Assembly (NCBI GenBank): GCA_007128315.1
Contig: SKXQ01000054.1
Span: 1-64,000 of the forward strand
DNA from: Spirochaetaceae bacterium
Lineage (GTDB): Bacteria > Spirochaetota > Spirochaetia > DSM-27196 > SKKC01
DNA length: 64,000 nt
Reading direction: 5' to 3'
Shown here: positions 1 to 64,000 of the stretch, one piece after another
Position numbering within the stretch: position 1 is the first letter of the stretch
Layout: the number at the start of each line of letters is the position of its first letter
Notes under the pieces: generated by a model
Told to the model about the DNA's origin: nothing
Seen by the model: the letters and a program-made list of their open reading frames with translations, nothing else
Databases searched by the model: none
Made by a program: the position numbers and the translations under genes

Positions 1-118
1 CCAAGATGTCCCGGATTCAAGCCCAGGCATTCCCGCTTATCTGCAAAGCGTTCCGCCAGACTCAAGGGAACCGGAAATTACCTCATCCCCGCCCCTCGTG
101 TCAAGCTCTGCGACGAAA

Positions 119-802
119 TCAGTTCTTTTTACTCGACGGCAGATAGGGATACAGTTCGCCTGCGAGGGTCTGTATACTCATCGTCTGAAGCCAGATCTTG
201 CCGGGGCCCGTCAGGGTCGTCAGAAAGAGTCCCTCGCCGCCGAACAGGAAGTTCGACATTCCTTTCACCATTTCCACGTCGAAACCGACAGTAGACTCCA
301 TGAATGCGAGGGCACCGGTTTCAACCCGGATCTTCTCGCCCGCAGCGAGTTGCATTTCGACCGTTTCACCGTCTATCTCGAGAAAAGCCGTTCCTCGCCC
401 CTTCAGTTTCTGCATAATGAAGCCTTCTCCACCAAAAAAACCTGCTCCGAGCTTCTTCTGAAACACGATATCAAGCTCCACGTCTGACTCACCGGCTAGA
501 AACGCCCGTTTCTGACAGACGTAATCCACTGCTCCGACGTCGACCGGAACAATCTTACCCGGGTACGTGTGACCGAGGGCTACGCGTTGACCGCTTCTGG
601 TTGCCGTATAGAAGTTCAGAAATCCTTTTTCCCCCATCATGCGGCGTTTGACGAAGCCGCCAAGACCACCCTGAACACCGGTCTTCATTTCGACATCTGC
701 ATCCATGTACTTCATGGCACCGGCCTGACACTGAAGCGTCTCACCCTGCATGAGTTTGCATTCGACGACAGGCATGGACGTTCCATAGATCTCGTATTGC
801 AT
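119..802 (-). CDS. TIGR00266/AIM24 family protein
   Basis: 227-aa ORF; Gly-rich repeats (MKTGVQGGLGGFVKRRMMGEKGFLNFYT, GGEGFIMQKLKGRGTAFLEIDG, FGGEGLFLTTLTGPGKIWLQT) typical of the AIM24/TIGR00266 family. Confidence 0.85.
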   Translation of the reverse strand: MQYEIYGTSMPVVECKLMQGETLQCQAGAMKYMDADVEMKTGVQGGLGGFVKRRMMGEKGFLNFYTATRSGQRVALGHTYPGKIVPVDVGAVDYVCQKRAFLAGESDVELDIVFQKKLGAGFFGGEGFIMQKLKGRGTAFLEIDGETVEMQLAAGEKIRVETGALAFMESTVGFDVEMVKGMSNFLFGGEGLFLTTLTGPGKIWLQTMSIQTLAGELYPYLPSSKKN

Positions 803-810
803 AGTTCCCC

Positions 811-3354
811 CTAAATGTAAGTGCTCCTGAGAGAGTACACCCGAATATCTTCAGGTCTCCAGGAAATTTTGTTATTTGATCGGGATTTGACGGTTATGTC
901 TGCCGGAATATCGGGTTCAAGGTGAAAAAAACGGTCGCTGTACGATATATCCGACCCCTGAACGTCGACCCAGACCCACAGCGCAGGTTTTTCGGCGGTC
1001 AGCTGATACCGACCCGCTTTTTCATCAAGCAGTTCAAGGCGTATCTCGGGGTCCTTCAGTTCCAGGTGTTTCGGCCGGACGAAACTCACCATACACGAAC
1101 TGCATTCGTCTTTTCCGTCGCAAAGATGTGCAAAAAACAACAGGTTTTCTGCTCCGAGCTGCTCAATCTGCTCTGAAAAATCGAGTGTGATTACCTCGGT
1201 GGACGCCCGTATCCGAGAATCGACTTCTTCGGCGCCAAGACTGATGAGCTCACCGTCGGTGGTCCACAGACGCCATTCCATTTCCAGCCAGCGCCGTTCA
1301 CTCCGATCGCTGCTTACGAAAAGCGTTACGGTGCCGGCATCGGAATCATCGACTCCTGAGAGAAGGACCGGCGCATACGAGCGTCGCACCTGGTAGTGAA
1401 GCGCTTTCCATCGGCCTTCCCAGTCTATACCCGACCAGCTCGGGCCAGGCCAGCAATCGTTCAGCTGCCAGTACAGGGTACCCATACCACGGGGCATGCT
1501 TCGCCGCCAGTGCTCAATCGCATACTGCATGGCGACAGCCTGCAGTATCTGTGAAGTCCAGAGCACCATGTCGTTGCTCACCGGAAGCTGAAACCATCTG
1601 AGCATGTACTGTATGATTGCATCATTCCCGATCGGGCTTCGCTGATGATACTCCATGATGCGCGACGTTATGTTCCGCTCCTCGGGCGCGGTGAAACGAG
1701 CAACGGCCTGCGGTTCAGGAAAGCTCTGGAAACCGAACTCACTGACAAACCTGTGCCCGCAATCGCGATAGCTCTCAAAGGGCTGCCGGCCATGCCAGAC
1801 CATCCACAAATGAGCGTCACCCGCTCGCGGGTCGTTTGCGTCCGCCCGCTTCTCGCCGGGAGTATGAGGGCTCGAAGGCCAGTACGCACGTTCGGGATCG
1901 AAGCGTCGCACCTGATCAGCGAGCATAACGTCGAAGAGTTGCGTATAACTTTCGCGACTCATCGCACCGAGTGCATCAACCTCTGAACCGGTCGATATGC
2001 ACCCGTGAATCTGTTCCATTTCATTGTTTCCACACCACAACGCGATGCAGGGATGCGACCGCAACCGGCGGATAACCTCCGACGCTTCCTGCTTGACCGA
2101 CTGCATGAACTCTTCGTTGTCGGCGGGGTAGGCGCCACATGCAAACATGAAATCCTGCCAGACGAGAAGCCCGTACTCGTCGCAGAGTTGGTAGAACAGA
2201 TCCGACTCGTAGACCCCGCCTCCCCAGACTCGCAGCATGTTCATGTGGGCAGAAGCCGCGCTCTGAATGAGATACCGGTAGTGATCCTCACTGATTCTCG
2301 GAACAAAGGTATCAGCCGGAATCCAGTTCGCGCCCTTCGCGAAAACAGGAACACCGTTTACCTCGAAGGCGAACTGTTCGCCCCATTCATCGGCTTCTCT
2401 GAGCAGCCTGACCGTGCGCAACCCGATACGGCGGACCGTTCGATCAAGAAGGTTGCCGGTGTCGTCGAGCAGGTCGCACACGAGCTCGTACAGGGGCTGA
2501 TCGCCCATGCCGTTCGGCCACCACATGCGCGGCTCGGCGACAGACAGAGAAAGGCCGGCATGCACCCGTGCCGGGTCTGAACCCGAATCAGACGCGCAGG
2601 AAGCGCTTCCGGCGGCGACCGTATCCTCGCCGAGGCGAAGCGTTACGCTCAGGGCCGCGGGTAATACTTCTCCGGTCTGAATTGCCGAGGCTGTTACATG
2701 AACAGTGGCCGATTCGGCGGAGAGCTCAACCTGACGCACATGAACGTCCTCGAAGGCTGCCTTGCTATATGCCCGGAGCAGGATAGAACGCCAGATACCG
2801 ACCGTCGCGCATCGCGGCCCCCAGTCCCACCCGAAGTTGCACTGACTTTTTCTGAGCTGATTGACGCCGGTAAGTCGTTCCTGATCGATGCCGGTGTGCC
2901 AGTAAAAGCACTCGGATTGAGCTTTTTCGGCAGCCGTAACTGGCGCGGCAAAAGTAATCACGATTTCGTTCTCGCCTGGAATCAGATGTTCGGAAACCTC
3001 AACACTGTGTCCGTAGAACGCGTTTGACGTTCTCGCAATGGATCTCCCATTCAGGCTGATTTCTGCGAGCGTATCAAGTCCTTCGCACACAAGCTCTATC
3101 CGATCGGCCCTGTGAAAATCGGGGCTGATTCTGAACGATCGCCGATACACCCAGTCGGTTCGTCCGACCCAGTTCTGAGCCTGCTCCTGATCCCGCAGAT
3201 AGGGATCAGGAATAAGCCCGGCCGCGAGCAAATCCGTGTGAACAGTTCCCGGAATCTCGGCTCGCACCCCTGAGGCAGGCACCACCGAAGCCTGCGCTTC
3301 GGCGTTCGCGCCGACCTCGAGGGTCCAGCTCCCGTCAAGCAATACATACTCCAT
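811..3354 (-). CDS. beta-mannosidase-like glycoside hydrolase family 2
   Basis: 847 aa; GH2 features: N-terminal jelly-roll, NMLRVWGGGVYESDLFYQLCDEYGLLVWQDFMFACGAYP, CGNNEME, FVSEFGFQSFP, GTLYWQLNDCWPGPSWSGID. Confidence 0.93.
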   Translation of the reverse strand: MEYVLLDGSWTLEVGANAEAQASVVPASGVRAEIPGTVHTDLLAAGLIPDPYLRDQEQAQNWVGRTDWVYRRSFRISPDFHRADRIELVCEGLDTLAEISLNGRSIARTSNAFYGHSVEVSEHLIPGENEIVITFAAPVTAAEKAQSECFYWHTGIDQERLTGVNQLRKSQCNFGWDWGPRCATVGIWRSILLRAYSKAAFEDVHVRQVELSAESATVHVTASAIQTGEVLPAALSVTLRLGEDTVAAGSASCASDSGSDPARVHAGLSLSVAEPRMWWPNGMGDQPLYELVCDLLDDTGNLLDRTVRRIGLRTVRLLREADEWGEQFAFEVNGVPVFAKGANWIPADTFVPRISEDHYRYLIQSAASAHMNMLRVWGGGVYESDLFYQLCDEYGLLVWQDFMFACGAYPADNEEFMQSVKQEASEVIRRLRSHPCIALWCGNNEMEQIHGCISTGSEVDALGAMSRESYTQLFDVMLADQVRRFDPERAYWPSSPHTPGEKRADANDPRAGDAHLWMVWHGRQPFESYRDCGHRFVSEFGFQSFPEPQAVARFTAPEERNITSRIMEYHQRSPIGNDAIIQYMLRWFQLPVSNDMVLWTSQILQAVAMQYAIEHWRRSMPRGMGTLYWQLNDCWPGPSWSGIDWEGRWKALHYQVRRSYAPVLLSGVDDSDAGTVTLFVSSDRSERRWLEMEWRLWTTDGELISLGAEEVDSRIRASTEVITLDFSEQIEQLGAENLLFFAHLCDGKDECSSCMVSFVRPKHLELKDPEIRLELLDEKAGRYQLTAEKPALWVWVDVQGSDISYSDRFFHLEPDIPADITVKSRSNNKISWRPEDIRVYSLRSTYI

Positions 3355-3364
3355 GATGAGTTCC

Positions 3365-4201
3365 TTATGTGTGTGCGACTAACAGTTCCTGTACGAGTTC
3401 AGCGAAGCCTTCGCCATGTGGAGCCTCGGTAACGTAGGTCGGAGGGGATTTCATGAACGGAAGCATTTCCAGCACGTTTGCGACACCACAGGAGTTCGGC
3501 AGTAGTGCAAACATCGGTTCATCATTCGGTGAGTCACCACAGAACAGAACCGTATCAAGAACCTCGGGGTCGTCAACGGAGACATTCCAGAGCTGATTCA
3601 GCGTGAAGGCAACCATGGAACGCTTATCGTAGCGACCAATCCAGAAATTGACGTGGATGGAACTGACTTTGGCTTCCGCTCCCTCGGACTCACAAATCCC
3701 CCGAATCCGTTCTGCATCGTTAAAGTCAAGGAACGGTGGTTCTTCGCGAAAATCAACGGCATAGTCGTAAAGCCGAAACGGTTGATCCTTCGCCATTCGT
3801 GTTCCCGGCACTTCGCGGAACACCCGCGCGGCGATGCGCTCGAGCGCCTCACGGGTTTTCGCCGGATCACCGCTTTCGGGATGGTAGATTTCGCGACGAA
3901 CCCCGTTCTCAAGATAGTAGGTGAACGCGCCATTCTCTCCGATCACGGCATCTACCGGCCACTGCCTGATAATTGCGTCGCACCATCCGGCAGGCCTTCC
4001 GGTGACCGGAATAACCACGAAACCGGCGTTGTGAAGCCTCCACAAGGCGTCAAACGCAGCCGCCTGAAGCCGGTTTTCTCTTGTGAGAGTGTCGTCAATG
4101 TCGCAGAGAACAAAGCGTATCCCGCGTCGGTGCGACTCAGGCCATCTGGACAGCGGCACAGGCCTGCGTGGCGTGTGCAGGCTATGCTGCTCCGTGGCCA
4201 C
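3365..4201 (-). CDS. HAD superfamily hydrolase, COG0561/mannosyl-3-phosphoglycerate phosphatase-like
   Basis: FVLCDIDDTLT motif I, PVTGRP, CGDSPNDEPMF motif IV; start placed at GTG 4201 (the ORF runs open to 4252 but that overlaps the upstream gene by 70 bp). Confidence 0.8.
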   Translation of the reverse strand: MATEQHSLHTPRRPVPLSRWPESHRRGIRFVLCDIDDTLTRENRLQAAAFDALWRLHNAGFVVIPVTGRPAGWCDAIIRQWPVDAVIGENGAFTYYLENGVRREIYHPESGDPAKTREALERIAARVFREVPGTRMAKDQPFRLYDYAVDFREEPPFLDFNDAERIRGICESEGAEAKVSSIHVNFWIGRYDKRSMVAFTLNQLWNVSVDDPEVLDTVLFCGDSPNDEPMFALLPNSCGVANVLEMLPFMKSPPTYVTEAPHGEGFAELVQELLVAHT

Positions 4202-4847
4202 GGAATACTCGCACGTAATCGAGAAACGATAGAACCGAAAGCACTGCTGCAATCACATAGGCCGCAAATGCGACATAGGCAATGATTTCCACGTAGACCG
4301 CCGGAAAATCCGCACCGAAGGGAGAAAACAGGCCCAGGCGTCCTTGTGGTTCGTACATTCCCAGTCGGTTGAGTGAACTCAACAGCAGGCCGGCTCCTCC
4401 GCCAAGCGAGTACATGACGGTTTTGATCTTTCCACCGGACCTCGCCGCAAGAGCAACACCCTTTCGATACATGAGCAGCCGTATGAAGATGATGCCGAAC
4501 TCCCGGTACAGAATGATGATGAACACCCACACGGGCATGAGATTCGCCACCAGCAGACAGACGAAATACGTCAGCCGCGAAAAGACATCAGCAAACGGAT
4601 CGAGCACCTTGCCAAGGTCGGTAACCTGATTCGTACGACGTGCTATGTCGCCGTCAAGCGCGTCGGAGAACTCTATGTAGACGAACAGCAACCACAGAAC
4701 CACTATCGAGGTTTGCAGCAGGAATCCGGTCCACAAAGGCACGAAAAAGGCGAGAAAAAAGATCGGGGAGAGAAAAATCCGGGACGATGTAACTGTATTT
4801 GGTATGTTCACGCCGCATACGCTACGCCGAGTCGAAAAATCTGTCAA
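4182..4847 (-). CDS. CDP-alcohol phosphatidyltransferase family membrane protein
   Basis: FSDALDGDIARRTNQVTDLGKVLDPFADVFSR matches the DGxxAR...GxxxDxxxD CDP-alcohol phosphotransferase signature; multiple TM segments. Confidence 0.88.
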   Translation of the reverse strand: MTDFSTRRSVCGVNIPNTVTSSRIFLSPIFFLAFFVPLWTGFLLQTSIVVLWLLFVYIEFSDALDGDIARRTNQVTDLGKVLDPFADVFSRLTYFVCLLVANLMPVWVFIIILYREFGIIFIRLLMYRKGVALAARSGGKIKTVMYSLGGGAGLLLSSLNRLGMYEPQGRLGLFSPFGADFPAVYVEIIAYVAFAAYVIAAVLSVLSFLDYVRVFRGHGAA

Positions 4848-5125
4848 GCGAACAGGGCGGGTCGAAGATCCTCGTACTCGTGTTTTCGAAAGTAACTGTA
4901 AAGGACACGGTACCCGCGGCGGACACGACTTCTGATCGTTTTCTGCAACGCCTGATCCATCTCATCGCGGGAGTCGAAGGTGTACAGGCGCTCAGACGAC
5001 GGTCCCTGTATGGTACCGGTGCACACGATAAACGCGTGCTCGGAGAAGAGCGTGGGCTGCCGGTTATGAATGGTGACGTAGCGTATCTGCTCGTCGTCGG
5101 TGATCCTGTACAGCGTGATTAGCAT
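4844..5125 (-). CDS. small WGR-domain-like protein
   Basis: 93 aa; YRITDDEQIRYVTIHNRQ...GTIQG.SSERLYTFDSRDEMDQALQKTIRSRVRRGYRVL resembles WGR-domain layout. Confidence 0.45.
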   Translation of the reverse strand: MLITLYRITDDEQIRYVTIHNRQPTLFSEHAFIVCTGTIQGPSSERLYTFDSRDEMDQALQKTIRSRVRRGYRVLYSYFRKHEYEDLRPALFA

Positions 5126-5206
5126 TGCTCTGATTATACTATCGGATTGAGACTGTCGGTCCTTGATAGCGACGAGGAGCAGGAAGGAAGCAAAAACCTG
5201 TTCAAT

Positions 5207-5869
5207 TCACCGCGATTCAGTGGTTTCCTGTCGCGAAATCGTCACGGCTGAGTCTTCGTCGATGCGAACACGGTAGACCGCGAACAGCACCGGGCGTTCG
5301 ACCGTCGCGAGCCGGACCTCTGGCGTAAACAGAACCGGAAACCGCGATCGAATCTCCTCCCGGACAGGATTCGTTTCAGCATCATCCCAGGGGAGTCTCA
5401 CGAAGACTTCGGAACCGGCGGCAAGGAACCACTGTGGCACCTGCAGGGTGCGCAGAGAAAGCTCGAAAGCACCACCATCGGACTCGTACAGGGGGCCATC
5501 GGGCATCACCTCTATGGTCAGACTGTCGGTACCGAGGTGGATAACCCTGAAGTCGAACGTTGCACCCCCGGGTGGGACCGGTTCATAGTCCGAAACAACC
5601 CATGTGGCTACGATGAAAAGGGTCAGGATCACCATGATCCCGGGGAACCCTGCCGCACGCGGGAACAACCCCATCATGGTACCCGATACAAGCGCGACTC
5701 CAGAGAATATCCAGAACTCGCGCCCGGTAAAGGCCTCGATACCGTTCAGAAACAGTCCGGTGACCATCAGACCGACGGTTAGCGAACACAGGAGCAAGGC
5801 CACGGCGCCTGCCGAAGCTGACTCCGGTTCACCCGATCCCCTGACCAGCCGACGAAGCAGTACAGACAC
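5207..5869 (-). CDS. membrane protein of unknown function
   Basis: 220 aa, about four N-terminal TM helices followed by a soluble domain. Confidence 0.6.
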   Translation of the reverse strand: MSVLLRRLVRGSGEPESASAGAVALLLCSLTVGLMVTGLFLNGIEAFTGREFWIFSGVALVSGTMMGLFPRAAGFPGIMVILTLFIVATWVVSDYEPVPPGGATFDFRVIHLGTDSLTIEVMPDGPLYESDGGAFELSLRTLQVPQWFLAAGSEVFVRLPWDDAETNPVREEIRSRFPVLFTPEVRLATVERPVLFAVYRVRIDEDSAVTISRQETTESR

Positions 5870-5934
5870 CGCGGTGCCCGCTGCGAACGCACTGAGGAAA
5901 CCCCAGAGATACGGATTACTCCCGGACAGAATAC

Positions 5935-7452
5935 TCAGAGCTGATATACCTCGCCATACTTTTTATTCAGATACTCTGTGAAGTATCGGGCATCGAGCGT
6001 CTGTCCGCTGATATCCATGACAAGTTCACGGGCCGTTTTTGCCCGCCCGTGGGTATGTATGTTTTCACGCTGCCACTCGAGGACATCGGCGAAGTTTCCG
6101 TTTGCGATCTGATCGCGGACATCGGGAATCGCTTCCATCATGACATGGTAGAACTGCGCGCCGTAGAGATTCCCGAGTGCGTATGTCGGAAAGTACCCCA
6201 TTGCTCCCATGGACCAGTGTATGTCCTGAAGTACACCCTCGGAATCACTCTCGGGGGCGATACCAAGAAGCTCCCGCGACATTGCTCTCCAGGCTTCCGG
6301 CAGATCGTCAACATCGAGCGATCCTTCGATCAGGGCCAGCTCGAGACGGAAGCGAAGCATGATGTGAAGGCTGTAAGTGACTTCGTCGGCTTCAACCCGG
6401 ATGAACGACGATTCAACCCGGTTGATACCCCGATAGAAGCGATCGAGATCTACGCTGTCGAGCAGTCCCGGAAAGGTTCTGACAAGCTCGGGGTAGAAGA
6501 ACAGCCAGAACTCCCGGCTGCGTCCGATCATGTTCTCCCACGTACGGGACTGGGACTCATGAATTCCGAGGCTCGTACCGGAAGCAAGCGACGTTCCATG
6601 ATACTTCGATGCAACGCCGAGCTCATACAGACCATGACCCGCCTCGTGTATGGTTCCGAACAGGGCGGGATTCAGGAAATCCGGTGCATACCGGGTCGTC
6701 AGGCGCACGTCCATGGACCCGATGTCAGTCGTAAACGGATGCGCTGATTCGTCCAGCCGCCCGCGCGAAAAGGGCCAGCCGATGGCTTCGAGCACCCTCC
6801 GGCTGAACACGCGTTGTCCGTCGACTGGATACGCCTGGTGCAGAAATGAATCATCAACCTGTTCTGCAGCCTGAATTCTGCCGGAAATCGGAACCAGATC
6901 CTTCTGAAGCTGATCGAAAACCGTGCGAACCTCGGAGGCTTTCATGTCCGGCTCGTACTCGTCGAGAAGCGCATCGTATGGGTGTTCGTCGTAGCCGAAT
7001 CGTGCCGCCCGCTCCCGGTTCAGGTCGATGATCTCGGCAAGATGATCCCGAAACGTCGAAAAATCGTTTGCCTCGCGCGCCCTGGCCCATACGGCCTGGC
7101 CAGTACTGGTTACGACGGCGAAACGCCGCACAAGTTCCGCCGGGAGCTTCTGTTCGCGTCGGTAGTCCCGGTACAGGCAGCGAATCAGTGCCCGGTCCTC
7201 TTCGGGCACCTCACTTCCACCGGCGGGATGCTCATCATCGGCCCCGACGTCGGCAAGAAGCGCTCCGAACTCATCGCTTGTGCCCCGTTCGTGTATCATT
7301 CCGGTCAGCAGGGCGATCTCGTCGGAGCGCATATCGATGCCGTCCGGTGGCATGTACGTCTCCTGATCCCAGTGAAGGAGCGAGACCGTTTTGGAAAGCA
7401 ACTGCAGCTCCCGGTCGATGCTCTTGAGTCGATTCAGCGCGTCTGTGCTCAT
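5935..7452 (-). CDS. carboxypeptidase Taq (M32) family metallopeptidase
   Basis: 505 aa; HEAGH zinc motif (GTIHEAGHGLYELG), GIHESQSRTWENMIGRSREFW, M32 N-terminus LLSKTVSLLHWDQETYMP. Confidence 0.95.
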   Translation of the reverse strand: MSTDALNRLKSIDRELQLLSKTVSLLHWDQETYMPPDGIDMRSDEIALLTGMIHERGTSDEFGALLADVGADDEHPAGGSEVPEEDRALIRCLYRDYRREQKLPAELVRRFAVVTSTGQAVWARAREANDFSTFRDHLAEIIDLNRERAARFGYDEHPYDALLDEYEPDMKASEVRTVFDQLQKDLVPISGRIQAAEQVDDSFLHQAYPVDGQRVFSRRVLEAIGWPFSRGRLDESAHPFTTDIGSMDVRLTTRYAPDFLNPALFGTIHEAGHGLYELGVASKYHGTSLASGTSLGIHESQSRTWENMIGRSREFWLFFYPELVRTFPGLLDSVDLDRFYRGINRVESSFIRVEADEVTYSLHIMLRFRLELALIEGSLDVDDLPEAWRAMSRELLGIAPESDSEGVLQDIHWSMGAMGYFPTYALGNLYGAQFYHVMMEAIPDVRDQIANGNFADVLEWQRENIHTHGRAKTARELVMDISGQTLDARYFTEYLNKKYGEVYQL

Positions 7453-9212
7453 ATGTCTTCCCGCTTCCTGATTTTTTCGCCAATGAATGCGACAGCCTCG
7501 TCGAGTGCGATCCCGTCTTTCTTGTCTCCGGTACGCATGCGTATGCTGACCGCACGTTCATCTTCTTCACGTCCGCCGACGACAAGCATGTAAGGAATCT
7601 TCTGATGCTGCGCATCACGGATCTTCGCATTCATGCGCGAGTCACGGAGATCAGCATCAACCCGAATTCCTGTTTCGGCAAGTGCGTTCTTCACGGTCCG
7701 TGCGTATTCGTCGAAGGCCGGAGCTACCGGAATGACGACCGCCTGGACGGGTGCAAGCCAGACAGGGAATGCTCCGCCGTAGTGCTCGATGAGAACGCCG
7801 AAGAAGCGCTCCAGAGATCCGAGCAGAGCCCGATGCACCATGAACGGGCGTTTTTCCCTGCCGTCGGAGTCAACAAAGGTCATGTCGAAACGTTCAGGCA
7901 GATTGAAATCGAACTGAACCGTGGACATCTGCCATTCGCGGCCGAGCGCATCCTTGAGCTTCAGGTCGATCTTGGGGCCGTAGAAGGCTCCTCCGCCTTC
8001 GTCGACCTCGTACGCGAGTCCTGCCGCCTCGACTGCTTTCCGGAGGCTCTCGATTGCCGTGTTCCAGTCCTTCTCCTCGCCGACGCTTTTCTCGGGGCGC
8101 GTCGCGAGGTAGGCCTTGATATCGGTAAAACCGAAGGCACCGAGCATATCGAGACTGAACTTCAACACGGTGTGAATCTCGTCTTCGACCTGTGAAGGTG
8201 CACAGAAGATATGCGCGTCGTCCTGTGTAAATCCGCGAACACGGAGAAGCCCGTGCAGAACCCCGCTTCGCTCATAGCGATATACGGTGCCAAGCTCCGC
8301 CCAGCGCAGGGGTAGTTCCCGATAGCTGCGCATCGATGTCTTGTAAATGAGTATATGGAAAGGACAGTTCATGGGCTTCGCGTAGTACTCGGCGTTGTCC
8401 ATCTCCATCGACGGGTACATGCCTTCGCTGTAGAAATCGAGGTGACCGCTCGTCTCCCAGAGCCAGCTTTTTCCTACGTGCGGGGTGTACAGAATCTCGT
8501 AGCCACCGGCCGCGTGCTGTTTGCGCCAGTACTCCTCGATCGCAAGGCGTATGCGGGCTCCTTTCGGATGCCAGTAGATCAGACCGCTGCCAGCCTCTTC
8601 GTGTGTCGAATACAGATCGAGCTCGCGACCGAGTTTCCGGTGATCCCGTTTTTCGACCTCGGCAAGATGATCAAGATGCGCACGAAGCTCTTTGGGACTT
8701 TCCCACGCGGTTCCATAGATACGCTGCAGCATGGGGCGCTTTTCATCACCTCGCCAGTAGGCACCGGCGATGTTCAGCAACCTGAATGCTTTGGCGTGAA
8801 TCTCTTTCGTGTTCTCGACGTGGGGGCCGCGACACAAATCCACGAAACTGTCGACGGTGTACAGCGAGACTTCCTCGCCTTCGGGTATCGCGTCCAGAAG
8901 TTCGAGCTTGTATGGCTGATTGGAGAACTGTGACCGGGCTTCGTCACGACTGATTACGGTTTTCTCGAAGGGGTGTTTTTCCGCGACGATGTCACGCATG
9001 TGTGCCTCGATCTTCTCCAGATCATCCGGAGTCAGACTCCGGGGTAGATCGAAATCGTAATAGAACCCGTTCTCGATCGGTGGGCCAATCGCGATCTTTG
9101 CCTCAGGAAACTCTCGAAGCACAGCTTCGGCCATTACGTGCGCCGTCGAATGTCTTATTCGGTACAGACGGTCCTCTCTGCTCAGTTTGCCGGTATCTGC
9201 TGCATCACTCAT
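7449..9212 (-). CDS. thrS: threonyl-tRNA synthetase
   Basis: 587 aa; HSTAHVMAEAVL, NCPFHILIYK, RYERSGVLHGLLRVRGFTQDDAHIFC, VHRALLGSLERFFGVLIEHYGGAFPVWLAPVQ; SD GGAGGTG upstream. Confidence 0.97.
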   Translation of the reverse strand: MSDAADTGKLSREDRLYRIRHSTAHVMAEAVLREFPEAKIAIGPPIENGFYYDFDLPRSLTPDDLEKIEAHMRDIVAEKHPFEKTVISRDEARSQFSNQPYKLELLDAIPEGEEVSLYTVDSFVDLCRGPHVENTKEIHAKAFRLLNIAGAYWRGDEKRPMLQRIYGTAWESPKELRAHLDHLAEVEKRDHRKLGRELDLYSTHEEAGSGLIYWHPKGARIRLAIEEYWRKQHAAGGYEILYTPHVGKSWLWETSGHLDFYSEGMYPSMEMDNAEYYAKPMNCPFHILIYKTSMRSYRELPLRWAELGTVYRYERSGVLHGLLRVRGFTQDDAHIFCAPSQVEDEIHTVLKFSLDMLGAFGFTDIKAYLATRPEKSVGEEKDWNTAIESLRKAVEAAGLAYEVDEGGGAFYGPKIDLKLKDALGREWQMSTVQFDFNLPERFDMTFVDSDGREKRPFMVHRALLGSLERFFGVLIEHYGGAFPVWLAPVQAVVIPVAPAFDEYARTVKNALAETGIRVDADLRDSRMNAKIRDAQHQKIPYMLVVGGREEDERAVSIRMRTGDKKDGIALDEAVAFIGEKIRKREDI

Positions 9213-9253
9213 ACAACACCTCCAAAAATGCGTTTGTGTCGGTCAATACAACG

Positions 9254-9631
9254 AAAAAACCCGGGCTTCTTCGTCGTACGGCGTCGTCAATGACCGGGAG
9301 TCCACGACTCCGGACCATGATCAAAACGATTCCGTAAGGACGAAAAGGCCCGGGTTTACCGGTTCTTCCGCGGTTCCACCTTACTTCAGACACCGCTTCC
9401 GCTCGGGGGATACGGTTGCCTGCACTCATTTTCTCCCGTATCGTGGGCCAGACGGCACGGCCTACACAACAGATCGCGCAACACACGATCCGCCTTCGAC
9501 CGGCGGCTCCTGAGTGGTGCCGGCAACGTCGCAGTCAGGCATCTTCCAGCCTCGCGCAGGTTCTGCGCTGTGGATGCCCTCTCTATGGACCCGATACGTC
9601 GCAGCGTGTCTCAGTCAACGCCGTACTTCAG
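9254..9631 (-). ncRNA. T-box leader (threonine) upstream of thrS
   Basis: Read on minus strand: canonical T-box AAGGTGGAACCGCGG (about 9386-9371); distal stem I AGAGAGGGCATCC...GGCTGGAAGATGCC (AG bulge/GNUG-like); Thr codon ACC followed by A and CTCAG, which pairs with upstream CTGAG; terminator ACCCGGGCCTTTTCGTC...GACGAAGAAGCCCGGGTTTTTT. Confidence 0.88.
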
Positions 9632-9637
9632 GGCAGA

Positions 9638-9667
9638 AATATGGACGCGCGACGGCTTTTCTGTCAA
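9638..9667 (-). promoter_or_regulatory. sigma-70-like promoter for the thrS leader
   Basis: TTGACA (9667-9662), 18-nt spacer, CATATT (9643-9638). Confidence 0.6.
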
Positions 9668-9734
9668 GGAGAGGCTTCAGGCGCCTCGACCGGCTCACCG
9701 GGTCTTTACTACAATTACCCGGAGGAGCCGAACC

Positions 9735-10796
9735 ATGAGTAAACCAACCATTGCCGTTTTCGACACCAAGAGTTACGACCAGCAGTTTTTCAATATGACA
9801 AACGCCGACTACGGATTCGATCTGCGCTATTTCGAGTTCCGGGTCACCAAAGAGAACGCAGTCGTCACCGAAGGCGCGGACTGTGCATGCGTTTTTGTCA
9901 ACGATCAGGTTACTCCCGAGATCGTCGATGTTTTCGCATCCCGTGGAGTCAAGTTACTCGCTCTGCGCAGCGCCGGGTATAATCACGTCGATCTCGACGC
10001 GTTAAAAGGAAAGCTCGATATCGTCCGTGTTCCAGCGTACTCACCACACGCCGTCGCCGAACACGCACTGGCCCTCATGCTTACCCTGAACCGTAAGACG
10101 CATCGGGCGTACAACCGCACCCGTGACAGTAACTTTGCAATCGCCGGCCTGCTCGGTTTTGACATGTACGGCAAGACCGCCGGCGTCATCGGGACCGGGC
10201 AGATCGGGCGGATAATGGCCGAAATTCTGCGAGGCCTGCAAATGAAGGTTATCGCGTACGATCCCTACCCGAATAAGGAGTGGGCGGAGAAATGGAATGT
10301 CGAGTACATGAAACTGAGCGAGCTGTATCGGCAGAGTGATGTCGTCAGTCTTCACTGTCCACTCACCCCCGAGAACATCTATATGATCAATCGTGCCTCG
10401 ATCAGCCAGATGAAACCCGGTGTCATGATCATCAACACCGGACGAGGCAAGCTGATTCGCACCGAAGACCTGCTCGAAGCGCTCCGCTCTGGCCGGGTCG
10501 GATCCGCCGGACTGGATGTGTACGAAGAAGAGACGGTCTATTTTTTTGAGGATCACTCCTCGAACATCGTTACCGACGACAATCTGCTACGGCTGCTCGC
10601 TTATCCGAATGTTCTCGTGACCAGCCACCAGGCCTTTTTTACCCGGGAAGCGCTGACAAATATCGCCGGTGTGACGTTAGAGAATATCAGGACGTATTTC
10701 GAGGAGGGCAGGATCGAGAACGGAATTCCGGACTTCGACGCGGGTACAGGCCGGCTCCAGAAGGACCAGAAGAAGGAACAGAAGTCAGACGCCTGA
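9735..10796 (+). CDS. ldhA: D-lactate dehydrogenase-type 2-hydroxyacid dehydrogenase
   Basis: Rossmann motif GVIGTGQIGRIMAEIL, LRSAGYNHVDLDALK, SLHCPLTPENIYMINR; ATG 9735 preceded by GGAGGAG; the upstream part of the 408-aa ORF overlaps the T-box and is not supported. Confidence 0.92.
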   Translation: MSKPTIAVFDTKSYDQQFFNMTNADYGFDLRYFEFRVTKENAVVTEGADCACVFVNDQVTPEIVDVFASRGVKLLALRSAGYNHVDLDALKGKLDIVRVPAYSPHAVAEHALALMLTLNRKTHRAYNRTRDSNFAIAGLLGFDMYGKTAGVIGTGQIGRIMAEILRGLQMKVIAYDPYPNKEWAEKWNVEYMKLSELYRQSDVVSLHCPLTPENIYMINRASISQMKPGVMIINTGRGKLIRTEDLLEALRSGRVGSAGLDVYEEETVYFFEDHSSNIVTDDNLLRLLAYPNVLVTSHQAFFTREALTNIAGVTLENIRTYFEEGRIENGIPDFDAGTGRLQKDQKKEQKSDA

Positions 10797-10824
10797 TCGG
10801 ACCTTACCTGTCAGTCCGCGCGCA

Positions 10825-12984
10825 TCAGTGCGGCACAGCGTCCACAAGGACGACGGTCGTACGCGCAGGGACCCTGTAGCTGAGACCGCTGATCTCCGGG
10901 CGTTGTTCGGCGGGGAAGATATCGGCGGGCGGTTCGGCTGCGGTGTCGAGCACGAGTCGCCACGTTCGCCCGGCCGAAGGCAGAATCACATCACGGTCTA
11001 TTGTCGTGGCGTTGAACACGAGAAACAGATCGTCCGAAAGTCGACCGTCGGTCTCCACCTCGGTGCCGTCGATGAGCACGCAGAGGCAACCGTCGGCAGT
11101 ACGCCAGTCTACCGGCCTGCCTTCAGAGTCGAGCCAGGTAACGTCGGTCAGCATGCTGCCACTTGTATCGCGTCCCGTGAAAAACTCATCTCTGAGCAAC
11201 ACCGGTTGGCTCCGTCTGAACTGAATCAGCTCTGAAACGAAACGGACAAGGGGGGCGTTGCGCTCGAGTAGTCCGTGATCGAGCCAGGACAGCTCGTTAT
11301 TCTGGCAATATGCATTGTTGTTACCTTTCTGGCTTCGTCGCATCTCGTCGCCGGCGCTGAGCATTGGCGTTCCGATCGAAAGGAACAGCGTCGCGAGCAT
11401 GTTTCTGATCTGCCGGTTTCGTACAGCGGCAATCACCGGAACGAGCGTTTCACCTTCAATACCGTAGTTGTAGCTGTATTCGCCGTTATGACCGTCGTGC
11501 CCGCCCTCGCCGTTGATTTCGTTGTGTTTGTGCGAATAGCTCACCAGATCGTTCAATGTAAATCCGTCGTGACTGCATATGAAGTTAATGCTATGGAACG
11601 GCTTTCTTCCACCCTCGTGATACAGGTCCGCACTTCCCGAGAGGCGGGTAGCAAAGTTTCCGGTCAGATTCGGGTCCCCGCGCCAGAATCGGCGAACGTC
11701 GTCGCGGTAGCGGTCGTTCCACTCCGCCCAGCGAGTACCGGGAAACTTCCCGACCTGATAAGCTCCACCAGCGTCCCAGGCTTCCGCGATTATCTTCGCG
11801 TCGCGCAACATGGGGTCTTCCGCTATGCGGTCAAGAAGCGGCGGATCCTCCATGAGTACGCCCTGTTGGTCACGACCAAGTATCGACGCGAGATCAAAGC
11901 GGAATCCATCGACGTGCATGTCGACGACCCAGTACCGGAGGCAGTCCAGTATAAAGGTCCTTACGACAGGCGCGTTGCAGTTAAGGGTATTGCCGCAGCC
12001 TGAATAGTTCCGGTAGTAACGAGGATCGTCTTCGAGCTGATAATAAAGACTGTTGTCGAGCCCCTTGAAACTCAAGGTCGGACCGAGTTCATTGCCTTCA
12101 CCGGTATGATTAAACACAACGTCCAGGATGACCTCAATCCCGGCTCGATGCAGCTCCCGAACCATGTACTTGAACTCACTGACAACCGCCCCCGGGCTTC
12201 GGTCAGCGGCGTAGCGCGCCGCCGGTGCGAAAAACGCGATTGTGTTGTAACCCCAGAAGTTCTTGAGCGCTTCGCCGGTTTCGGGGTTATAACGGGGATT
12301 CTCATTCGGATCGAACTCGTGCACCGGAAGAAGCTCGAGACTCGTGATCCCCAGCTGCCGAAAATAGGGAATCATTTCGACAATACCCATGAAAGTCCCG
12401 GGGTGTGTGACAGTTGCGCCGGGGTGTCGGGTAAGACCGACTGTGTGCACCTCATATATCACGCACTCGCGCAGCGGATACTTCAAAGGCCTGTCGCCCT
12501 GCCAGTCAAACTCGTCGTCCACAACAATGCACTTTGGTACGTGGGAAAGATTCCCCTGTTTCGATGCTTCCAGATCAAGCCGCGGGGACGATCGATCGTA
12601 ACCCACCGAATAGCCTATGGTTTCGCTGACCGTGAGCGCCTGTGCGTAGGGATCAAGCAGACCGAGTTTCGGATTGAACCGCTGTCCGGATTCAGGGTCG
12701 TAGGGGCCGTCAACACGGTACAGATAGAAGGTACCGGTTCCGCATCCAGTAACGCGGCAGTACCACACGTCGCCAACCTTGTTCGTGTCAGGATCGAAGG
12801 GAATCTCAACATCCGGCTCAATATCATCCGGATGCTCAAATAGCAGAAGCGAAACCGCGGTTGCGTGGCGACTCACTACAGCGAACTGCACGCTGTCTCC
12901 CGAAGGAAACGCCCCATACTGAGCTGGCCTTCCCGGGTCCGTGGCGTACACGGATCCGGACCTGCCGACGAATCTGCGTGTCAT
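10825..12984 (-). CDS. glgX: glycogen debranching enzyme GlgX
   Basis: 719 aa; VILDVVFNHTGEGNELGPTLSFKGLDNSLYYQL, VDGFRFDLASILGRD, IIAEAWDAGGAYQVG, FICSHDGFTLNDLVSY, SAGDEMRRSQKGNNNAYCQNNELSW. Confidence 0.95.
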   Translation of the reverse strand: MTRRFVGRSGSVYATDPGRPAQYGAFPSGDSVQFAVVSRHATAVSLLLFEHPDDIEPDVEIPFDPDTNKVGDVWYCRVTGCGTGTFYLYRVDGPYDPESGQRFNPKLGLLDPYAQALTVSETIGYSVGYDRSSPRLDLEASKQGNLSHVPKCIVVDDEFDWQGDRPLKYPLRECVIYEVHTVGLTRHPGATVTHPGTFMGIVEMIPYFRQLGITSLELLPVHEFDPNENPRYNPETGEALKNFWGYNTIAFFAPAARYAADRSPGAVVSEFKYMVRELHRAGIEVILDVVFNHTGEGNELGPTLSFKGLDNSLYYQLEDDPRYYRNYSGCGNTLNCNAPVVRTFILDCLRYWVVDMHVDGFRFDLASILGRDQQGVLMEDPPLLDRIAEDPMLRDAKIIAEAWDAGGAYQVGKFPGTRWAEWNDRYRDDVRRFWRGDPNLTGNFATRLSGSADLYHEGGRKPFHSINFICSHDGFTLNDLVSYSHKHNEINGEGGHDGHNGEYSYNYGIEGETLVPVIAAVRNRQIRNMLATLFLSIGTPMLSAGDEMRRSQKGNNNAYCQNNELSWLDHGLLERNAPLVRFVSELIQFRRSQPVLLRDEFFTGRDTSGSMLTDVTWLDSEGRPVDWRTADGCLCVLIDGTEVETDGRLSDDLFLVFNATTIDRDVILPSAGRTWRLVLDTAAEPPADIFPAEQRPEISGLSYRVPARTTVVLVDAVPH

Positions 12985-13730
12985 GCTCCGAGAAACTCGC
13001 GAATAGCGCCGACCGTTTCGTCAGGGGACTCCGCGTGAACCCAGTGGCCGGCGGACTCGATGCAGTGTTCGTGTATCGCCGGTGCGAGGTCACGCATGGC
13101 GCTCCGGGCTTCCGGTGACGCATACGAGGAGCGACCCCCGTACAGCAACATCACGGGTGCGCTGATAACGCCTTTCTCATAAGGCCAGTCGAGGATGTGT
13201 GTGTAATCACCGTGGATGAGGGGAACGTTGAGTTTCCAGCGGGCACTTCGCGCATCGTAGCTTTTCAGTAGAAATCCGCGGACAGCCGCCTCGGGAATGT
13301 ACTCGGCGAGAACAGCATCCGCTGCAGTGCGCCGATCCGGGGCTTCCTCCGAAACCGCCTGCATGCCTTCGAGTATGCGGATATGACTCGGCTCGTAACG
13401 GACAGGGCAGATATCGACCACGACAAGCGAACGAACGAGTTCGGGGTAATCAAGCGCGAGGGCCATCGCGACTTTACCGCCCATACTGTGCCCGATCAAG
13501 TGTACCGGCTCGCGTTCGCCGAGAAAAGCGGCGGTTTCCGACGCCATTACCGGATACTGCATCGATGTCCCGTGAGGCGAGTCGCCGTGATTCGGCATAT
13601 CCGGCAGGATTACGTGAAAATCCCGACTGAGCTCGCGAGCCGGTGTAAGCCAGTTGTCTCCGGATCCGAAAAGCCCGTGCAGGATGACTACGGTGTCACC
13701 GCTGCCGAGCTCCTGATAGTGAAGCGTCAC
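12981..13730 (-). CDS. alpha/beta-hydrolase (YbfF-type esterase)
   Basis: HGLFGSGDNW, HSMGGKVAMALALDYPE nucleophile elbow, SAGHWVHAESPD. Confidence 0.9.
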   Translation of the reverse strand: MTLHYQELGSGDTVVILHGLFGSGDNWLTPARELSRDFHVILPDMPNHGDSPHGTSMQYPVMASETAAFLGEREPVHLIGHSMGGKVAMALALDYPELVRSLVVVDICPVRYEPSHIRILEGMQAVSEEAPDRRTAADAVLAEYIPEAAVRGFLLKSYDARSARWKLNVPLIHGDYTHILDWPYEKGVISAPVMLLYGGRSSYASPEARSAMRDLAPAIHEHCIESAGHWVHAESPDETVGAIREFLGA

Positions 13731-13759
13731 CTCGAACCTCGTTTCTGACCATCAGGTGA

Positions 13760-14860
13760 TCAGTGTTTCCTCCGCTTGCGCGATCGGGTCTCGCCCGGTC
13801 GTACCGACTGTGCAGCCTGTTTCTGCCGACGAATTTCCTCTTTGAGGGCTTCAGTCTCCGCAGCGTCCACGATCACTTTCTCGCGGCCACGGTCAGCACC
13901 ACCGTCTTGGGACGCAACCGACTGCGTACGTGACGCATCGGAGCTGACTTTCGAACGACCGCGTTTCTGCAGCGCAAGAAGCGCTGGTGACGCAACGCCG
14001 ATCGACGAATAGGTACCGACTATGACACCAACCATGAGGGCAAGCGCGAAGTCCTGAATGGTTCCCGTCGAGAACACAAAGATGGCGAGAACGGCAAGGA
14101 GCGTGGTAATCGACGTGATCAGCGTTCGTGTCAGACTCTGTGTGATACTCGTGTTAATGACGTGCGCGAAGCGGGTCCCACGCATCAGCGTTTCGTTCTC
14201 CCGGATCCGGTCAAAAATAACGATCGTATCGTTAAGGGAGTACCCGACGACCGTCAGTACCGCTGCCACAGTCGCCGTGGAAACCTCGATCTGGAATGCG
14301 CCGATGAATCCGAGCAGAACGATAACATCGTGAATAATGGGTAGAATCGAACTGATCGCGTACGCAAAACGAAAACGTATCCATACATACGCGAGAATCA
14401 GAAGAAAGGCGACCGTAGTGAGCCAGAACGCCTGCTGGGCGAGCGTCGCGGAGAACTGCGGTCCGACCAGGGCCGATTCTTCTTCAATAATCGCGTTCGA
14501 TCCGAATCGTTCCCGAAGCACGTCGAGAAGATCGTTCTGTATCGTCGCGGTGAAGTCCTCGTCAGTACCATCGTCGATCACACGGATACTGAAGCGTTGC
14601 TCGCCGTCAGTTCCGACCGACTGCACGGCGACCCCGTCGATTCCGCTCAGTGCCGATCGCACATCCTGGAGTGTGGCCGAGGAAACGGTTGGATCAATCG
14701 CGACCTGCTGCCGGAGCCCTGCCTGAAAATCCACGCCGAGATTAAAACCGCCCTGAGCGACCGTGCCGGCGATACCGGCGACAATCACGAGCGACGACAC
14801 GATCAGAAAGATGAACCGTGCCTTCAGAAAATCGATTGTTCGAGTCATTTGATACCCCAT
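13760..14860 (-). CDS. secF: protein translocase subunit SecF
   Basis: NLGVDFQAGLRQQVAID, GYSLNDTIVIFDRIREN, INTSITQSLTRTLITSITTLLAVLAIF. Confidence 0.95.
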   Translation of the reverse strand: MGYQMTRTIDFLKARFIFLIVSSLVIVAGIAGTVAQGGFNLGVDFQAGLRQQVAIDPTVSSATLQDVRSALSGIDGVAVQSVGTDGEQRFSIRVIDDGTDEDFTATIQNDLLDVLRERFGSNAIIEEESALVGPQFSATLAQQAFWLTTVAFLLILAYVWIRFRFAYAISSILPIIHDVIVLLGFIGAFQIEVSTATVAAVLTVVGYSLNDTIVIFDRIRENETLMRGTRFAHVINTSITQSLTRTLITSITTLLAVLAIFVFSTGTIQDFALALMVGVIVGTYSSIGVASPALLALQKRGRSKVSSDASRTQSVASQDGGADRGREKVIVDAAETEALKEEIRRQKQAAQSVRPGETRSRKRRKH

Positions 14861-16578
14861 CCGATGCTCAGCTTTGACCGACCGAGAACATCCGTTGCAA
14901 AATCATACGCAAGCCTCGAAACGAACAGTGCCGTGAACATTGAGCTGACAATACCGACGGCCAGTGTGACGGCAAAACCCTGTATGGGTCCCGTGCCAAG
15001 CTGACTCAGGAAAATTGCCGCGATAAAGGTCGTCACGTTCGCGTCGAGAACGGAAGACAGGGCTTTTCCGAAACCCGCTGCCACGCTCGCCTTGGCGCTC
15101 TTACCGAGCCGGTATTCCTCTTTAATCCGTTCAAACACGATAACGTTGGCGTCGACCGCCATACCGACCGTCAGGATGATACCTGCAATGCTGGTCAGCG
15201 TAAGCGTCAGGTTGAAGACCGACAGTATTGCAGTGATGAAAAACAGATTCAGGAGCAGAATCAGATCCGCGAGAAGTCCTGCACCCTTGTAATACAGGGC
15301 CATGAAAAGCACAACCAGGCTGAATCCGAGAATGATAGCCTGCAATCCTGACTGAATAGCGTCCTCGCCGAGGGACGCCCCGACGACCTGCTGATTCTGA
15401 ACACGCAGGTCTATGGGAAGCGCTGCGGTACGGAGTACCCGGGCCAGATCGTTCGCCTCGTCAAAATTGAATCCGCCGTCAATGCGGACCTGTCCGGTCG
15501 GTATTTCTTCGCGGATATTTGCGTAGGCTCTCACGTTCCGGTCCATGACAATGGCCATGGAGTTACCGACGTTGTCGCGTGTCAGCCGGCGAAAGAGGTT
15601 TGCGCCCTGACCGTCAAGGACGAAATTTACAACGGGTTGCTGCGTGATCTGATCACGACCAACCTGCGCCTCGGAAATGTAGGCACCATCAAGTCCGAAT
15701 TCTTCCAGATCCTCGTAGATCGCGATGTATCGCACGAACTGGTCAAGCCCGTACTGATCGCGCTGGACGTACGGGCGCACGACCGTTCCGGCGGGAATAA
15801 AGTCCGGAAGCGCGTCCCGCTCCGGATTCCAGCCCGGATTCTGACGCTGCCAGGCTATGAGTTCGTCGGTGGCATCGTCGTTGACAATGTGAAAGTTGAG
15901 GGAGCCCCGCCCCTGCAGGAAGGACTCTACCCTTCCGCGGTCATCATCGCCGGGGATCTCGATATTAATGAGGTTTCCTTCCTGGCGCCGGATCTGCGGT
16001 TCGGTAACACCGAACTGGTCGATGCGGTTCCGGAGTATCTCGATTGCAAGGTCGACCGCATCGTCAAGCTCGTCGTCGGTCGGCGTACGCCCGAGTCGCT
16101 CTGCGAGACTATCAGAATCGGCACTCAGCGTCACGCTGACGCCACCCGAAAGATCAAGACCGAGCTCGATGATCCTGTTTCGCATCGATCTGAGACGCTG
16201 TACGTAGTCCCGATGGTACGATTCGATCGCCTCGAACGCACGCGCCTCGGAGGTGAAGCTCGCAAGAGCTTCCCGTGCGGTCCAGCGATCTGGCTGGTCC
16301 ACCCCCAGAGCGCGCCTGTTCGCCCGGGCAAGCTCGATGACATACTCGTACTGCGGGGGAACATCGGCGTCCGCGTCCGACCGGACCGCTTCCGCGAGAC
16401 CCTGCAGTGCCGCACGGGCATTACCCTGTGCATACTGCTGTATCTCTATGCGACTGCTTGCAGCGAGCGTCTGCTCTTCATCGGACAGAACAAAGTACCA
16501 CCGGATGGTCGGAGACAAAAAAACTCCGCCAACAACGACGAAGAAGAGAACAATCAAAAATCTAAATCGCTTACTCAT
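14845..16578 (-). CDS. secD: protein translocase subunit SecD
   Basis: LGLDLSGGVSVTLSAD, IEILRNRIDQFGVTEPQIRRQ, GMAVDANVIVFERIKEEYRLGKS. Confidence 0.96.
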   Translation of the reverse strand: MSKRFRFLIVLFFVVVGGVFLSPTIRWYFVLSDEEQTLAASSRIEIQQYAQGNARAALQGLAEAVRSDADADVPPQYEYVIELARANRRALGVDQPDRWTAREALASFTSEARAFEAIESYHRDYVQRLRSMRNRIIELGLDLSGGVSVTLSADSDSLAERLGRTPTDDELDDAVDLAIEILRNRIDQFGVTEPQIRRQEGNLINIEIPGDDDRGRVESFLQGRGSLNFHIVNDDATDELIAWQRQNPGWNPERDALPDFIPAGTVVRPYVQRDQYGLDQFVRYIAIYEDLEEFGLDGAYISEAQVGRDQITQQPVVNFVLDGQGANLFRRLTRDNVGNSMAIVMDRNVRAYANIREEIPTGQVRIDGGFNFDEANDLARVLRTAALPIDLRVQNQQVVGASLGEDAIQSGLQAIILGFSLVVLFMALYYKGAGLLADLILLLNLFFITAILSVFNLTLTLTSIAGIILTVGMAVDANVIVFERIKEEYRLGKSAKASVAAGFGKALSSVLDANVTTFIAAIFLSQLGTGPIQGFAVTLAVGIVSSMFTALFVSRLAYDFATDVLGRSKLSIGWGIK

Positions 16579-16673
16579 ACCTAGGTCACTCCAGACGAGC
16601 GTGAGGAATCAAACAGTTACCGACGGCACCGTGCGGGGCTTTGTCAGAAAACCTGGGGGGAACGGGTTCCCGA

Positions 16674-17063
16674 TCAGGCCTCTGAATCGTCTTCCTGAGG
16701 ATCCGTTTCTGCGTCTTTTTCTTTCGACGCTTTAATCTTGGGCTTCTTCTCTAGCAGGGAACTGACCGCCGAGCGGGAAAGCTCGAGCTTGGTCGTGTCA
16801 TCTACTTTCACGACAACAGTATCATCCTTGATGCTGAGTATCGTACCGCGAATACCACCAATGGTAGTAATTCGATCTCCCTTCTTCAGCGCGTCGAGCA
16901 TTTTCTGCTGCTCTTTCTGCCGCTTGTTCTGCGGACGAATGATCAGCAGATACATGATCAGAAAAACGAGTCCGAAGGTTACAAGGGTGAACATGAGCTG
17001 CCCACCACCGGCTCCTGCAGGGGCTGCCTGCAACACCGGTAAACGTTGCCACATTAATTCCAT
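16674..17063 (-). CDS. yajC: preprotein translocase subunit YajC
   Basis: FLIMYLLIIRPQNKRQKEQQKMLDALKKGDRITTIGGIRGTI; immediately upstream of secD. Confidence 0.95.
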   Translation of the reverse strand: MELMWQRLPVLQAAPAGAGGGQLMFTLVTFGLVFLIMYLLIIRPQNKRQKEQQKMLDALKKGDRITTIGGIRGTILSIKDDTVVVKVDDTTKLELSRSAVSSLLEKKPKIKASKEKDAETDPQEDDSEA

Positions 17064-17097
17064 AGGTGATTATCCTTGATTGGCCAAGATTTTAGAC

Positions 17098-17127
17098 ACG
17101 CTACCATAACGCCTTTTCAGGCGTCAA
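17098..17127 (-). promoter_or_regulatory. putative promoter of yajC-secDF
   Basis: TTGACG (17127-17122), 18-nt spacer, TAGCGT (17103-17098). Confidence 0.45.
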
Positions 17128-17138
17128 GTTACGAGACA

Positions 17139-17432
17139 TCAGACGAGCATGACCCTGTTTACATTATCGGGAACCGTTGTGACACCAAAAAGCCGTTTCA
17201 GCCGGTCGACGCTGACCGGACCGAGGCCCGACACAGCTCCGAAACGTTCGCTGAACACCTGCAGTTCCGCTTCGTCTCCGCTGTATAAAGCAGAACAGAA
17301 AGCTGCTCGATGTAAACCTTCCCTGAACAGCTCATCGGTACCGAGACTGCCGTACTGCTTTCGGGCGGTACGATCAACCATGGCGGTGCTGCCCTGATAC
17401 CCGATGGTGAACACAAAATCTTCTCGCTTCAT
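17139..17432 (-). CDS. hypothetical protein, 97 aa
   Basis: ORF between groEL and yajC on the same strand; no motif I recognise. Confidence 0.5.
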   Translation of the reverse strand: MKREDFVFTIGYQGSTAMVDRTARKQYGSLGTDELFREGLHRAAFCSALYSGDEAELQVFSERFGAVSGLGPVSVDRLKRLFGVTTVPDNVNRVMLV

Positions 17433-17483
17433 ATCGCACCTGTATAATCGCAGGATACGAGCTCAGTGTCGACCTGCGATCCG

Positions 17484-17518
17484 AAAAAAACGACGCCCGG
17501 CGTGTTGCCGGGCGCGTC
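17484..17518 (-). terminator. intrinsic terminator downstream of groEL
   Basis: minus strand GACGCGCCCGGC-AACAC-GCCGGGCGTCGTTTTTTT. Confidence 0.9.
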
Positions 17519-17576
17519 GCATGCCCCGTCGCCGTGTGACGACGGGTTTATACATCTATCGGTACACGGACGTTTC

Positions 17577-19314
<1,738 letters not shown>

Positions 19315-19369
19315 GTGTAAAATACACGGAAACGCGTTGAGAATCAACACGAATTTACAAAGGTGATGA

Positions 19370-20506
19370 TCAAAGTAGTTCGGACGATTCAGCGGGGAGA
19401 TACACGGTAAAGGTCGTACCTGTACCGGGAACGGTTTCGACGTTTATGGTACCCGCGTTCCGCTCGACGTATTCGGCCACAAGCACAAGCCCGAGCCCGG
19501 TACCGATCTCCCCCCCCGTGCCCTTGCGCTGAACCTTGCGATCGGACCGAAAGAGGTAGGGCAGGTCCTCGTCAGATACCCCGACTCCGGTATCCTCGAC
19601 CGCGACGCACACGCCGTCGCCTTCACGGTGGGAGGACACCGACACGGCACCACCCGGCGGCGTGAACTTTACCGCGTTGTTGATCAGATTACGAAACGCG
19701 CTCGAGATCATGTTCGCGTCCGCATGAGCAACGTGTGAGGGATGGACATTACAGGTGAGCGCCACGCCTTTCTCCCCGGCAGCGGAGCTGAACAGATCGA
19801 TGGCCATTTCAACCACGCTGCGCAGATGCACCGGGGCGGGACGAGGCATCAGAAGCTGTTGCTGCAGCATGGCCCACTGCAGGAGGTTTTCGAGAAGGGC
19901 GACGCCGCGACCGGCGCTGCGATGCAGTTCGGAAGCAATTTTCCTGAGTGTTTCGATTTCGAGGTCTTCGGCGTTTTCTTCGAGCAGGCGCGAGGCGCCG
20001 AGAAAGCCGGTGAACGGCCCACGAAGATCGTGTGCGATTATGGAGAAAAACCGGTCCTTCGTCGCGTTCAGCTCTGCAAGCATTTCGCGCTGTTTCTTGA
20101 TCGTGAGGTGTGCTTCGACCCGCGCGAGAACCTCATCCTGCTGGAAGGGCTTGGTAATATAGTCAACGCCTCCGGCTCTGAACCCCTCGATCTTGTCCCC
20201 GGTGGACGCAAGTGCGCTGATGAAAATCACCGGCACATCCCGGGTTACCGGGTTTTCCTTGAGTCGGCGGCAGATTTCAAACCCGCTTATGTCGGGAAGC
20301 ATCACGTCGAGAAGGATAAGATCGGGCGGCTCGTCTTCGACCAGAGGAATAACGGCGTTTCCGTCCTGCGCAACGAGAACACGATAGCCCTTCCGATCGA
20401 GGTGATTGTAGAGCACCCCGAGATTCGCCGAATTATCGTCGACGATTAGCAGCCGCGACGATGCGCGATCTTCACGATTCATCTGATTCCTCCGGCAGCC
20501 GCTCAT
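19370..20506 (-). CDS. response regulator/histidine kinase hybrid (REC-HisKA-HATPase)
   Basis: LLIVDDNSANLGVL...LILLDVMLPDISGFEICRRLKENP (REC), FFSIIAHDLRGPFTGFLGASRLL (H-box), FRNLINNAVKFTPPGGAVSV, VEDTGVGVSDEDLPYLF. Confidence 0.93.
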   Translation of the reverse strand: MSGCRRNQMNREDRASSRLLIVDDNSANLGVLYNHLDRKGYRVLVAQDGNAVIPLVEDEPPDLILLDVMLPDISGFEICRRLKENPVTRDVPVIFISALASTGDKIEGFRAGGVDYITKPFQQDEVLARVEAHLTIKKQREMLAELNATKDRFFSIIAHDLRGPFTGFLGASRLLEENAEDLEIETLRKIASELHRSAGRGVALLENLLQWAMLQQQLLMPRPAPVHLRSVVEMAIDLFSSAAGEKGVALTCNVHPSHVAHADANMISSAFRNLINNAVKFTPPGGAVSVSSHREGDGVCVAVEDTGVGVSDEDLPYLFRSDRKVQRKGTGGEIGTGLGLVLVAEYVERNAGTINVETVPGTGTTFTVYLPAESSELL

Positions 20507-23500
20507 CGATTTCCTTCAGCTTGAATCCGCGGGCGAGGCTCGTCAATGTCGCGCAATACGGCGCATACATCGGTTTCGACGCGGCAAGCGCTTCGCATGC
20601 GCCGATTACCTCGCGAATATCGCCGCGCCGAAGCGCTCGTGCAATGTCGGAGACCTCGTCCGGGCGTGGTACCGGGTCAGGTCCGGATCGATCAGGTTCA
20701 CTCAAATCATGTTCCGTGTCGTAGACGTATACAATGCCGAGTGTTTCGGCGATCAGTCGCAGAACACTGCCCTTATCGAGGGGATGATCGAAAAAACCGG
20801 AGAAACCAACGCGACGACACTCATAGCGCAGCTGTGAAGAAACGCTGCCGGAGCTGGCGATGACCGGAATGTCTTTCAGCAGGTCATTCTCCTGCAGCGA
20901 CAGGTACGCTTCAAACCCGTCGCCTCCCGGCATGACAACATCAATAATAATGAGGTCGGGACGACGGTCCTGCGCACACGCCGCGAGGTCGCCGCTGTCC
21001 GTTGCCTCGTCAACCGTGAAACCGAGGGGAACGAGAAGATCCGTCAACAGTCTCCGGTTCGCCTCGAGGTGATCCACGACGAGAATGTGCTTCGCATCTC
21101 CGATGTAGCCGGTAACATGATCAAACGACAGCCCGCGTTCGTCTCCGATGCTTTTTCCGGACTGTGGTTCCGTCTGCTCCTCATGCGCTCCCGGGAACGC
21201 CCGAAGCGGAAAGGTAACGTAAAACGTTGTTCCGCTGCCAACCGTGCTCCGGACCGACACGGTCCCGCCGAGAAAATCCACCAGGCGTTTCACGATGGCC
21301 AGCCCCAGTCCTGTGCCTTCGCCGTCAATCCGTGGTTTTTCGCCTTGAATGAACGGTGAAAAAACCTCCTCGAGTTCGTGCTCAGGAATACCAACGCCGG
21401 TATCCGTCACCGAGAACGCGATTCTCTGCCCGTCAGCGGATTTCTGGGCCGCAACCCGGACCATGCCGGAAGGGGTAAATTTTACCGCGTTGGAGACGAG
21501 ATTCGTGAGAATCTGCTGCAGTTTCTTTTCATCGATAACGATGAGTTGTGGAAGATCAGGGTCGAGAACCTGCTCGAGCCGCAGCCCCTTCTGTTGCGCC
21601 TGCACCCTGACCATGGCCGTGAGCTCGGAAAGCAGACTGTCAACATCGACCGCCGTGTCGTGAAGCTCGATACGATCAGCCTCTATGCGACTGAGATCGA
21701 GTACATCATTGAGCAGACCGAGCAGCCGATTGCCGCTTGTCTCTATGACACGGACCGCGTCCCGGTATTCAGGGGCAAGGTCCTCATCTCTCACCAGAAG
21801 TTGCGCGTATCCGAGTATCCCGTTGAGCGGTGTTCGCAGATCATGGCTCATGTTTGCAAGAAAGCGGCTTTTCGCCTGGTTCGCAGAGTCGGCATGAAAT
21901 CGTGCCGTGACCAGATCCTCGTTGATAGATCTCAGCTCGTTGACACTTGCGGCTATGTGTTCTGAAGCGTCACGAAAATTATTAATGAGCACCTGCACTT
22001 CACGTATCCCCGTCCTCGGCCAGGAGACCGGATGTTCCGATTCGAGTATGCGAGCCGGCAGACCGCTGGTTGTCCTGCTGAGTAGCCCGAGGGATTTCAC
22101 CATTGCCGTACCAAACACGCGCGAGAGCACGATCGTACCGAAGATCAGCGCAAACACCAGCGTAAGCGACTGTATGGAGAGCTCATTCAGAGACGTCTGG
22201 TATGGCGCAAGCGGCGCGGAAAGGACGAGGGTCCAGCCGGCGGCTTCGGAAAGGTTCCGCACCAGGAGGTAACTCGAACTGTGCCACCGCTGCACCGCGG
22301 CAACGTCACGGGCGTAGTCGGGTACGTGTACGAACATCGACTCGCCAATGTCCGTCATGGTCCCGTAGCGCATGTAACCGAGTGGATCATTCGCTTCGGC
22401 ATCGCGGTTCGTACTCACAATCACGAGGTCACCCGGACCGACGATTGCAGCATCCAGCCCCCAGGGTTCAACGATTCCCTCAAGCTGGCGCCTGATATTG
22501 TCAAGACGCAGGGTTCCGAAGACAGCGCCTTCGCGGGGCGAATCGCCTCCCCAGGGAACCGCTACGGAAAGACTCGGAATATCGTGGTACGCGTAGACGA
22601 GACTGGAGATGCCCAGACCCGTGGCATCGAAGGAGGCTGTTACGGCGTCCAGATCGTGTGCAGACAGCGCGCGGCCGTTTGAGTCGTCCACACCGGGATA
22701 CATGGCCTGTATCCGGTGGCTGCTGTCGGCTATCCGCAAGCCGGTCACATCACTGAGCGCATCGCTTCCGAAGCGAACAACCTGTGCAAGCGACTCCTGG
22801 CTGTGGGGGTGCTCGCTCCACGACCGGGCAACAGCCCCCAACGCACGCGATATCCCTTCGACACGATGATCGACCATGAGCTCAACCGCGTTTCCTATGG
22901 ACACAAGGCGGTCCTGCACCTCCTGTTCGGTGACCTGCAATGCCACTCGCGACTGAAGGGCAAATACCAGCAGAGAAGGTACAACGACAAAGCCCGTGAT
23001 CGTATACAGGATCGCGTCCCTGATCGAAACCGAGGCCCGCTGCCTGCCCTGCATCGCGATATCGGAGGCTGATGGAAGCACCGCGATCACGACACCGGCA
23101 ATCAGCGCATTGACGACGCCGTTGACGCCCTGCTTCAGCACGACGACCCACATGTTGGCCGGCGAAAGACGGAGAAGGACCCCGTATACGAGCAGGTTGG
23201 CGAGGAATCCGAGCGTGAGCCAGTACAGGGTATCGATCATGAGCACGTTGTCCCCGCGCCTGCGGAGCAGGAGGCCGACGAAAGCCACTTCAAGCGTAAA
23301 AACAAGGACCGCGTAGGGCTGGTTCCAGAGACCGCAGGTAGGGAGAGCGATGACTGCTGCCGCAATCGTGCCTGGAAGAAGGCCGAACAGATACACGATG
23401 ATCAGCGCGGCTATGCTGCCGAAAATCAGGTCGACGTTGAAGAACAGTTCAACCGTCAGCAGATTCCCGAGAAGGCCGGCTCCGACGAGCAGGATATAGG

Positions 23501-23564
23501 TGAGAACTGACTGAATACGGCTGTTCCACGGGTATCGCTGGCCGGCAGCGGGCTGTGAGCTCAC
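20472..23564 (-). CDS. membrane hybrid sensor histidine kinase with C-terminal receiver domain
   Basis: 1030 aa; N-terminal TM region, extracellular sensor region, LANMSHDLRTPLNGILGYAQLL (H-box), LTNLVSNAVKFTPSG, VTDTGVGIPEHELEEVFSPF, C-terminal ILVVDHLEANRRLLTDLL...LIIIDVVMPGGDGFEAY. Confidence 0.94.
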   Translation of the reverse strand: MSSQPAAGQRYPWNSRIQSVLTYILLVGAGLLGNLLTVELFFNVDLIFGSIAALIIVYLFGLLPGTIAAAVIALPTCGLWNQPYAVLVFTLEVAFVGLLLRRRGDNVLMIDTLYWLTLGFLANLLVYGVLLRLSPANMWVVVLKQGVNGVVNALIAGVVIAVLPSASDIAMQGRQRASVSIRDAILYTITGFVVVPSLLVFALQSRVALQVTEQEVQDRLVSIGNAVELMVDHRVEGISRALGAVARSWSEHPHSQESLAQVVRFGSDALSDVTGLRIADSSHRIQAMYPGVDDSNGRALSAHDLDAVTASFDATGLGISSLVYAYHDIPSLSVAVPWGGDSPREGAVFGTLRLDNIRRQLEGIVEPWGLDAAIVGPGDLVIVSTNRDAEANDPLGYMRYGTMTDIGESMFVHVPDYARDVAAVQRWHSSSYLLVRNLSEAAGWTLVLSAPLAPYQTSLNELSIQSLTLVFALIFGTIVLSRVFGTAMVKSLGLLSRTTSGLPARILESEHPVSWPRTGIREVQVLINNFRDASEHIAASVNELRSINEDLVTARFHADSANQAKSRFLANMSHDLRTPLNGILGYAQLLVRDEDLAPEYRDAVRVIETSGNRLLGLLNDVLDLSRIEADRIELHDTAVDVDSLLSELTAMVRVQAQQKGLRLEQVLDPDLPQLIVIDEKKLQQILTNLVSNAVKFTPSGMVRVAAQKSADGQRIAFSVTDTGVGIPEHELEEVFSPFIQGEKPRIDGEGTGLGLAIVKRLVDFLGGTVSVRSTVGSGTTFYVTFPLRAFPGAHEEQTEPQSGKSIGDERGLSFDHVTGYIGDAKHILVVDHLEANRRLLTDLLVPLGFTVDEATDSGDLAACAQDRRPDLIIIDVVMPGGDGFEAYLSLQENDLLKDIPVIASSGSVSSQLRYECRRVGFSGFFDHPLDKGSVLRLIAETLGIVYVYDTEHDLSEPDRSGPDPVPRPDEVSDIARALRRGDIREVIGACEALAASKPMYAPYCATLTSLARGFKLKEIDERLPEESDES

Positions 23565-23622
23565 GTACGGGAATATAACGCCCGAACGCGCACACAGGAA
23601 ACCCGGAACAGTGGCTTTTTAC

Positions 23623-24393
23623 TCAGAACGGGACCCCTTCGAGGCGCCCTGCGTACACGCTCCCCCTGCCCGATTCCGTCTCCACGATGAGCCCTCCAAC
23701 GGCGTCGACGCCACAGACCCGCACTTCCACGGGCAGGGCATCCGGCATCCGGAACATGAAGCGCTTCCCCGCTCCGTAAAGGCATGAGTTCAGCTCCTCG
23801 TGAACCCGCGCGGTCTCCTGATCGACGTAGCGCGCTATCTGCTCAAGCAGCAGTTTCAGTTCCGACTCATAGCTGCCGATCTCCACCGCGCGGGCTTCAC
23901 GGAGGCTGACGGAGGCATAACCGGACGGCGATCCGTACACGTTAACACCGACTCCGGCGTGCATAAGTCCCCCGCGCCATTCGCACAGAACTCCGGCGAG
24001 TTTGCGGGTATCCACCATTACATCGTTCGGCCATTTTATGGTTGCCGGAACACCGCGGGACGCCGCATACGCGCGAACGGCCAGTCCGAACCTGATCGAT
24101 GCGAAAGGCCAGTCAGCGGGACGGTCGATGACAACGGTCATGAGAACGGCTGCGTCCTCATCGCTCTCCCACTGTCGTCCATGGGTGCCCCGTCCCGCGT
24201 GCTGTCTTCCAGCAGCTGCCACCAGACCGTGCACCGAAGCGGTGGCACCAGACCGAAGAAAACGGCGGAGAAAGACCGGATCGCTGGCCATATCCATGGT
24301 CGACGATACACGCGGTTGGTAGACGACCGGCGCGTCGGACAGGGGATTCCGTATCGAAAGAACTCTGGCTGCCTCGTAGGTATCGTCATTCAT
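23623..24393 (-). CDS. birA: biotin--[acetyl-CoA-carboxylase] ligase
   Basis: SSTMDMASD, AAAGRQHAGRGTHGRQWES, IKWPNDVMVDTRKLAGVLCEW, GVGVNVY; start chosen at MNDDTY (longer ORF to 24435). Confidence 0.88.
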   Translation of the reverse strand: MNDDTYEAARVLSIRNPLSDAPVVYQPRVSSTMDMASDPVFLRRFLRSGATASVHGLVAAAGRQHAGRGTHGRQWESDEDAAVLMTVVIDRPADWPFASIRFGLAVRAYAASRGVPATIKWPNDVMVDTRKLAGVLCEWRGGLMHAGVGVNVYGSPSGYASVSLREARAVEIGSYESELKLLLEQIARYVDQETARVHEELNSCLYGAGKRFMFRMPDALPVEVRVCGVDAVGGLIVETESGRGSVYAGRLEGVPF

Positions 24394-24523
24394 GGTGGAT
24401 GCATCACCCTTCGATGCCATAATCGGCACTTGCAAAAAAACCGATTTCCTTGTAATTTTATACGATTATCTAAGCATTTATGCGTGTTTCATGCAATGCA
24501 TCCGACAGGCAGGCAGGTAGTCA

Positions 24524-24994
24524 GTGAGAGAGCGTACACTTCGACTCAAGGCAATTCGACGACTGATCAAGTCTCATCGTATCGACAGCCAGGAACGGCT
24601 TCTGCAGCACCTCGGACACGACGGCTTCGTCGTCACTCAGGCTACCCTCTCGCGTGATCTGAAGCTTCTGAAGGTAAGCAAGGTATCGGAAGGCGCTGAC
24701 GGCTACTACTACACGCTGCCAAGCGAGGAACAGGAGCGGGAAGCCCAGCAGAACTACATTCAGGACTTCGTTCGAGGTTATGTAAGCATGGATTTCAGTG
24801 CAAACCTGTGCGTAATTCGAACGCTCACCGGTCACGCGGACAGTCTTGCCCTGGCGCTTGACTCTCTCGGGATCGAGGAAATTCTCGGCACAGTAGCAGG
24901 GGATGATACGGTCCTGGTGGTGTTGCGCGAGACCGTCGGCGCTACGGGGCTGATCGACGCGCTGCGCCAGCACATCCCCGATTTCGAGGAGTAG
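24524..24994 (+). CDS. argR: arginine repressor
   Basis: AIRRLIKSHRIDSQERLLQHLGHDGFVVTQATLSRDLKLLKVSKV (ArgR wHTH), C-terminal EEILGTVAGDDTVLVVL; heads an arg cluster. Confidence 0.94.
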   Translation: MRERTLRLKAIRRLIKSHRIDSQERLLQHLGHDGFVVTQATLSRDLKLLKVSKVSEGADGYYYTLPSEEQEREAQQNYIQDFVRGYVSMDFSANLCVIRTLTGHADSLALALDSLGIEEILGTVAGDDTVLVVLRETVGATGLIDALRQHIPDFEE

Positions 24995-25033
24995 CGAACA
25001 CGCTTCGAACTCCCTTCACAAGGGTTATCAATC

Positions 25034-26077
25034 ATGAAAGCAGCAATTCTCGGTTCCAGTGGTTACGTCGGTCTCATTCTCATGAGGCTGCTCGCGAAAC
25101 ATAGCGAGATCGAACAGATCATCCCGGTTTCCTCATCGAAGGCAGGGGTATCCGTAGACGATCACGACCCGGGTCTCGGGCGTGACGCCTTGCGCAAGAC
25201 CGATATTACCGGCGGAAAACTTGCAACGCTCGAACGTGCGGCAGAACTCGAGCCGGACGTGGTCTTCGCGGCCCTGCCTCACCTGAAAAGTGCAGACCTC
25301 TGCGCACCCTTTTTCGGGCGGGCGGTGGTAATCGATCTGAGTGCCGATTTCAGGATCAGGGATGAAGTCGAGTTCGAAAAAGCCTACGGTGTCGCTCCCC
25401 CGAGACCGGATCTTCTCGCGAAAGCCTGCTTCGGGTTGACGGAGTGGAACCGGACAGCCCTTCGAACGGCGGAACTGATCGCGACCCCGGGCTGCTATCC
25501 GACGTGCACGAGCCTCCCGCTCATACCTCTGCTCGAGGCCGGCATAATCGAACCCGATATCTGGACGAATGCGATCAGCGGCCTCTCCGGAGCCGGCCGG
25601 TCGGCGAAGCAGAACATGCTCTACGTGGAACGCACAGAGAACATGAATGCCTACAGCCCGGGAACACAACACCGCCACGTAAGCGAAATGAAGCAGATCT
25701 TCGCGGAGTTCGGTAAGACCGCGGGTACCGGAGTTTTTTTTATCCCTCATATTGTTCCGGTCCGACAAGGCATGTTCTGCGCGAGCAGGGTCATCCTCAA
25801 GGAGGGTCGAACTGCGGCTGACCTGCGTGACTGCCTGCATGAGCGCTATGGGGCGGAACGCTTCGTAAAGCTGCTCGATACGCGAATACCGGAAACGCGT
25901 CACGTCCGCGGGACAAACCGTTGCGACATCGGGTTTCACGCGGAGGACCGTTCAGTTGCTCTGTTCTCAAGCATCGACAACCTGTTCAAAGGCGCTGCAG
26001 GGCAGGCAGTGCAGAACATGAACGTCCGATTCGGATTCGATGAAGCCTGTGGTCTGAGCGACGAGGGAGAATTCTGA
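25034..26077 (+). CDS. argC: N-acetyl-gamma-glutamyl-phosphate reductase
   Basis: LGSSGYVGLILMRLLAKH, ATPGCYPTCTSLPLIPLLEAG, SGLSGAGRSAKQ, DNLFKGAAGQAVQNMN. Confidence 0.96.
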   Translation: MKAAILGSSGYVGLILMRLLAKHSEIEQIIPVSSSKAGVSVDDHDPGLGRDALRKTDITGGKLATLERAAELEPDVVFAALPHLKSADLCAPFFGRAVVIDLSADFRIRDEVEFEKAYGVAPPRPDLLAKACFGLTEWNRTALRTAELIATPGCYPTCTSLPLIPLLEAGIIEPDIWTNAISGLSGAGRSAKQNMLYVERTENMNAYSPGTQHRHVSEMKQIFAEFGKTAGTGVFFIPHIVPVRQGMFCASRVILKEGRTAADLRDCLHERYGAERFVKLLDTRIPETRHVRGTNRCDIGFHAEDRSVALFSSIDNLFKGAAGQAVQNMNVRFGFDEACGLSDEGEF

Positions 26078-26078
26078 G

Positions 26079-26873
26079 ATGAAGGGCATTACGGTAGTCA
26101 AACTCGGAGGCGTCGCTGCATCCGACAGCGGGACACTCGGACAGCTTGCCGAAGAACTCGCATCGAGCCTGAACCTGCCTCCGGTGATCGTACACGGCGG
26201 CGGTGCGATCGTATCGGACTGGTCCCGAAGACTCGGTGTGGAACCGCGCTTCGAGGATGGCGTTCGCATGACATCTGCGGAAGAAATGAGCATCGTCGAG
26301 ATGGTACTCGCGGGATCGGTGAACACCGGGGTCGTCAGGTTGCTTTGCGCCCATCAGCACAAGGCGGTCGGTCTGAGCCTGAGCGACTGCAGTCTCGTCA
26401 GCGGTGTCGCCCTGGCGGCAGGACCGGAAAACAGGACAGCCCGCCCCGGTGAGGTTCGAACCGATCTGATCCGGCATCTCCTCGACGGTGGGTATACACC
26501 GGTAATCAGTTCGGTCGGAACAATGAATGACGGAGGCCCCTGCAACATCAATGCCGATGAAGCCGCGCTGGCCCTCGCACGTGCGCTCGGGGCGTCTCAA
26601 CTGGTCTTTCTCTCCGACGTGCCGGGAGTTCGGGTCGACGGCGAAGTCCGCTACTCCATGAATGAGACCGATGTCGCCGCAGCAATAGCCGAAGGGCATA
26701 TCTCCGGCGGCATGATACCAAAAGTGAGGAGCGCGCTCGATGCAACAGCTCACGGGGTCGGACGTGTAATTATCGGACAGTACGGGGGGACGGGAGATTT
26801 TACCGCCCTCATCAACGGAACAGCAGGCAGCCGCCTGCAGGGAAAGCCAGCCGAGGCCGGAGAACGCGTATGA
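26079..26873 (+). CDS. argB: acetylglutamate kinase
   Basis: VVKLGGVAA, VIVHGGGAIVSDWSRRLG, VISSVGTMNDGGPCNINADEAALALARAL, FLSDVPGV, GGMIPKVRSALDA. Confidence 0.94.
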   Translation: MKGITVVKLGGVAASDSGTLGQLAEELASSLNLPPVIVHGGGAIVSDWSRRLGVEPRFEDGVRMTSAEEMSIVEMVLAGSVNTGVVRLLCAHQHKAVGLSLSDCSLVSGVALAAGPENRTARPGEVRTDLIRHLLDGGYTPVISSVGTMNDGGPCNINADEAALALARALGASQLVFLSDVPGVRVDGEVRYSMNETDVAAAIAEGHISGGMIPKVRSALDATAHGVGRVIIGQYGGTGDFTALINGTAGSRLQGKPAEAGERV

Positions 26874-28129
26874 AAGAGAAAATCCATCACGGTACCTACG
26901 ACGGTGCCTACGTTTCGGATACGAGCATCGCTCACTGTTATGCGAACCGCACAATGGTCCTGACCGACGGACGCGGAGCGACGGTGCGTGACCGCAGTGG
27001 ACGCCGCTACATTGATTTCACCGCAGGCATTGCAGTGAACATTCTCGGACACGGACGCCGTGATCTTGCACGCATTGCCGCACGGGAAATGCGACGTCGC
27101 GTGCACGTCTCCAATCTCTTTGCGAGTGTTCCGACGCTCGAACTCGCATCGCACCTCGTAGCATCGGGACCTTTTACCGCCTGCTTTTTCGGCAACAGTG
27201 GATCCGAGGCGAATGAGGCAGCTCTCAAGTTCGCACGCCTGTACGCGCACCGCACACGCGGAGCAGGACATCACGGCATCGTCTCGTTCTCGAACGGGTT
27301 TCACGGTAGAACTATGGGTTCGCTCTCTGCGACCTACAAGGCGGCGTACAGGGAACCCTTTGAGCCGCTCATCGGAGGGGTGCATTACCTGCCCTACAAC
27401 GACGTGGACGCGCTTCAGCAACTCGATGAACGCACCGCGGCGGTGATCGTCGAACCCATGCAGGGCGAAGGTGGACTGACGGTCATGAACGACGATTTCG
27501 CGGCGGCTCTGAATGAGATCTGCCGCGAACACGACATCATTCTTATCGCGGATGAGGTACAGAGCGGTCTCGGACGCACCGGCCGACTGTACGGTTCACA
27601 CGCGGTCGGACTTGCACCGGACATCGTCACGTTGTCAAAACCGCTCGCGGCGGGGTTGCCCCTGTCGGCGACCCTCATCCCCGAGCGCATTAACGCCCTG
27701 CTTTCACCCGGCGATCACGGGTCCACCTTCGGCGGAGGACCTGTCGTCACCGCCGTGGGTCTGAAAGTCTGGCAGGAAGTCACCCGACGGGGTTTTGTCG
27801 ACCGCGTAAGGGAGGCCGGAGAGATGATTGCGGCGAAGCTCTCGGATATGTCCGCGAATTCGGACATACTGGGCCAGCCCCGGGGGCTGGGACTTCTGCG
27901 CGGCGTGCCGGTTGAAACCGGAGGCTCCGATGACGGCAGTGTTCTCGGACGCATCATGGAGGCGGCTCGGAGCGAAGGCCTGCTGATTCTCAGAAGTGGA
28001 AGCAACGTAATCCGTCTGGCCCCGCCCCTGAATATACGCGACAGGGAACTGACAGAAGGACTCGCCCGTCTGGAACGGGCGGTGCAGCAGATCGAACACG
28101 AACATCACAAGGAGAAACACACGGTATGA
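26870..28129 (+). CDS. argD: acetylornithine aminotransferase
   Basis: FTAGIAVNILGHG, FFGNSGSEANEAALKFARLY, SFSNGFHGRTMGSLSAT, LIADEVQSGLGRTGRLYG, LSKPLAAGLPLSAT. Confidence 0.93.
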   Translation: MKEKIHHGTYDGAYVSDTSIAHCYANRTMVLTDGRGATVRDRSGRRYIDFTAGIAVNILGHGRRDLARIAAREMRRRVHVSNLFASVPTLELASHLVASGPFTACFFGNSGSEANEAALKFARLYAHRTRGAGHHGIVSFSNGFHGRTMGSLSATYKAAYREPFEPLIGGVHYLPYNDVDALQQLDERTAAVIVEPMQGEGGLTVMNDDFAAALNEICREHDIILIADEVQSGLGRTGRLYGSHAVGLAPDIVTLSKPLAAGLPLSATLIPERINALLSPGDHGSTFGGGPVVTAVGLKVWQEVTRRGFVDRVREAGEMIAAKLSDMSANSDILGQPRGLGLLRGVPVETGGSDDGSVLGRIMEAARSEGLLILRSGSNVIRLAPPLNIRDRELTEGLARLERAVQQIEHEHHKEKHTV

Positions 28130-29430
28130 GTGAAACGAACACACCGAAAACCGGCAAGAACGGGCGCGAAATTCGCAAAATAGTTCTGGCGTACTCGGGG
28201 GGCCTTGATACCAGTATCATAATCCCCTGGTTGAAAGAGCAATATCCGGGAGCAGAGGTCGTCTGCGTCTGCACGAATGTCGGGCAGGCAGAAGACTGGG
28301 AAGGCATGGAGAAGAAAGCTCTTGCCAGCGGAGCGAGCAAGTTGTATACGCTCGATGTACAGGAAGAGTTCGTGCGGGACTACCTCTGGCCCATGCTGCG
28401 GGCCGGTGCCATTTACGAGGGGAAGTACCTGCTTGGAACCAGCATTGCGCGTCCGCTTCAGGCGAAGAAGCAGGTGGAGATAGCCCTTCAGGAGAACGCC
28501 GACGCCCTCGCACACGGGTGCACGGGGAAGGGAAACGACCAGGTCAGGTTCGAGCTGACCTATAAGGCGCTTGCACCTCACCTTGAGGTCATTGCACCGT
28601 GGCGCATGTGGCACATCCGCAGTCGGGAACAGGCGATCGACTACGCGAAGGAACACGGTGTGCCTATCGGTGACATCAGCAAGAAGAACATCTACAGCCG
28701 GGACTGGAACGTCTGGCACATGAGTCACGAGGGCGGCGAACTCGAGGATACCTGGGTCAGACCCTCCGCGGAGATGTTCCAGCTCACCACCGATCCGCGA
28801 AACGCCCCGGACGAGGAACAGGAAGTTGTCATTGACTTCGAGCACGGTACGCCGGTCTCGGTTGACGGTATCAGCATGAAACCTCTTGAGATGCTCAACC
28901 ACCTCAACGCGATCGGTGCGAAACACGGAGTCGGGCGGGCCGATCTCGTGGAGACGCGGCTGGTCGGCATGAAAAGCAGGGGCGTCTACGAAACACCCGG
29001 GGGCACAATTCTCTACACGGCGCTCCGGGAACTCGAAATGATTACGCTTGACTTCGACACCCTGGCCATGAAGAACGAGCTCGCCCTGAAGTACGCGGAC
29101 CTCGTGTACGCGGGGAAGTGGTTTACCCATTTCAGAAACAGTATCGACGCGTACATGCACGCGGCAGCCGAATACATCAGCGGCAGCGTCCGACTGGTCC
29201 TGTACAAGGGCAACGTCATGATCGCCGGTCGCACGAGCCCGTACAGTCTGTACCTCGAGGATCTTGCCAGCTTCGGAGAAAGCGCGTACGACCACTCCGA
29301 CGCGACCGGCTTCATCAACCTCTACGGACTCTCAACCGGCGTCGCCGCGATCGTTCACGACAAGAAGCTCAAGGCCGATGCAGGACCCGCCGTCGAAATG
29401 CGGGCCATGGCCGGATTCAGCGAAAAATAA
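28126..29430 (+). CDS. argG: argininosuccinate synthase
   Basis: KIVLAYSGGLDTSIIIPWLKEQYPGAEVVCVCTNVGQ, AHGCTGKGNDQVRFELTYKALAP, YTALRELEMITLD. Confidence 0.97.
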   Translation: MSETNTPKTGKNGREIRKIVLAYSGGLDTSIIIPWLKEQYPGAEVVCVCTNVGQAEDWEGMEKKALASGASKLYTLDVQEEFVRDYLWPMLRAGAIYEGKYLLGTSIARPLQAKKQVEIALQENADALAHGCTGKGNDQVRFELTYKALAPHLEVIAPWRMWHIRSREQAIDYAKEHGVPIGDISKKNIYSRDWNVWHMSHEGGELEDTWVRPSAEMFQLTTDPRNAPDEEQEVVIDFEHGTPVSVDGISMKPLEMLNHLNAIGAKHGVGRADLVETRLVGMKSRGVYETPGGTILYTALRELEMITLDFDTLAMKNELALKYADLVYAGKWFTHFRNSIDAYMHAAAEYISGSVRLVLYKGNVMIAGRTSPYSLYLEDLASFGESAYDHSDATGFINLYGLSTGVAAIVHDKKLKADAGPAVEMRAMAGFSEK

Positions 29431-29532
29431 GCTAAAAAGTCCATAGTCTCGTGCGAATGGGGCTATGGGCTTGACCTGCAGCGTATCGGCCTTGCACTGT
29501 ACTATCCGTAATCTCATAAACGGAGCGACATT

Positions 29533-31125
29533 GTGACCGATCCCAGAACCGGAAAAAACCTGACAGAATGCGATTCTTTCACGAAGCTTTCATCCCATGC
29601 CCTCGTACAACCCTCACGCGAACTGACTGCGGAGCGGGTCAACTCCTGCGACGTTGACGCGGGGGGCGGCCTCCGCTTCAACTACGCGGCGTCCTGCGTC
29701 AACGACGCCATGCTGGCGGACCTCGAGGCGCTGTGCGACGAACAGAAACTGCACGACCAGTATCAGACACTCTACGAAGGCGGCATCATGAACGTCGGCG
29801 AGGACAGGCTCGTTCTGCATCATCTGCTGCGTGGCCGTCTTGGTTCATCCGTCTCGGTGGACGGCACCGACATAGGCGCCTTCTACCGGGAACAGACCGA
29901 ACGAGTTGCGGCCTTTGCGCGCGCCGTCCACGCAGGTGAGATCGTCGGCTCCACCGGCAAACAGTTCAGAACCGTCGTACAGATCGGCATAGGCGGTTCC
30001 GACCTCGGTCCCCGCGCCCTCGCCATCGCGCTGCAGGGCTACGCTCATACACGCCACGGGCACCCCCGCATGCAGGCGGATTTCATAAGCAACGTGGACC
30101 CCGACGACGCTGCCCGGGTCCTTGCAAACTTCGACCCCGAAACAACGCTCTTCGTTCTCGTATCAAAGAGCGGCACGACACAGGAGACCCTTACCAACGA
30201 ACTGTTTGCCATAGAACTGATGGAACGCTACGAGATTTCGGGTCTTGCCCCCCGCAAACACATGGTTGCGGTCACGAGCAGAACAAGTCCGCTCGCGAAG
30301 TCGTCCGAATATCTCGACGCCTTCTTTATCGACGATTACATTGGCGGTCGCTACTCGGGAACGAGTCCGGTCGGCGGCGTAGTCCTGAGCCTTGCCTTCG
30401 GACCTGAGATATTCGAGGAGCTGCTTTCCGGCGCGCACGAGGCGGATTCTTCCGCGACACGTCCGTTCGTGGAGAACGCGGCCATGATCGACGCTGCAAT
30501 CGGTGTCTACAACAGGAACGTCCTCGGTCTTCCAACGACTGCCGTCCTTCCCTACTCGAACGCGCTCACGCGCTTTCCGGCACATCTGCAGCAGCTCGAC
30601 ATGGAAAGCAACGGCAAGCGGGTGAATCGCCGCGGAGAGGCCGTCAGCTACCCGACCGGACCGGTGGTCTTCGGCGAACCCGGCACCAACGGACAGCACA
30701 GTTTTTACCAGCTCCTGCACCAGGGCACCGACATTATTCCCCTGCAGTTCATAGGTTTCCGCGAAAGCCAGCGCGGAGACGATATCTCGGTCGACGGCTC
30801 CACGAGCCAGACCAAGCTCAATGCGAACCTCGCCGCTCAGATCGGCGCATTCGCATTCGGTCAGGACCACGAAAACCGGAACCGGGCCTTCCCCGGAAAC
30901 CGGCCATCAACACTGATCTACGGAAAGCAGCTTACGCCGCGGGCGCTCGGTGCACTGCTTGCGCATTTTGAGAACAAGGTCATGTTTCAGGGCTTTTTGT
31001 GGAACATCAACAGCTTCGACCAGGAAGGCGTACAGCTGGGAAAAGTGCTGACGAAAAACATCCTTTCCGGCGGCGAAGTCAACCCCGCGATGGAAGCCTA
31101 CACGAAGCTGCTCGGCCTGCGGTAA
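29533..31125 (+). CDS. pgi: glucose-6-phosphate isomerase
   Basis: VQIGIGGSDLGPRALAIAL, FVLVSKSGTTQETLTNE, QQLDMESNGKRV, GEPGTNGQHSFYQLLHQGT, VMFQGFLWNINSFDQEGVQLGK; GTG start with GGAG upstream. Confidence 0.96.
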   Translation: MTDPRTGKNLTECDSFTKLSSHALVQPSRELTAERVNSCDVDAGGGLRFNYAASCVNDAMLADLEALCDEQKLHDQYQTLYEGGIMNVGEDRLVLHHLLRGRLGSSVSVDGTDIGAFYREQTERVAAFARAVHAGEIVGSTGKQFRTVVQIGIGGSDLGPRALAIALQGYAHTRHGHPRMQADFISNVDPDDAARVLANFDPETTLFVLVSKSGTTQETLTNELFAIELMERYEISGLAPRKHMVAVTSRTSPLAKSSEYLDAFFIDDYIGGRYSGTSPVGGVVLSLAFGPEIFEELLSGAHEADSSATRPFVENAAMIDAAIGVYNRNVLGLPTTAVLPYSNALTRFPAHLQQLDMESNGKRVNRRGEAVSYPTGPVVFGEPGTNGQHSFYQLLHQGTDIIPLQFIGFRESQRGDDISVDGSTSQTKLNANLAAQIGAFAFGQDHENRNRAFPGNRPSTLIYGKQLTPRALGALLAHFENKVMFQGFLWNINSFDQEGVQLGKVLTKNILSGGEVNPAMEAYTKLLGLR

Positions 31126-31134
31126 GCCGGACAC

Positions 31135-31171
31135 CGGTACGGTGGGGCGGGTACGCCCGGACACCGTACCG
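31135..31171. terminator. long hairpin between convergent pgi and the ParA-like gene (no U-tract)
   Basis: CGGTACGGTG...CACCGTACCG 10-bp stem enclosing GGGCG-GGTA-CGCCC. Confidence 0.4.
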
Positions 31172-31182
31172 TCCGGGCAACA

Positions 31183-32955
31183 TCACGCGTCCGCAGGAGC
31201 GCCGGAATGCTCCTCGGCGGGTCCGACCGCTATGCCCTGTATCCGCGCAAGTTCGTCTGCACCCGCAGCGAAGGCACGCGACGCTTCACGGTAGCGAAAG
31301 CCGGTAATCACTCCAAGCCCGCTGAACAGGGCATCGTGAAGGGCGTTACTGAACAGGCTGAGATAGGCCCTGCGTTCAACCGCGCCCGAGGAGTTGCGGA
31401 TCAGCAAAGGTGAAGCGTCAAGCGCTTTCGCAAGCGTGGCTACCTGACGCGTCAGCACAGGGTAGAGCGTTCGCAGCAGATCAACGTAGACCCCGCGATA
31501 CTCATTATCACCCGCCGTCAGATACGCGATCTGTGTGAAGCGGTCGCGCTCGTTCACCGTCTTCCGGGAAGACTTCCGTTTTCCCGTACTCCGGGAGCGC
31601 AGCGGAATCGCGTCTCTGACCCGTGCAGCGACGGTGTCATTTGCAAGCATCTTGTACATGGAAAGATAGAAAAGCATGACCTGGGCATTACGGCGGTCGG
31701 GAAGCCTGCTTTCTTTCACACAGCCGGTAAGCAGGTCCCGGGCAGCGCCTTCCGCCTGGTTCAGGGTACGCGCAAGACTGTCGCCCCCTGTTGTCGCGAA
31801 ACCCCGCACGGACGCACTCTGTGCTTCAACAGCCGAGGATATCCTCGCGACCGCTGTACGGGCGGTGTTCCACAGCGTGTAGCTCCTTACCGACGCGATC
31901 GCAGCGCGTACCTTCGCGCGCTTCTCGAGTCCCAGAAGCGAAAACTCGGGATATTCACGGACGATGCGCGAAAGCCCCGCAACCCGCGCACCGACGTGTG
32001 ACCCGAGCGTATCCACGGCGAGCAGCTCTACCTCGGTTACCAGCTCATCCAGATCCTCGTCGGCAGCGTGCGAACGCCCGAGCACCGCACGGGTAAAACG
32101 CCGGAGAGCCTGGCTCATTTCCGATGAGGTCAGAATACGTCCGGCAATGTCATCCGATATCTGTACGGCGAGCGACAGAAGACTGCGCAGCATAATGGCG
32201 CGCGCGTCGGGCAGGCCGGTCTGCAGCATGTTCAGGGCCGGATCTTCGGGTACAAAGGCGAGATCAACGACGCGGCCGCGTTCGTCTTCGCTTATTCGCG
32301 CGTCGTCCGACGTGTTGTGGTTGTAGTTTGCGACCAGGTCGCGGGGGTTGAATCCGTCGGGCCCCTGCAACTTGAAACGGTTATGCCAGACGTGAACGAT
32401 CCGCGAAGGGTCGCGTCTGAATACCTCGCGTATGTAGCCTCCTCCGGAGGTGTGCGCGGTTGGCTCAGGATTGGTAACGAGCAGAACGATGTCTGCGAGA
32501 TCGAGAAAACGGACATTCGTTCCTTCCTCGACACCGGCAGGAAGATCGAGAATGATGACCCCGTAGCGACTGCGGAGAGTCTGCCCCTGCTCGCCGGACA
32601 ACAACGAAAAGAGCGCATCAGAATCCTCAACACCGCGTTTCGCCTGATGAAAAAGAATATCGAGCCCGTGGAAGGGTTGTATGCTGTAGTCTGAAAGCTC
32701 CGTGTCAGCACGGACTTCCGTGGTCTCAAGGCTGTGCTCGGGACGCGTCAGATCCAGAAACGAAGTAACATCAGACAGGGGATCGAGATCAACCAGAACG
32801 GTCGGGACGCCATGACGCGCGTAGTACAGGGCAAGATTCACCGCCGTCGTCGTCTTACCGACACCGCCTTTCCCGGAGGTAATCGCGATGCAGCGCCCTG
32901 ATCCACTCTCACTGCGGCCATCGTTCAAGGTTTCCACAGTCGCCGAGCATAGCAT
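31183..32955 (-). CDS. ParA/MinD-family ATPase with long C-terminal extension
   Basis: deviant Walker A ITSGKGGVGKTTTAVNLALYYA, VLVDLDPLSDVTSFLDL, VIILDLPAGVEEGTNVRFLDLADIVLLVTNPEPTA; ~330 aa C-terminal extension. Confidence 0.85.
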   Translation of the reverse strand: MLCSATVETLNDGRSESGSGRCIAITSGKGGVGKTTTAVNLALYYARHGVPTVLVDLDPLSDVTSFLDLTRPEHSLETTEVRADTELSDYSIQPFHGLDILFHQAKRGVEDSDALFSLLSGEQGQTLRSRYGVIILDLPAGVEEGTNVRFLDLADIVLLVTNPEPTAHTSGGGYIREVFRRDPSRIVHVWHNRFKLQGPDGFNPRDLVANYNHNTSDDARISEDERGRVVDLAFVPEDPALNMLQTGLPDARAIMLRSLLSLAVQISDDIAGRILTSSEMSQALRRFTRAVLGRSHAADEDLDELVTEVELLAVDTLGSHVGARVAGLSRIVREYPEFSLLGLEKRAKVRAAIASVRSYTLWNTARTAVARISSAVEAQSASVRGFATTGGDSLARTLNQAEGAARDLLTGCVKESRLPDRRNAQVMLFYLSMYKMLANDTVAARVRDAIPLRSRSTGKRKSSRKTVNERDRFTQIAYLTAGDNEYRGVYVDLLRTLYPVLTRQVATLAKALDASPLLIRNSSGAVERRAYLSLFSNALHDALFSGLGVITGFRYREASRAFAAGADELARIQGIAVGPAEEHSGAPADA

Positions 32956-32986
32956 GCACACTTCGACTCTGCTATAGTAGATACCG

Positions 32987-33700
32987 ATGAATGCAAAATC
33001 CATCGTCTGTCTGCACGGCTATGGAGTTCGCAGCTTCTTCTGGGAACCGTTGAACACCAGGCTGCGGCAGATGTTTCCGGACGTCATTACCCCTGATCTG
33101 CAGATGAAAAACATCGATACGCTGCTGGAATCCACCTGTGAAGCCATTCGTGCGAAGGCCCGACTCGACGGGGTACCACTGGTCATCATGGGACACAGCC
33201 TCGGAGGGATCATTGCGGCCCTCTGTGCCGAGAAGCTCGGCAGGTCGGCGGTCGGGCACGTGATCATTATTGCATCGCCCTACGGTGCCCGCGACTCGGT
33301 GCCCGGTCCCGTCACGCGTTTTCTGCTCAGAATGCGACTCATTCCGGACGCACTCACCCGCCCCCGCTTCTTCTCCCGTTCCACACCGATTGAAGACCAG
33401 AAGTACCTTTTCGCACGAGCAGTGCCGGAGTCCCCGGAGCTTCAGGCCGAAATCTTCAAGCCTGTGTGGTTTCACACCGACCGGTTCAGCGAGCCGCTTC
33501 CGCAGCGCGCGCTTGTCATCGCCAGCAGCCGCGACCGAATCGTACCGAGCAGCGAGAGCAGGCAGTTCGCAGAGGTTATCGGCGCAGAGTTCATCGAGTT
33601 CAACGGCACACAGAACGTCGGTCATAACGACTTCGTCTGGGCGCCCGATACGGCCGCAAAAGTCATGTCGCACATTCAGAGTTTCCTGGGACGCAGATAA
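32987..33700 (+). CDS. alpha/beta-hydrolase
   Basis: SIVCLHGYGVRSFFWEPL, VIMGHSLGGIIAALCAEKLG, NVGHNDFVWAPD. Confidence 0.85.
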   Translation: MNAKSIVCLHGYGVRSFFWEPLNTRLRQMFPDVITPDLQMKNIDTLLESTCEAIRAKARLDGVPLVIMGHSLGGIIAALCAEKLGRSAVGHVIIIASPYGARDSVPGPVTRFLLRMRLIPDALTRPRFFSRSTPIEDQKYLFARAVPESPELQAEIFKPVWFHTDRFSEPLPQRALVIASSRDRIVPSSESRQFAEVIGAEFIEFNGTQNVGHNDFVWAPDTAAKVMSHIQSFLGRR

Positions 33701-33703
33701 GGC

Positions 33704-34099
33704 ATGAGGATTTCCCGGCACATACAGCTCGCGCAACTCACCGTACCAAAGGCCCTGAAGGTTCAGCTTGGCGTCGCCGCTTCGCTTGAACTCGTCGCCG
33801 CGACGGTACTGGTCGTGCTCCCGGTATCCCTTGTCGGGCTCCGCTTCTTCGCGGTCCTTCTCGGAGCGCTCGCCCTGCACAGCCTTGTATCACTGCAGCA
33901 GGCGCCCTACAGCATGCGAAGCACCCTTCTGCTCCGGGTCATGGCGGCGGGGGGGATATGCCTTGCCGGAGCTATCGATCTGGGCGTGAACTGGCCGGCC
34001 GCGCCCGGGCTGCCTGTGCTCGGTATCACCGCCGTCGCAGCAGTTTCGATTCCCTTGTGGACTTACTGGCTTGTCCGGGTCGGCCGATTGCCCCAGTGA
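33704..34099 (+). CDS. small membrane protein, 131 aa
   Basis: four hydrophobic segments; follows the hydrolase by 3 bp. Confidence 0.55.
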   Translation: MRISRHIQLAQLTVPKALKVQLGVAASLELVAATVLVVLPVSLVGLRFFAVLLGALALHSLVSLQQAPYSMRSTLLLRVMAAGGICLAGAIDLGVNWPAAPGLPVLGITAVAAVSIPLWTYWLVRVGRLPQ

Positions 34100-35028
34100 C
34101 CTTGTGATCCGAGCCACGCCGCAACGGTTCGAAACACTTCGGTGCGATCGAGTTCTTTCACCAGCTCATGACGGTCACCGGGAAATATGCGCACCGTAAT
34201 GTCGCAGGGCGTGTACTCGCGGAGCAGTCTGGCCACCTTCTCCACGCCGGCACCCGTGTCGCCAACCGGATCGCTGCCACCCGATATGAGTAACACCGGT
34301 ACGGCATCCTGCACGGCCCGTAGTCGCGACCGCGTATTGACCTCAATCAGTCCGCCGGACATATCGCGAAAAAAGGCCCGGCAGGGTACGAAACCGCAGG
34401 CCGGATCGTCGATGTACGCGTCGACTTCCGCTTCATCGCGAGTCAACCAGTCGTATCTGGTCCGCGTCGGGACGAACTGCCGATTGAAACCGGCAGAGGC
34501 CATTGAGGACAGGAAGGGACTGCGCGTACGTCCACCGCGTCCTGCAGACAGCACGCGCGCGAGGAAGCGCCCGACATAGCCGGACAGACCGGGGTGTGAG
34601 GCCGTACCGCAGAGAATGTAGCCGGCGTAGGCACCGGCGTCGCGCAGCATACAGCTTCGCGCAACGAAACTCCCCATGCTGTGGCCAAAGAGGTATACCG
34701 GCAGCTGCGGGTACATGACGGTTATCCACGCGCGAACCTGAAACACGTCATCCACCACCGCGTTCCAGCCTCCCTGCGGGGCAAAGAAGCCGGTTCGGGA
34801 TTCCTCGGGTTCACTTACTCCGTGTCCGCGGTGATCGTGGGCGACCACCACGTATCCTGCCGAAGCGAGAAAAGAAGCAAACTCGAGATAGCGGTTCTTG
34901 TGCTCGGCCATACCGTGAAGAATCTGCACAACACCTCGTGCTTCGGCTCCTGCGGGCTCGAGAGCAAAGGCCTCGCGTACCGTACCATTATCCGAAGAAG
35001 TTACCGTAAACGTGTTGAGACCTTTCAT
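34063..35028 (-). CDS. monoacylglycerol-lipase-like alpha/beta hydrolase
   Basis: VQILHGMAEHKNRYLEFASFLASAGYVVVAHDHRGHGVSE, LFGHSMGSFVARS, FPGDRHELVKE; start set at MKGLNTFTV. Confidence 0.88.
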   Translation of the reverse strand: MKGLNTFTVTSSDNGTVREAFALEPAGAEARGVVQILHGMAEHKNRYLEFASFLASAGYVVVAHDHRGHGVSEPEESRTGFFAPQGGWNAVVDDVFQVRAWITVMYPQLPVYLFGHSMGSFVARSCMLRDAGAYAGYILCGTASHPGLSGYVGRFLARVLSAGRGGRTRSPFLSSMASAGFNRQFVPTRTRYDWLTRDEAEVDAYIDDPACGFVPCRAFFRDMSGGLIEVNTRSRLRAVQDAVPVLLISGGSDPVGDTGAGVEKVARLLREYTPCDITVRIFPGDRHELVKELDRTEVFRTVAAWLGSQGHWGNRPTRTSQ

Positions 35029-35074
35029 TCGCCCCTCGCAATTTGCTGCATATTGCTGCATTATACTCTGCATG

Positions 35075-36157
35075 ATGCGTGCACACAATTTCTCTGCCGG
35101 TCCGGCGACACTGCCGGAAGTTGTTCTGCAACAGGCTGCGGCCGAACTTCCCGAGTACCGGGGCACCGGTATGTCCCTGATCGAATCGAGCCATCGGAGC
35201 AAAGCATACGACGAGGTTCACAACGCGACCATAGAGCGGATCAGGCGACTGCTCAACATTGGAGATTCGCACGAAGTGTTGCTGCTCGGTGGCGGGGCGA
35301 CCATGCAGTTCGGTATGGTACCTCTGAATCTGCTGACCGGGGACTCGTTCTGTGCCTTTACCCGCAGCGGTGCCTGGGCAGAAAAAGCTTTCGAGGACGC
35401 ATCGAAGGTCGGTACGGTCACCACTGTGTTCGATGGAGCATCCACGAACTATACAACTCTCCCGAACCCCTACGAGCTTCAATGCGACCCGGAGGCGGTC
35501 TATCTGCACCTGACGAGCAACGAAACGATAGGCGGTCTGCAGTGGCATGACTTCCCTGATACCGGTTCGGTGCCTATAGTCGCCGACATGTCGAGCGATA
35601 TCATGAGCCGCCCGCTGCCGATCGATAAGTTCGGCATTATCTACGCGGGTGCCCAGAAGAATCTGGGTCCTGCCGGTGTTACCGTGGTCGTGATCAGGAA
35701 GGATCTGCTTCCGAAATGCAACCCGGCGATTCCCGCCTACCTGAGCTATCCGGTACACGCCTCTAAACAGAGCCTTTATAACACTCCTCCGGTTTTCCCC
35801 ATTTATCTCATGAACCTTGTGCTCCAGTGGGTCGAAGAACAGGGTGGCGTTACCGCCATGCAGGAAGCCAGCCGTACCAGGTCGGAACTGATTTACAGTA
35901 TCATCGAGCAGTCGGAGGGCTTCTATCACTGCCCGGTCGAGCAGGCGAGTCGCAGCCGCATGAACATCGTGTTCACGCTGAAAAACAAGGACCTCGAAGC
36001 GGCCTTTGTCAAAAAGGCGGCCGAGCTCGGAATGGTCGGCCTGAAAGGACATCGAAGCGTCGGCGGTGTGCGGGCAAGCCTGTACAATGCGCTGCCCATG
36101 GCCGCGGTCCACGACCTTGCCGGCTTCATGCGGGGATTTGCGTCCGAAAACGGTTGA
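35075..36157 (+). CDS. serC: phosphoserine aminotransferase
   Basis: NFSAGPATLPEVVLQQAAAELPEYRGTGMSLIESSHRSKAYDEVH, YAGAQKNLGPAGVTVVVIRKDLL, GLKGHRSVGGVRASLYNALP. Confidence 0.96.
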   Translation: MRAHNFSAGPATLPEVVLQQAAAELPEYRGTGMSLIESSHRSKAYDEVHNATIERIRRLLNIGDSHEVLLLGGGATMQFGMVPLNLLTGDSFCAFTRSGAWAEKAFEDASKVGTVTTVFDGASTNYTTLPNPYELQCDPEAVYLHLTSNETIGGLQWHDFPDTGSVPIVADMSSDIMSRPLPIDKFGIIYAGAQKNLGPAGVTVVVIRKDLLPKCNPAIPAYLSYPVHASKQSLYNTPPVFPIYLMNLVLQWVEEQGGVTAMQEASRTRSELIYSIIEQSEGFYHCPVEQASRSRMNIVFTLKNKDLEAAFVKKAAELGMVGLKGHRSVGGVRASLYNALPMAAVHDLAGFMRGFASENG

Positions 36158-36161
36158 GCGG

Positions 36162-36959
36162 GTGCTGTCGGTACGCGATCTGGACGTCAGATTCCCGGCC
36201 GCACGTCGCGGACAGGAAGTCCGGGCGGTTCGCGGCGTCTCCTTTGACATTCCCGAGGCGGGGCGCTTCGGCCTCGTCGGCGAGAGCGGCAGCGGAAAAA
36301 CCGTCACCTGCATGGCGCTGACCAGACTCCTTGCCGGTTTCCCGCCACCGATTATTCGTGGTCAGGTACGCTTTGGCGACGAGGTAGAGGATCTCCTTTG
36401 CGTATCGGACCGGCGTCTCAACCATATTCGCCGGCACGGAATAGCCTGCATCTTTCAGGACCCGGTCGCCTCTCTGAACCCCTACATGACCGTGCGCACG
36501 CAGTTCCGGGAACTGCTTCGGCTCCTTGGCGCTCCCGGCGATGACCCTTGCAGACTGCTGGAACTCGTGCGCCTTCCGGACCCGCTACAGGTTCTTGACT
36601 CGTATCCGTCAGAGCTGTCCGGTGGTATGTGCCAGAGAGTCTCCATTGCGCTTGCTTTAGCGGGCAAACCGCGTCTGCTCATCGCCGATGAGCCGACCAC
36701 CGATCTCGACGTCCTGACCCGGAATGCGATCCTTGACCTTCTCCGGGACATGTCGGAACGGTCGAGTATGGCATTGCTCCTGGTTACGCACGATCTGGGC
36801 ATCGTCGGTCATCTCTGTGACCGTGTTGCGGTCATGGAACAGGGCATCATCGTCGAGCAGGGCGACACTGAGCATATCTTCTCGAGTCCCCGACAGCCCT
36901 ACACCCGGAATCTGCTGTCTGCAGTGCCCCGACTCGGGAGCGGGTCTGATGCAGACTGA
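36162..36959 (+). CDS. Dpp/Opp-type ABC transporter ATP-binding protein (D-like)
   Basis: GLVGESGSGKTVTCMALTRLL (Walker A), CIFQDPVASLNPYMTV, PSELSGGMCQRVSIALALAGKPRLLIADEPTTDLD; probable GTG start. Confidence 0.9.
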   Translation: MLSVRDLDVRFPAARRGQEVRAVRGVSFDIPEAGRFGLVGESGSGKTVTCMALTRLLAGFPPPIIRGQVRFGDEVEDLLCVSDRRLNHIRRHGIACIFQDPVASLNPYMTVRTQFRELLRLLGAPGDDPCRLLELVRLPDPLQVLDSYPSELSGGMCQRVSIALALAGKPRLLIADEPTTDLDVLTRNAILDLLRDMSERSSMALLLVTHDLGIVGHLCDRVAVMEQGIIVEQGDTEHIFSSPRQPYTRNLLSAVPRLGSGSDAD

Positions 36960-37767
36960 TAACGGCTACACGGCATTGCTTCGTGCCGACCATCTGACGG
37001 TACGCTACCCTGCTCGAAAGGCACGTCCAGGGCGGCCATCCCGGCCATCTGTCGATGCGGTGCGGGACGTTTCCCTCGCAGTCGACGCAGGTGAGATTCT
37101 CGGCGTCGTCGGCGAATCAGGCAGTGGTAAGTCGAGCCTGCTTCGATGCCTCATGCTCCTGGAACGACCGACGGCAGGCTCGATACGCTACCACGGACAG
37201 GAACTTACCGAACTCACACCCGTCGAGCTGTCCGAAACCCGTCAGGGTATGCAGATCGTCTTTCAGAACCCGTCCGCCTCGCTGAACCCGGATATGAGCG
37301 TGTTGCAGATTGTCTCGGAACCACTGCAGCAGCTCCGGGTCGGGTCTCCACGCGAACGCAGCGGGCTTGCACTTGAGGCACTCGAGAAGGTCGGTATTTC
37401 CGCGTCGGAGGCACACGACCGACCCGGGCATTTCTCCGGCGGGCAGAAACAGCGCATCGCTATCGCCAGGGCCATCGTCGTTAAGCCGGATATTCTCTTC
37501 GCCGACGAGGCGGTCAGCGCACTCGATGTCACCGTTGCCGCCCGCGTTATGGACCTGCTGCGCGCACTGCGCGACCGTATGGGATTTTCCATGGTTTTCG
37601 TCGCACACGACCTCGCCGTGGTTGCCGCGCTTTGCGACCGTATCGCGGTCATGAAAGACGGAGGCCTTCAGGAAACAGGAAAGACTGCTGATATTCTTTG
37701 CCGGCCGCAGGCGGAGTACACCAGAAGACTGCTTGAAGCGGCACGACACACGGAGTTGCGCCGTTGA
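36949..37767 (+). CDS. Dpp/Opp-type ABC transporter ATP-binding protein (F-like)
   Basis: GVVGESGSGKSSLLRCLMLLE, QIVFQNPSASLNPDMSV, PGHFSGGQKQRIAIARAIVVKPDILFADEAVSALDVTVAARV. Confidence 0.9.
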   Translation: MQTDNGYTALLRADHLTVRYPARKARPGRPSRPSVDAVRDVSLAVDAGEILGVVGESGSGKSSLLRCLMLLERPTAGSIRYHGQELTELTPVELSETRQGMQIVFQNPSASLNPDMSVLQIVSEPLQQLRVGSPRERSGLALEALEKVGISASEAHDRPGHFSGGQKQRIAIARAIVVKPDILFADEAVSALDVTVAARVMDLLRALRDRMGFSMVFVAHDLAVVAALCDRIAVMKDGGLQETGKTADILCRPQAEYTRRLLEAARHTELRR

Positions 37768-39794
37768 ACAAACCTCATCCGTCTGCCGCAACCCTGAGGC
37801 GTATACGCGCCGGATTTCACTTTCTGCTTTCAGGCAGTTCACGTCTTCTGATATTCCTCTCGGTTACCTTCCTCGTCGGGGAAATCGTGCTTCGCACAGA
37901 ACCCCTTCGCTACCATGTTCTCTACGAATATCTGCTTTATCTCGGCCGACTCCTCCGTTTCGACCTCGGCGCGAACCGGGATGGCGTACAGATCCTGTTT
38001 TACCTGCAGCCGGCCCTCCGGAATTCCCTCAGGCTCTTTCTTGTACCTATGGTCGTGTCGCTCGGACTCGCCTACTACATAGGCAGCAGGACGTACATCC
38101 GGCGATCGGGAGTCATCGCGGGCGCTGTTCGTCGCGTTGCCAACTTCGCCTCAGCTGTGCCCGTGTACTGGCTGGCACTGCTTTTTTTCGTCGTTGCCGT
38201 TGAGACCGGCTGGTTCCCGGTCGGAAATGTGAGCGCCCCCGGGGCCGACCGCCTGCCTCGTGTGGCCCGGTCGCTGAATTATCTGCATCACCTCGCGCTC
38301 CCATGGGCGAGTCTGATGCTTTATCCTGTCATGGTACTCTCGGATCGCATACAGACCCGACTGCGCTCGGTGAGCTCACAAAACTTCGTCAAGGCGCTCG
38401 AAAGCCGCGGATACCGGCGGTCGACCATCGTGCACCGACACCTCTACCCTGTGGTCCTGTCGGATCTGCTGCACGGTTTCGCCGCGCTCGTTCCCATGCT
38501 GATCACCTACCTGGTTCTGGTGGAACGGGTTTTCAACTATCCGGGACTGGGACTCATGACCATAGGCCAGTTTCAGGGCATCGCACCGGTTCCCGATACA
38601 AGCGTCTCGCAGGCGGGACTGACGTATCTCGGTATTCTGGCCATACTCTTGCAGACCCTTGCGCGCGGCCTCGCAGCCATGATACTGCCGCAAACGACGC
38701 ATGATACCGGCGACGGCCGGACGAAGGTCTGGCGGCGAATCGTCCTTCCTGCAATCGGGGTAAGCGCGCTCCTCGCGCCGGCTCTTGCAGCAGCGATCCC
38801 ATGGCCGACCATGCAGGCGCAGGGCGCCGGTATGATACCTGTCCGCCTCCTGCTGCTTCTGCTGTCCGGTACCACATTCGTTTCTGCGTTGCAGCGGGTC
38901 CGGGCGGCATCTTCGGCCCCACGCCTGTTTCGTGGATCCCCGCAGCAGCGGAACCGTCTGTGGATACCCGTGCCTGATCCCGCCTGGATCGGACGCGTTA
39001 TCCGCACCCATGGCCGGCAGATTCTCGGCATCGCGCTCCTCGTCGCAGCATTTGCCCTGCTTCTCGGCGCCGGCTTCATGATCGAGACCCCTCCAAGAAG
39101 CTTCGCGAACCCGATCATGGCCGAACGCGCCACGGGGATACCCTGGCCAGTCGCCTATACGCAGCGGGCCATTGTGGCGTCGCGATTCATGCTCATACCA
39201 CTCGCGGCTGCACTGGCTGCCGTCGTCGCAGGAACCCTCGCGGGCAGCATCGCTGGTTACCACGGGCTTCAAAGCGCCGATGGAATCGCCGATATCATCG
39301 AAACCTTTCCCTCGGTTACCGTCCTCGTCATGATGAGCGCCGCTACCGACCGCTCGATCATGGGACTCCTTGTCACCCTGGCGCTCATCGGAGGCGCGCG
39401 GATGTACCGGAGAATCCGATTCGAAGTCGAACAGATCCGGGAACGCGATTACATACGGTACAGCACGCTCCTGGGAAGCCCTGCCGCGACGGTCATGTTC
39501 CGACACGTTCTCCGGAATACGGCTCCACTGATCGCTCAGGCAGGCGTGCTGGTTGCCGTGGACCTGCTGATCCTCGAAGCGAATATGAGCTTCCTCGGCA
39601 ATTTCTACAGTCTTCCCTTCGAATGGGAGTCGTTCATTCCCGTACGCGGATGGGGTCTTATGCTCAACGAGACGCGCTCGCTCATGATTCGAGGTGACAT
39701 GGCCCCTGCCTTGATACCGGCCGCGTTCCTTTCGGTCGCAGTTATCATCGGACGGGCCCTCGCGGGCGCTGTACGAGGGAGACCACAGTCATGA
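37764..39794 (+). CDS. fused DppB-DppC-type ABC permease
   Basis: 676 aa with two EAA-loop-like segments (FVKALESRGYRRSTIVHRHLYPVVLSDLL and YIRYSTLLGSPAATVMFRHVLRNTAPLI); second half has typical DppC GSIAGYHG...DIIETFPSVTVLVM; TTG start overlapping the upstream gene. Confidence 0.85.
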   Translation: MNKPHPSAATLRRIRAGFHFLLSGSSRLLIFLSVTFLVGEIVLRTEPLRYHVLYEYLLYLGRLLRFDLGANRDGVQILFYLQPALRNSLRLFLVPMVVSLGLAYYIGSRTYIRRSGVIAGAVRRVANFASAVPVYWLALLFFVVAVETGWFPVGNVSAPGADRLPRVARSLNYLHHLALPWASLMLYPVMVLSDRIQTRLRSVSSQNFVKALESRGYRRSTIVHRHLYPVVLSDLLHGFAALVPMLITYLVLVERVFNYPGLGLMTIGQFQGIAPVPDTSVSQAGLTYLGILAILLQTLARGLAAMILPQTTHDTGDGRTKVWRRIVLPAIGVSALLAPALAAAIPWPTMQAQGAGMIPVRLLLLLLSGTTFVSALQRVRAASSAPRLFRGSPQQRNRLWIPVPDPAWIGRVIRTHGRQILGIALLVAAFALLLGAGFMIETPPRSFANPIMAERATGIPWPVAYTQRAIVASRFMLIPLAAALAAVVAGTLAGSIAGYHGLQSADGIADIIETFPSVTVLVMMSAATDRSIMGLLVTLALIGGARMYRRIRFEVEQIRERDYIRYSTLLGSPAATVMFRHVLRNTAPLIAQAGVLVAVDLLILEANMSFLGNFYSLPFEWESFIPVRGWGLMLNETRSLMIRGDMAPALIPAAFLSVAVIIGRALAGAVRGRPQS

Positions 39795-41533
39795 AGCACA
39801 GACGTGGAGTCGGGCGCCTTCTCCTGCTGACCTTCGTTCTGTTCGCGAGTTCGCGACTGACGGCAGAGGTGTTTGACTACGCTTCGACTGCGGGCAGATG
39901 GATGAGGATCCCTGAGACCGGTGCCGTCGTGCGTCTGGGAACGTACCGGGACGGGGACCGCACCGTACTCAGACAGGTGGTATTCGAGAATGAAACGCTG
40001 CACAGCGTTGACCTCGCGGACCTGTACATCGGCACCGCGCGAATCCGTCGGGCGATAGAAACCGGTGACATCGTGCTCCTGTACATCACCGACGGAGGAA
40101 ATCGACTCCCGAACGGTCTATACGCGGTTCCCCGGACGGAACTCCCTGAGAGGACCGGAGAGTCGGACGCAGACGCTTTGTGGCTCAGGGATCACCTGCT
40201 CACCGAAGCCGGACGGGTAGCCTCACACAGAGACTTTGACGCACTCCCGGGCGACCGGACCGGTTCGGAAGACCGGTATGTCGTGGCTCATCGCACACCG
40301 GGCGGATCGCAACTCGTCGTATACACTGCAGACGGACATGCGCGAAACGTCAAAGGAGTAGACGAAAACCGCCTTGCGGGCGATCTGCGCCTCGCCCGGG
40401 ACGAGCGCACTGATCGCCTCCTGATATCATTCAGGAGCCGCGGACAGACCGAGGAGGCAGGGCTTCACGTCGGACTTCTGCGATCAGATAACGGCACCTA
40501 CGTGTACGAGGAACTGACACAGCTCCCCGGTCGCTTTTTTTCGGTGTTTGGCTCGACCGCTGAGGGTCCTCGCGGTCCACTCGGCTACGGAACCACCTAC
40601 CGGGATGCGGGGCATGACCTTATCGTTCTGAACGACGGCAGTATCGCCATTGCCTACCAGTACATTACGCAGATTCTCAGCCCTCTGACGCGGCCGGCCG
40701 CCGGTCTGGTCGTATATCATCTGTCCTCTGATTCAGGCGAAGCGACCCGCATTACCGTCACCGAACCGCAGACCAGTCGCTTCGTGTTTTCGCCGCGTCT
40801 GTATCAAGCCGATGAACAAACGCTGTCTGTATACTGGATTGCCGAACAGCATCCCGAATTTATAAGTGATGTATTCAGGGCCGACATCGATCTCGCGACC
40901 ATGCGTACGGATCGCCCCGAAAACATCAGTGCGAACGCCCGTGTCGTCAGCGACCCTGCGGCTGCTGACCCCGGAGGCACTTCTGTGCTGTATCTTCAGC
41001 ACGAACCCCGGGCCGAAACCTCCCGGGTAATCGTCCGGAAGCCCGCCGTCCGCACGCCGGGAGACTGGTTCCGCGTTCCGGGAGACGGTGTTCCAGCAGA
41101 GAATCTTGCCGCCGCACTGCTCACCGTGCCGCTTGCCGCTCTGTATGGTATTGCATTGATGTTCACCCGCTCACTTCCGGCGCTCCTGCTCGTGTACGCT
41201 CTAACCGGTGCACTGTATCGCTTCAGCCCCGAGATCGTACGGCATGCAGGAGCCCGCATGATTCCTGTTCTAAGCTGCCTCTATTTTGCCGTTCACGGAA
41301 TTCCGCCGTTCAGTTTCACACCGTTCACGCACGGTGCTTCCCTGTTCGCTCTTGCAGCGGGTGCAGCGCTGTGCAGTGGCTATCTCGCACAGACCCGGAC
41401 ATTCCCACCCCGGGGATCGACGAGAAACGACATGATGCTGCCGATCGCGATTGGTGCGCTTGTGTTCAATACGGTTCTTGCCTACCCGCTTGTCGCCGAA
41501 ATGCTTGCGGGTCTTAACAGCTTCGTGTACTAG
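39791..41533 (+). CDS. secreted/membrane-anchored protein of unknown function in the ABC operon
   Basis: 580 aa; signal peptide (RRGVGRLLLLTFVLFASSRLTA), ~430-aa extracytoplasmic beta-rich region, several C-terminal TM helices; start overlaps the permease stop by 4 bp. Confidence 0.75.
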   Translation: MKHRRGVGRLLLLTFVLFASSRLTAEVFDYASTAGRWMRIPETGAVVRLGTYRDGDRTVLRQVVFENETLHSVDLADLYIGTARIRRAIETGDIVLLYITDGGNRLPNGLYAVPRTELPERTGESDADALWLRDHLLTEAGRVASHRDFDALPGDRTGSEDRYVVAHRTPGGSQLVVYTADGHARNVKGVDENRLAGDLRLARDERTDRLLISFRSRGQTEEAGLHVGLLRSDNGTYVYEELTQLPGRFFSVFGSTAEGPRGPLGYGTTYRDAGHDLIVLNDGSIAIAYQYITQILSPLTRPAAGLVVYHLSSDSGEATRITVTEPQTSRFVFSPRLYQADEQTLSVYWIAEQHPEFISDVFRADIDLATMRTDRPENISANARVVSDPAAADPGGTSVLYLQHEPRAETSRVIVRKPAVRTPGDWFRVPGDGVPAENLAAALLTVPLAALYGIALMFTRSLPALLLVYALTGALYRFSPEIVRHAGARMIPVLSCLYFAVHGIPPFSFTPFTHGASLFALAAGAALCSGYLAQTRTFPPRGSTRNDMMLPIAIGALVFNTVLAYPLVAEMLAGLNSFVY

Positions 41534-41934
41534 AACTGGAAGGGGTGCGGCAGAAGATCGGCCATCGTGTAATAGTCTTTCACCTCAGAAAGATCGGCTA
41601 TGAGAATCCGCGTATCCGGCAACGTAAACTCCGAGAGCACCTGCAGGCAGACGGCACAGGGAACCGCGAGCGGATCGGCGTCGGTCACGACCAGCACGAA
41701 CTCAAGCTTCGTGTATCCGATATCTGCCAACATGGACATAACCGCACCGCGTTCGGCGCAGATCGTCGCTCCGTAGCTGGCGTTTTCAACATTGCAGCCG
41801 CCGTAGATCTTATCGCTGTCTACGGGCTTGATCGCCGCGCCAACCAGAAACCCCGAGTACGGGGCGTAGGCGTTCTCACGAGCCTGCCGAGCGATCTGCA
41901 GTGCCTTCTCCATGATCATCGTATCCTTACTCAT
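41530..41934 (-). CDS. cdd: cytidine deaminase
   Basis: ARENAYAPYSGFLVGAAI, GGCNVENASYGATICAERGAVMSML, PCAVCLQVLSEF. Confidence 0.95.
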   Translation of the reverse strand: MSKDTMIMEKALQIARQARENAYAPYSGFLVGAAIKPVDSDKIYGGCNVENASYGATICAERGAVMSMLADIGYTKLEFVLVVTDADPLAVPCAVCLQVLSEFTLPDTRILIADLSEVKDYYTMADLLPHPFQF

Positions 41935-41987
41935 CGGCTGCGTCCCCCCGCTGATACGGTAGTACGAAGCGTCACCACGTGCAAGAT

Positions 41988-41999
41988 CGAAGATCTTCG
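41988..41999. promoter_or_regulatory. perfect 12-bp palindrome in the promoter of the EIIA-DAC gene
   Basis: CGAAGATCTTCG, directly upstream of putative -10 TATACT (42002-42007). Confidence 0.45.
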
Positions 42000-42028
42000 C
42001 CTATACTGAAAAAAACACGCGGAGGCAC

Positions 42029-43357
42029 ATGAACACCAAGACGTTTTTCTCGGCTGACAGGGTGGTCTTCCTCAGATCACAAAACAAGAGGGACGCGATC
42101 GAGACCCTGGTGCGTACGGCCTGCGATTCGGCCGACATACGGAACCCGAAACTTGTCGCTGATCTGGTGCTGGCGCGTGAAGAAGAAATTTCGACGAAGG
42201 TGTCCGAAGGTGTAGCAATTCCACACGCGAAGTTACCCGACTCCGACCGGACGGTCGGCTGCATCGGCATTTCCGCTGAAGGCGTTCCCTACGATGGCGG
42301 ATCGGTTCACGTCATTGTGCTGATGCTCTGGGCACACACCACAAACCTCCTGGTCCTGAGCGATCTGGGCCGCCTGCTCCGACGATCCGATCTCTACGAA
42401 GCGCTGAAACGGTCCCGTACTGCCGAACAGGTTCTGAAAGTTCTGTCGAATCCTCCAACACGTGTAGAAAAGGAACCCGAGCGAAACAGGACGGCATCTA
42501 CGACCTTCCTGCACGCGCTCAGACTCGCGGAGTCCATAGGCCTTGAGTCCGTCCTGCTTTTTCCCGACGCGATGGGGTCGGTCTATTTCTTCAAGTCTGA
42601 ACCCGGCCTGCAGGATGCCCGCTCGTCGTTTCGCGGCCGGGTACTCCTTCTGACAAACGACCCTGAGGCATACACGTCCGATGGAATTGTTGACGAAATC
42701 ATCGACATGCCCGTGAAATCAGTCAGTGAGCACAACCTCACTACTACATCGCTCCTGTTTCTTCTCAGTCGGGGCATTCTGGAAAAGACCGAGCGCGTCC
42801 TTACGGTGTTCGGCGAGCCTTCAAGCGGAGCGCTGGATACCATACGACTTACGAACCTGAAACGCGAGTTCGGCCCCCTGTTCCGGCTTCCCAGCGGCGG
42901 CGTCGGCGGTGACATTGACGATCTGGTGTTCGCACGGGTCCTGCAACTGGCAACGGAACTCGCCCAGGAAGGCAGGGAGGGGAAGCCCGCGGGTACGATT
43001 TTTGTCCTTGGTGATTACGAGAACGTCAAGGGCTACTGTCACCAGCTGCTGGTAAATCCCTTTCGCGGTCTTGAAGAATCAGACCGGAACGTTCTCGACC
43101 CGAGCCTTGAGGAAACGGTGAAGGAGTTCTCGCGCATCGACGGGGCGTTTCTGATCGGCGGAGACGGTGTGATACAGAGCGCGGGCACCTATCTGCGCGC
43201 TGATGTGGAAGTCCAGGATCTGCCGCAGGGGCTCGGTGCCCGGCACACCGCAGCAGCAGCCATTACTGCCGTCAGCGCGTCTGTTTCCATAGCGATAAGC
43301 GAGTCGACGAAGCGGATCTCCGTCTTTCGCCAGGGACGGCGCGTTATGAGCGCCTGA
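42029..43357 (+). CDS. PTS EIIA (fructose/Ntr-type)-(PK alpha/beta-like)-diadenylate cyclase-like fusion protein
   Basis: N-terminus VLAREEEISTKVSEGVAIPHAKLPD (EIIA phospho-His motif); C-terminus IFVLGDYENVKGYCHQLLVNPFRG...VKEFSRIDGAFLIGGDGVIQSAGTYL...LPQGLGARHTAAAAITAVSASVSIAISESTKRISVFRQG matches DisA_N/DAC layout (DGA...GxRHx). Confidence 0.8.
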   Translation: MNTKTFFSADRVVFLRSQNKRDAIETLVRTACDSADIRNPKLVADLVLAREEEISTKVSEGVAIPHAKLPDSDRTVGCIGISAEGVPYDGGSVHVIVLMLWAHTTNLLVLSDLGRLLRRSDLYEALKRSRTAEQVLKVLSNPPTRVEKEPERNRTASTTFLHALRLAESIGLESVLLFPDAMGSVYFFKSEPGLQDARSSFRGRVLLLTNDPEAYTSDGIVDEIIDMPVKSVSEHNLTTTSLLFLLSRGILEKTERVLTVFGEPSSGALDTIRLTNLKREFGPLFRLPSGGVGGDIDDLVFARVLQLATELAQEGREGKPAGTIFVLGDYENVKGYCHQLLVNPFRGLEESDRNVLDPSLEETVKEFSRIDGAFLIGGDGVIQSAGTYLRADVEVQDLPQGLGARHTAAAAITAVSASVSIAISESTKRISVFRQGRRVMSA

Positions 43358-43366
43358 TTCCGTCGA

Positions 43367-45637
43367 CTACGGCCCCGCGGCAGGAGGAGCCGCATAGAGC
43401 GCGATAGCCTCGGCACGCGCCGAAGCGCGCGCGCTTCGCAGGTCGTCGGCGCTGCCGCGAAGTGAAGATACACCGTCAGGTTCCGACAAGGGCTGTGTTC
43501 CGTCATTCACGCGCATGACTGCGCCGGGATTGCGGTCGAGAAAACCCTTGACGTCATCAAAGGCTATGGAAAAAACCGAAACTTTCGTTTCACTCGTTAC
43601 CCTGACCGTGCTCGGCTGTTGACGGTGCAGCTCGCCCATGTTCCCGGCAAGCATACCGCGCTGCAGCGTGTTCGTTTTTCCGCCTTCTTCTGCGACCAGG
43701 AGACGTCCGTCCCGCACCAGAAAGACTTCCTGCACGGCTGCCCCGTATTCAACGAGGACCTCTGAAGCACCGTATTCGCGCGGCTGCAGCACCGACTCGA
43801 GCCACATCCGCTGGTAGTCGGTCAGGTGAACGAAGGGCAGCCCCTCGGCCAGCAGGTTCCAGGTCTCTTCGCTGCGGTTGCGAATCAGACGTCTCAGCAC
43901 TGTTTCGAACTCGGTTCCGGCGATGAAGTTCAGGAATCGCGAACGTTCTATGGACAGAATTTCGACTTCAGACTCGGCAATAACGTCGGCTGTGCGGTCG
44001 CTGTCGGTCATGAGAGCAACCTCGCCGAAGTAGTCATACGCACCAAGCGCTTTGCCACGCACGAGGTTGTCTACGAGGACCGCCGCGTTGCCGTTCATGA
44101 TGATATAAAAGTAGTTCCCCCGGGTTCCCTTGCGGATAATGTGCTCCCCGGCACGAAAGGTCTGCCGTTCGACAATGCCAAAGAACTGCTGCACTTTAGG
44201 TACGCTCATATCCCTGGCAAAATCGAGCTGCTTCAAGACGTCGAGAACCCGGTAGGCTTCTTCGTACGGCGGCGGAGCCGTGTCGAGATACCTGGTGTTC
44301 TCTATGCCGAAAGAAGCCCGACTCAACAGCGAATCGCCCGGAAAGTCCTTCTCTGCGATGTGAAAGCAGGTGATCCTGCGCTGTACGTCTTCAGGGAGAT
44401 TCGCCAGATAGGTAACCGGAGTGTGCAGCGGCGCTATACCCGCTTCGTGGTAGATCACATCTGCATCCCAGGGAAAGCTTTTCAGCTGCTCGTATCGCCG
44501 CTGATCAATCGTCCCGCCGGCAAGCATCGATTCATGGATGTCGGGGTCATTCTGGTGGTCGCTCGAGTATACGAAGCTCTTGTCCTGAAACGTGAGCCGA
44601 AAAGCCATGGTCGGAATCGAATGGACCGAGTAATAGACCGCGAACTCTCCCCCATGCACGTAGAAGCTCTGGTCTATATACACAGGGTGAAAATCAAAGA
44701 GGGACCTCAGAAAATCCGGGTGTTCGCCCGAGAAGGATGCATACTTTCGCAGAAAGCTCTGCATGATTGTTGGCGTTGTATACACGGTCACACGACCTTC
44801 CTGAAGAATTTTCTGAAAGGTTCCCGCGTCGTGGTCTGCATGGCAGTGCGTCAGGATGATGGAGTCTATGAACTTGGGGTTTACGTTCGACTGAAGCAGC
44901 CACTCGGTGCAGTTGACGGGGGGATCGACCATGATGCCGCTGTGGTTGAGCCAGATAATGAAACCGGACGTGTTATCATGCGGGTCAAAGCCGTGACTCG
45001 GTCCGAGGCATGTTACCCCGAAGCGCGGGGGCACAAAGGGAGTCGACAGTCGCTCACCGATATCATACTGCGGTGTGTAGGAGACCGCTGCCGGTACAGA
45101 GACCGCCTCGAGCCCGTCCCAACTGAACTGGAAGCTGTCGGGCGTACTGCGAATATGCACGCCGTCGATCTCGACTACATCATCCTTGAAGCAGACAATA
45201 TCAAACAGATCCTCCAGGGCCAGCGCCCCCCGGAAAAACGAGAGCTCACGGCTGATATCAGGAACCCAGGAATCGGGGTCATCCGAGAAGAGGTCCTGTC
45301 GCAGATCGAGCTTCCCGGGTCCGAATACCGACTCCCGAATCGCAACCGAAAGCCGCGCACCCTGTTCTTCGGTGCAGCATATCGTAACCTTCTGTTTGCG
45401 TATAAAAAAATTAAAGTAGATCGGAAACTCCATGTCACCGACGTTGATGCCCTTCTGCCAGTGAAACAGATCATGCGGGAGCACGAAGATTCTCGGGACC
45501 GACTCCGGCGTCACCAGAGTATCCTTGATCGTCTCCGGCGGAGCTCCCACCTGTATACCCCCGATTGGCGTCCGGACGATACGACCGCCACGCGGCAGTT
45601 CTACGACGGTCCCGACCTGTATTTCTGATTCCTTCAT
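43367..45637 (-). CDS. MBL-fold hydrolase with two C-terminal cyclic-nucleotide-binding domains
   Basis: 756 aa; ILTHCHADHDAG metallo-beta-lactamase motif, YSSDHQND; cNMP-like FRAGEHIIRKGTRGNYFYIIMNGNAAVLVDN...LGAYDYFGEVALMTDSDRTADVIAES and second repeat YGASEVLVEYGAAVQEVFLVRDGRLLVAEEG. Confidence 0.85.
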   Translation of the reverse strand: MKESEIQVGTVVELPRGGRIVRTPIGGIQVGAPPETIKDTLVTPESVPRIFVLPHDLFHWQKGINVGDMEFPIYFNFFIRKQKVTICCTEEQGARLSVAIRESVFGPGKLDLRQDLFSDDPDSWVPDISRELSFFRGALALEDLFDIVCFKDDVVEIDGVHIRSTPDSFQFSWDGLEAVSVPAAVSYTPQYDIGERLSTPFVPPRFGVTCLGPSHGFDPHDNTSGFIIWLNHSGIMVDPPVNCTEWLLQSNVNPKFIDSIILTHCHADHDAGTFQKILQEGRVTVYTTPTIMQSFLRKYASFSGEHPDFLRSLFDFHPVYIDQSFYVHGGEFAVYYSVHSIPTMAFRLTFQDKSFVYSSDHQNDPDIHESMLAGGTIDQRRYEQLKSFPWDADVIYHEAGIAPLHTPVTYLANLPEDVQRRITCFHIAEKDFPGDSLLSRASFGIENTRYLDTAPPPYEEAYRVLDVLKQLDFARDMSVPKVQQFFGIVERQTFRAGEHIIRKGTRGNYFYIIMNGNAAVLVDNLVRGKALGAYDYFGEVALMTDSDRTADVIAESEVEILSIERSRFLNFIAGTEFETVLRRLIRNRSEETWNLLAEGLPFVHLTDYQRMWLESVLQPREYGASEVLVEYGAAVQEVFLVRDGRLLVAEEGGKTNTLQRGMLAGNMGELHRQQPSTVRVTSETKVSVFSIAFDDVKGFLDRNPGAVMRVNDGTQPLSEPDGVSSLRGSADDLRSARASARAEAIALYAAPPAAGP

Positions 45638-45736
45638 TTCTCCCCCGCACCACTCCGAATGGTTTTTGCAGTGTACTCGCGCTCCGGGTACGCTGCAATC
45701 TATTCTATGTACTACACATCCGACGTGATTTCACGG

Positions 45737-45765
45737 TTGACGGCTCACGGGAGCGGGTATAGCAT
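45737..45765 (+). promoter_or_regulatory. sigma-70-like promoter of the structured RNA candidate
   Basis: TTGACG (45737-45742), 17-nt spacer, TAGCAT (45760-45765). Confidence 0.6.
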
Positions 45766-45771
45766 CATGGT

Positions 45772-46034
45772 AGATGGGGTGTTAATCCTCCATGACAAAC
45801 GGAGGCGTGAACTATGAAGAGTGAATGCGTTCCGCCGGACAGGGAAGGCCGGTCATAATCCCGGCACCAGACAGAGATCGCAATCGTGCGATTCACTATC
45901 CCACCCGTGGCGCCGATCGGCGCACACGAACAGGCGGTCGAGGCGACTGAAGCAGCAAACAGTCGTAGCGGGTATACCCCGAAAAATAATGGAAAGACCG
46001 CGTCAGCCGGCTCACAAGGAGCCGGCTTTTTTTT
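45772..46034 (+). ncRNA. candidate structured small RNA (possible 14-aa ORF)
   Basis: promoter-to-terminator unit; pairings GGGTG 45777-81/CACCC 45902-06, CCTCC 45787-91/GGAGG 45801-05, GTGAAT 45821-26/ATTCAC 45891-96, GCGCCGATCGGCGC 45910-23, GCGGTC 45934-39/GACCGC 45996-46001 enclosing GCGACTG/CAGTCGT and CGGG-TATAC-CCCG. Confidence 0.6.
46005..46034 (+). terminator. strong intrinsic terminator of the structured RNA candidate
   Basis: AGCCGGCTC-ACAAG-GAGCCGGCT followed by eight T. Confidence 0.92.
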
Positions 46035-46067
46035 GCCGTCGCCTGCGGTATATGCCCTGTCCGATGA

Positions 46068-46952
46068 TCAGTACGTCTGGCTGAGAGGGAGCGAGAGTTT
46101 CCGCGTCCTGAGGCCTGTGGTCGTAAACAGAAGTTCGCGCGCCTCGTTGTTCACCCATTCGAAGACCGCCCGTGCGCCGAACCCCTGACTGACGAAGGAT
46201 GCCGCAGTGTCGATACAGAGGTAGCGGCCCTCGTATCGCTTCAGAAACACCCCCGAGGTCTGGGGCGTATGCCCGCAAACATATATGTTGGCGCGATTGT
46301 TATGGAGAAAGGTATGCAGAACCGTCGTATAGTCGGGTTGCGCGTGCTGCCCTGCAGCGTCGGAACACAGAATGCTCGTCTCCGGCGAAAACAGCGACAG
46401 AGGCAGGTCAGCGTCGCCACGACGAAACGAACGGGCGTGCTGATCGAGCTCCTGTTTTACCGCCCGATTGATGTCGGCGAGCTGAAGGTCGCGAAAGACC
46501 GGAGGCAGGTCGGCTGGAGCGAATATGAAGGGGTCAATCCGGACGACCACCGGCAGCGTGACGAGCCAGCGGGCAAGCCACCCTCCCGGGGCAAACGCGT
46601 GTTCGAATCCGGTCGCTTCGGGATCACTGTCCTCCTGATAGAGGGCACGTTCCGATTTCGAGGAGTCCAGGTGTATTCCAAACAGGTTCATGAGTTCGTG
46701 CTTACCCAGAAGCGTGTAGACCCTGCTCCCCCGTTTCGGCGCCTGCGCCTGCAGCTGTATCAGCGATCGGTAGATTGATGCGCTGTCCGGGCCCCGATCG
46801 CACACGTTACCGAGAACAACAAATGCAGTCTCTGACGCGGCAAAGCGGCCGTCCGAATCGGTAAGCTCGCAGGCCCGAAGTATGTCCCGATAGAAGTCTG
46901 CTTCTGCGTGAAGATCGCCGACAGCGATGATGCGCTTGAACGCTCGGGCCAT
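46068..46952 (-). CDS. PPP-like metallophosphoesterase with altered motifs
   Basis: IIAVGDLHAEADFY, VVLGNVCDRGPDS, LLGKHELMN, VCGHTPQTSG: order and spacing of the PPP family, with GD to GN and GNHE to GKHE substitutions. Confidence 0.75.
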   Translation of the reverse strand: MARAFKRIIAVGDLHAEADFYRDILRACELTDSDGRFAASETAFVVLGNVCDRGPDSASIYRSLIQLQAQAPKRGSRVYTLLGKHELMNLFGIHLDSSKSERALYQEDSDPEATGFEHAFAPGGWLARWLVTLPVVVRIDPFIFAPADLPPVFRDLQLADINRAVKQELDQHARSFRRGDADLPLSLFSPETSILCSDAAGQHAQPDYTTVLHTFLHNNRANIYVCGHTPQTSGVFLKRYEGRYLCIDTAASFVSQGFGARAVFEWVNNEARELLFTTTGLRTRKLSLPLSQTY

Positions 46953-46981
46953 ACTGGAACCCCCCGAGCCTCAGATTTGCA

Positions 46982-47746
46982 TCAGTACATCATGAAAGTC
47001 AATACAAGAAACAAGCCCATGCCGAGCAGCCCGACGACCCCGCTTCCTTTAAGGTTCCAGAATGCCAGCTGACCGACTGACTCGAGAAACCAGGTCAGAA
47101 GATACACAATGAGCAGGGGTACGACCGGGAGCCCGAAGGTTCCGAGGACAAGCCTGACGGCAAAGGTAATCAGACTTGCACCCAGAAACCAGCCGAAGAG
47201 ATTCTGAAAGGGAATCCCGAAATACCAGCCATCCTGCTCCCATTCCCAGAACCCCCAGCCGACCATCTGCGGGTCGAGGAACAGATCCCAGGCTGCAAAA
47301 GCCGCACCAGCGACCAGGGAGAAGGCGAAAATATTCCCGCCAGGGACAAGGACGGTCGCGACCGCCCACGCCGGAGGCATCATCATGATCCAGGCGATGG
47401 GGATGAGGACCGGTACCTCTCCGATCTGCGGTTGTAATACCTTTGTGTAGTGATAGCGTCCAAACGGATGGCCGGTGTGACTACCGACGAACTCGAGCAG
47501 CCATCCGAGGACCGCTACGAGGACCGCGGCGATGCCAGTCGCCTGTAATCCCGCCCCGAGAGCCATAAGCGCCAGGACGGTTGCTGCCTGCAGCAGCACA
47601 CCGACGGACACACCCAGGGGGACCGCAGAGTCAGATATTACCCATCGGATGATCGGCAACCCGATCATCGAGAGCAGCCACACGGTACCGAGCAGCAGGA
47701 CAGCTACCGGCATCTCAGAGAGCGAAACAATCATGTGTTCAAACAT
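46982..47746 (-). CDS. carotenoid biosynthesis protein, CruF/DUF422-like
   Basis: LLEFVGSHTGHPFGRYHYTKVLQPQIGEVPVLIPIAWIMMMPPAW...AAWDLFLDPQMVGWGFWEWE; polytopic. Confidence 0.85.
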   Translation of the reverse strand: MFEHMIVSLSEMPVAVLLLGTVWLLSMIGLPIIRWVISDSAVPLGVSVGVLLQAATVLALMALGAGLQATGIAAVLVAVLGWLLEFVGSHTGHPFGRYHYTKVLQPQIGEVPVLIPIAWIMMMPPAWAVATVLVPGGNIFAFSLVAGAAFAAWDLFLDPQMVGWGFWEWEQDGWYFGIPFQNLFGWFLGASLITFAVRLVLGTFGLPVVPLLIVYLLTWFLESVGQLAFWNLKGSGVVGLLGMGLFLVLTFMMY

Positions 47747-47748
47747 AC

Positions 47749-48918
47749 TCAGGACCTTATTACACGCCAGCCCGCTTTCAGAAAGGTCGGAATGGGTACG
47801 GTAGACATAAGTTTCAGATTTTCCCGTATACCACCCTCCTCGTCGAGAAAGCGGAACATACGGGTAACAGGATTCCGGTCGAAGAACCGAACAAAGACAT
47901 GTTCGGCAAGATCTCCACGATCGAGCAATACCTGCAGGAGTATGGAGTCAAAACGGAAGTATCGGGGCGGTGTACGCGGAAGATCAAAGGGATGCCCGGT
48001 TCGCTTGAGCGACGCGACGATGGCTTCCGAGTCCCACTGCATGCGCATGAAGGCGTAGCCGGTTGACGCTTTCACCCGTCCGCCTCTCGTGCCGGTTCGC
48101 AGGATGTGACGGCCGCCACGACGCTCAAACGGCTGGTCGGTCATGGGGATAATGCAGGACTCTTCTGCTGTTATCTCGTAGTCGGTAATTCCGAGAACGC
48201 GGTGAATATAATCGTGAATCCGTCGATCGTACTCGTCCGGAGGCAGCGTATCAGGGCTGAACAGCGTGTACTCCACGAGGGCCTCACGAGGACTCCAGGG
48301 CAGAACGTAGAAGAAACGCATGACATCGTGCTGTGGCGTCCGAAAGTCGAACATGCGCGCGACATCCACGTTAAAAAAGTCCCGGGCCAGGCGTATCTCG
48401 ACGCCTTTGAAATGCTGCTTCAGGTTCCGGTACTTCGACTCGTCGACGACAAAGTCCTGGTATTTCCAGAGACTGTCGAAGACCCACCGGCCACGGTAAG
48501 CCCGGCCTCCGGCAACGATTTCCGCGCCGTCGTCGGTGTCGCGGACCTGGTCGACCGAAGCGGTAAGAATCTCCACATGCGGACACGTCGCCAGGCGCTC
48601 CTTCACGAAGCGATAGAAGTCCTCGGAGCGAAGCATCTGATACCGGTACGGCGCAAGCGGCAGAACAAGGTCCTTCCCGTCACCGGTGATCTGCAGGGTA
48701 TCCCAGCTCCTGCGGGCTATGCCGTCAAATGGTGTATCACCCCTGACCCAGTAACACCAGGTACGGTCGTTCAGGCGTTTTTCTTCCTCGTCGACGATGA
48801 GTATTCGGGAGTTCTCGAAACCGCCTTCGACGAGATGCCAGGCAAGACTCAGGCCTGCTCCTCCGCCACCGGCGAGAATGAAATCGTAGTCGACGGCGAC
48901 CGCCTCTGTTTGCGCCAT
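47749..48918 (-). CDS. lycopene cyclase family protein (CrtY-type)
   Basis: DYDFILAGGGGAGLSLAWHLVEGG FAD motif, NDRTWCYWVRGDTPFD, IIPMTDQPFERRGGRHILRTGTRGGRVKASTGYAFMRMQ; start at MAQTEAV. Confidence 0.85.
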   Translation of the reverse strand: MAQTEAVAVDYDFILAGGGGAGLSLAWHLVEGGFENSRILIVDEEEKRLNDRTWCYWVRGDTPFDGIARRSWDTLQITGDGKDLVLPLAPYRYQMLRSEDFYRFVKERLATCPHVEILTASVDQVRDTDDGAEIVAGGRAYRGRWVFDSLWKYQDFVVDESKYRNLKQHFKGVEIRLARDFFNVDVARMFDFRTPQHDVMRFFYVLPWSPREALVEYTLFSPDTLPPDEYDRRIHDYIHRVLGITDYEITAEESCIIPMTDQPFERRGGRHILRTGTRGGRVKASTGYAFMRMQWDSEAIVASLKRTGHPFDLPRTPPRYFRFDSILLQVLLDRGDLAEHVFVRFFDRNPVTRMFRFLDEEGGIRENLKLMSTVPIPTFLKAGWRVIRS

Positions 48919-48984
48919 GCCACCAATGTACCGCTCGCACATTCGCTTGACAACGAGAAAGCACCGTGCCCACACTGCATTCAT

Positions 48985-49962
48985 ATGCGAATACTTGTTG
49001 CCGGCGGCGCCGGGTACATCGGCAGTCACGTTACTCGGGCCCTGCTCGATACGGGCTATGAAGTCTGTGTCTTTGACGACTTCTCATCGGGTCAGGAAGA
49101 GAATCTCTTCCCTGAAGCAGAGCTCGTTCGCGGAAGCATTAAGGACAGCGCCCTGATCGGAGAGACCCTGAGCAGAGGCTTTGACGCAGTCGTACATCTC
49201 GCAGCCTTCAAGGCAGCGGGCGAAAGCATGACCGAACCCGGAAAGTACGCGGACAACAACATCGCCGGTACGATCTCGCTTCTCAACGCCATGGTCGAGC
49301 ACGGAATCGGGAACATCGTGTTCTCGAGTTCAGCCGCCGTATACGGGGAGCCACAATACATTCCGGTCGACGAAGCCCATCCTGCCAACCCGACGAACTT
49401 CTACGGCTTTACCAAGCTCGAGATCGAACGGATCATGGGATGGTACGACAGACTCACCGGGCTAAAGAGCGCGTGCCTGCGCTATTTCAACGCAGCCGGC
49501 TACGATACCGACGGGAGGATCGGAGGGCTCGAACGCAACCCTGCGAACTTGCTGCCTGTTATCATGGAAGTTGCCTCGGGCGCACGAAACGAGCTTTCGA
49601 TATTCGGGAACGACTACGATACACCGGACGGGACCTGTATTCGCGATTACGTGCACGTGACAGATCTGGCGAACGCCCACGTCGCTGCGGTGCACTATCT
49701 TTTCGAAACGCACGACAGCATCGCAGTGAACCTTGGAAGTGAACAGGGCTACAGCGTGCAGGAAATGCTCGACGTGGCACGCCGTGTGACCGGAAAGGAG
49801 ATCCCGTCGAGGATCGTGGCGCGAAGAGCCGGCGATCCTGCGAGACTCGTTGCATCGAGCAGTATGGCGTCACACCATTTCAGCTGGGATACGCTGTTTT
49901 CAGACCCGGAAACCCTCGTTGCAACAACCTGGGAAGCCTATCAGAAGCACATGAAGGCATAG
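48985..49962 (+). CDS. galE: UDP-glucose 4-epimerase
   Basis: MRILVAGGAGYIGSHVTRALLDTGYEVCVFDDFSSG, FSSSAAVYGEPQYIPVDE, NFYGFTKLEIERIM, CLRYFNAAGYDTDGRIG. Confidence 0.95.
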   Translation: MRILVAGGAGYIGSHVTRALLDTGYEVCVFDDFSSGQEENLFPEAELVRGSIKDSALIGETLSRGFDAVVHLAAFKAAGESMTEPGKYADNNIAGTISLLNAMVEHGIGNIVFSSSAAVYGEPQYIPVDEAHPANPTNFYGFTKLEIERIMGWYDRLTGLKSACLRYFNAAGYDTDGRIGGLERNPANLLPVIMEVASGARNELSIFGNDYDTPDGTCIRDYVHVTDLANAHVAAVHYLFETHDSIAVNLGSEQGYSVQEMLDVARRVTGKEIPSRIVARRAGDPARLVASSSMASHHFSWDTLFSDPETLVATTWEAYQKHMKA

Positions 49963-49973
49963 CCTCGGATCGA

Positions 49974-50894
49974 TCAGTTCTCTACCCACGTCGACACATA
50001 CTCAACACCGCGCGGCATCCAGGATGGTTTCCGTTCCGTCCAGGCGCCTCCGAAACCGAGCTCATCGGCGACGGCGGAGAAGTGAGCCATGGCAACGCCG
50101 GCGTCGATGCGCTGCATATCCACGTCCTTGATGGCCTTGTCGAACCCGGTCGTTCGAGCCACAAACAGATGCAGCAGATCGGGGCCGCTGTCGGCGCTGT
50201 AGCGGTACACCCGCCACGGCTGCTGATTGGAGGTCGACGGGGCAAGCCGAACTGCTTCCAGCATGGCCTCGAAATCTGCGGCGGAAGCCGGGGTCAGCGG
50301 AAACGGTGAGGACTGTGGCTTGTCATCATCATCCCAGAACTCCACCTCGAAAAAGAGCTCCGACCAGCGTTTCCGTTTGCGCGCACCGACGGCGAAGCGG
50401 ATCGACCCGTCACTGACAGTCCGGCGGCGGGCAGGATACCCGATAGGCACCACAGCGGGAATGAGCACATCCCGGTCGAGACCGAGTGCCTTCGCGAATC
50501 CACCGCGGTTGAAGGTTCCACCAAGCCAGCACGTAGAGACAAAACTCGCCTCGACGTGGAGCACCGCCTGCTCGAGTACGAAGCCGAAATCCTCCATGCT
50601 GTGACGCCCCTTCTGCACGTAGCCGACAATGAACTGAGCGGGATTATGCACGACACCGTAAGGTGCCCGCTCGGAGATATCGGCAATCATGGCGTCATCA
50701 GCGGGAACAAGCGCGAGCCCTACCGGTGATCCGAAAGGAGGATCGTTTACCTTTTCCAACAGGTCGCGAACCTGTGCTTCATCCTCAGCCGACAAGGGCT
50801 GCCCGTCGAATGCTCGACAGCTGAGCCGCGAGGCTATAACTTCTCTGGCGTTTTTCACGATACTACTCTTCCTGCCGGTCTTTTTCTCGCACAA
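49974..50894 (-). CDS. nitroreductase family protein (TM1586-type)
   Basis: IASRLSCRAFDGQPL, VLEQAVLHVEASFVSTCWLGGTFNR, EAVRLAPSTSNQQPWRVYR. Confidence 0.8.
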   Translation of the reverse strand: MCEKKTGRKSSIVKNAREVIASRLSCRAFDGQPLSAEDEAQVRDLLEKVNDPPFGSPVGLALVPADDAMIADISERAPYGVVHNPAQFIVGYVQKGRHSMEDFGFVLEQAVLHVEASFVSTCWLGGTFNRGGFAKALGLDRDVLIPAVVPIGYPARRRTVSDGSIRFAVGARKRKRWSELFFEVEFWDDDDKPQSSPFPLTPASAADFEAMLEAVRLAPSTSNQQPWRVYRYSADSGPDLLHLFVARTTGFDKAIKDVDMQRIDAGVAMAHFSAVADELGFGGAWTERKPSWMPRGVEYVSTWVEN

Positions 50895-50983
50895 TGCACC
50901 TGCAGAGTATACAGGATTATGCGCACGACGGCGACCGTACCTTTTGCCCGATGCGCCTCATTCCGGGTAGAATGTCATCCGAC

Positions 50984-52261
50984 ATGATAGAACATATTAG
51001 CACTCCACCCGGGGTGATCCTGGTCGGTGTCCGACACAGGGAAATGACGGTTTCCGAAGCACAGCAGCACGTAGCGGAGCTTGCCCGCCTGGTTGATACG
51101 CTCGGCTACGCCGTCCTCGACACGAAGGTGCTTCGCGGAAGCACACCGAATCCCGGGCTGTTTATCGGAAGCGGACAGGCGGAAGAACTGGCCCGTCTCG
51201 CTGACGACCTGGAAGCGGAAGCACTCATTTTTGATGACGAGCTTTCGCCATCCCAGCAGCGTAATCTCGAACGGCGCACCCGGGTTGCCGTCTCCGATCG
51301 CCACGAGATCATTCTCGAGATCTTCCACGAGCACGCGGTCACCCGGGAGGCCCGACTGCAGGTCGAGAAAGCCGAACTCGCCTACCAGCTGCCGCGTCTG
51401 CGGCGCGCATGGACGCACCTGTCGCGCCAGCGTGGTGGGGCGAAGGGTACGCGGGGCGAAGGTGAAACGCAGCTGGAAATCGACCGGCGGCGAATAACGG
51501 CACGGCAGCAGCAACTGGAAAGGGAACTGACTGAGGTACGTCGTCACCGTTCGACCATGCGGCAGAAACGCGAGGCCGTACCTGTTCCTACCCTCGCCCT
51601 TGTCGGATATACGAACGCCGGCAAATCGAGCCTCATGACCGCGCTCACGGGAAAGAAGGTGCTCAGACAGGACAAGCTTTTCGCAACGCTGGATCCGAAG
51701 TCATCGCGGATGGTGCTGCCCGGCGGAGTCGAGGTGATTGTCACTGACACAGTCGGGTTTATCAGAAAGCTGCCTCACGATCTCGTCGAGGCGTTTCGGA
51801 GCACCCTTGAGGAAACGATCCGCGCCGACATTCTTCTCCACGTCGTCGACGCCTCGAGTCCACAGGCGGGGGATGAAGCCGCGACGACACGCGCAGTACT
51901 TTCGGAGATTGGAGCAGATACGGCGTCCATTGTCGTCGTGCTGAACAAGATGGATCTGCTCGGCTACGACAGGGAGTCGATCGCCCGGGCGTCCGTACAC
52001 GTCGCGGGAGTCGACAGCGGTATACCGGTGAGCAGTCTGACCGGAGCCGGTATAGACGACCTGCGCGCACGCGTGGCCGAACTTGTCACGAGCAGCAGAG
52101 TCGAAGCGGACCTGGTCATTCCACCGGACCGATGGGATCTTGTGGCCATGCTTCACCGGGAAGGCCGAGTAATCACCGAAGTCATGGAACAGGAAAACGT
52201 TCATGTTCGAGCTGAACTGGGCGGCAGGCTCAGGCAGGTTCTCGCGGAATTCGTCGTGTAA
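50984..52261 (+). CDS. hflX: GTPase HflX
   Basis: TPNPGLFIGSGQAEEL, DRHEIILEIFHEHA, GGAKGTRGEGETQLEIDRRRI, LVGYTNAGKSSLMTALTG, DTVGFIRKLPHDLVEAFRSTLEE. Confidence 0.96.
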   Translation: MIEHISTPPGVILVGVRHREMTVSEAQQHVAELARLVDTLGYAVLDTKVLRGSTPNPGLFIGSGQAEELARLADDLEAEALIFDDELSPSQQRNLERRTRVAVSDRHEIILEIFHEHAVTREARLQVEKAELAYQLPRLRRAWTHLSRQRGGAKGTRGEGETQLEIDRRRITARQQQLERELTEVRRHRSTMRQKREAVPVPTLALVGYTNAGKSSLMTALTGKKVLRQDKLFATLDPKSSRMVLPGGVEVIVTDTVGFIRKLPHDLVEAFRSTLEETIRADILLHVVDASSPQAGDEAATTRAVLSEIGADTASIVVVLNKMDLLGYDRESIARASVHVAGVDSGIPVSSLTGAGIDDLRARVAELVTSSRVEADLVIPPDRWDLVAMLHREGRVITEVMEQENVHVRAELGGRLRQVLAEFVV

Positions 52262-52368
52262 ACCATCTACCGTATTCCGACAACGGTTTTCAAGGTTTTT
52301 TTTCTGTTTGTGTATACAGATTGTCGATTGAACAGATATTCTGTCTACTGAAATCCGGGAGACCGACC

Positions 52369-52929
52369 ATGTCGAGACAGAAAGAAGTCGTGTACTGCCA
52401 CACCTATCATTCACCCCTGGGCGACCTTTACCTTGCCGTCGATCGGCGCGGACACGTTCTCAGGGTAAGTTTTGTCGAGTTTCTGCCCTGGGCGCCACAT
52501 CTTGATTTCGAGACGAACAAGTATGCCTGCGGAGAGCTCGAGCTCCAGCTCGACGAGTATTTTCAGGGTCTACGGACCGCGTTTTCGCTGGAAACACGGG
52601 TCGACGGCACCGAGTTCCAACAGTCTGTCTGGAAGAAGCTCAGCAAACTGCCCTACGGTTCAACGACGACCTACAGCGAGCTTGCCGCGCGTATCGGTCG
52701 CAACCGCGCCGCACGGGCTGTCGGAAACGCCATGGCGGAGAATCCGGTCTGTATTCTTATTCCCTGCCACCGCGTTCTGCCGACCAGCGGTGGAATAGGG
52801 AAATACGGTGCCCGACACCTGCCACTCGAAATCGGACGCGACCGGAAGCGGTATCTGCTTTCGCTGGAGCGACAGACGAACAGCGATTCGCTTGATCTGT
52901 TCGCGGCTGCCTCGGTGGCCATCGCCTGA
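52369..52929 (+). CDS. ogt: methylated-DNA--protein-cysteine methyltransferase
   Basis: FQQSVWKKLSKLPYGSTTTYSELAARIGRNRAARAVGNAMAENPVCILIPCHRVLPTSGGIGKY (PCHRV active site). Confidence 0.95.
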   Translation: MSRQKEVVYCHTYHSPLGDLYLAVDRRGHVLRVSFVEFLPWAPHLDFETNKYACGELELQLDEYFQGLRTAFSLETRVDGTEFQQSVWKKLSKLPYGSTTTYSELAARIGRNRAARAVGNAMAENPVCILIPCHRVLPTSGGIGKYGARHLPLEIGRDRKRYLLSLERQTNSDSLDLFAAASVAIA

Positions 52930-52939
52930 AACTGCTTCG

Positions 52940-54514
52940 CTATGGTTTCATGCTCAGCTGCAGCAGCTGCATAAAGAAATAGACCGTGCGGTAGACCGAG
53001 GTCAGGCGTTCGTCTATGGACGCTTCCGAGTAGGTTTCCACCTCTTTCCAGTTCATCAGAAGCTCCGGTTTCTTCTTTTTGCGGTCATCGATAGCCAGCT
53101 TCAGGATTTTACCGATGGAAATCAGATGCTGCCCGGACTCGTTGATCAGGCGCTTCGCGTGTGCGTTGATCTCGTCAACAATGGTGGCAACGACTTTCTG
53201 TGATGCCTTGTCGCGCTCCGATGACCGCCCGATCGCTTTTTTAAGCTTCATACCGAGCTCGCCCTCGTCCGACAGGCTGTCGTCGAACTGCACAAGTTTC
53301 GTGGATAACTCCATGAGGCTGTGGAAACAGTCGCTAAGCTGCTGACTTGCAAGCGGTTCGGTCCACTTTCCGCGGATGACAAGCAGATCCTGCAACTCCC
53401 GGACGTCTTTCTTGAAATAGTCGATCAGAAAAGCCTTGAGATAGTTGAACGCGTCCAGATAGACGAAACCGGTTCCGACGCGGGGTCCGAGCGTTACGTT
53501 TGCCTTGTCCGTATAGAACTTCGCGCGGCTGACCGCGGTTTTGCCGAAGACCTCCTGACAGAGGCGCTCGATTTTCCTGTTTCGTTTTTCCAGCGAGACC
53601 TGCCGTAAGTGTGCTTCTGCCTGTATCTTCAGTTTTTCCAGATACGGCTCAAGAATCCGATGCCTGCCGGTGGTAATGGTGGGTTCATAGTACGGGTCCC
53701 CGTCGGCCATTCGCACGACCTGTGCCAGAACGTCCGATTTACGCACATTCACGAGCATGACCACGAGCTTCTTCCACGCTTTCCGGTCTATGACGTCAAC
53801 AGCACGATACTGCTGAAGTACATCGAAGACATCATCCCAGGCGGTATCGAGCTCAAGGGAAAGGAAAATCTCAAGGAAATCCTTGATATCATCGCTGACA
53901 TACGAGGCATTTATCGGTTCGAACTTCGGTTGCAGATCAAAACTGTCCTCACCGATCGACGCATCGAACTTGCGCAGAACGAAATAGTAGTCGAACAGGA
54001 CAAAGTCAAGGAACTGTCGCAGCAGTGTATACGTCCTGTTTGTACGCTCCACCGACTGTGAGTCAAAGGATGTGTAGAACTGCTGCATAGCCGATTTGAT
54101 CCTGGCCACCGCCTGTTTCGGCTCTTCTTTCTCCGCCAGTTCCCTGATCGTTGCCTCGGTAAAGGCGTCACGAAAGCGTTGCTGTTCCGTAGTGAAATAA
54201 TGCTCGACAACCAGGTCCCGAAGGCCCTGACTGTCACGGGCGTTCTGAAGCAGACTTCGCGCCGGGCCGATGACGGCATAGATATCAAAAAAAAACCTGG
54301 CGAGACCGGGCATCGCGAGATCGCCCCTGGCACGATAGAACTTGTATTTACTCCGACCGAGGTCTTTCCCGATCTGCTTGAGCTGACGCTTCCGCTGCCG
54401 CTCGGGGTTGTTACCTCCGAACACAATCGACAGAAGTCTCTCCAGAATATTATCGTGTGCGTCGGCCACCGAATCAGGTTCTGATTCGGTGGCCTTCCGG
54501 GTGCTCTCGGCCAT
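52940..54514 (-). CDS. DUF5312-like conserved spirochaetal protein
   Basis: 524 aa; RLLSIVFGGNNPERQRKRQLKQIGKDLGRSKYKFYRARGDLAMPGLARFFFDIYAVIGPARSLL. Confidence 0.6.
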   Translation of the reverse strand: MAESTRKATESEPDSVADAHDNILERLLSIVFGGNNPERQRKRQLKQIGKDLGRSKYKFYRARGDLAMPGLARFFFDIYAVIGPARSLLQNARDSQGLRDLVVEHYFTTEQQRFRDAFTEATIRELAEKEEPKQAVARIKSAMQQFYTSFDSQSVERTNRTYTLLRQFLDFVLFDYYFVLRKFDASIGEDSFDLQPKFEPINASYVSDDIKDFLEIFLSLELDTAWDDVFDVLQQYRAVDVIDRKAWKKLVVMLVNVRKSDVLAQVVRMADGDPYYEPTITTGRHRILEPYLEKLKIQAEAHLRQVSLEKRNRKIERLCQEVFGKTAVSRAKFYTDKANVTLGPRVGTGFVYLDAFNYLKAFLIDYFKKDVRELQDLLVIRGKWTEPLASQQLSDCFHSLMELSTKLVQFDDSLSDEGELGMKLKKAIGRSSERDKASQKVVATIVDEINAHAKRLINESGQHLISIGKILKLAIDDRKKKKPELLMNWKEVETYSEASIDERLTSVYRTVYFFMQLLQLSMKP

Positions 54515-54631
54515 ACCGGCATAGAGTACGCGTGGATACCGCCGACGTCAAGTTCTTAGAGGTATTGGACAATTAAAAACACTGCGCTCGTATTGCCGCA
54601 GCTCGTATGTACACGATATGGTTATGCGACT

Positions 54632-55930
54632 ATGAATCAACTGGCACGAGAACTGAACGCACTGCTTGAAGGTACGATTATCGGCCGCGTATTGAGCGAG
54701 TACGGCCTGCGCTCATACTTCCCGAAAGGCATCGTCGCACAGGCTTCAGAGGCCGGGGTCAAGGCAACACGCTTCAACGCTACCGTGGGTATGGCCTACG
54801 CCGGTGGCAAACCCATCCTCACCGACACTGCCGCGAAACAGATACCCGGATTCTCTGCAAAGGAATCCGTTGCCTACTCTCCGACGGCGGGCATCGTGGA
54901 TCTGAGGACACAATGGGAGTCCGAAATCCGTCGCAAAAACCCCTCGCTCTCGGATACCCCGATGCTCAAGCCGGTACTCACCTCAGGCCTGACCAACGGT
55001 ATTTTCCAGCTTGGAGAACTGTTCGTTGACCCCGATGATCGCATCATAATGCCGGACCTGTTCTGGGGCAACTACCGCCTCATGCTCGAAACGCGCCGGG
55101 CGGCACGCATCGTAACCTTTCCGTTTTTCGATGAATCAAACGCGTTCAATACCGAAGGGTTCCGTGCTGCGTGCGAGAAAAACCGGAGCGCCGGAAAGCT
55201 TATGGTTCTGCTGAACTTCCCGAACAATCCGGCCGGATACGCCCCGACACAGAAAGAGACGGACAGCCTCGTCAACGTGCTCTACGATCTTGCCGAAGCA
55301 GGCATGGACATGATCGTCGTAACCGACGATGCATACTTCGGCCTGTACTATCAGACGGACGTGTATCGGGAATCACTCTTCGCACGCTGCGCAAATCTGC
55401 ACGAGCGGGTCCTCGCGTGCAAGATCGACGGCGCCACGAAGGAGGAGTACCTCTGGGGCCTGAGGCTCGGGTTTATCACCATTGCCGCACAGGGACTCAC
55501 CGCTGCTCACTATGACGCATTCGAGAAGAAACTCACCGGAAGCATCAGGGCTTCCGTTTCCAACGGCAACACGCTCGGGCAGAATATTCTGCTGCGCATG
55601 CTCATTGATCCGGAATGGCAGGAAGAAAAACGTAGAATCTACGACGACATGCACGCACGCTTTGATACGGTGCAGTCGATCCTCGCGAAGTACACGGGTC
55701 CTCTGCAGGCGCTCCCCTGCAACGCGGGCTATTTTATGAGCTTCGACTGTGGCGACCTTGATGCCGAACAGATACGGATCGCCCTTCTTGAGCGCGGTAT
55801 AGGGACGATTTCGATACAGAACCGCTATCTGAGAGTTGCCTTCGCAAGTGTTGACAACCACGATCTTCCCACGCTGTACGGTGAAATATTCGATGTTGTT
55901 GAAGCGATTTCGCAAGAACAGACGCACTGA
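54632..55930 (+). CDS. PLP-dependent aminotransferase class I/II
   Basis: LTSGLTNGIFQLGELFVDPDDRIIMPDLFWGNYRLM, LMVLLNFPNNPAGYAPTQ, VVTDDAYFGLYYQ, ACKIDGATKEEYLWGLRLGF. Confidence 0.88.
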   Translation: MNQLARELNALLEGTIIGRVLSEYGLRSYFPKGIVAQASEAGVKATRFNATVGMAYAGGKPILTDTAAKQIPGFSAKESVAYSPTAGIVDLRTQWESEIRRKNPSLSDTPMLKPVLTSGLTNGIFQLGELFVDPDDRIIMPDLFWGNYRLMLETRRAARIVTFPFFDESNAFNTEGFRAACEKNRSAGKLMVLLNFPNNPAGYAPTQKETDSLVNVLYDLAEAGMDMIVVTDDAYFGLYYQTDVYRESLFARCANLHERVLACKIDGATKEEYLWGLRLGFITIAAQGLTAAHYDAFEKKLTGSIRASVSNGNTLGQNILLRMLIDPEWQEEKRRIYDDMHARFDTVQSILAKYTGPLQALPCNAGYFMSFDCGDLDAEQIRIALLERGIGTISIQNRYLRVAFASVDNHDLPTLYGEIFDVVEAISQEQTH

Positions 55931-57179
55931 CCGCTTCCGGCCCTTCGTTCTCGCTGTCCTGTTTACAACGATTCTTGGCGGCTGCGCGGACGATCCGATC
56001 TCCAGTGTGCGCATCTGGACGGATATGCCCGGGATTCTCGACTACGCAATCCTGTTCAACCAGCAGCAGGATACCTATACCGTCGAGGTCGAGTCGCGCA
56101 GACATCTTCTCAGCGCCCTGCAGGACAGCGATGCCACACCGGATCTTGTCATCGGGAGACATCTGAATCAGGCCGCAGCCGAGGATCTTTTCGGCGAGAT
56201 CGGATCAGTCGTCGCCGCTTCCGGGGGACCACAGCAGTTCTATCCCGGTTTTCTCGCCATGGGACGATTTGGCAACGTACAACGCCTGCTCCCGGTGTCG
56301 TTTGATCTGCCTGCGGTCGTGTTTACCGACGCCATCGCACCTGACCCCGGGTTCCGACTGTATCTGGAGCTGGATGAAATTCGGGACGCGGCTGCTGCCT
56401 TTAACGAACCGGGCGCTGCCGGAACAGGACGCATGGGATACTCGCCACTGTGGGACGATGCGTTCACCCAGGTGCTTTCAGATGCCTACCGGGTCGCGTT
56501 TCGTCAGGGCCCCGGCGGTGGAATACTCTGGAGCAGTGAACCCCTCCGGAATGCACTTTCGTTCGCCGGTGAATGGGTCTTCGAACTGAACGAAGGAACC
56601 GAACGTTCGGATGACTTTCGCAGACGTTACCTGACACGACCGCGCGTTGATCTTGTGAACGACGGTCGCATAGGCTTCGCGTTTACCACCGGACAGGACT
56701 TTTTCGGAAGCAGCAACGCCGAACGTCCGAACCTGAGTCTGAGATGGGTTGCGCGTGACGGCGTCATCGCCGTCCCCGACTCCCTTGTCATGGCGGGAGT
56801 TCCCGAACGTGCGCGTAACAGTGCCGGCGCCCGGGCGTTTATGCGCTGGCTGCTGAACGGCGAAACACAGCGCGAACTGCTCGAGTCGGCCGCCGTGTCG
56901 GATTACGGTTCACCTGGTATTGCAGGCGGATTCAGCTCCATCGTCAGAATCAACGAACGCGACCTGCTCGAACTGCATCCCGGCCTGCTCGGTCGCATAC
57001 CGCCGGCATCCATGCTCCGATGGCCTGCCAGATTTCCGCAAATGTGGCCGAGAATGCGCGATGAGGCGGTTATCCCATGGATGCAGGAGCAGATCCGCCT
57101 CGGTGAATACACCGGATCGCCGGAAAACCGCATACAGACCTGGCTCAGACAGCAGGAACGACCATCCCGGCGCAATTAG
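55893..57179 (+). CDS. ABC transporter extracellular solute-binding lipoprotein
   Basis: lipobox FTTILGGCAD; SBP-like fold motifs (VRIWTDMPGILDYAILFNQQQDTYTVEVE; RNSAGARAFMRWLLNGETQRELLE). Confidence 0.75.
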   Translation: MLLKRFRKNRRTDRFRPFVLAVLFTTILGGCADDPISSVRIWTDMPGILDYAILFNQQQDTYTVEVESRRHLLSALQDSDATPDLVIGRHLNQAAAEDLFGEIGSVVAASGGPQQFYPGFLAMGRFGNVQRLLPVSFDLPAVVFTDAIAPDPGFRLYLELDEIRDAAAAFNEPGAAGTGRMGYSPLWDDAFTQVLSDAYRVAFRQGPGGGILWSSEPLRNALSFAGEWVFELNEGTERSDDFRRRYLTRPRVDLVNDGRIGFAFTTGQDFFGSSNAERPNLSLRWVARDGVIAVPDSLVMAGVPERARNSAGARAFMRWLLNGETQRELLESAAVSDYGSPGIAGGFSSIVRINERDLLELHPGLLGRIPPASMLRWPARFPQMWPRMRDEAVIPWMQEQIRLGEYTGSPENRIQTWLRQQERPSRRN

Positions 57180-57200
57180 CCTCTATCGGGCTAAATTTCG

Positions 57201-57229
57201 TTGACATCGAGATATATAGCATTTACCAT
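57201..57229 (+). promoter_or_regulatory. promoter of the MalK/UgpC-like gene
   Basis: TTGACA, 17-nt spacer, TACCAT. Confidence 0.6.
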
Positions 57230-57265
57230 CGGAAATACTAATATAAAGCCGAATGGGGGTATTCC

Positions 57266-58387
57266 ATGGCAAACGTTGAGTTGAAGAACATCAACAAAAT
57301 TTATGAAGGTAATGTTCAGGCGGTTAAAGACGCGAATATTACCGTTAAGGACAAGGAATTTGTCGTTCTCGTCGGTCCGTCAGGTTGCGGCAAGACGACT
57401 ACGCTTCGAATGGTTGCGGGTCTCGAAGACATAACTTCGGGCGAGCTCATCATCGACGGCAAACTCGTGAACGACGTTCCGCCGAAAGACCGCGACATCG
57501 CAATGGTCTTTCAGAACTACGCACTGTATCCGCACATGAGCGTATACGACAACATGGCTTTCGGTCTGAAGATCCGCAAGTTCTCCAAGGACGAGATCAA
57601 AAAGCGTGTTGACGAAGCTGCCCGCATTCTTGACATCGAGCAGCTTCTTGAGCGCAAGCCCAAGGCACTCAGTGGTGGTCAGCGCCAGCGCGTTGCGGTC
57701 GGACGAGCCATAGTCCGAAAGCCGAAAGTCTTCCTTTTCGACGAGCCGCTGTCAAACCTCGACGCAAAGCTTCGTGTACAGATGCGAGCCGAGATCTCGA
57801 GCCTTCATAACCGTCTGCAGGCGACCATGCTCTATGTCACGCACGACCAGGTCGAAGCCATGACCATGGGTGACAAGATTGTCGTCATGAAGGACGGCCT
57901 TATTCAGCAGATCGGCGACCCGCTGACGCTGTACAACAATCCGGTCAACCGCTTCGTGGCAGGATTTATCGGATCACCTCCGATGAACTTCATGAGCGTG
58001 AAGATCACCGAAGAAGGCGGCAAGACCTGGATCGACGAAGGTAACTTCAAGATGATGATTCAGGGCGACCTCGCAAGCATTGCCAAGGACTACATTGGCA
58101 AGGACCTCATCTTCGGTATCCGACCTGAGGATGTGAAGTACGACGAGAAAGCCAAGGACGGCACGTACATCCCGGCCACGGTCGAAGTCGTTGAGCCGCT
58201 TGGTGCAGAGACGCATCTCTTCCTGAATACCGGCAATCACAACTTCGTAGGCCGCGTCGAGCCTGCGATCATTCTGTCCGTCGGCGACCAGGGTAAGTTC
58301 GTCCCGGATTTCTCCAAGGTGACCTTCTTCGATCCGGAAACCGAACAGAGCCTCCGTGCAGTCGCAGAGATTCCGGTAACGATCTGA
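57266..58387 (+). CDS. sugar ABC transporter ATPase (UgpC/MalK/MsmK family)
   Basis: [110 protein letters not shown]. Confidence 0.96.
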
Positions 58388-58419
58388 TTCAGATCGCTCC
58401 GCATCGATATTCGAGACAG

Positions 58420-58450
58420 GCCGACCCCTTCCAGGGGGTCGGCTTTTTTT
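58420..58450 (+). terminator. intrinsic terminator after the UgpC-like gene
   Basis: GCCGACCCC-TTCCA-GGGGGTCGGC followed by seven T. Confidence 0.93.
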
Positions 58451-58515
58451 GTGTCAGCTTGGAGTGATTGGACAGATTGCGAAGACTACCCGATCACCGT
58501 ATACTCTAGCCCTCT

Positions 58516-60312
58516 ATGGCATCCTTCAGTTTCGATTTCCGGGAACAGATACAGGCGGCGCTTCAGGAACTTATTGTGCAGTCCGAAAGCTCGTATCTCA
58601 AAATCGGGCACGATTTTCCGCGACTTCTGAAGGAAATGGATCTCGGGCTCGCGGGCAGCAGCGAGATTACGACTGCGCTGAAAGGCGAAAACGGTTGTGG
58701 TGAAACAACGGCTCGTGAATGCCTGAAGCGTGCGATCACGGACGTGAGAGAACTTATACAGGACGCCTCCACCGGTTTCGGTGAAATGAGAACAAAAGAC
58801 CAGGAGAGCTTCGCACAGCTGCACGACGCCCTGGAACGTCTGAAGAGTCTCGACAGCAACATACACGAAATCAAGGAAGACTCGATCGAGATGGAGATCA
58901 TCTCCATCAACGCGATGACTGCGAGCATCAAGGCCGGAACCGCAGGGAAGGCGTTCTCGTTCATTACAGAGGAGCTCAAGCGCCTCGCAGAACGAACGAT
59001 CGCACTGAGCGAGGAAATTAACGAACGCGGGCGGCACCTCCGCAGCGTTTTCGAGGCTTATCGCAGCAACATGGAGCAATCCGCCCTGAAGCAGGAAGCT
59101 GTCTTCAGCACCGCCGGTGACCGGCTCGAGGAGAGCTTTTCATCGCTGCAGACCGGGATCGGACAGGTGGTTACGCAACTCGGGGACATCAGTGCCGGTT
59201 CCACCGCGGTCAGGAAACCGCTGCAACGCATCATGGAAGAAGTACAGTTGCACGACATAATCAAGCAGTCCATCGATCACGTACTGATCTCCCTGCGGGA
59301 ACTTACCGACATTACCACCCTCACCAGCGACGAGGCTGCGTTAGACGAGCTCACGTTCTTCATGCAGCTTCCTGACCTGTGCAACGACATTCTGACCGAC
59401 GTCCGCGCGAAGCTGCTTGAAAGCGTCTCGGTGTTCCGACAGGAGTCTCACCGCGCGACGCAGATCATCGAGAACACCGAGAAGGAACGCAGCGCGTACG
59501 TGCACAGATTTCTCGACCAGAACTCACGTGACGAGGGCTCGGTACAGCACCTCTACGACCTGGCGCTCCGGAGGCTGCAACATCTGGTAGAAGACCTCGA
59601 AGCCAGTCTCAGCGAGAAGCGGCGGGTCGCTGAGCGTTCAAAAGTCCTGACCAAAGACGTTCTGCGACTGTCGGAGGGCTTTCGCACCTTCCGCGTACTA
59701 CTGAACCGGTTTCGCAGCGTGGACATTCACAGCCGCATCGAAGTCGCGAAACAGAGCGTTCTTCAGAACATGAGTTCCACCGTGGACGAAATGACTACGC
59801 TGATCTCGAGGATAGAGGCCGACGTGCAGAACGGCGTAGACACGACCTCCTCGTTCATGGGGGTCGCGGAAAAGGTTCTCGGTGATTTCGGCGAAATTCT
59901 GACCGAAGAATCACACATGGTCCATGTGTTCGCAAGCCGGATCCGGGTCTGCTACGAGCGCTTTCAGGACGCGCGCAGACTTCTCATGCAGAGCGTGAGC
60001 GACTACGAAGTGTTCACCAATGATTTTCTCTCGCTCTTCGAAGAGTCAAAACGGGACTACACGAAACTGGAATCTCTCGCAGAGGAGATTGAACGCGTGC
60101 GCAGTTCGCTGTTGAGCATCCGCGATCAGGCCGCCTCCGAACGAAAACGCATCCTGCAGCGAAATGGCCTCGTGGAATGGCACATTGAGAGCGAACGCCT
60201 GCAGTCGATCATCGAACGATTTACTATATTTACCCATAAGGAAACCGCCGGGAAACTCGCGGGGCTTGAAATTGAAGAAGGAATCGGTTCGGGAGATATT
60301 ACGTTTTTCTAG
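58516..60312 (+). CDS. soluble MCP-like signalling protein
   Basis: 598 aa, no TM segment; IKEDSIEMEIISINAMTASIKAGTAGKAFSFITEELKRLAERTIALSEEI resembles the MCP hairpin tip; long coiled coils. Confidence 0.7.
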   Translation: MASFSFDFREQIQAALQELIVQSESSYLKIGHDFPRLLKEMDLGLAGSSEITTALKGENGCGETTARECLKRAITDVRELIQDASTGFGEMRTKDQESFAQLHDALERLKSLDSNIHEIKEDSIEMEIISINAMTASIKAGTAGKAFSFITEELKRLAERTIALSEEINERGRHLRSVFEAYRSNMEQSALKQEAVFSTAGDRLEESFSSLQTGIGQVVTQLGDISAGSTAVRKPLQRIMEEVQLHDIIKQSIDHVLISLRELTDITTLTSDEAALDELTFFMQLPDLCNDILTDVRAKLLESVSVFRQESHRATQIIENTEKERSAYVHRFLDQNSRDEGSVQHLYDLALRRLQHLVEDLEASLSEKRRVAERSKVLTKDVLRLSEGFRTFRVLLNRFRSVDIHSRIEVAKQSVLQNMSSTVDEMTTLISRIEADVQNGVDTTSSFMGVAEKVLGDFGEILTEESHMVHVFASRIRVCYERFQDARRLLMQSVSDYEVFTNDFLSLFEESKRDYTKLESLAEEIERVRSSLLSIRDQAASERKRILQRNGLVEWHIESERLQSIIERFTIFTHKETAGKLAGLEIEEGIGSGDITFF

Positions 60313-60335
60313 ATCCGTGACAGGTACAACTGCCC

Positions 60336-60926
60336 GTGTTCACACACCTCCACTCGAAGTTCGGCAAACGCATGATCACGATACATCCGGGGGAGTTCCA
60401 TGTATCGGGTGATGACGAAATCATAGCCACGGTTCTCGGCAGCTGCATTGCGGTCGCTATGTACGATCGCATCGCGGGGTACGGCGGACTGAACCACTTC
60501 ATGCTGCCGGGTAATCTCGACCGCCCGGACAACTATCTCAGCGGCAGCGGCAAGTACGGCATGTTTGCGATGGAACTTCTGATCAACGGGCTTCTGAAAG
60601 CCGGGTGTGACAGGAAACGCCTTCGGGCAAAGGTCTTCGGCGGAGGTTCGGTCCTTCGTTCAAAACCGGCAACCAACGGCCTCACGATCCCTCAAAGCAA
60701 CATCGACTTCGCCCTCGGCTTCCTGAAAGCCGAGGGTATACAGATCGAATCGCAGGATGTCGGTGGCACGACCGCACGAAAGGTCCTTTTCTTTCCGAAA
60801 ACGACGAAGATCCTTTTGAAGCGTTTCGCAGGCTCGGTGAAAACCGAAGTCGAACACGAGGAAGAACAGTACCTCGCCAAACTGCAGACGATACGCCCGA
60901 AGCAGGAAGATGTAACGCTGTTCTAG
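60336..60926 (+). CDS. cheD: chemoreceptor glutamine deamidase CheD
   Basis: IIATVLGSCIAVAMYDRIAGYGGLNHFMLPG, VFGGGSVL, DVGGTTARKVLFFPKT. Confidence 0.95.
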   Translation: MFTHLHSKFGKRMITIHPGEFHVSGDDEIIATVLGSCIAVAMYDRIAGYGGLNHFMLPGNLDRPDNYLSGSGKYGMFAMELLINGLLKAGCDRKRLRAKVFGGGSVLRSKPATNGLTIPQSNIDFALGFLKAEGIQIESQDVGGTTARKVLFFPKTTKILLKRFAGSVKTEVEHEEEQYLAKLQTIRPKQEDVTLF

Positions 60927-61924
60927 TCGGACACGTCGTAATCAGCCTCAGCGGACAGGCCGGAAATTCGCGCCTGCCAGGCGAGCTCGGAGAAACGTTC
61001 GACGAACACCCCGAGACTGTCGGCTATCGATTTCTCGCGCGCATTTCCACCTGCACGCGACGGACGGGCCGGGACTCGCCGCATGAGGGCATTTCGAAGC
61101 GATCCGGCTCCCTCGAGGGCATAGTACAGCGGAATCAGTCTGTACGCCGCTTTGAGAGCCGGTCTGAGCTCTTCGGCACCGAAGCCGGTGAGTTCGTCGA
61201 CAGGCAGGCCGCCACGGTCGCGTTCAAACGCGTCGTCAAAGCTATCCCTGTTCCGCCGTGCCGTGTAATACAAGGTCGTGAACGTTTCAAGATCGCGCCG
61301 AAGCTGTTCCTGCAGCGCTGCCCTGTCCGGAACGCCCGGGTCGAAGCCCGGTCCCCGAAAGTGTTCATCCACGGGTATCGAGACAAAGAGAGCGTGTTCG
61401 ACATCGTACTGAAGCGCCCGCCTGGGGGTGGCAAACTGCGCGGGCGCCGCCCCGTCGGCGCGGGATTCACGCACCGCGAAGGCTATTCCCTCGGAGACGG
61501 TTACGTGCACCCCATGGGCGTGGCTCAGCCGTATCTCTCCGGACGTCGCTGTAACATCGACCGTCAGGTCAGCCGCCCTGATCGAGAAGTCCGGCTCCGT
61601 CCCGGTTGAACGTGCGTCGAACGCGACCGAGCCGGAGAGAAGCCGCAGCGCGAGAACATCATCATCTACCTGTTCGATTAGAAGCAGTGAGTCGGGCGAC
61701 AGGTGTATGAAGGTCCTCCCGTGGCGAAGCTGCAGGGTGCTACCGCTTCCAATGAGGTCGTAGGGCAGAAGCTCCATGCCGTCGGAGCGGTCCTGCAGCC
61801 AGGGCCGAGCCTCCCGGAGCAGCACCAGATCCCGGTCGGCATCGTACAGGTCGAGCGCCGGAATTGAGACTGCCAGCAGAGTCAACAGGAGTATGGCGGT
61901 TCGGAGCGAACGGGAACGGTACAC
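60923..61924 (-). CDS. FecR-like-domain secreted/membrane protein, unknown function
   Basis: probable GTG start, signal/TM VYRSRSLRTAILLLTLLAVSIPALDL; GSTLQLRHGRTFIHLSPDSLLLIE...LLSGSVAFDARS...FSIRAADLTVDVTATSGEIRL resembles FecR-type beta repeats. Confidence 0.55.
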   Translation of the reverse strand: MYRSRSLRTAILLLTLLAVSIPALDLYDADRDLVLLREARPWLQDRSDGMELLPYDLIGSGSTLQLRHGRTFIHLSPDSLLLIEQVDDDVLALRLLSGSVAFDARSTGTEPDFSIRAADLTVDVTATSGEIRLSHAHGVHVTVSEGIAFAVRESRADGAAPAQFATPRRALQYDVEHALFVSIPVDEHFRGPGFDPGVPDRAALQEQLRRDLETFTTLYYTARRNRDSFDDAFERDRGGLPVDELTGFGAEELRPALKAAYRLIPLYYALEGAGSLRNALMRRVPARPSRAGGNAREKSIADSLGVFVERFSELAWQARISGLSAEADYDVSD

Positions 61925-61951
61925 ATAAACAGAATCGGAGCGAACAGGCGT

Positions 61952-61981
61952 CTGCTTGAGTCGGCTTGAGTCTGCTCGAGT
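61952..61981. repeat. three tandem 10-bp repeats upstream of hom
   Basis: CTGCTTGAGT CGGCTTGAGT CTGCTCGAGT, immediately 5' of the putative -35 TTGACG. Confidence 0.6.
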
Positions 61982-61985
61982 TTGG

Positions 61986-62014
61986 TTGACGCGGCGCCAA
62001 CGCCCCAGTAGCAT
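61986..62014 (+). promoter_or_regulatory. putative promoter of hom
   Basis: TTGACG, 17-nt spacer, TAGCAT; ATG at 62024. Confidence 0.55.
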
Positions 62015-62023
62015 TCGAAGCCT

Positions 62024-63340
62024 ATGAAGAAGCTCGAGGCAGGCGTCCTTGTAGTGGGGTGTGGAACGGTTGGCGGCGCAACCGTGGAGGCCCTGCTCGG
62101 ACAAACCGACATAATACAGGCACGAAGCGGTGTATCGCTTCGCCTTACCGGTATCGTAAGCCGCACCTTCGCATCGGCGCGGCGGCATGGATTCCCCGAA
62201 ACGCTGTTCCGCGAAAGCCTTGAATCCGCTCTCGAAGACCCCGACACGGACATCGTTGTCGAGACCGTCGGCGGTGTCGAAACCGGTGAAGCGATTATCC
62301 GCGCCGCGATTGCCGCCGGAAAGCACGTTGTCACCGCGAACAAGGCGCTGATAGCCGAGCGGGGAACGCAGCTATTCGAAACAGCACGGAAGGCCGGTGT
62401 GACGATAGCATTCGAAGCCTCCTGCGCCGGTGGCATTCCCATCGTCAGAAGTCTGTACGACGGACTTACGGCAAACCGCATTGATGCCCTGTTCGGTATC
62501 GTCAACGGCACGAGCAACTACATACTCAGCCGCATGGTTCAGGAAGGATCGAGTTACCGGGAGGCGCTCGCCGAGGCACAGCGGGAGGGCTACGCGGAAG
62601 CAGACCCGACCCTCGACGTGGACGGAACCGACAGCGTCCACAAGCTCGCCATTCTATCGCGGCTCGCATTCGGTGTGGCCTGCCACCCGGACGACATTCC
62701 GACGGTGGGTATAGACAGCCTGAACAGCGAAGATATCGCACACGCAGCGCGCCTCGGGTACGTGGTGAAACTTCTCGCGGTCGCACAACGCCACGACAAC
62801 GGTGTGAGCCTCTTTGTCCGGCCTGCGTTCATCTCACGCGAACATCCCCTTGCCTGGGTCTCAGGTCCGTTCAACGCGGTCAGTGTCTACGGAACGGTCA
62901 CCGGCCACACCATGTACTACGGCCGTGGAGCTGGCGGCGCCCCGACGGCGGGGAGCATAATCGCGGATCTTGTGTCCATTGCCCGCGGAAGCTACGCCCC
63001 CGTTTTCGAACACTCCTGCGCCTGGGACCAGCACGATGCCGTGGCGGTCGTTCCGGCCAGCCGGCTCGCGCACCGCTACTATCTCAGAATGCTCGTGGAC
63101 GATACGCCAGGGACACTCGCGCGCATCACGAGGATACTCTCTGACCACGAGATATCCATAGCGAGTGTCATGCAGGCAGAGTCGGATGAGAGTACACCTC
63201 CGAAGCCGGTGCAGGTTGTCATAACGCTGCACCGCACCGAGGAATCCAAACTGAGTGCTCCCCTGGAAAAAATTACGGCACTTGACGCGGTCAAACAGGG
63301 ACCGGCTCCGATCACGATTATTGACGAACACCCTGAATAA
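62024..63340 (+). CDS. hom: homoserine dehydrogenase
   Basis: VLVVGCGTVGGATVEALL, VTANKALIAERG, FEASCAGGIPIVRSLYDGLTANRIDALFGIVNGTSNYILSRM, EADPTLDVDGTDSVHKLAIL; C-terminal ACT domain. Confidence 0.96.
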   Translation: MKKLEAGVLVVGCGTVGGATVEALLGQTDIIQARSGVSLRLTGIVSRTFASARRHGFPETLFRESLESALEDPDTDIVVETVGGVETGEAIIRAAIAAGKHVVTANKALIAERGTQLFETARKAGVTIAFEASCAGGIPIVRSLYDGLTANRIDALFGIVNGTSNYILSRMVQEGSSYREALAEAQREGYAEADPTLDVDGTDSVHKLAILSRLAFGVACHPDDIPTVGIDSLNSEDIAHAARLGYVVKLLAVAQRHDNGVSLFVRPAFISREHPLAWVSGPFNAVSVYGTVTGHTMYYGRGAGGAPTAGSIIADLVSIARGSYAPVFEHSCAWDQHDAVAVVPASRLAHRYYLRMLVDDTPGTLARITRILSDHEISIASVMQAESDESTPPKPVQVVITLHRTEESKLSAPLEKITALDAVKQGPAPITIIDEHPE

Positions 63341-63426
63341 GCCACATACCGGAACAAGTACACCGGTTCGGGTGCACAGATACGTATCTGGTCTGATACA
63401 CTGGGCTTGAGGTATAGTACTGCAGT

Positions 63427-63900
63427 ATGAACACACGGAACGCACGACGGACTGCCCTTGCGTGGGTAATGGTATTTTTCATCTTTGGATGTGCAACCGT
63501 TCCAACGGATATTCCCGAGGATCTCACCGCACCTGAGCTTTTTCAGAGAGCCCAGGAGGCGGTCGATCAGAGCAACTTCCGCGCGGCCGACGTATACTAC
63601 CAGACAGCACTGGACCGGTTCGGAGACAGTCCCGAGGTTGCGGTCGTCGCCGAGTACGAGCTCGGATTCCTGCGCTATCGACAGGGAGACCTCGAAGGTG
63701 CGCGACCATTCTTTGAAGCGGTCCTGCGACGCTACGAGGAGTCCGGCCAGGCTCGGGCGCAGCTTCCGCCCTGGCCTCCCGTATTGTCGCAGCGCTTTCT
63801 TGATCGCATCGAGGCAGGCGAAGGCCCTGACTTTGATCCGCCACCGGGGGGCTCCGAGCCGCCTTCGGCCGCTCCGGGCGCCTCGCCGAATCTTCCATGA
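63427..63900 (+). CDS. TPR-like lipoprotein
   Basis: lipobox VFFIFGCAT; FQRAQEAVDQSNFRAADVYYQTALDRFGDSPEV...YELGFLRYRQGDLEGARPFFEAVLRRYEE. Confidence 0.75.
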   Translation: MNTRNARRTALAWVMVFFIFGCATVPTDIPEDLTAPELFQRAQEAVDQSNFRAADVYYQTALDRFGDSPEVAVVAEYELGFLRYRQGDLEGARPFFEAVLRRYEESGQARAQLPPWPPVLSQRFLDRIEAGEGPDFDPPPGGSEPPSAAPGASPNLP

Positions 63901-63944
63901 CCTGAAAGTCCTTATCGCTGGCGGTCCGGTGGTAACAGAATGGT

Positions 63945-64000
63945 ATGTATTCTCACCTCGTGCTCGACTGCGGCAATTGCCACGCTCTCGAAGGTGATAT
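63945..64000 (+). CDS. start of a CDS truncated by the window end
   Basis: MYSHLVLDCGNCHALEGD...; only 18 codons visible. Confidence 0.3.
   Translation, partial: MYSHLVLDCGNCHALEGD

Follow-up and report, generated by a model that had tools for sequence, protein, structure and literature searches.

The DacZ/CdaZ class of diadenylate cyclases (DACs) and each of the single domains treated here are already known, the sensor domains of DacZ have also been catalogued, since the Pfam names DacZ_P, DacZ_A and DacZ_T exist, and to our knowledge the signals controlling diadenylate cyclases are poorly known. In H. volcanii, DacZ is an essential protein that synthesises c-di-AMP in vitro, and the DacC class (Corrigan & Grundling 2013) takes in an Alkalispirochaeta protein (PMC6741144). 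In E. coli, the unphosphorylated form of PtsN controls potassium transport; in many other bacteria it is c-di-AMP that reports on potassium. Both govern potassium, and their roles in potassium and stringent control are parallel but found in largely different bacteria (PMC7900238). A 2026 review of the PTS-Ntr does not mention c-di-AMP. No experimental work on a fusion of an EIIA domain with a DAC was found in the open-access literature, and the DAC survey of Galperin 2023 may already list such a fusion.

A fusion of this kind is encoded by a Spirochaetaceae bacterium, within the window, i.e., the whole stretch of 64,000 nucleotides that was analysed. The gene and its domains, with the evidence on which each rests, are the following:

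42029 to 43357, + strand: gene of the EIIA, PK_C-like and DAC fusion, 442 aa, ATG start (ORF and full-length homologues 32-98% identical)
42021 to 42025, + strand: RBS-like motif GGAGG ahead of the ATG (seen in the sequence itself)
42044 to 42451, + strand: PTS EIIA domain of type 2 (Ntr/Fru-like), residues 6-141 (PF00359, PtsN profile, Foldseek)
42485 to 42919, + strand: PK_C-like (DacZ_P-like) sensor domain, residues about 153-297 (PF21755/PF02887 in the family, Foldseek)
42962 to 43339, + strand: DAC (diadenylate cyclase) domain, residues 312-437 (PF02457, NF041371, Foldseek)

The original prediction had placed a PTS EIIA domain at the N-terminus, a DAC at the C-terminus and a CdaZ-type, pyruvate-kinase-like segment between them, and had suggested an HMM search and an AlphaFold comparison as checks. 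Both ends were borne out by significant Pfam matches in the window protein, to PTS_EIIA_2 (PF00359; E 3.8e-19, 69.5 bits for a cut-off of 27) and to DAC (PF02457, DisA_N; E 2.8e-19, 69.3 bits, cut-off 27). The family profile also matched PtsN 1a6j at E 1.6e-23, and among the NCBIfam EIIA models FruA scored 43.7 bits on the window protein versus 33.6 for PtsN. In an AlphaFold model computed from 19 family sequences (mean pLDDT 82), the top PDB matches of the N-terminal part found by Foldseek were EIIA-Ntr structures (1a6j, E 7e-9, TM-score 0.79-0.85 on the target) while the C-terminal part matched the fold of DisA and CdaA (E about 4e-6). The middle segment of the window protein alone matched no Pfam model and gave only a weak DacZ_P hit (E 0.098). 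Across the family alignment, 18 of the 19 members matched DacZ_P, which Pfam describes as a probable sensor domain, with E values no higher than 0.1 (3e-16 for the best), and 6 of 19 matched PK_C (PF02887); when modelled separately (pLDDT 87), this domain returned pyruvate kinases as all 50 of the PDB matches listed, the best at E 1.4e-5, so that the proposed resemblance holds as well. Binding of FBP by the PK_C domain should not be assumed, the consensus loop reading HADALGD where pyruvate kinase has ATQGAKS.

The best NCBIfam DAC model was that of DacZ, NF041371, with E 3e-33 over residues 297-440, ahead of CdaA (1e-5) and DisA (4e-5); the equivalog cut-off of this haloarchaeal DacZ model was not reached (115 bits vs 430). 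By these profile scores, the fusion belongs to the DacZ class but lies outside the haloarchaeal NF041371 equivalog. HMMs and AlphaFold/Foldseek agree on the order EIIA, PK_C-like, DAC, which is that of a CdaZ/DacZ-class cyclase with an extra N-terminal EIIA.

Compared with two congeners, the fusion gene exhibits dN/dS values of 0.015-0.12 across every domain, and all three domains are under purifying selection. A chance or artefactual ORF is ruled out by the HMM scores, by a 98% identical orthologue and by dN/dS well below 1. The copy of the congener G002 (L003) contains an in-frame TAG at codon 375, right behind the DGA motif, reflecting either a sequencing error or a pseudogene.

Searches of GTDB species genomes returned 348 matching stretches, of which the best 80 come from Spirochaetota, Fibrobacterota (Chitinispirillia, Chitinivibrionales, Fibrobacter), Kiritimatiellota, other PVC bacteria and Planctomycetota; conservation of the fusion spans four bacterial phyla or more. 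The nearest named relatives of the window are uncultured Spirochaetaceae/Spirochaetales MAGs. Among 61 related genomes, homologues are patchy, 32-98% identical over their full length, and mostly a second DAC beside CdaA. In one complete genome (G010:C1:1238392-1246855), the EIIA-DAC gene shares its strand with the CdaA gene, at a distance of about 7 kb.

To examine the catalytic motifs, residues were counted over 77 aligned homologues from four phyla:

43139 to 43147, + strand: DGA catalytic motif, D371-G372-A373 (kept in 77/77)
43241 to 43249, + strand: RHT, the equivalent of RHR, R405-H406-T407 (RH in 77/77)
43298 to 43306, + strand: S-E-S, the equivalent of SEE, S424-E425-S426 (S424 and S426 in 76/77, the remaining row being incomplete)

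The motifs that had been quoted for this protein (IPHA, DGAF, GARHT and SIAISEST) lie where they were said to lie and are conserved. D371, G372, A373, R405 and H406 are invariant in all 77 homologues. At the third position of the RHR motif, 54 of them have Ala, 16 Thr, 4 Val, 2 Arg and 1 Leu; on this count Ala or Thr stands there almost everywhere in the family, and T407 is no oddity of the window protein. In two haloarchaeal DacZ proteins (plasmid records) RHH replaces RHR and SES replaces SEE. DAC is also the most conserved domain in the 19-member spirochaete alignment, where mean column identity reaches 70%, versus 41% for the middle domain and 42% for EIIA.

PgpH breaks down c-di-AMP in Firmicutes. 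In seven Fibrobacterota genomes (G067, G070, G071, G072, G075, G076 and G078), all of them MAGs and possibly incomplete, the fusion is the only DAC found, and each of the seven encodes a PgpH-type 7TMR-HD phosphodiesterase; G074, an eighth genome whose sole DAC is likewise the fusion, gave no PgpH match. Because these sole-DAC Fibrobacterota keep a c-di-AMP-degrading PgpH, the fusion is best explained as a c-di-AMP maker. We therefore consider that the EIIA-DAC family probably makes c-di-AMP, and that the fusion is likely an active enzyme. The original prediction had read the second motif as RHT, which is correct, and had doubted activity on this ground, a doubt largely removed by the family-wide Ala or Thr, the RHH of archaeal DacZ and the sole-DAC genomes with PgpH. 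It is very improbable that the RHT and SES changes abolish catalysis by the DAC or give it a different product. While its GxRHRxA and SEE motifs are indeed incomplete with respect to CdaA, haloarchaeal DacZ bears RHH and SES and the H. volcanii protein is active and essential (PMC6741144); PgpH is kept in the sole-DAC genomes and purifying selection on the domain is strong (dN/dS 0.03-0.04 against the congeners). Given SES and RHT, the fusion may deviate from CdaA and DisA in its kinetics or in the metal that it prefers.

The window genome also encodes a canonical CdaA-YbbR pair (CdaA at L060:4479-5273), so a second DAC need not be catalytic there. Information could consequently flow in reverse, an ATP- or c-di-AMP-bound DAC acting as the sensor and EIIA as the output, with transporters or further targets as its binding partners in the manner of PtsN, since PtsN/EIIA-Ntr works by binding TrkA, KdpD and SpoT/Rel (PMC7900238). 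We regard this as improbable, given that no homologue deviates at the catalytic DGA and RH residues and that the fusion is the only DAC in the seven PgpH-bearing genomes.

The EIIA side of the protein centers on a single residue:

42224 to 42226, + strand: codon of His66, the predicted phosphorylation site within IPHA (aligned to the PHG motif of PtsN)

The stretch RExxxST...IPHA lines up with the loop of PtsN that carries the phospho-His. His66 is invariant in alignment A1 and kept in 62 of the 77 homologues across phyla; together with its R50, E51 and S55 context, it persists among the sequences sampled from Spirochaetota, Kiritimatiellota and Planctomycetota. In the window protein, His66 is likely phosphorylated. 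All the exceptions (14 Gln and 1 Tyr) fall inside one supported clade of Fibrobacterota (20 rows), in which the DAC is intact and often the sole one. Since this clade retains its DAC, phosphorylation of EIIA is dispensable in some members; a DAC can evidently function beside an unphosphorylated EIIA, and an EIIA that cannot be phosphorylated does not lock the enzyme off. In this clade (L116, L119-L142), where position 66 is mostly Gln, most of the fusion genes are flanked by an acyltransferase gene and a phosphoglucose-isomerase-like gene, and many loci share an acyltransferase / EIIA-DAC / phosphoglucose-isomerase-like / UPF0047 synteny.

The same clade lends itself to another explanation, in which the DAC is active but EIIA is a structural or docking pseudo-EIIA, the real signal being a ligand of the PK_C/DacZ_P domain and phosphorylation being irrelevant. 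DacZ/CdaZ proteins devoid of EIIA carry PK_C-like domains too (PMC6741144). We nevertheless hold this explanation to be unlikely in view of the His66, R50, E51 and S55 context retained in the three other phyla sampled, and of the presence of EI and HPr in nearly all genomes tested. EI genes were found in 19 of 20 sampled genomes and HPr in 15 of 16; the window genome itself contains three HPr and four EI genes, one EI carrying an N-terminal GAF domain as in PtsP.

Other components linked to c-di-AMP were also sought in the window genome. It contains DHH-family proteins and TrkA_C domains, the latter being c-di-AMP receptors elsewhere, and no PgpH-type phosphodiesterase was found in it. Regulation through a c-di-AMP riboswitch was rejected, as ydaO was detected in only 1 of the 61 genomes searched and was absent from that of the window; the single occurrence (L146, G005:C316:2619-2746) belongs to a relative of the window.

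Comparison of flanking regions and loci among spirochaetes revealed no conserved partner apart from family-specific ones, and the context is not PTS-related; inferring function from a conserved spirochaete neighbourhood was consequently abandoned. The convergent neighbour in the window (43367-45637, - strand) encodes a 756-aa protein with a metallo-beta-lactamase fold and two cyclic-nucleotide-binding domains, possibly a nucleotide-responsive hydrolase, and its homologues adjoin the EIIA-DAC gene in five near-relative loci (L066-L070). In the Pontiellaceae locus L108, the fusion gene adjoins genes for Enzyme I, a Zn-ribbon-EIIA and an amino-acid-permease-EIIA. A cluster of Zn-ribbon-EIIA, radical SAM, EIIA-DAC, Enzyme I and permease-EIIA genes is recorded at L108 1980-9326 and L117 1931-2818; as a side reading, EIIA modules could serve several proteins as regulators there. 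In the Planctomycetota locus L106 (3929-8317), the genes next after EIIA-DAC encode a CNNM-CBS protein and an antiporter of the Na+/H+ exchanger type, a hint of a link to ion homeostasis.

The conserved phospho-His, the presence of PTS partners and the Enzyme I gene beside the fusion gene in L108 make tuning of c-di-AMP by the PTS plausible. Overall, an accessory DAC with its output set by EIIA phosphorylation is the best explanation, and one we think somewhat likelier right than wrong. The fusion would be a cytoplasmic CdaZ/DacZ-class cyclase with two sensor modules ahead of the catalytic domain. A PTS relay, running from Enzyme I or the GAF-containing PtsP-like EI to HPr, would phosphorylate His66 of EIIA, while the PK_C/DacZ_P middle fold would act as a small-molecule or oligomerisation module. 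The states of EIIA and of the PK_C-like domain would together set the face-to-face pairing of DAC domains in which 2 ATP are converted to c-di-AMP. The unphosphorylated form would most likely be permissive, and PEP-rich conditions, under which EIIA is phosphorylated, would lower the output. In spirochaetes, the fusion would thereby add a nutrient-responsive input beside CdaA, while in several Fibrobacterota it is the only DAC found.

The architecture, the folds, the conservation of the motifs, the distribution and the occurrence of PTS and c-di-AMP partner genes are observations; the steps of the mechanism do not deserve equal trust. That phosphorylation controls the DAC at all is, we infer, slightly on the probable side. 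The direction of control, with the unphosphorylated form permissive, is a guess and a rather doubtful one. The more specific proposal that a PTS-Ntr-type phosphorelay gates c-di-AMP synthesis within one polypeptide, the Gln clade of Fibrobacterota having become secondarily uncoupled, stands a little short of an even chance. A built-in PTS phospho-acceptor would supply a defined input (PEP/HPr~P) to c-di-AMP synthesis, such that fuel status would directly set this salt-and-potassium messenger. If true, the fusion merges two potassium regulators, PtsN from Proteobacteria and c-di-AMP from elsewhere, and the His-to-Gln clade offers a natural control on whether phosphorylation matters.

Among known systems, CdaZ/DacZ (M. 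jannaschii CdaZ and H. volcanii DacZ; DacY and DacZ classes) resembles the fusion in that a PK_C-like/DacZ_P domain adjoins the DAC, and both share the NPF, KEFSRxDGAF, GLGxRHxAAAAIT and SES motifs. Unlike CdaZ/DacZ, the fusion is bacterial, adds an N-terminal PTS EIIA and bears RHT or RHA instead of RHH. Its EIIA has the fold of PtsN/EIIA-Ntr (E. coli 1A6J), the IPH phospho-His motif and the R50-E51...S55 context, although PtsN is a free protein whereas this EIIA is joined to a DAC and is slightly nearer to the FruA model. The CdaA paralogue of the same genome shares the DAC domain with DGA and RH. It differs by its CdaA_N transmembrane domain, for which Pfam gave no match in the window protein, and by its YbbR/CdaR partner gene, both of which the fusion lacks. 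The fusion has the DAC fold of DisA (Foldseek E about 4e-6) without the linker or HhH DNA-binding region, and its DAC lies at the C-terminus, reaching residue 437 of 442, whereas that of DisA is N-terminal. With EIIA and PK_C ahead of a C-terminal DAC and no CdaA_N, the architecture is neither that of DisA nor that of CdaA, as had been proposed from the outset.
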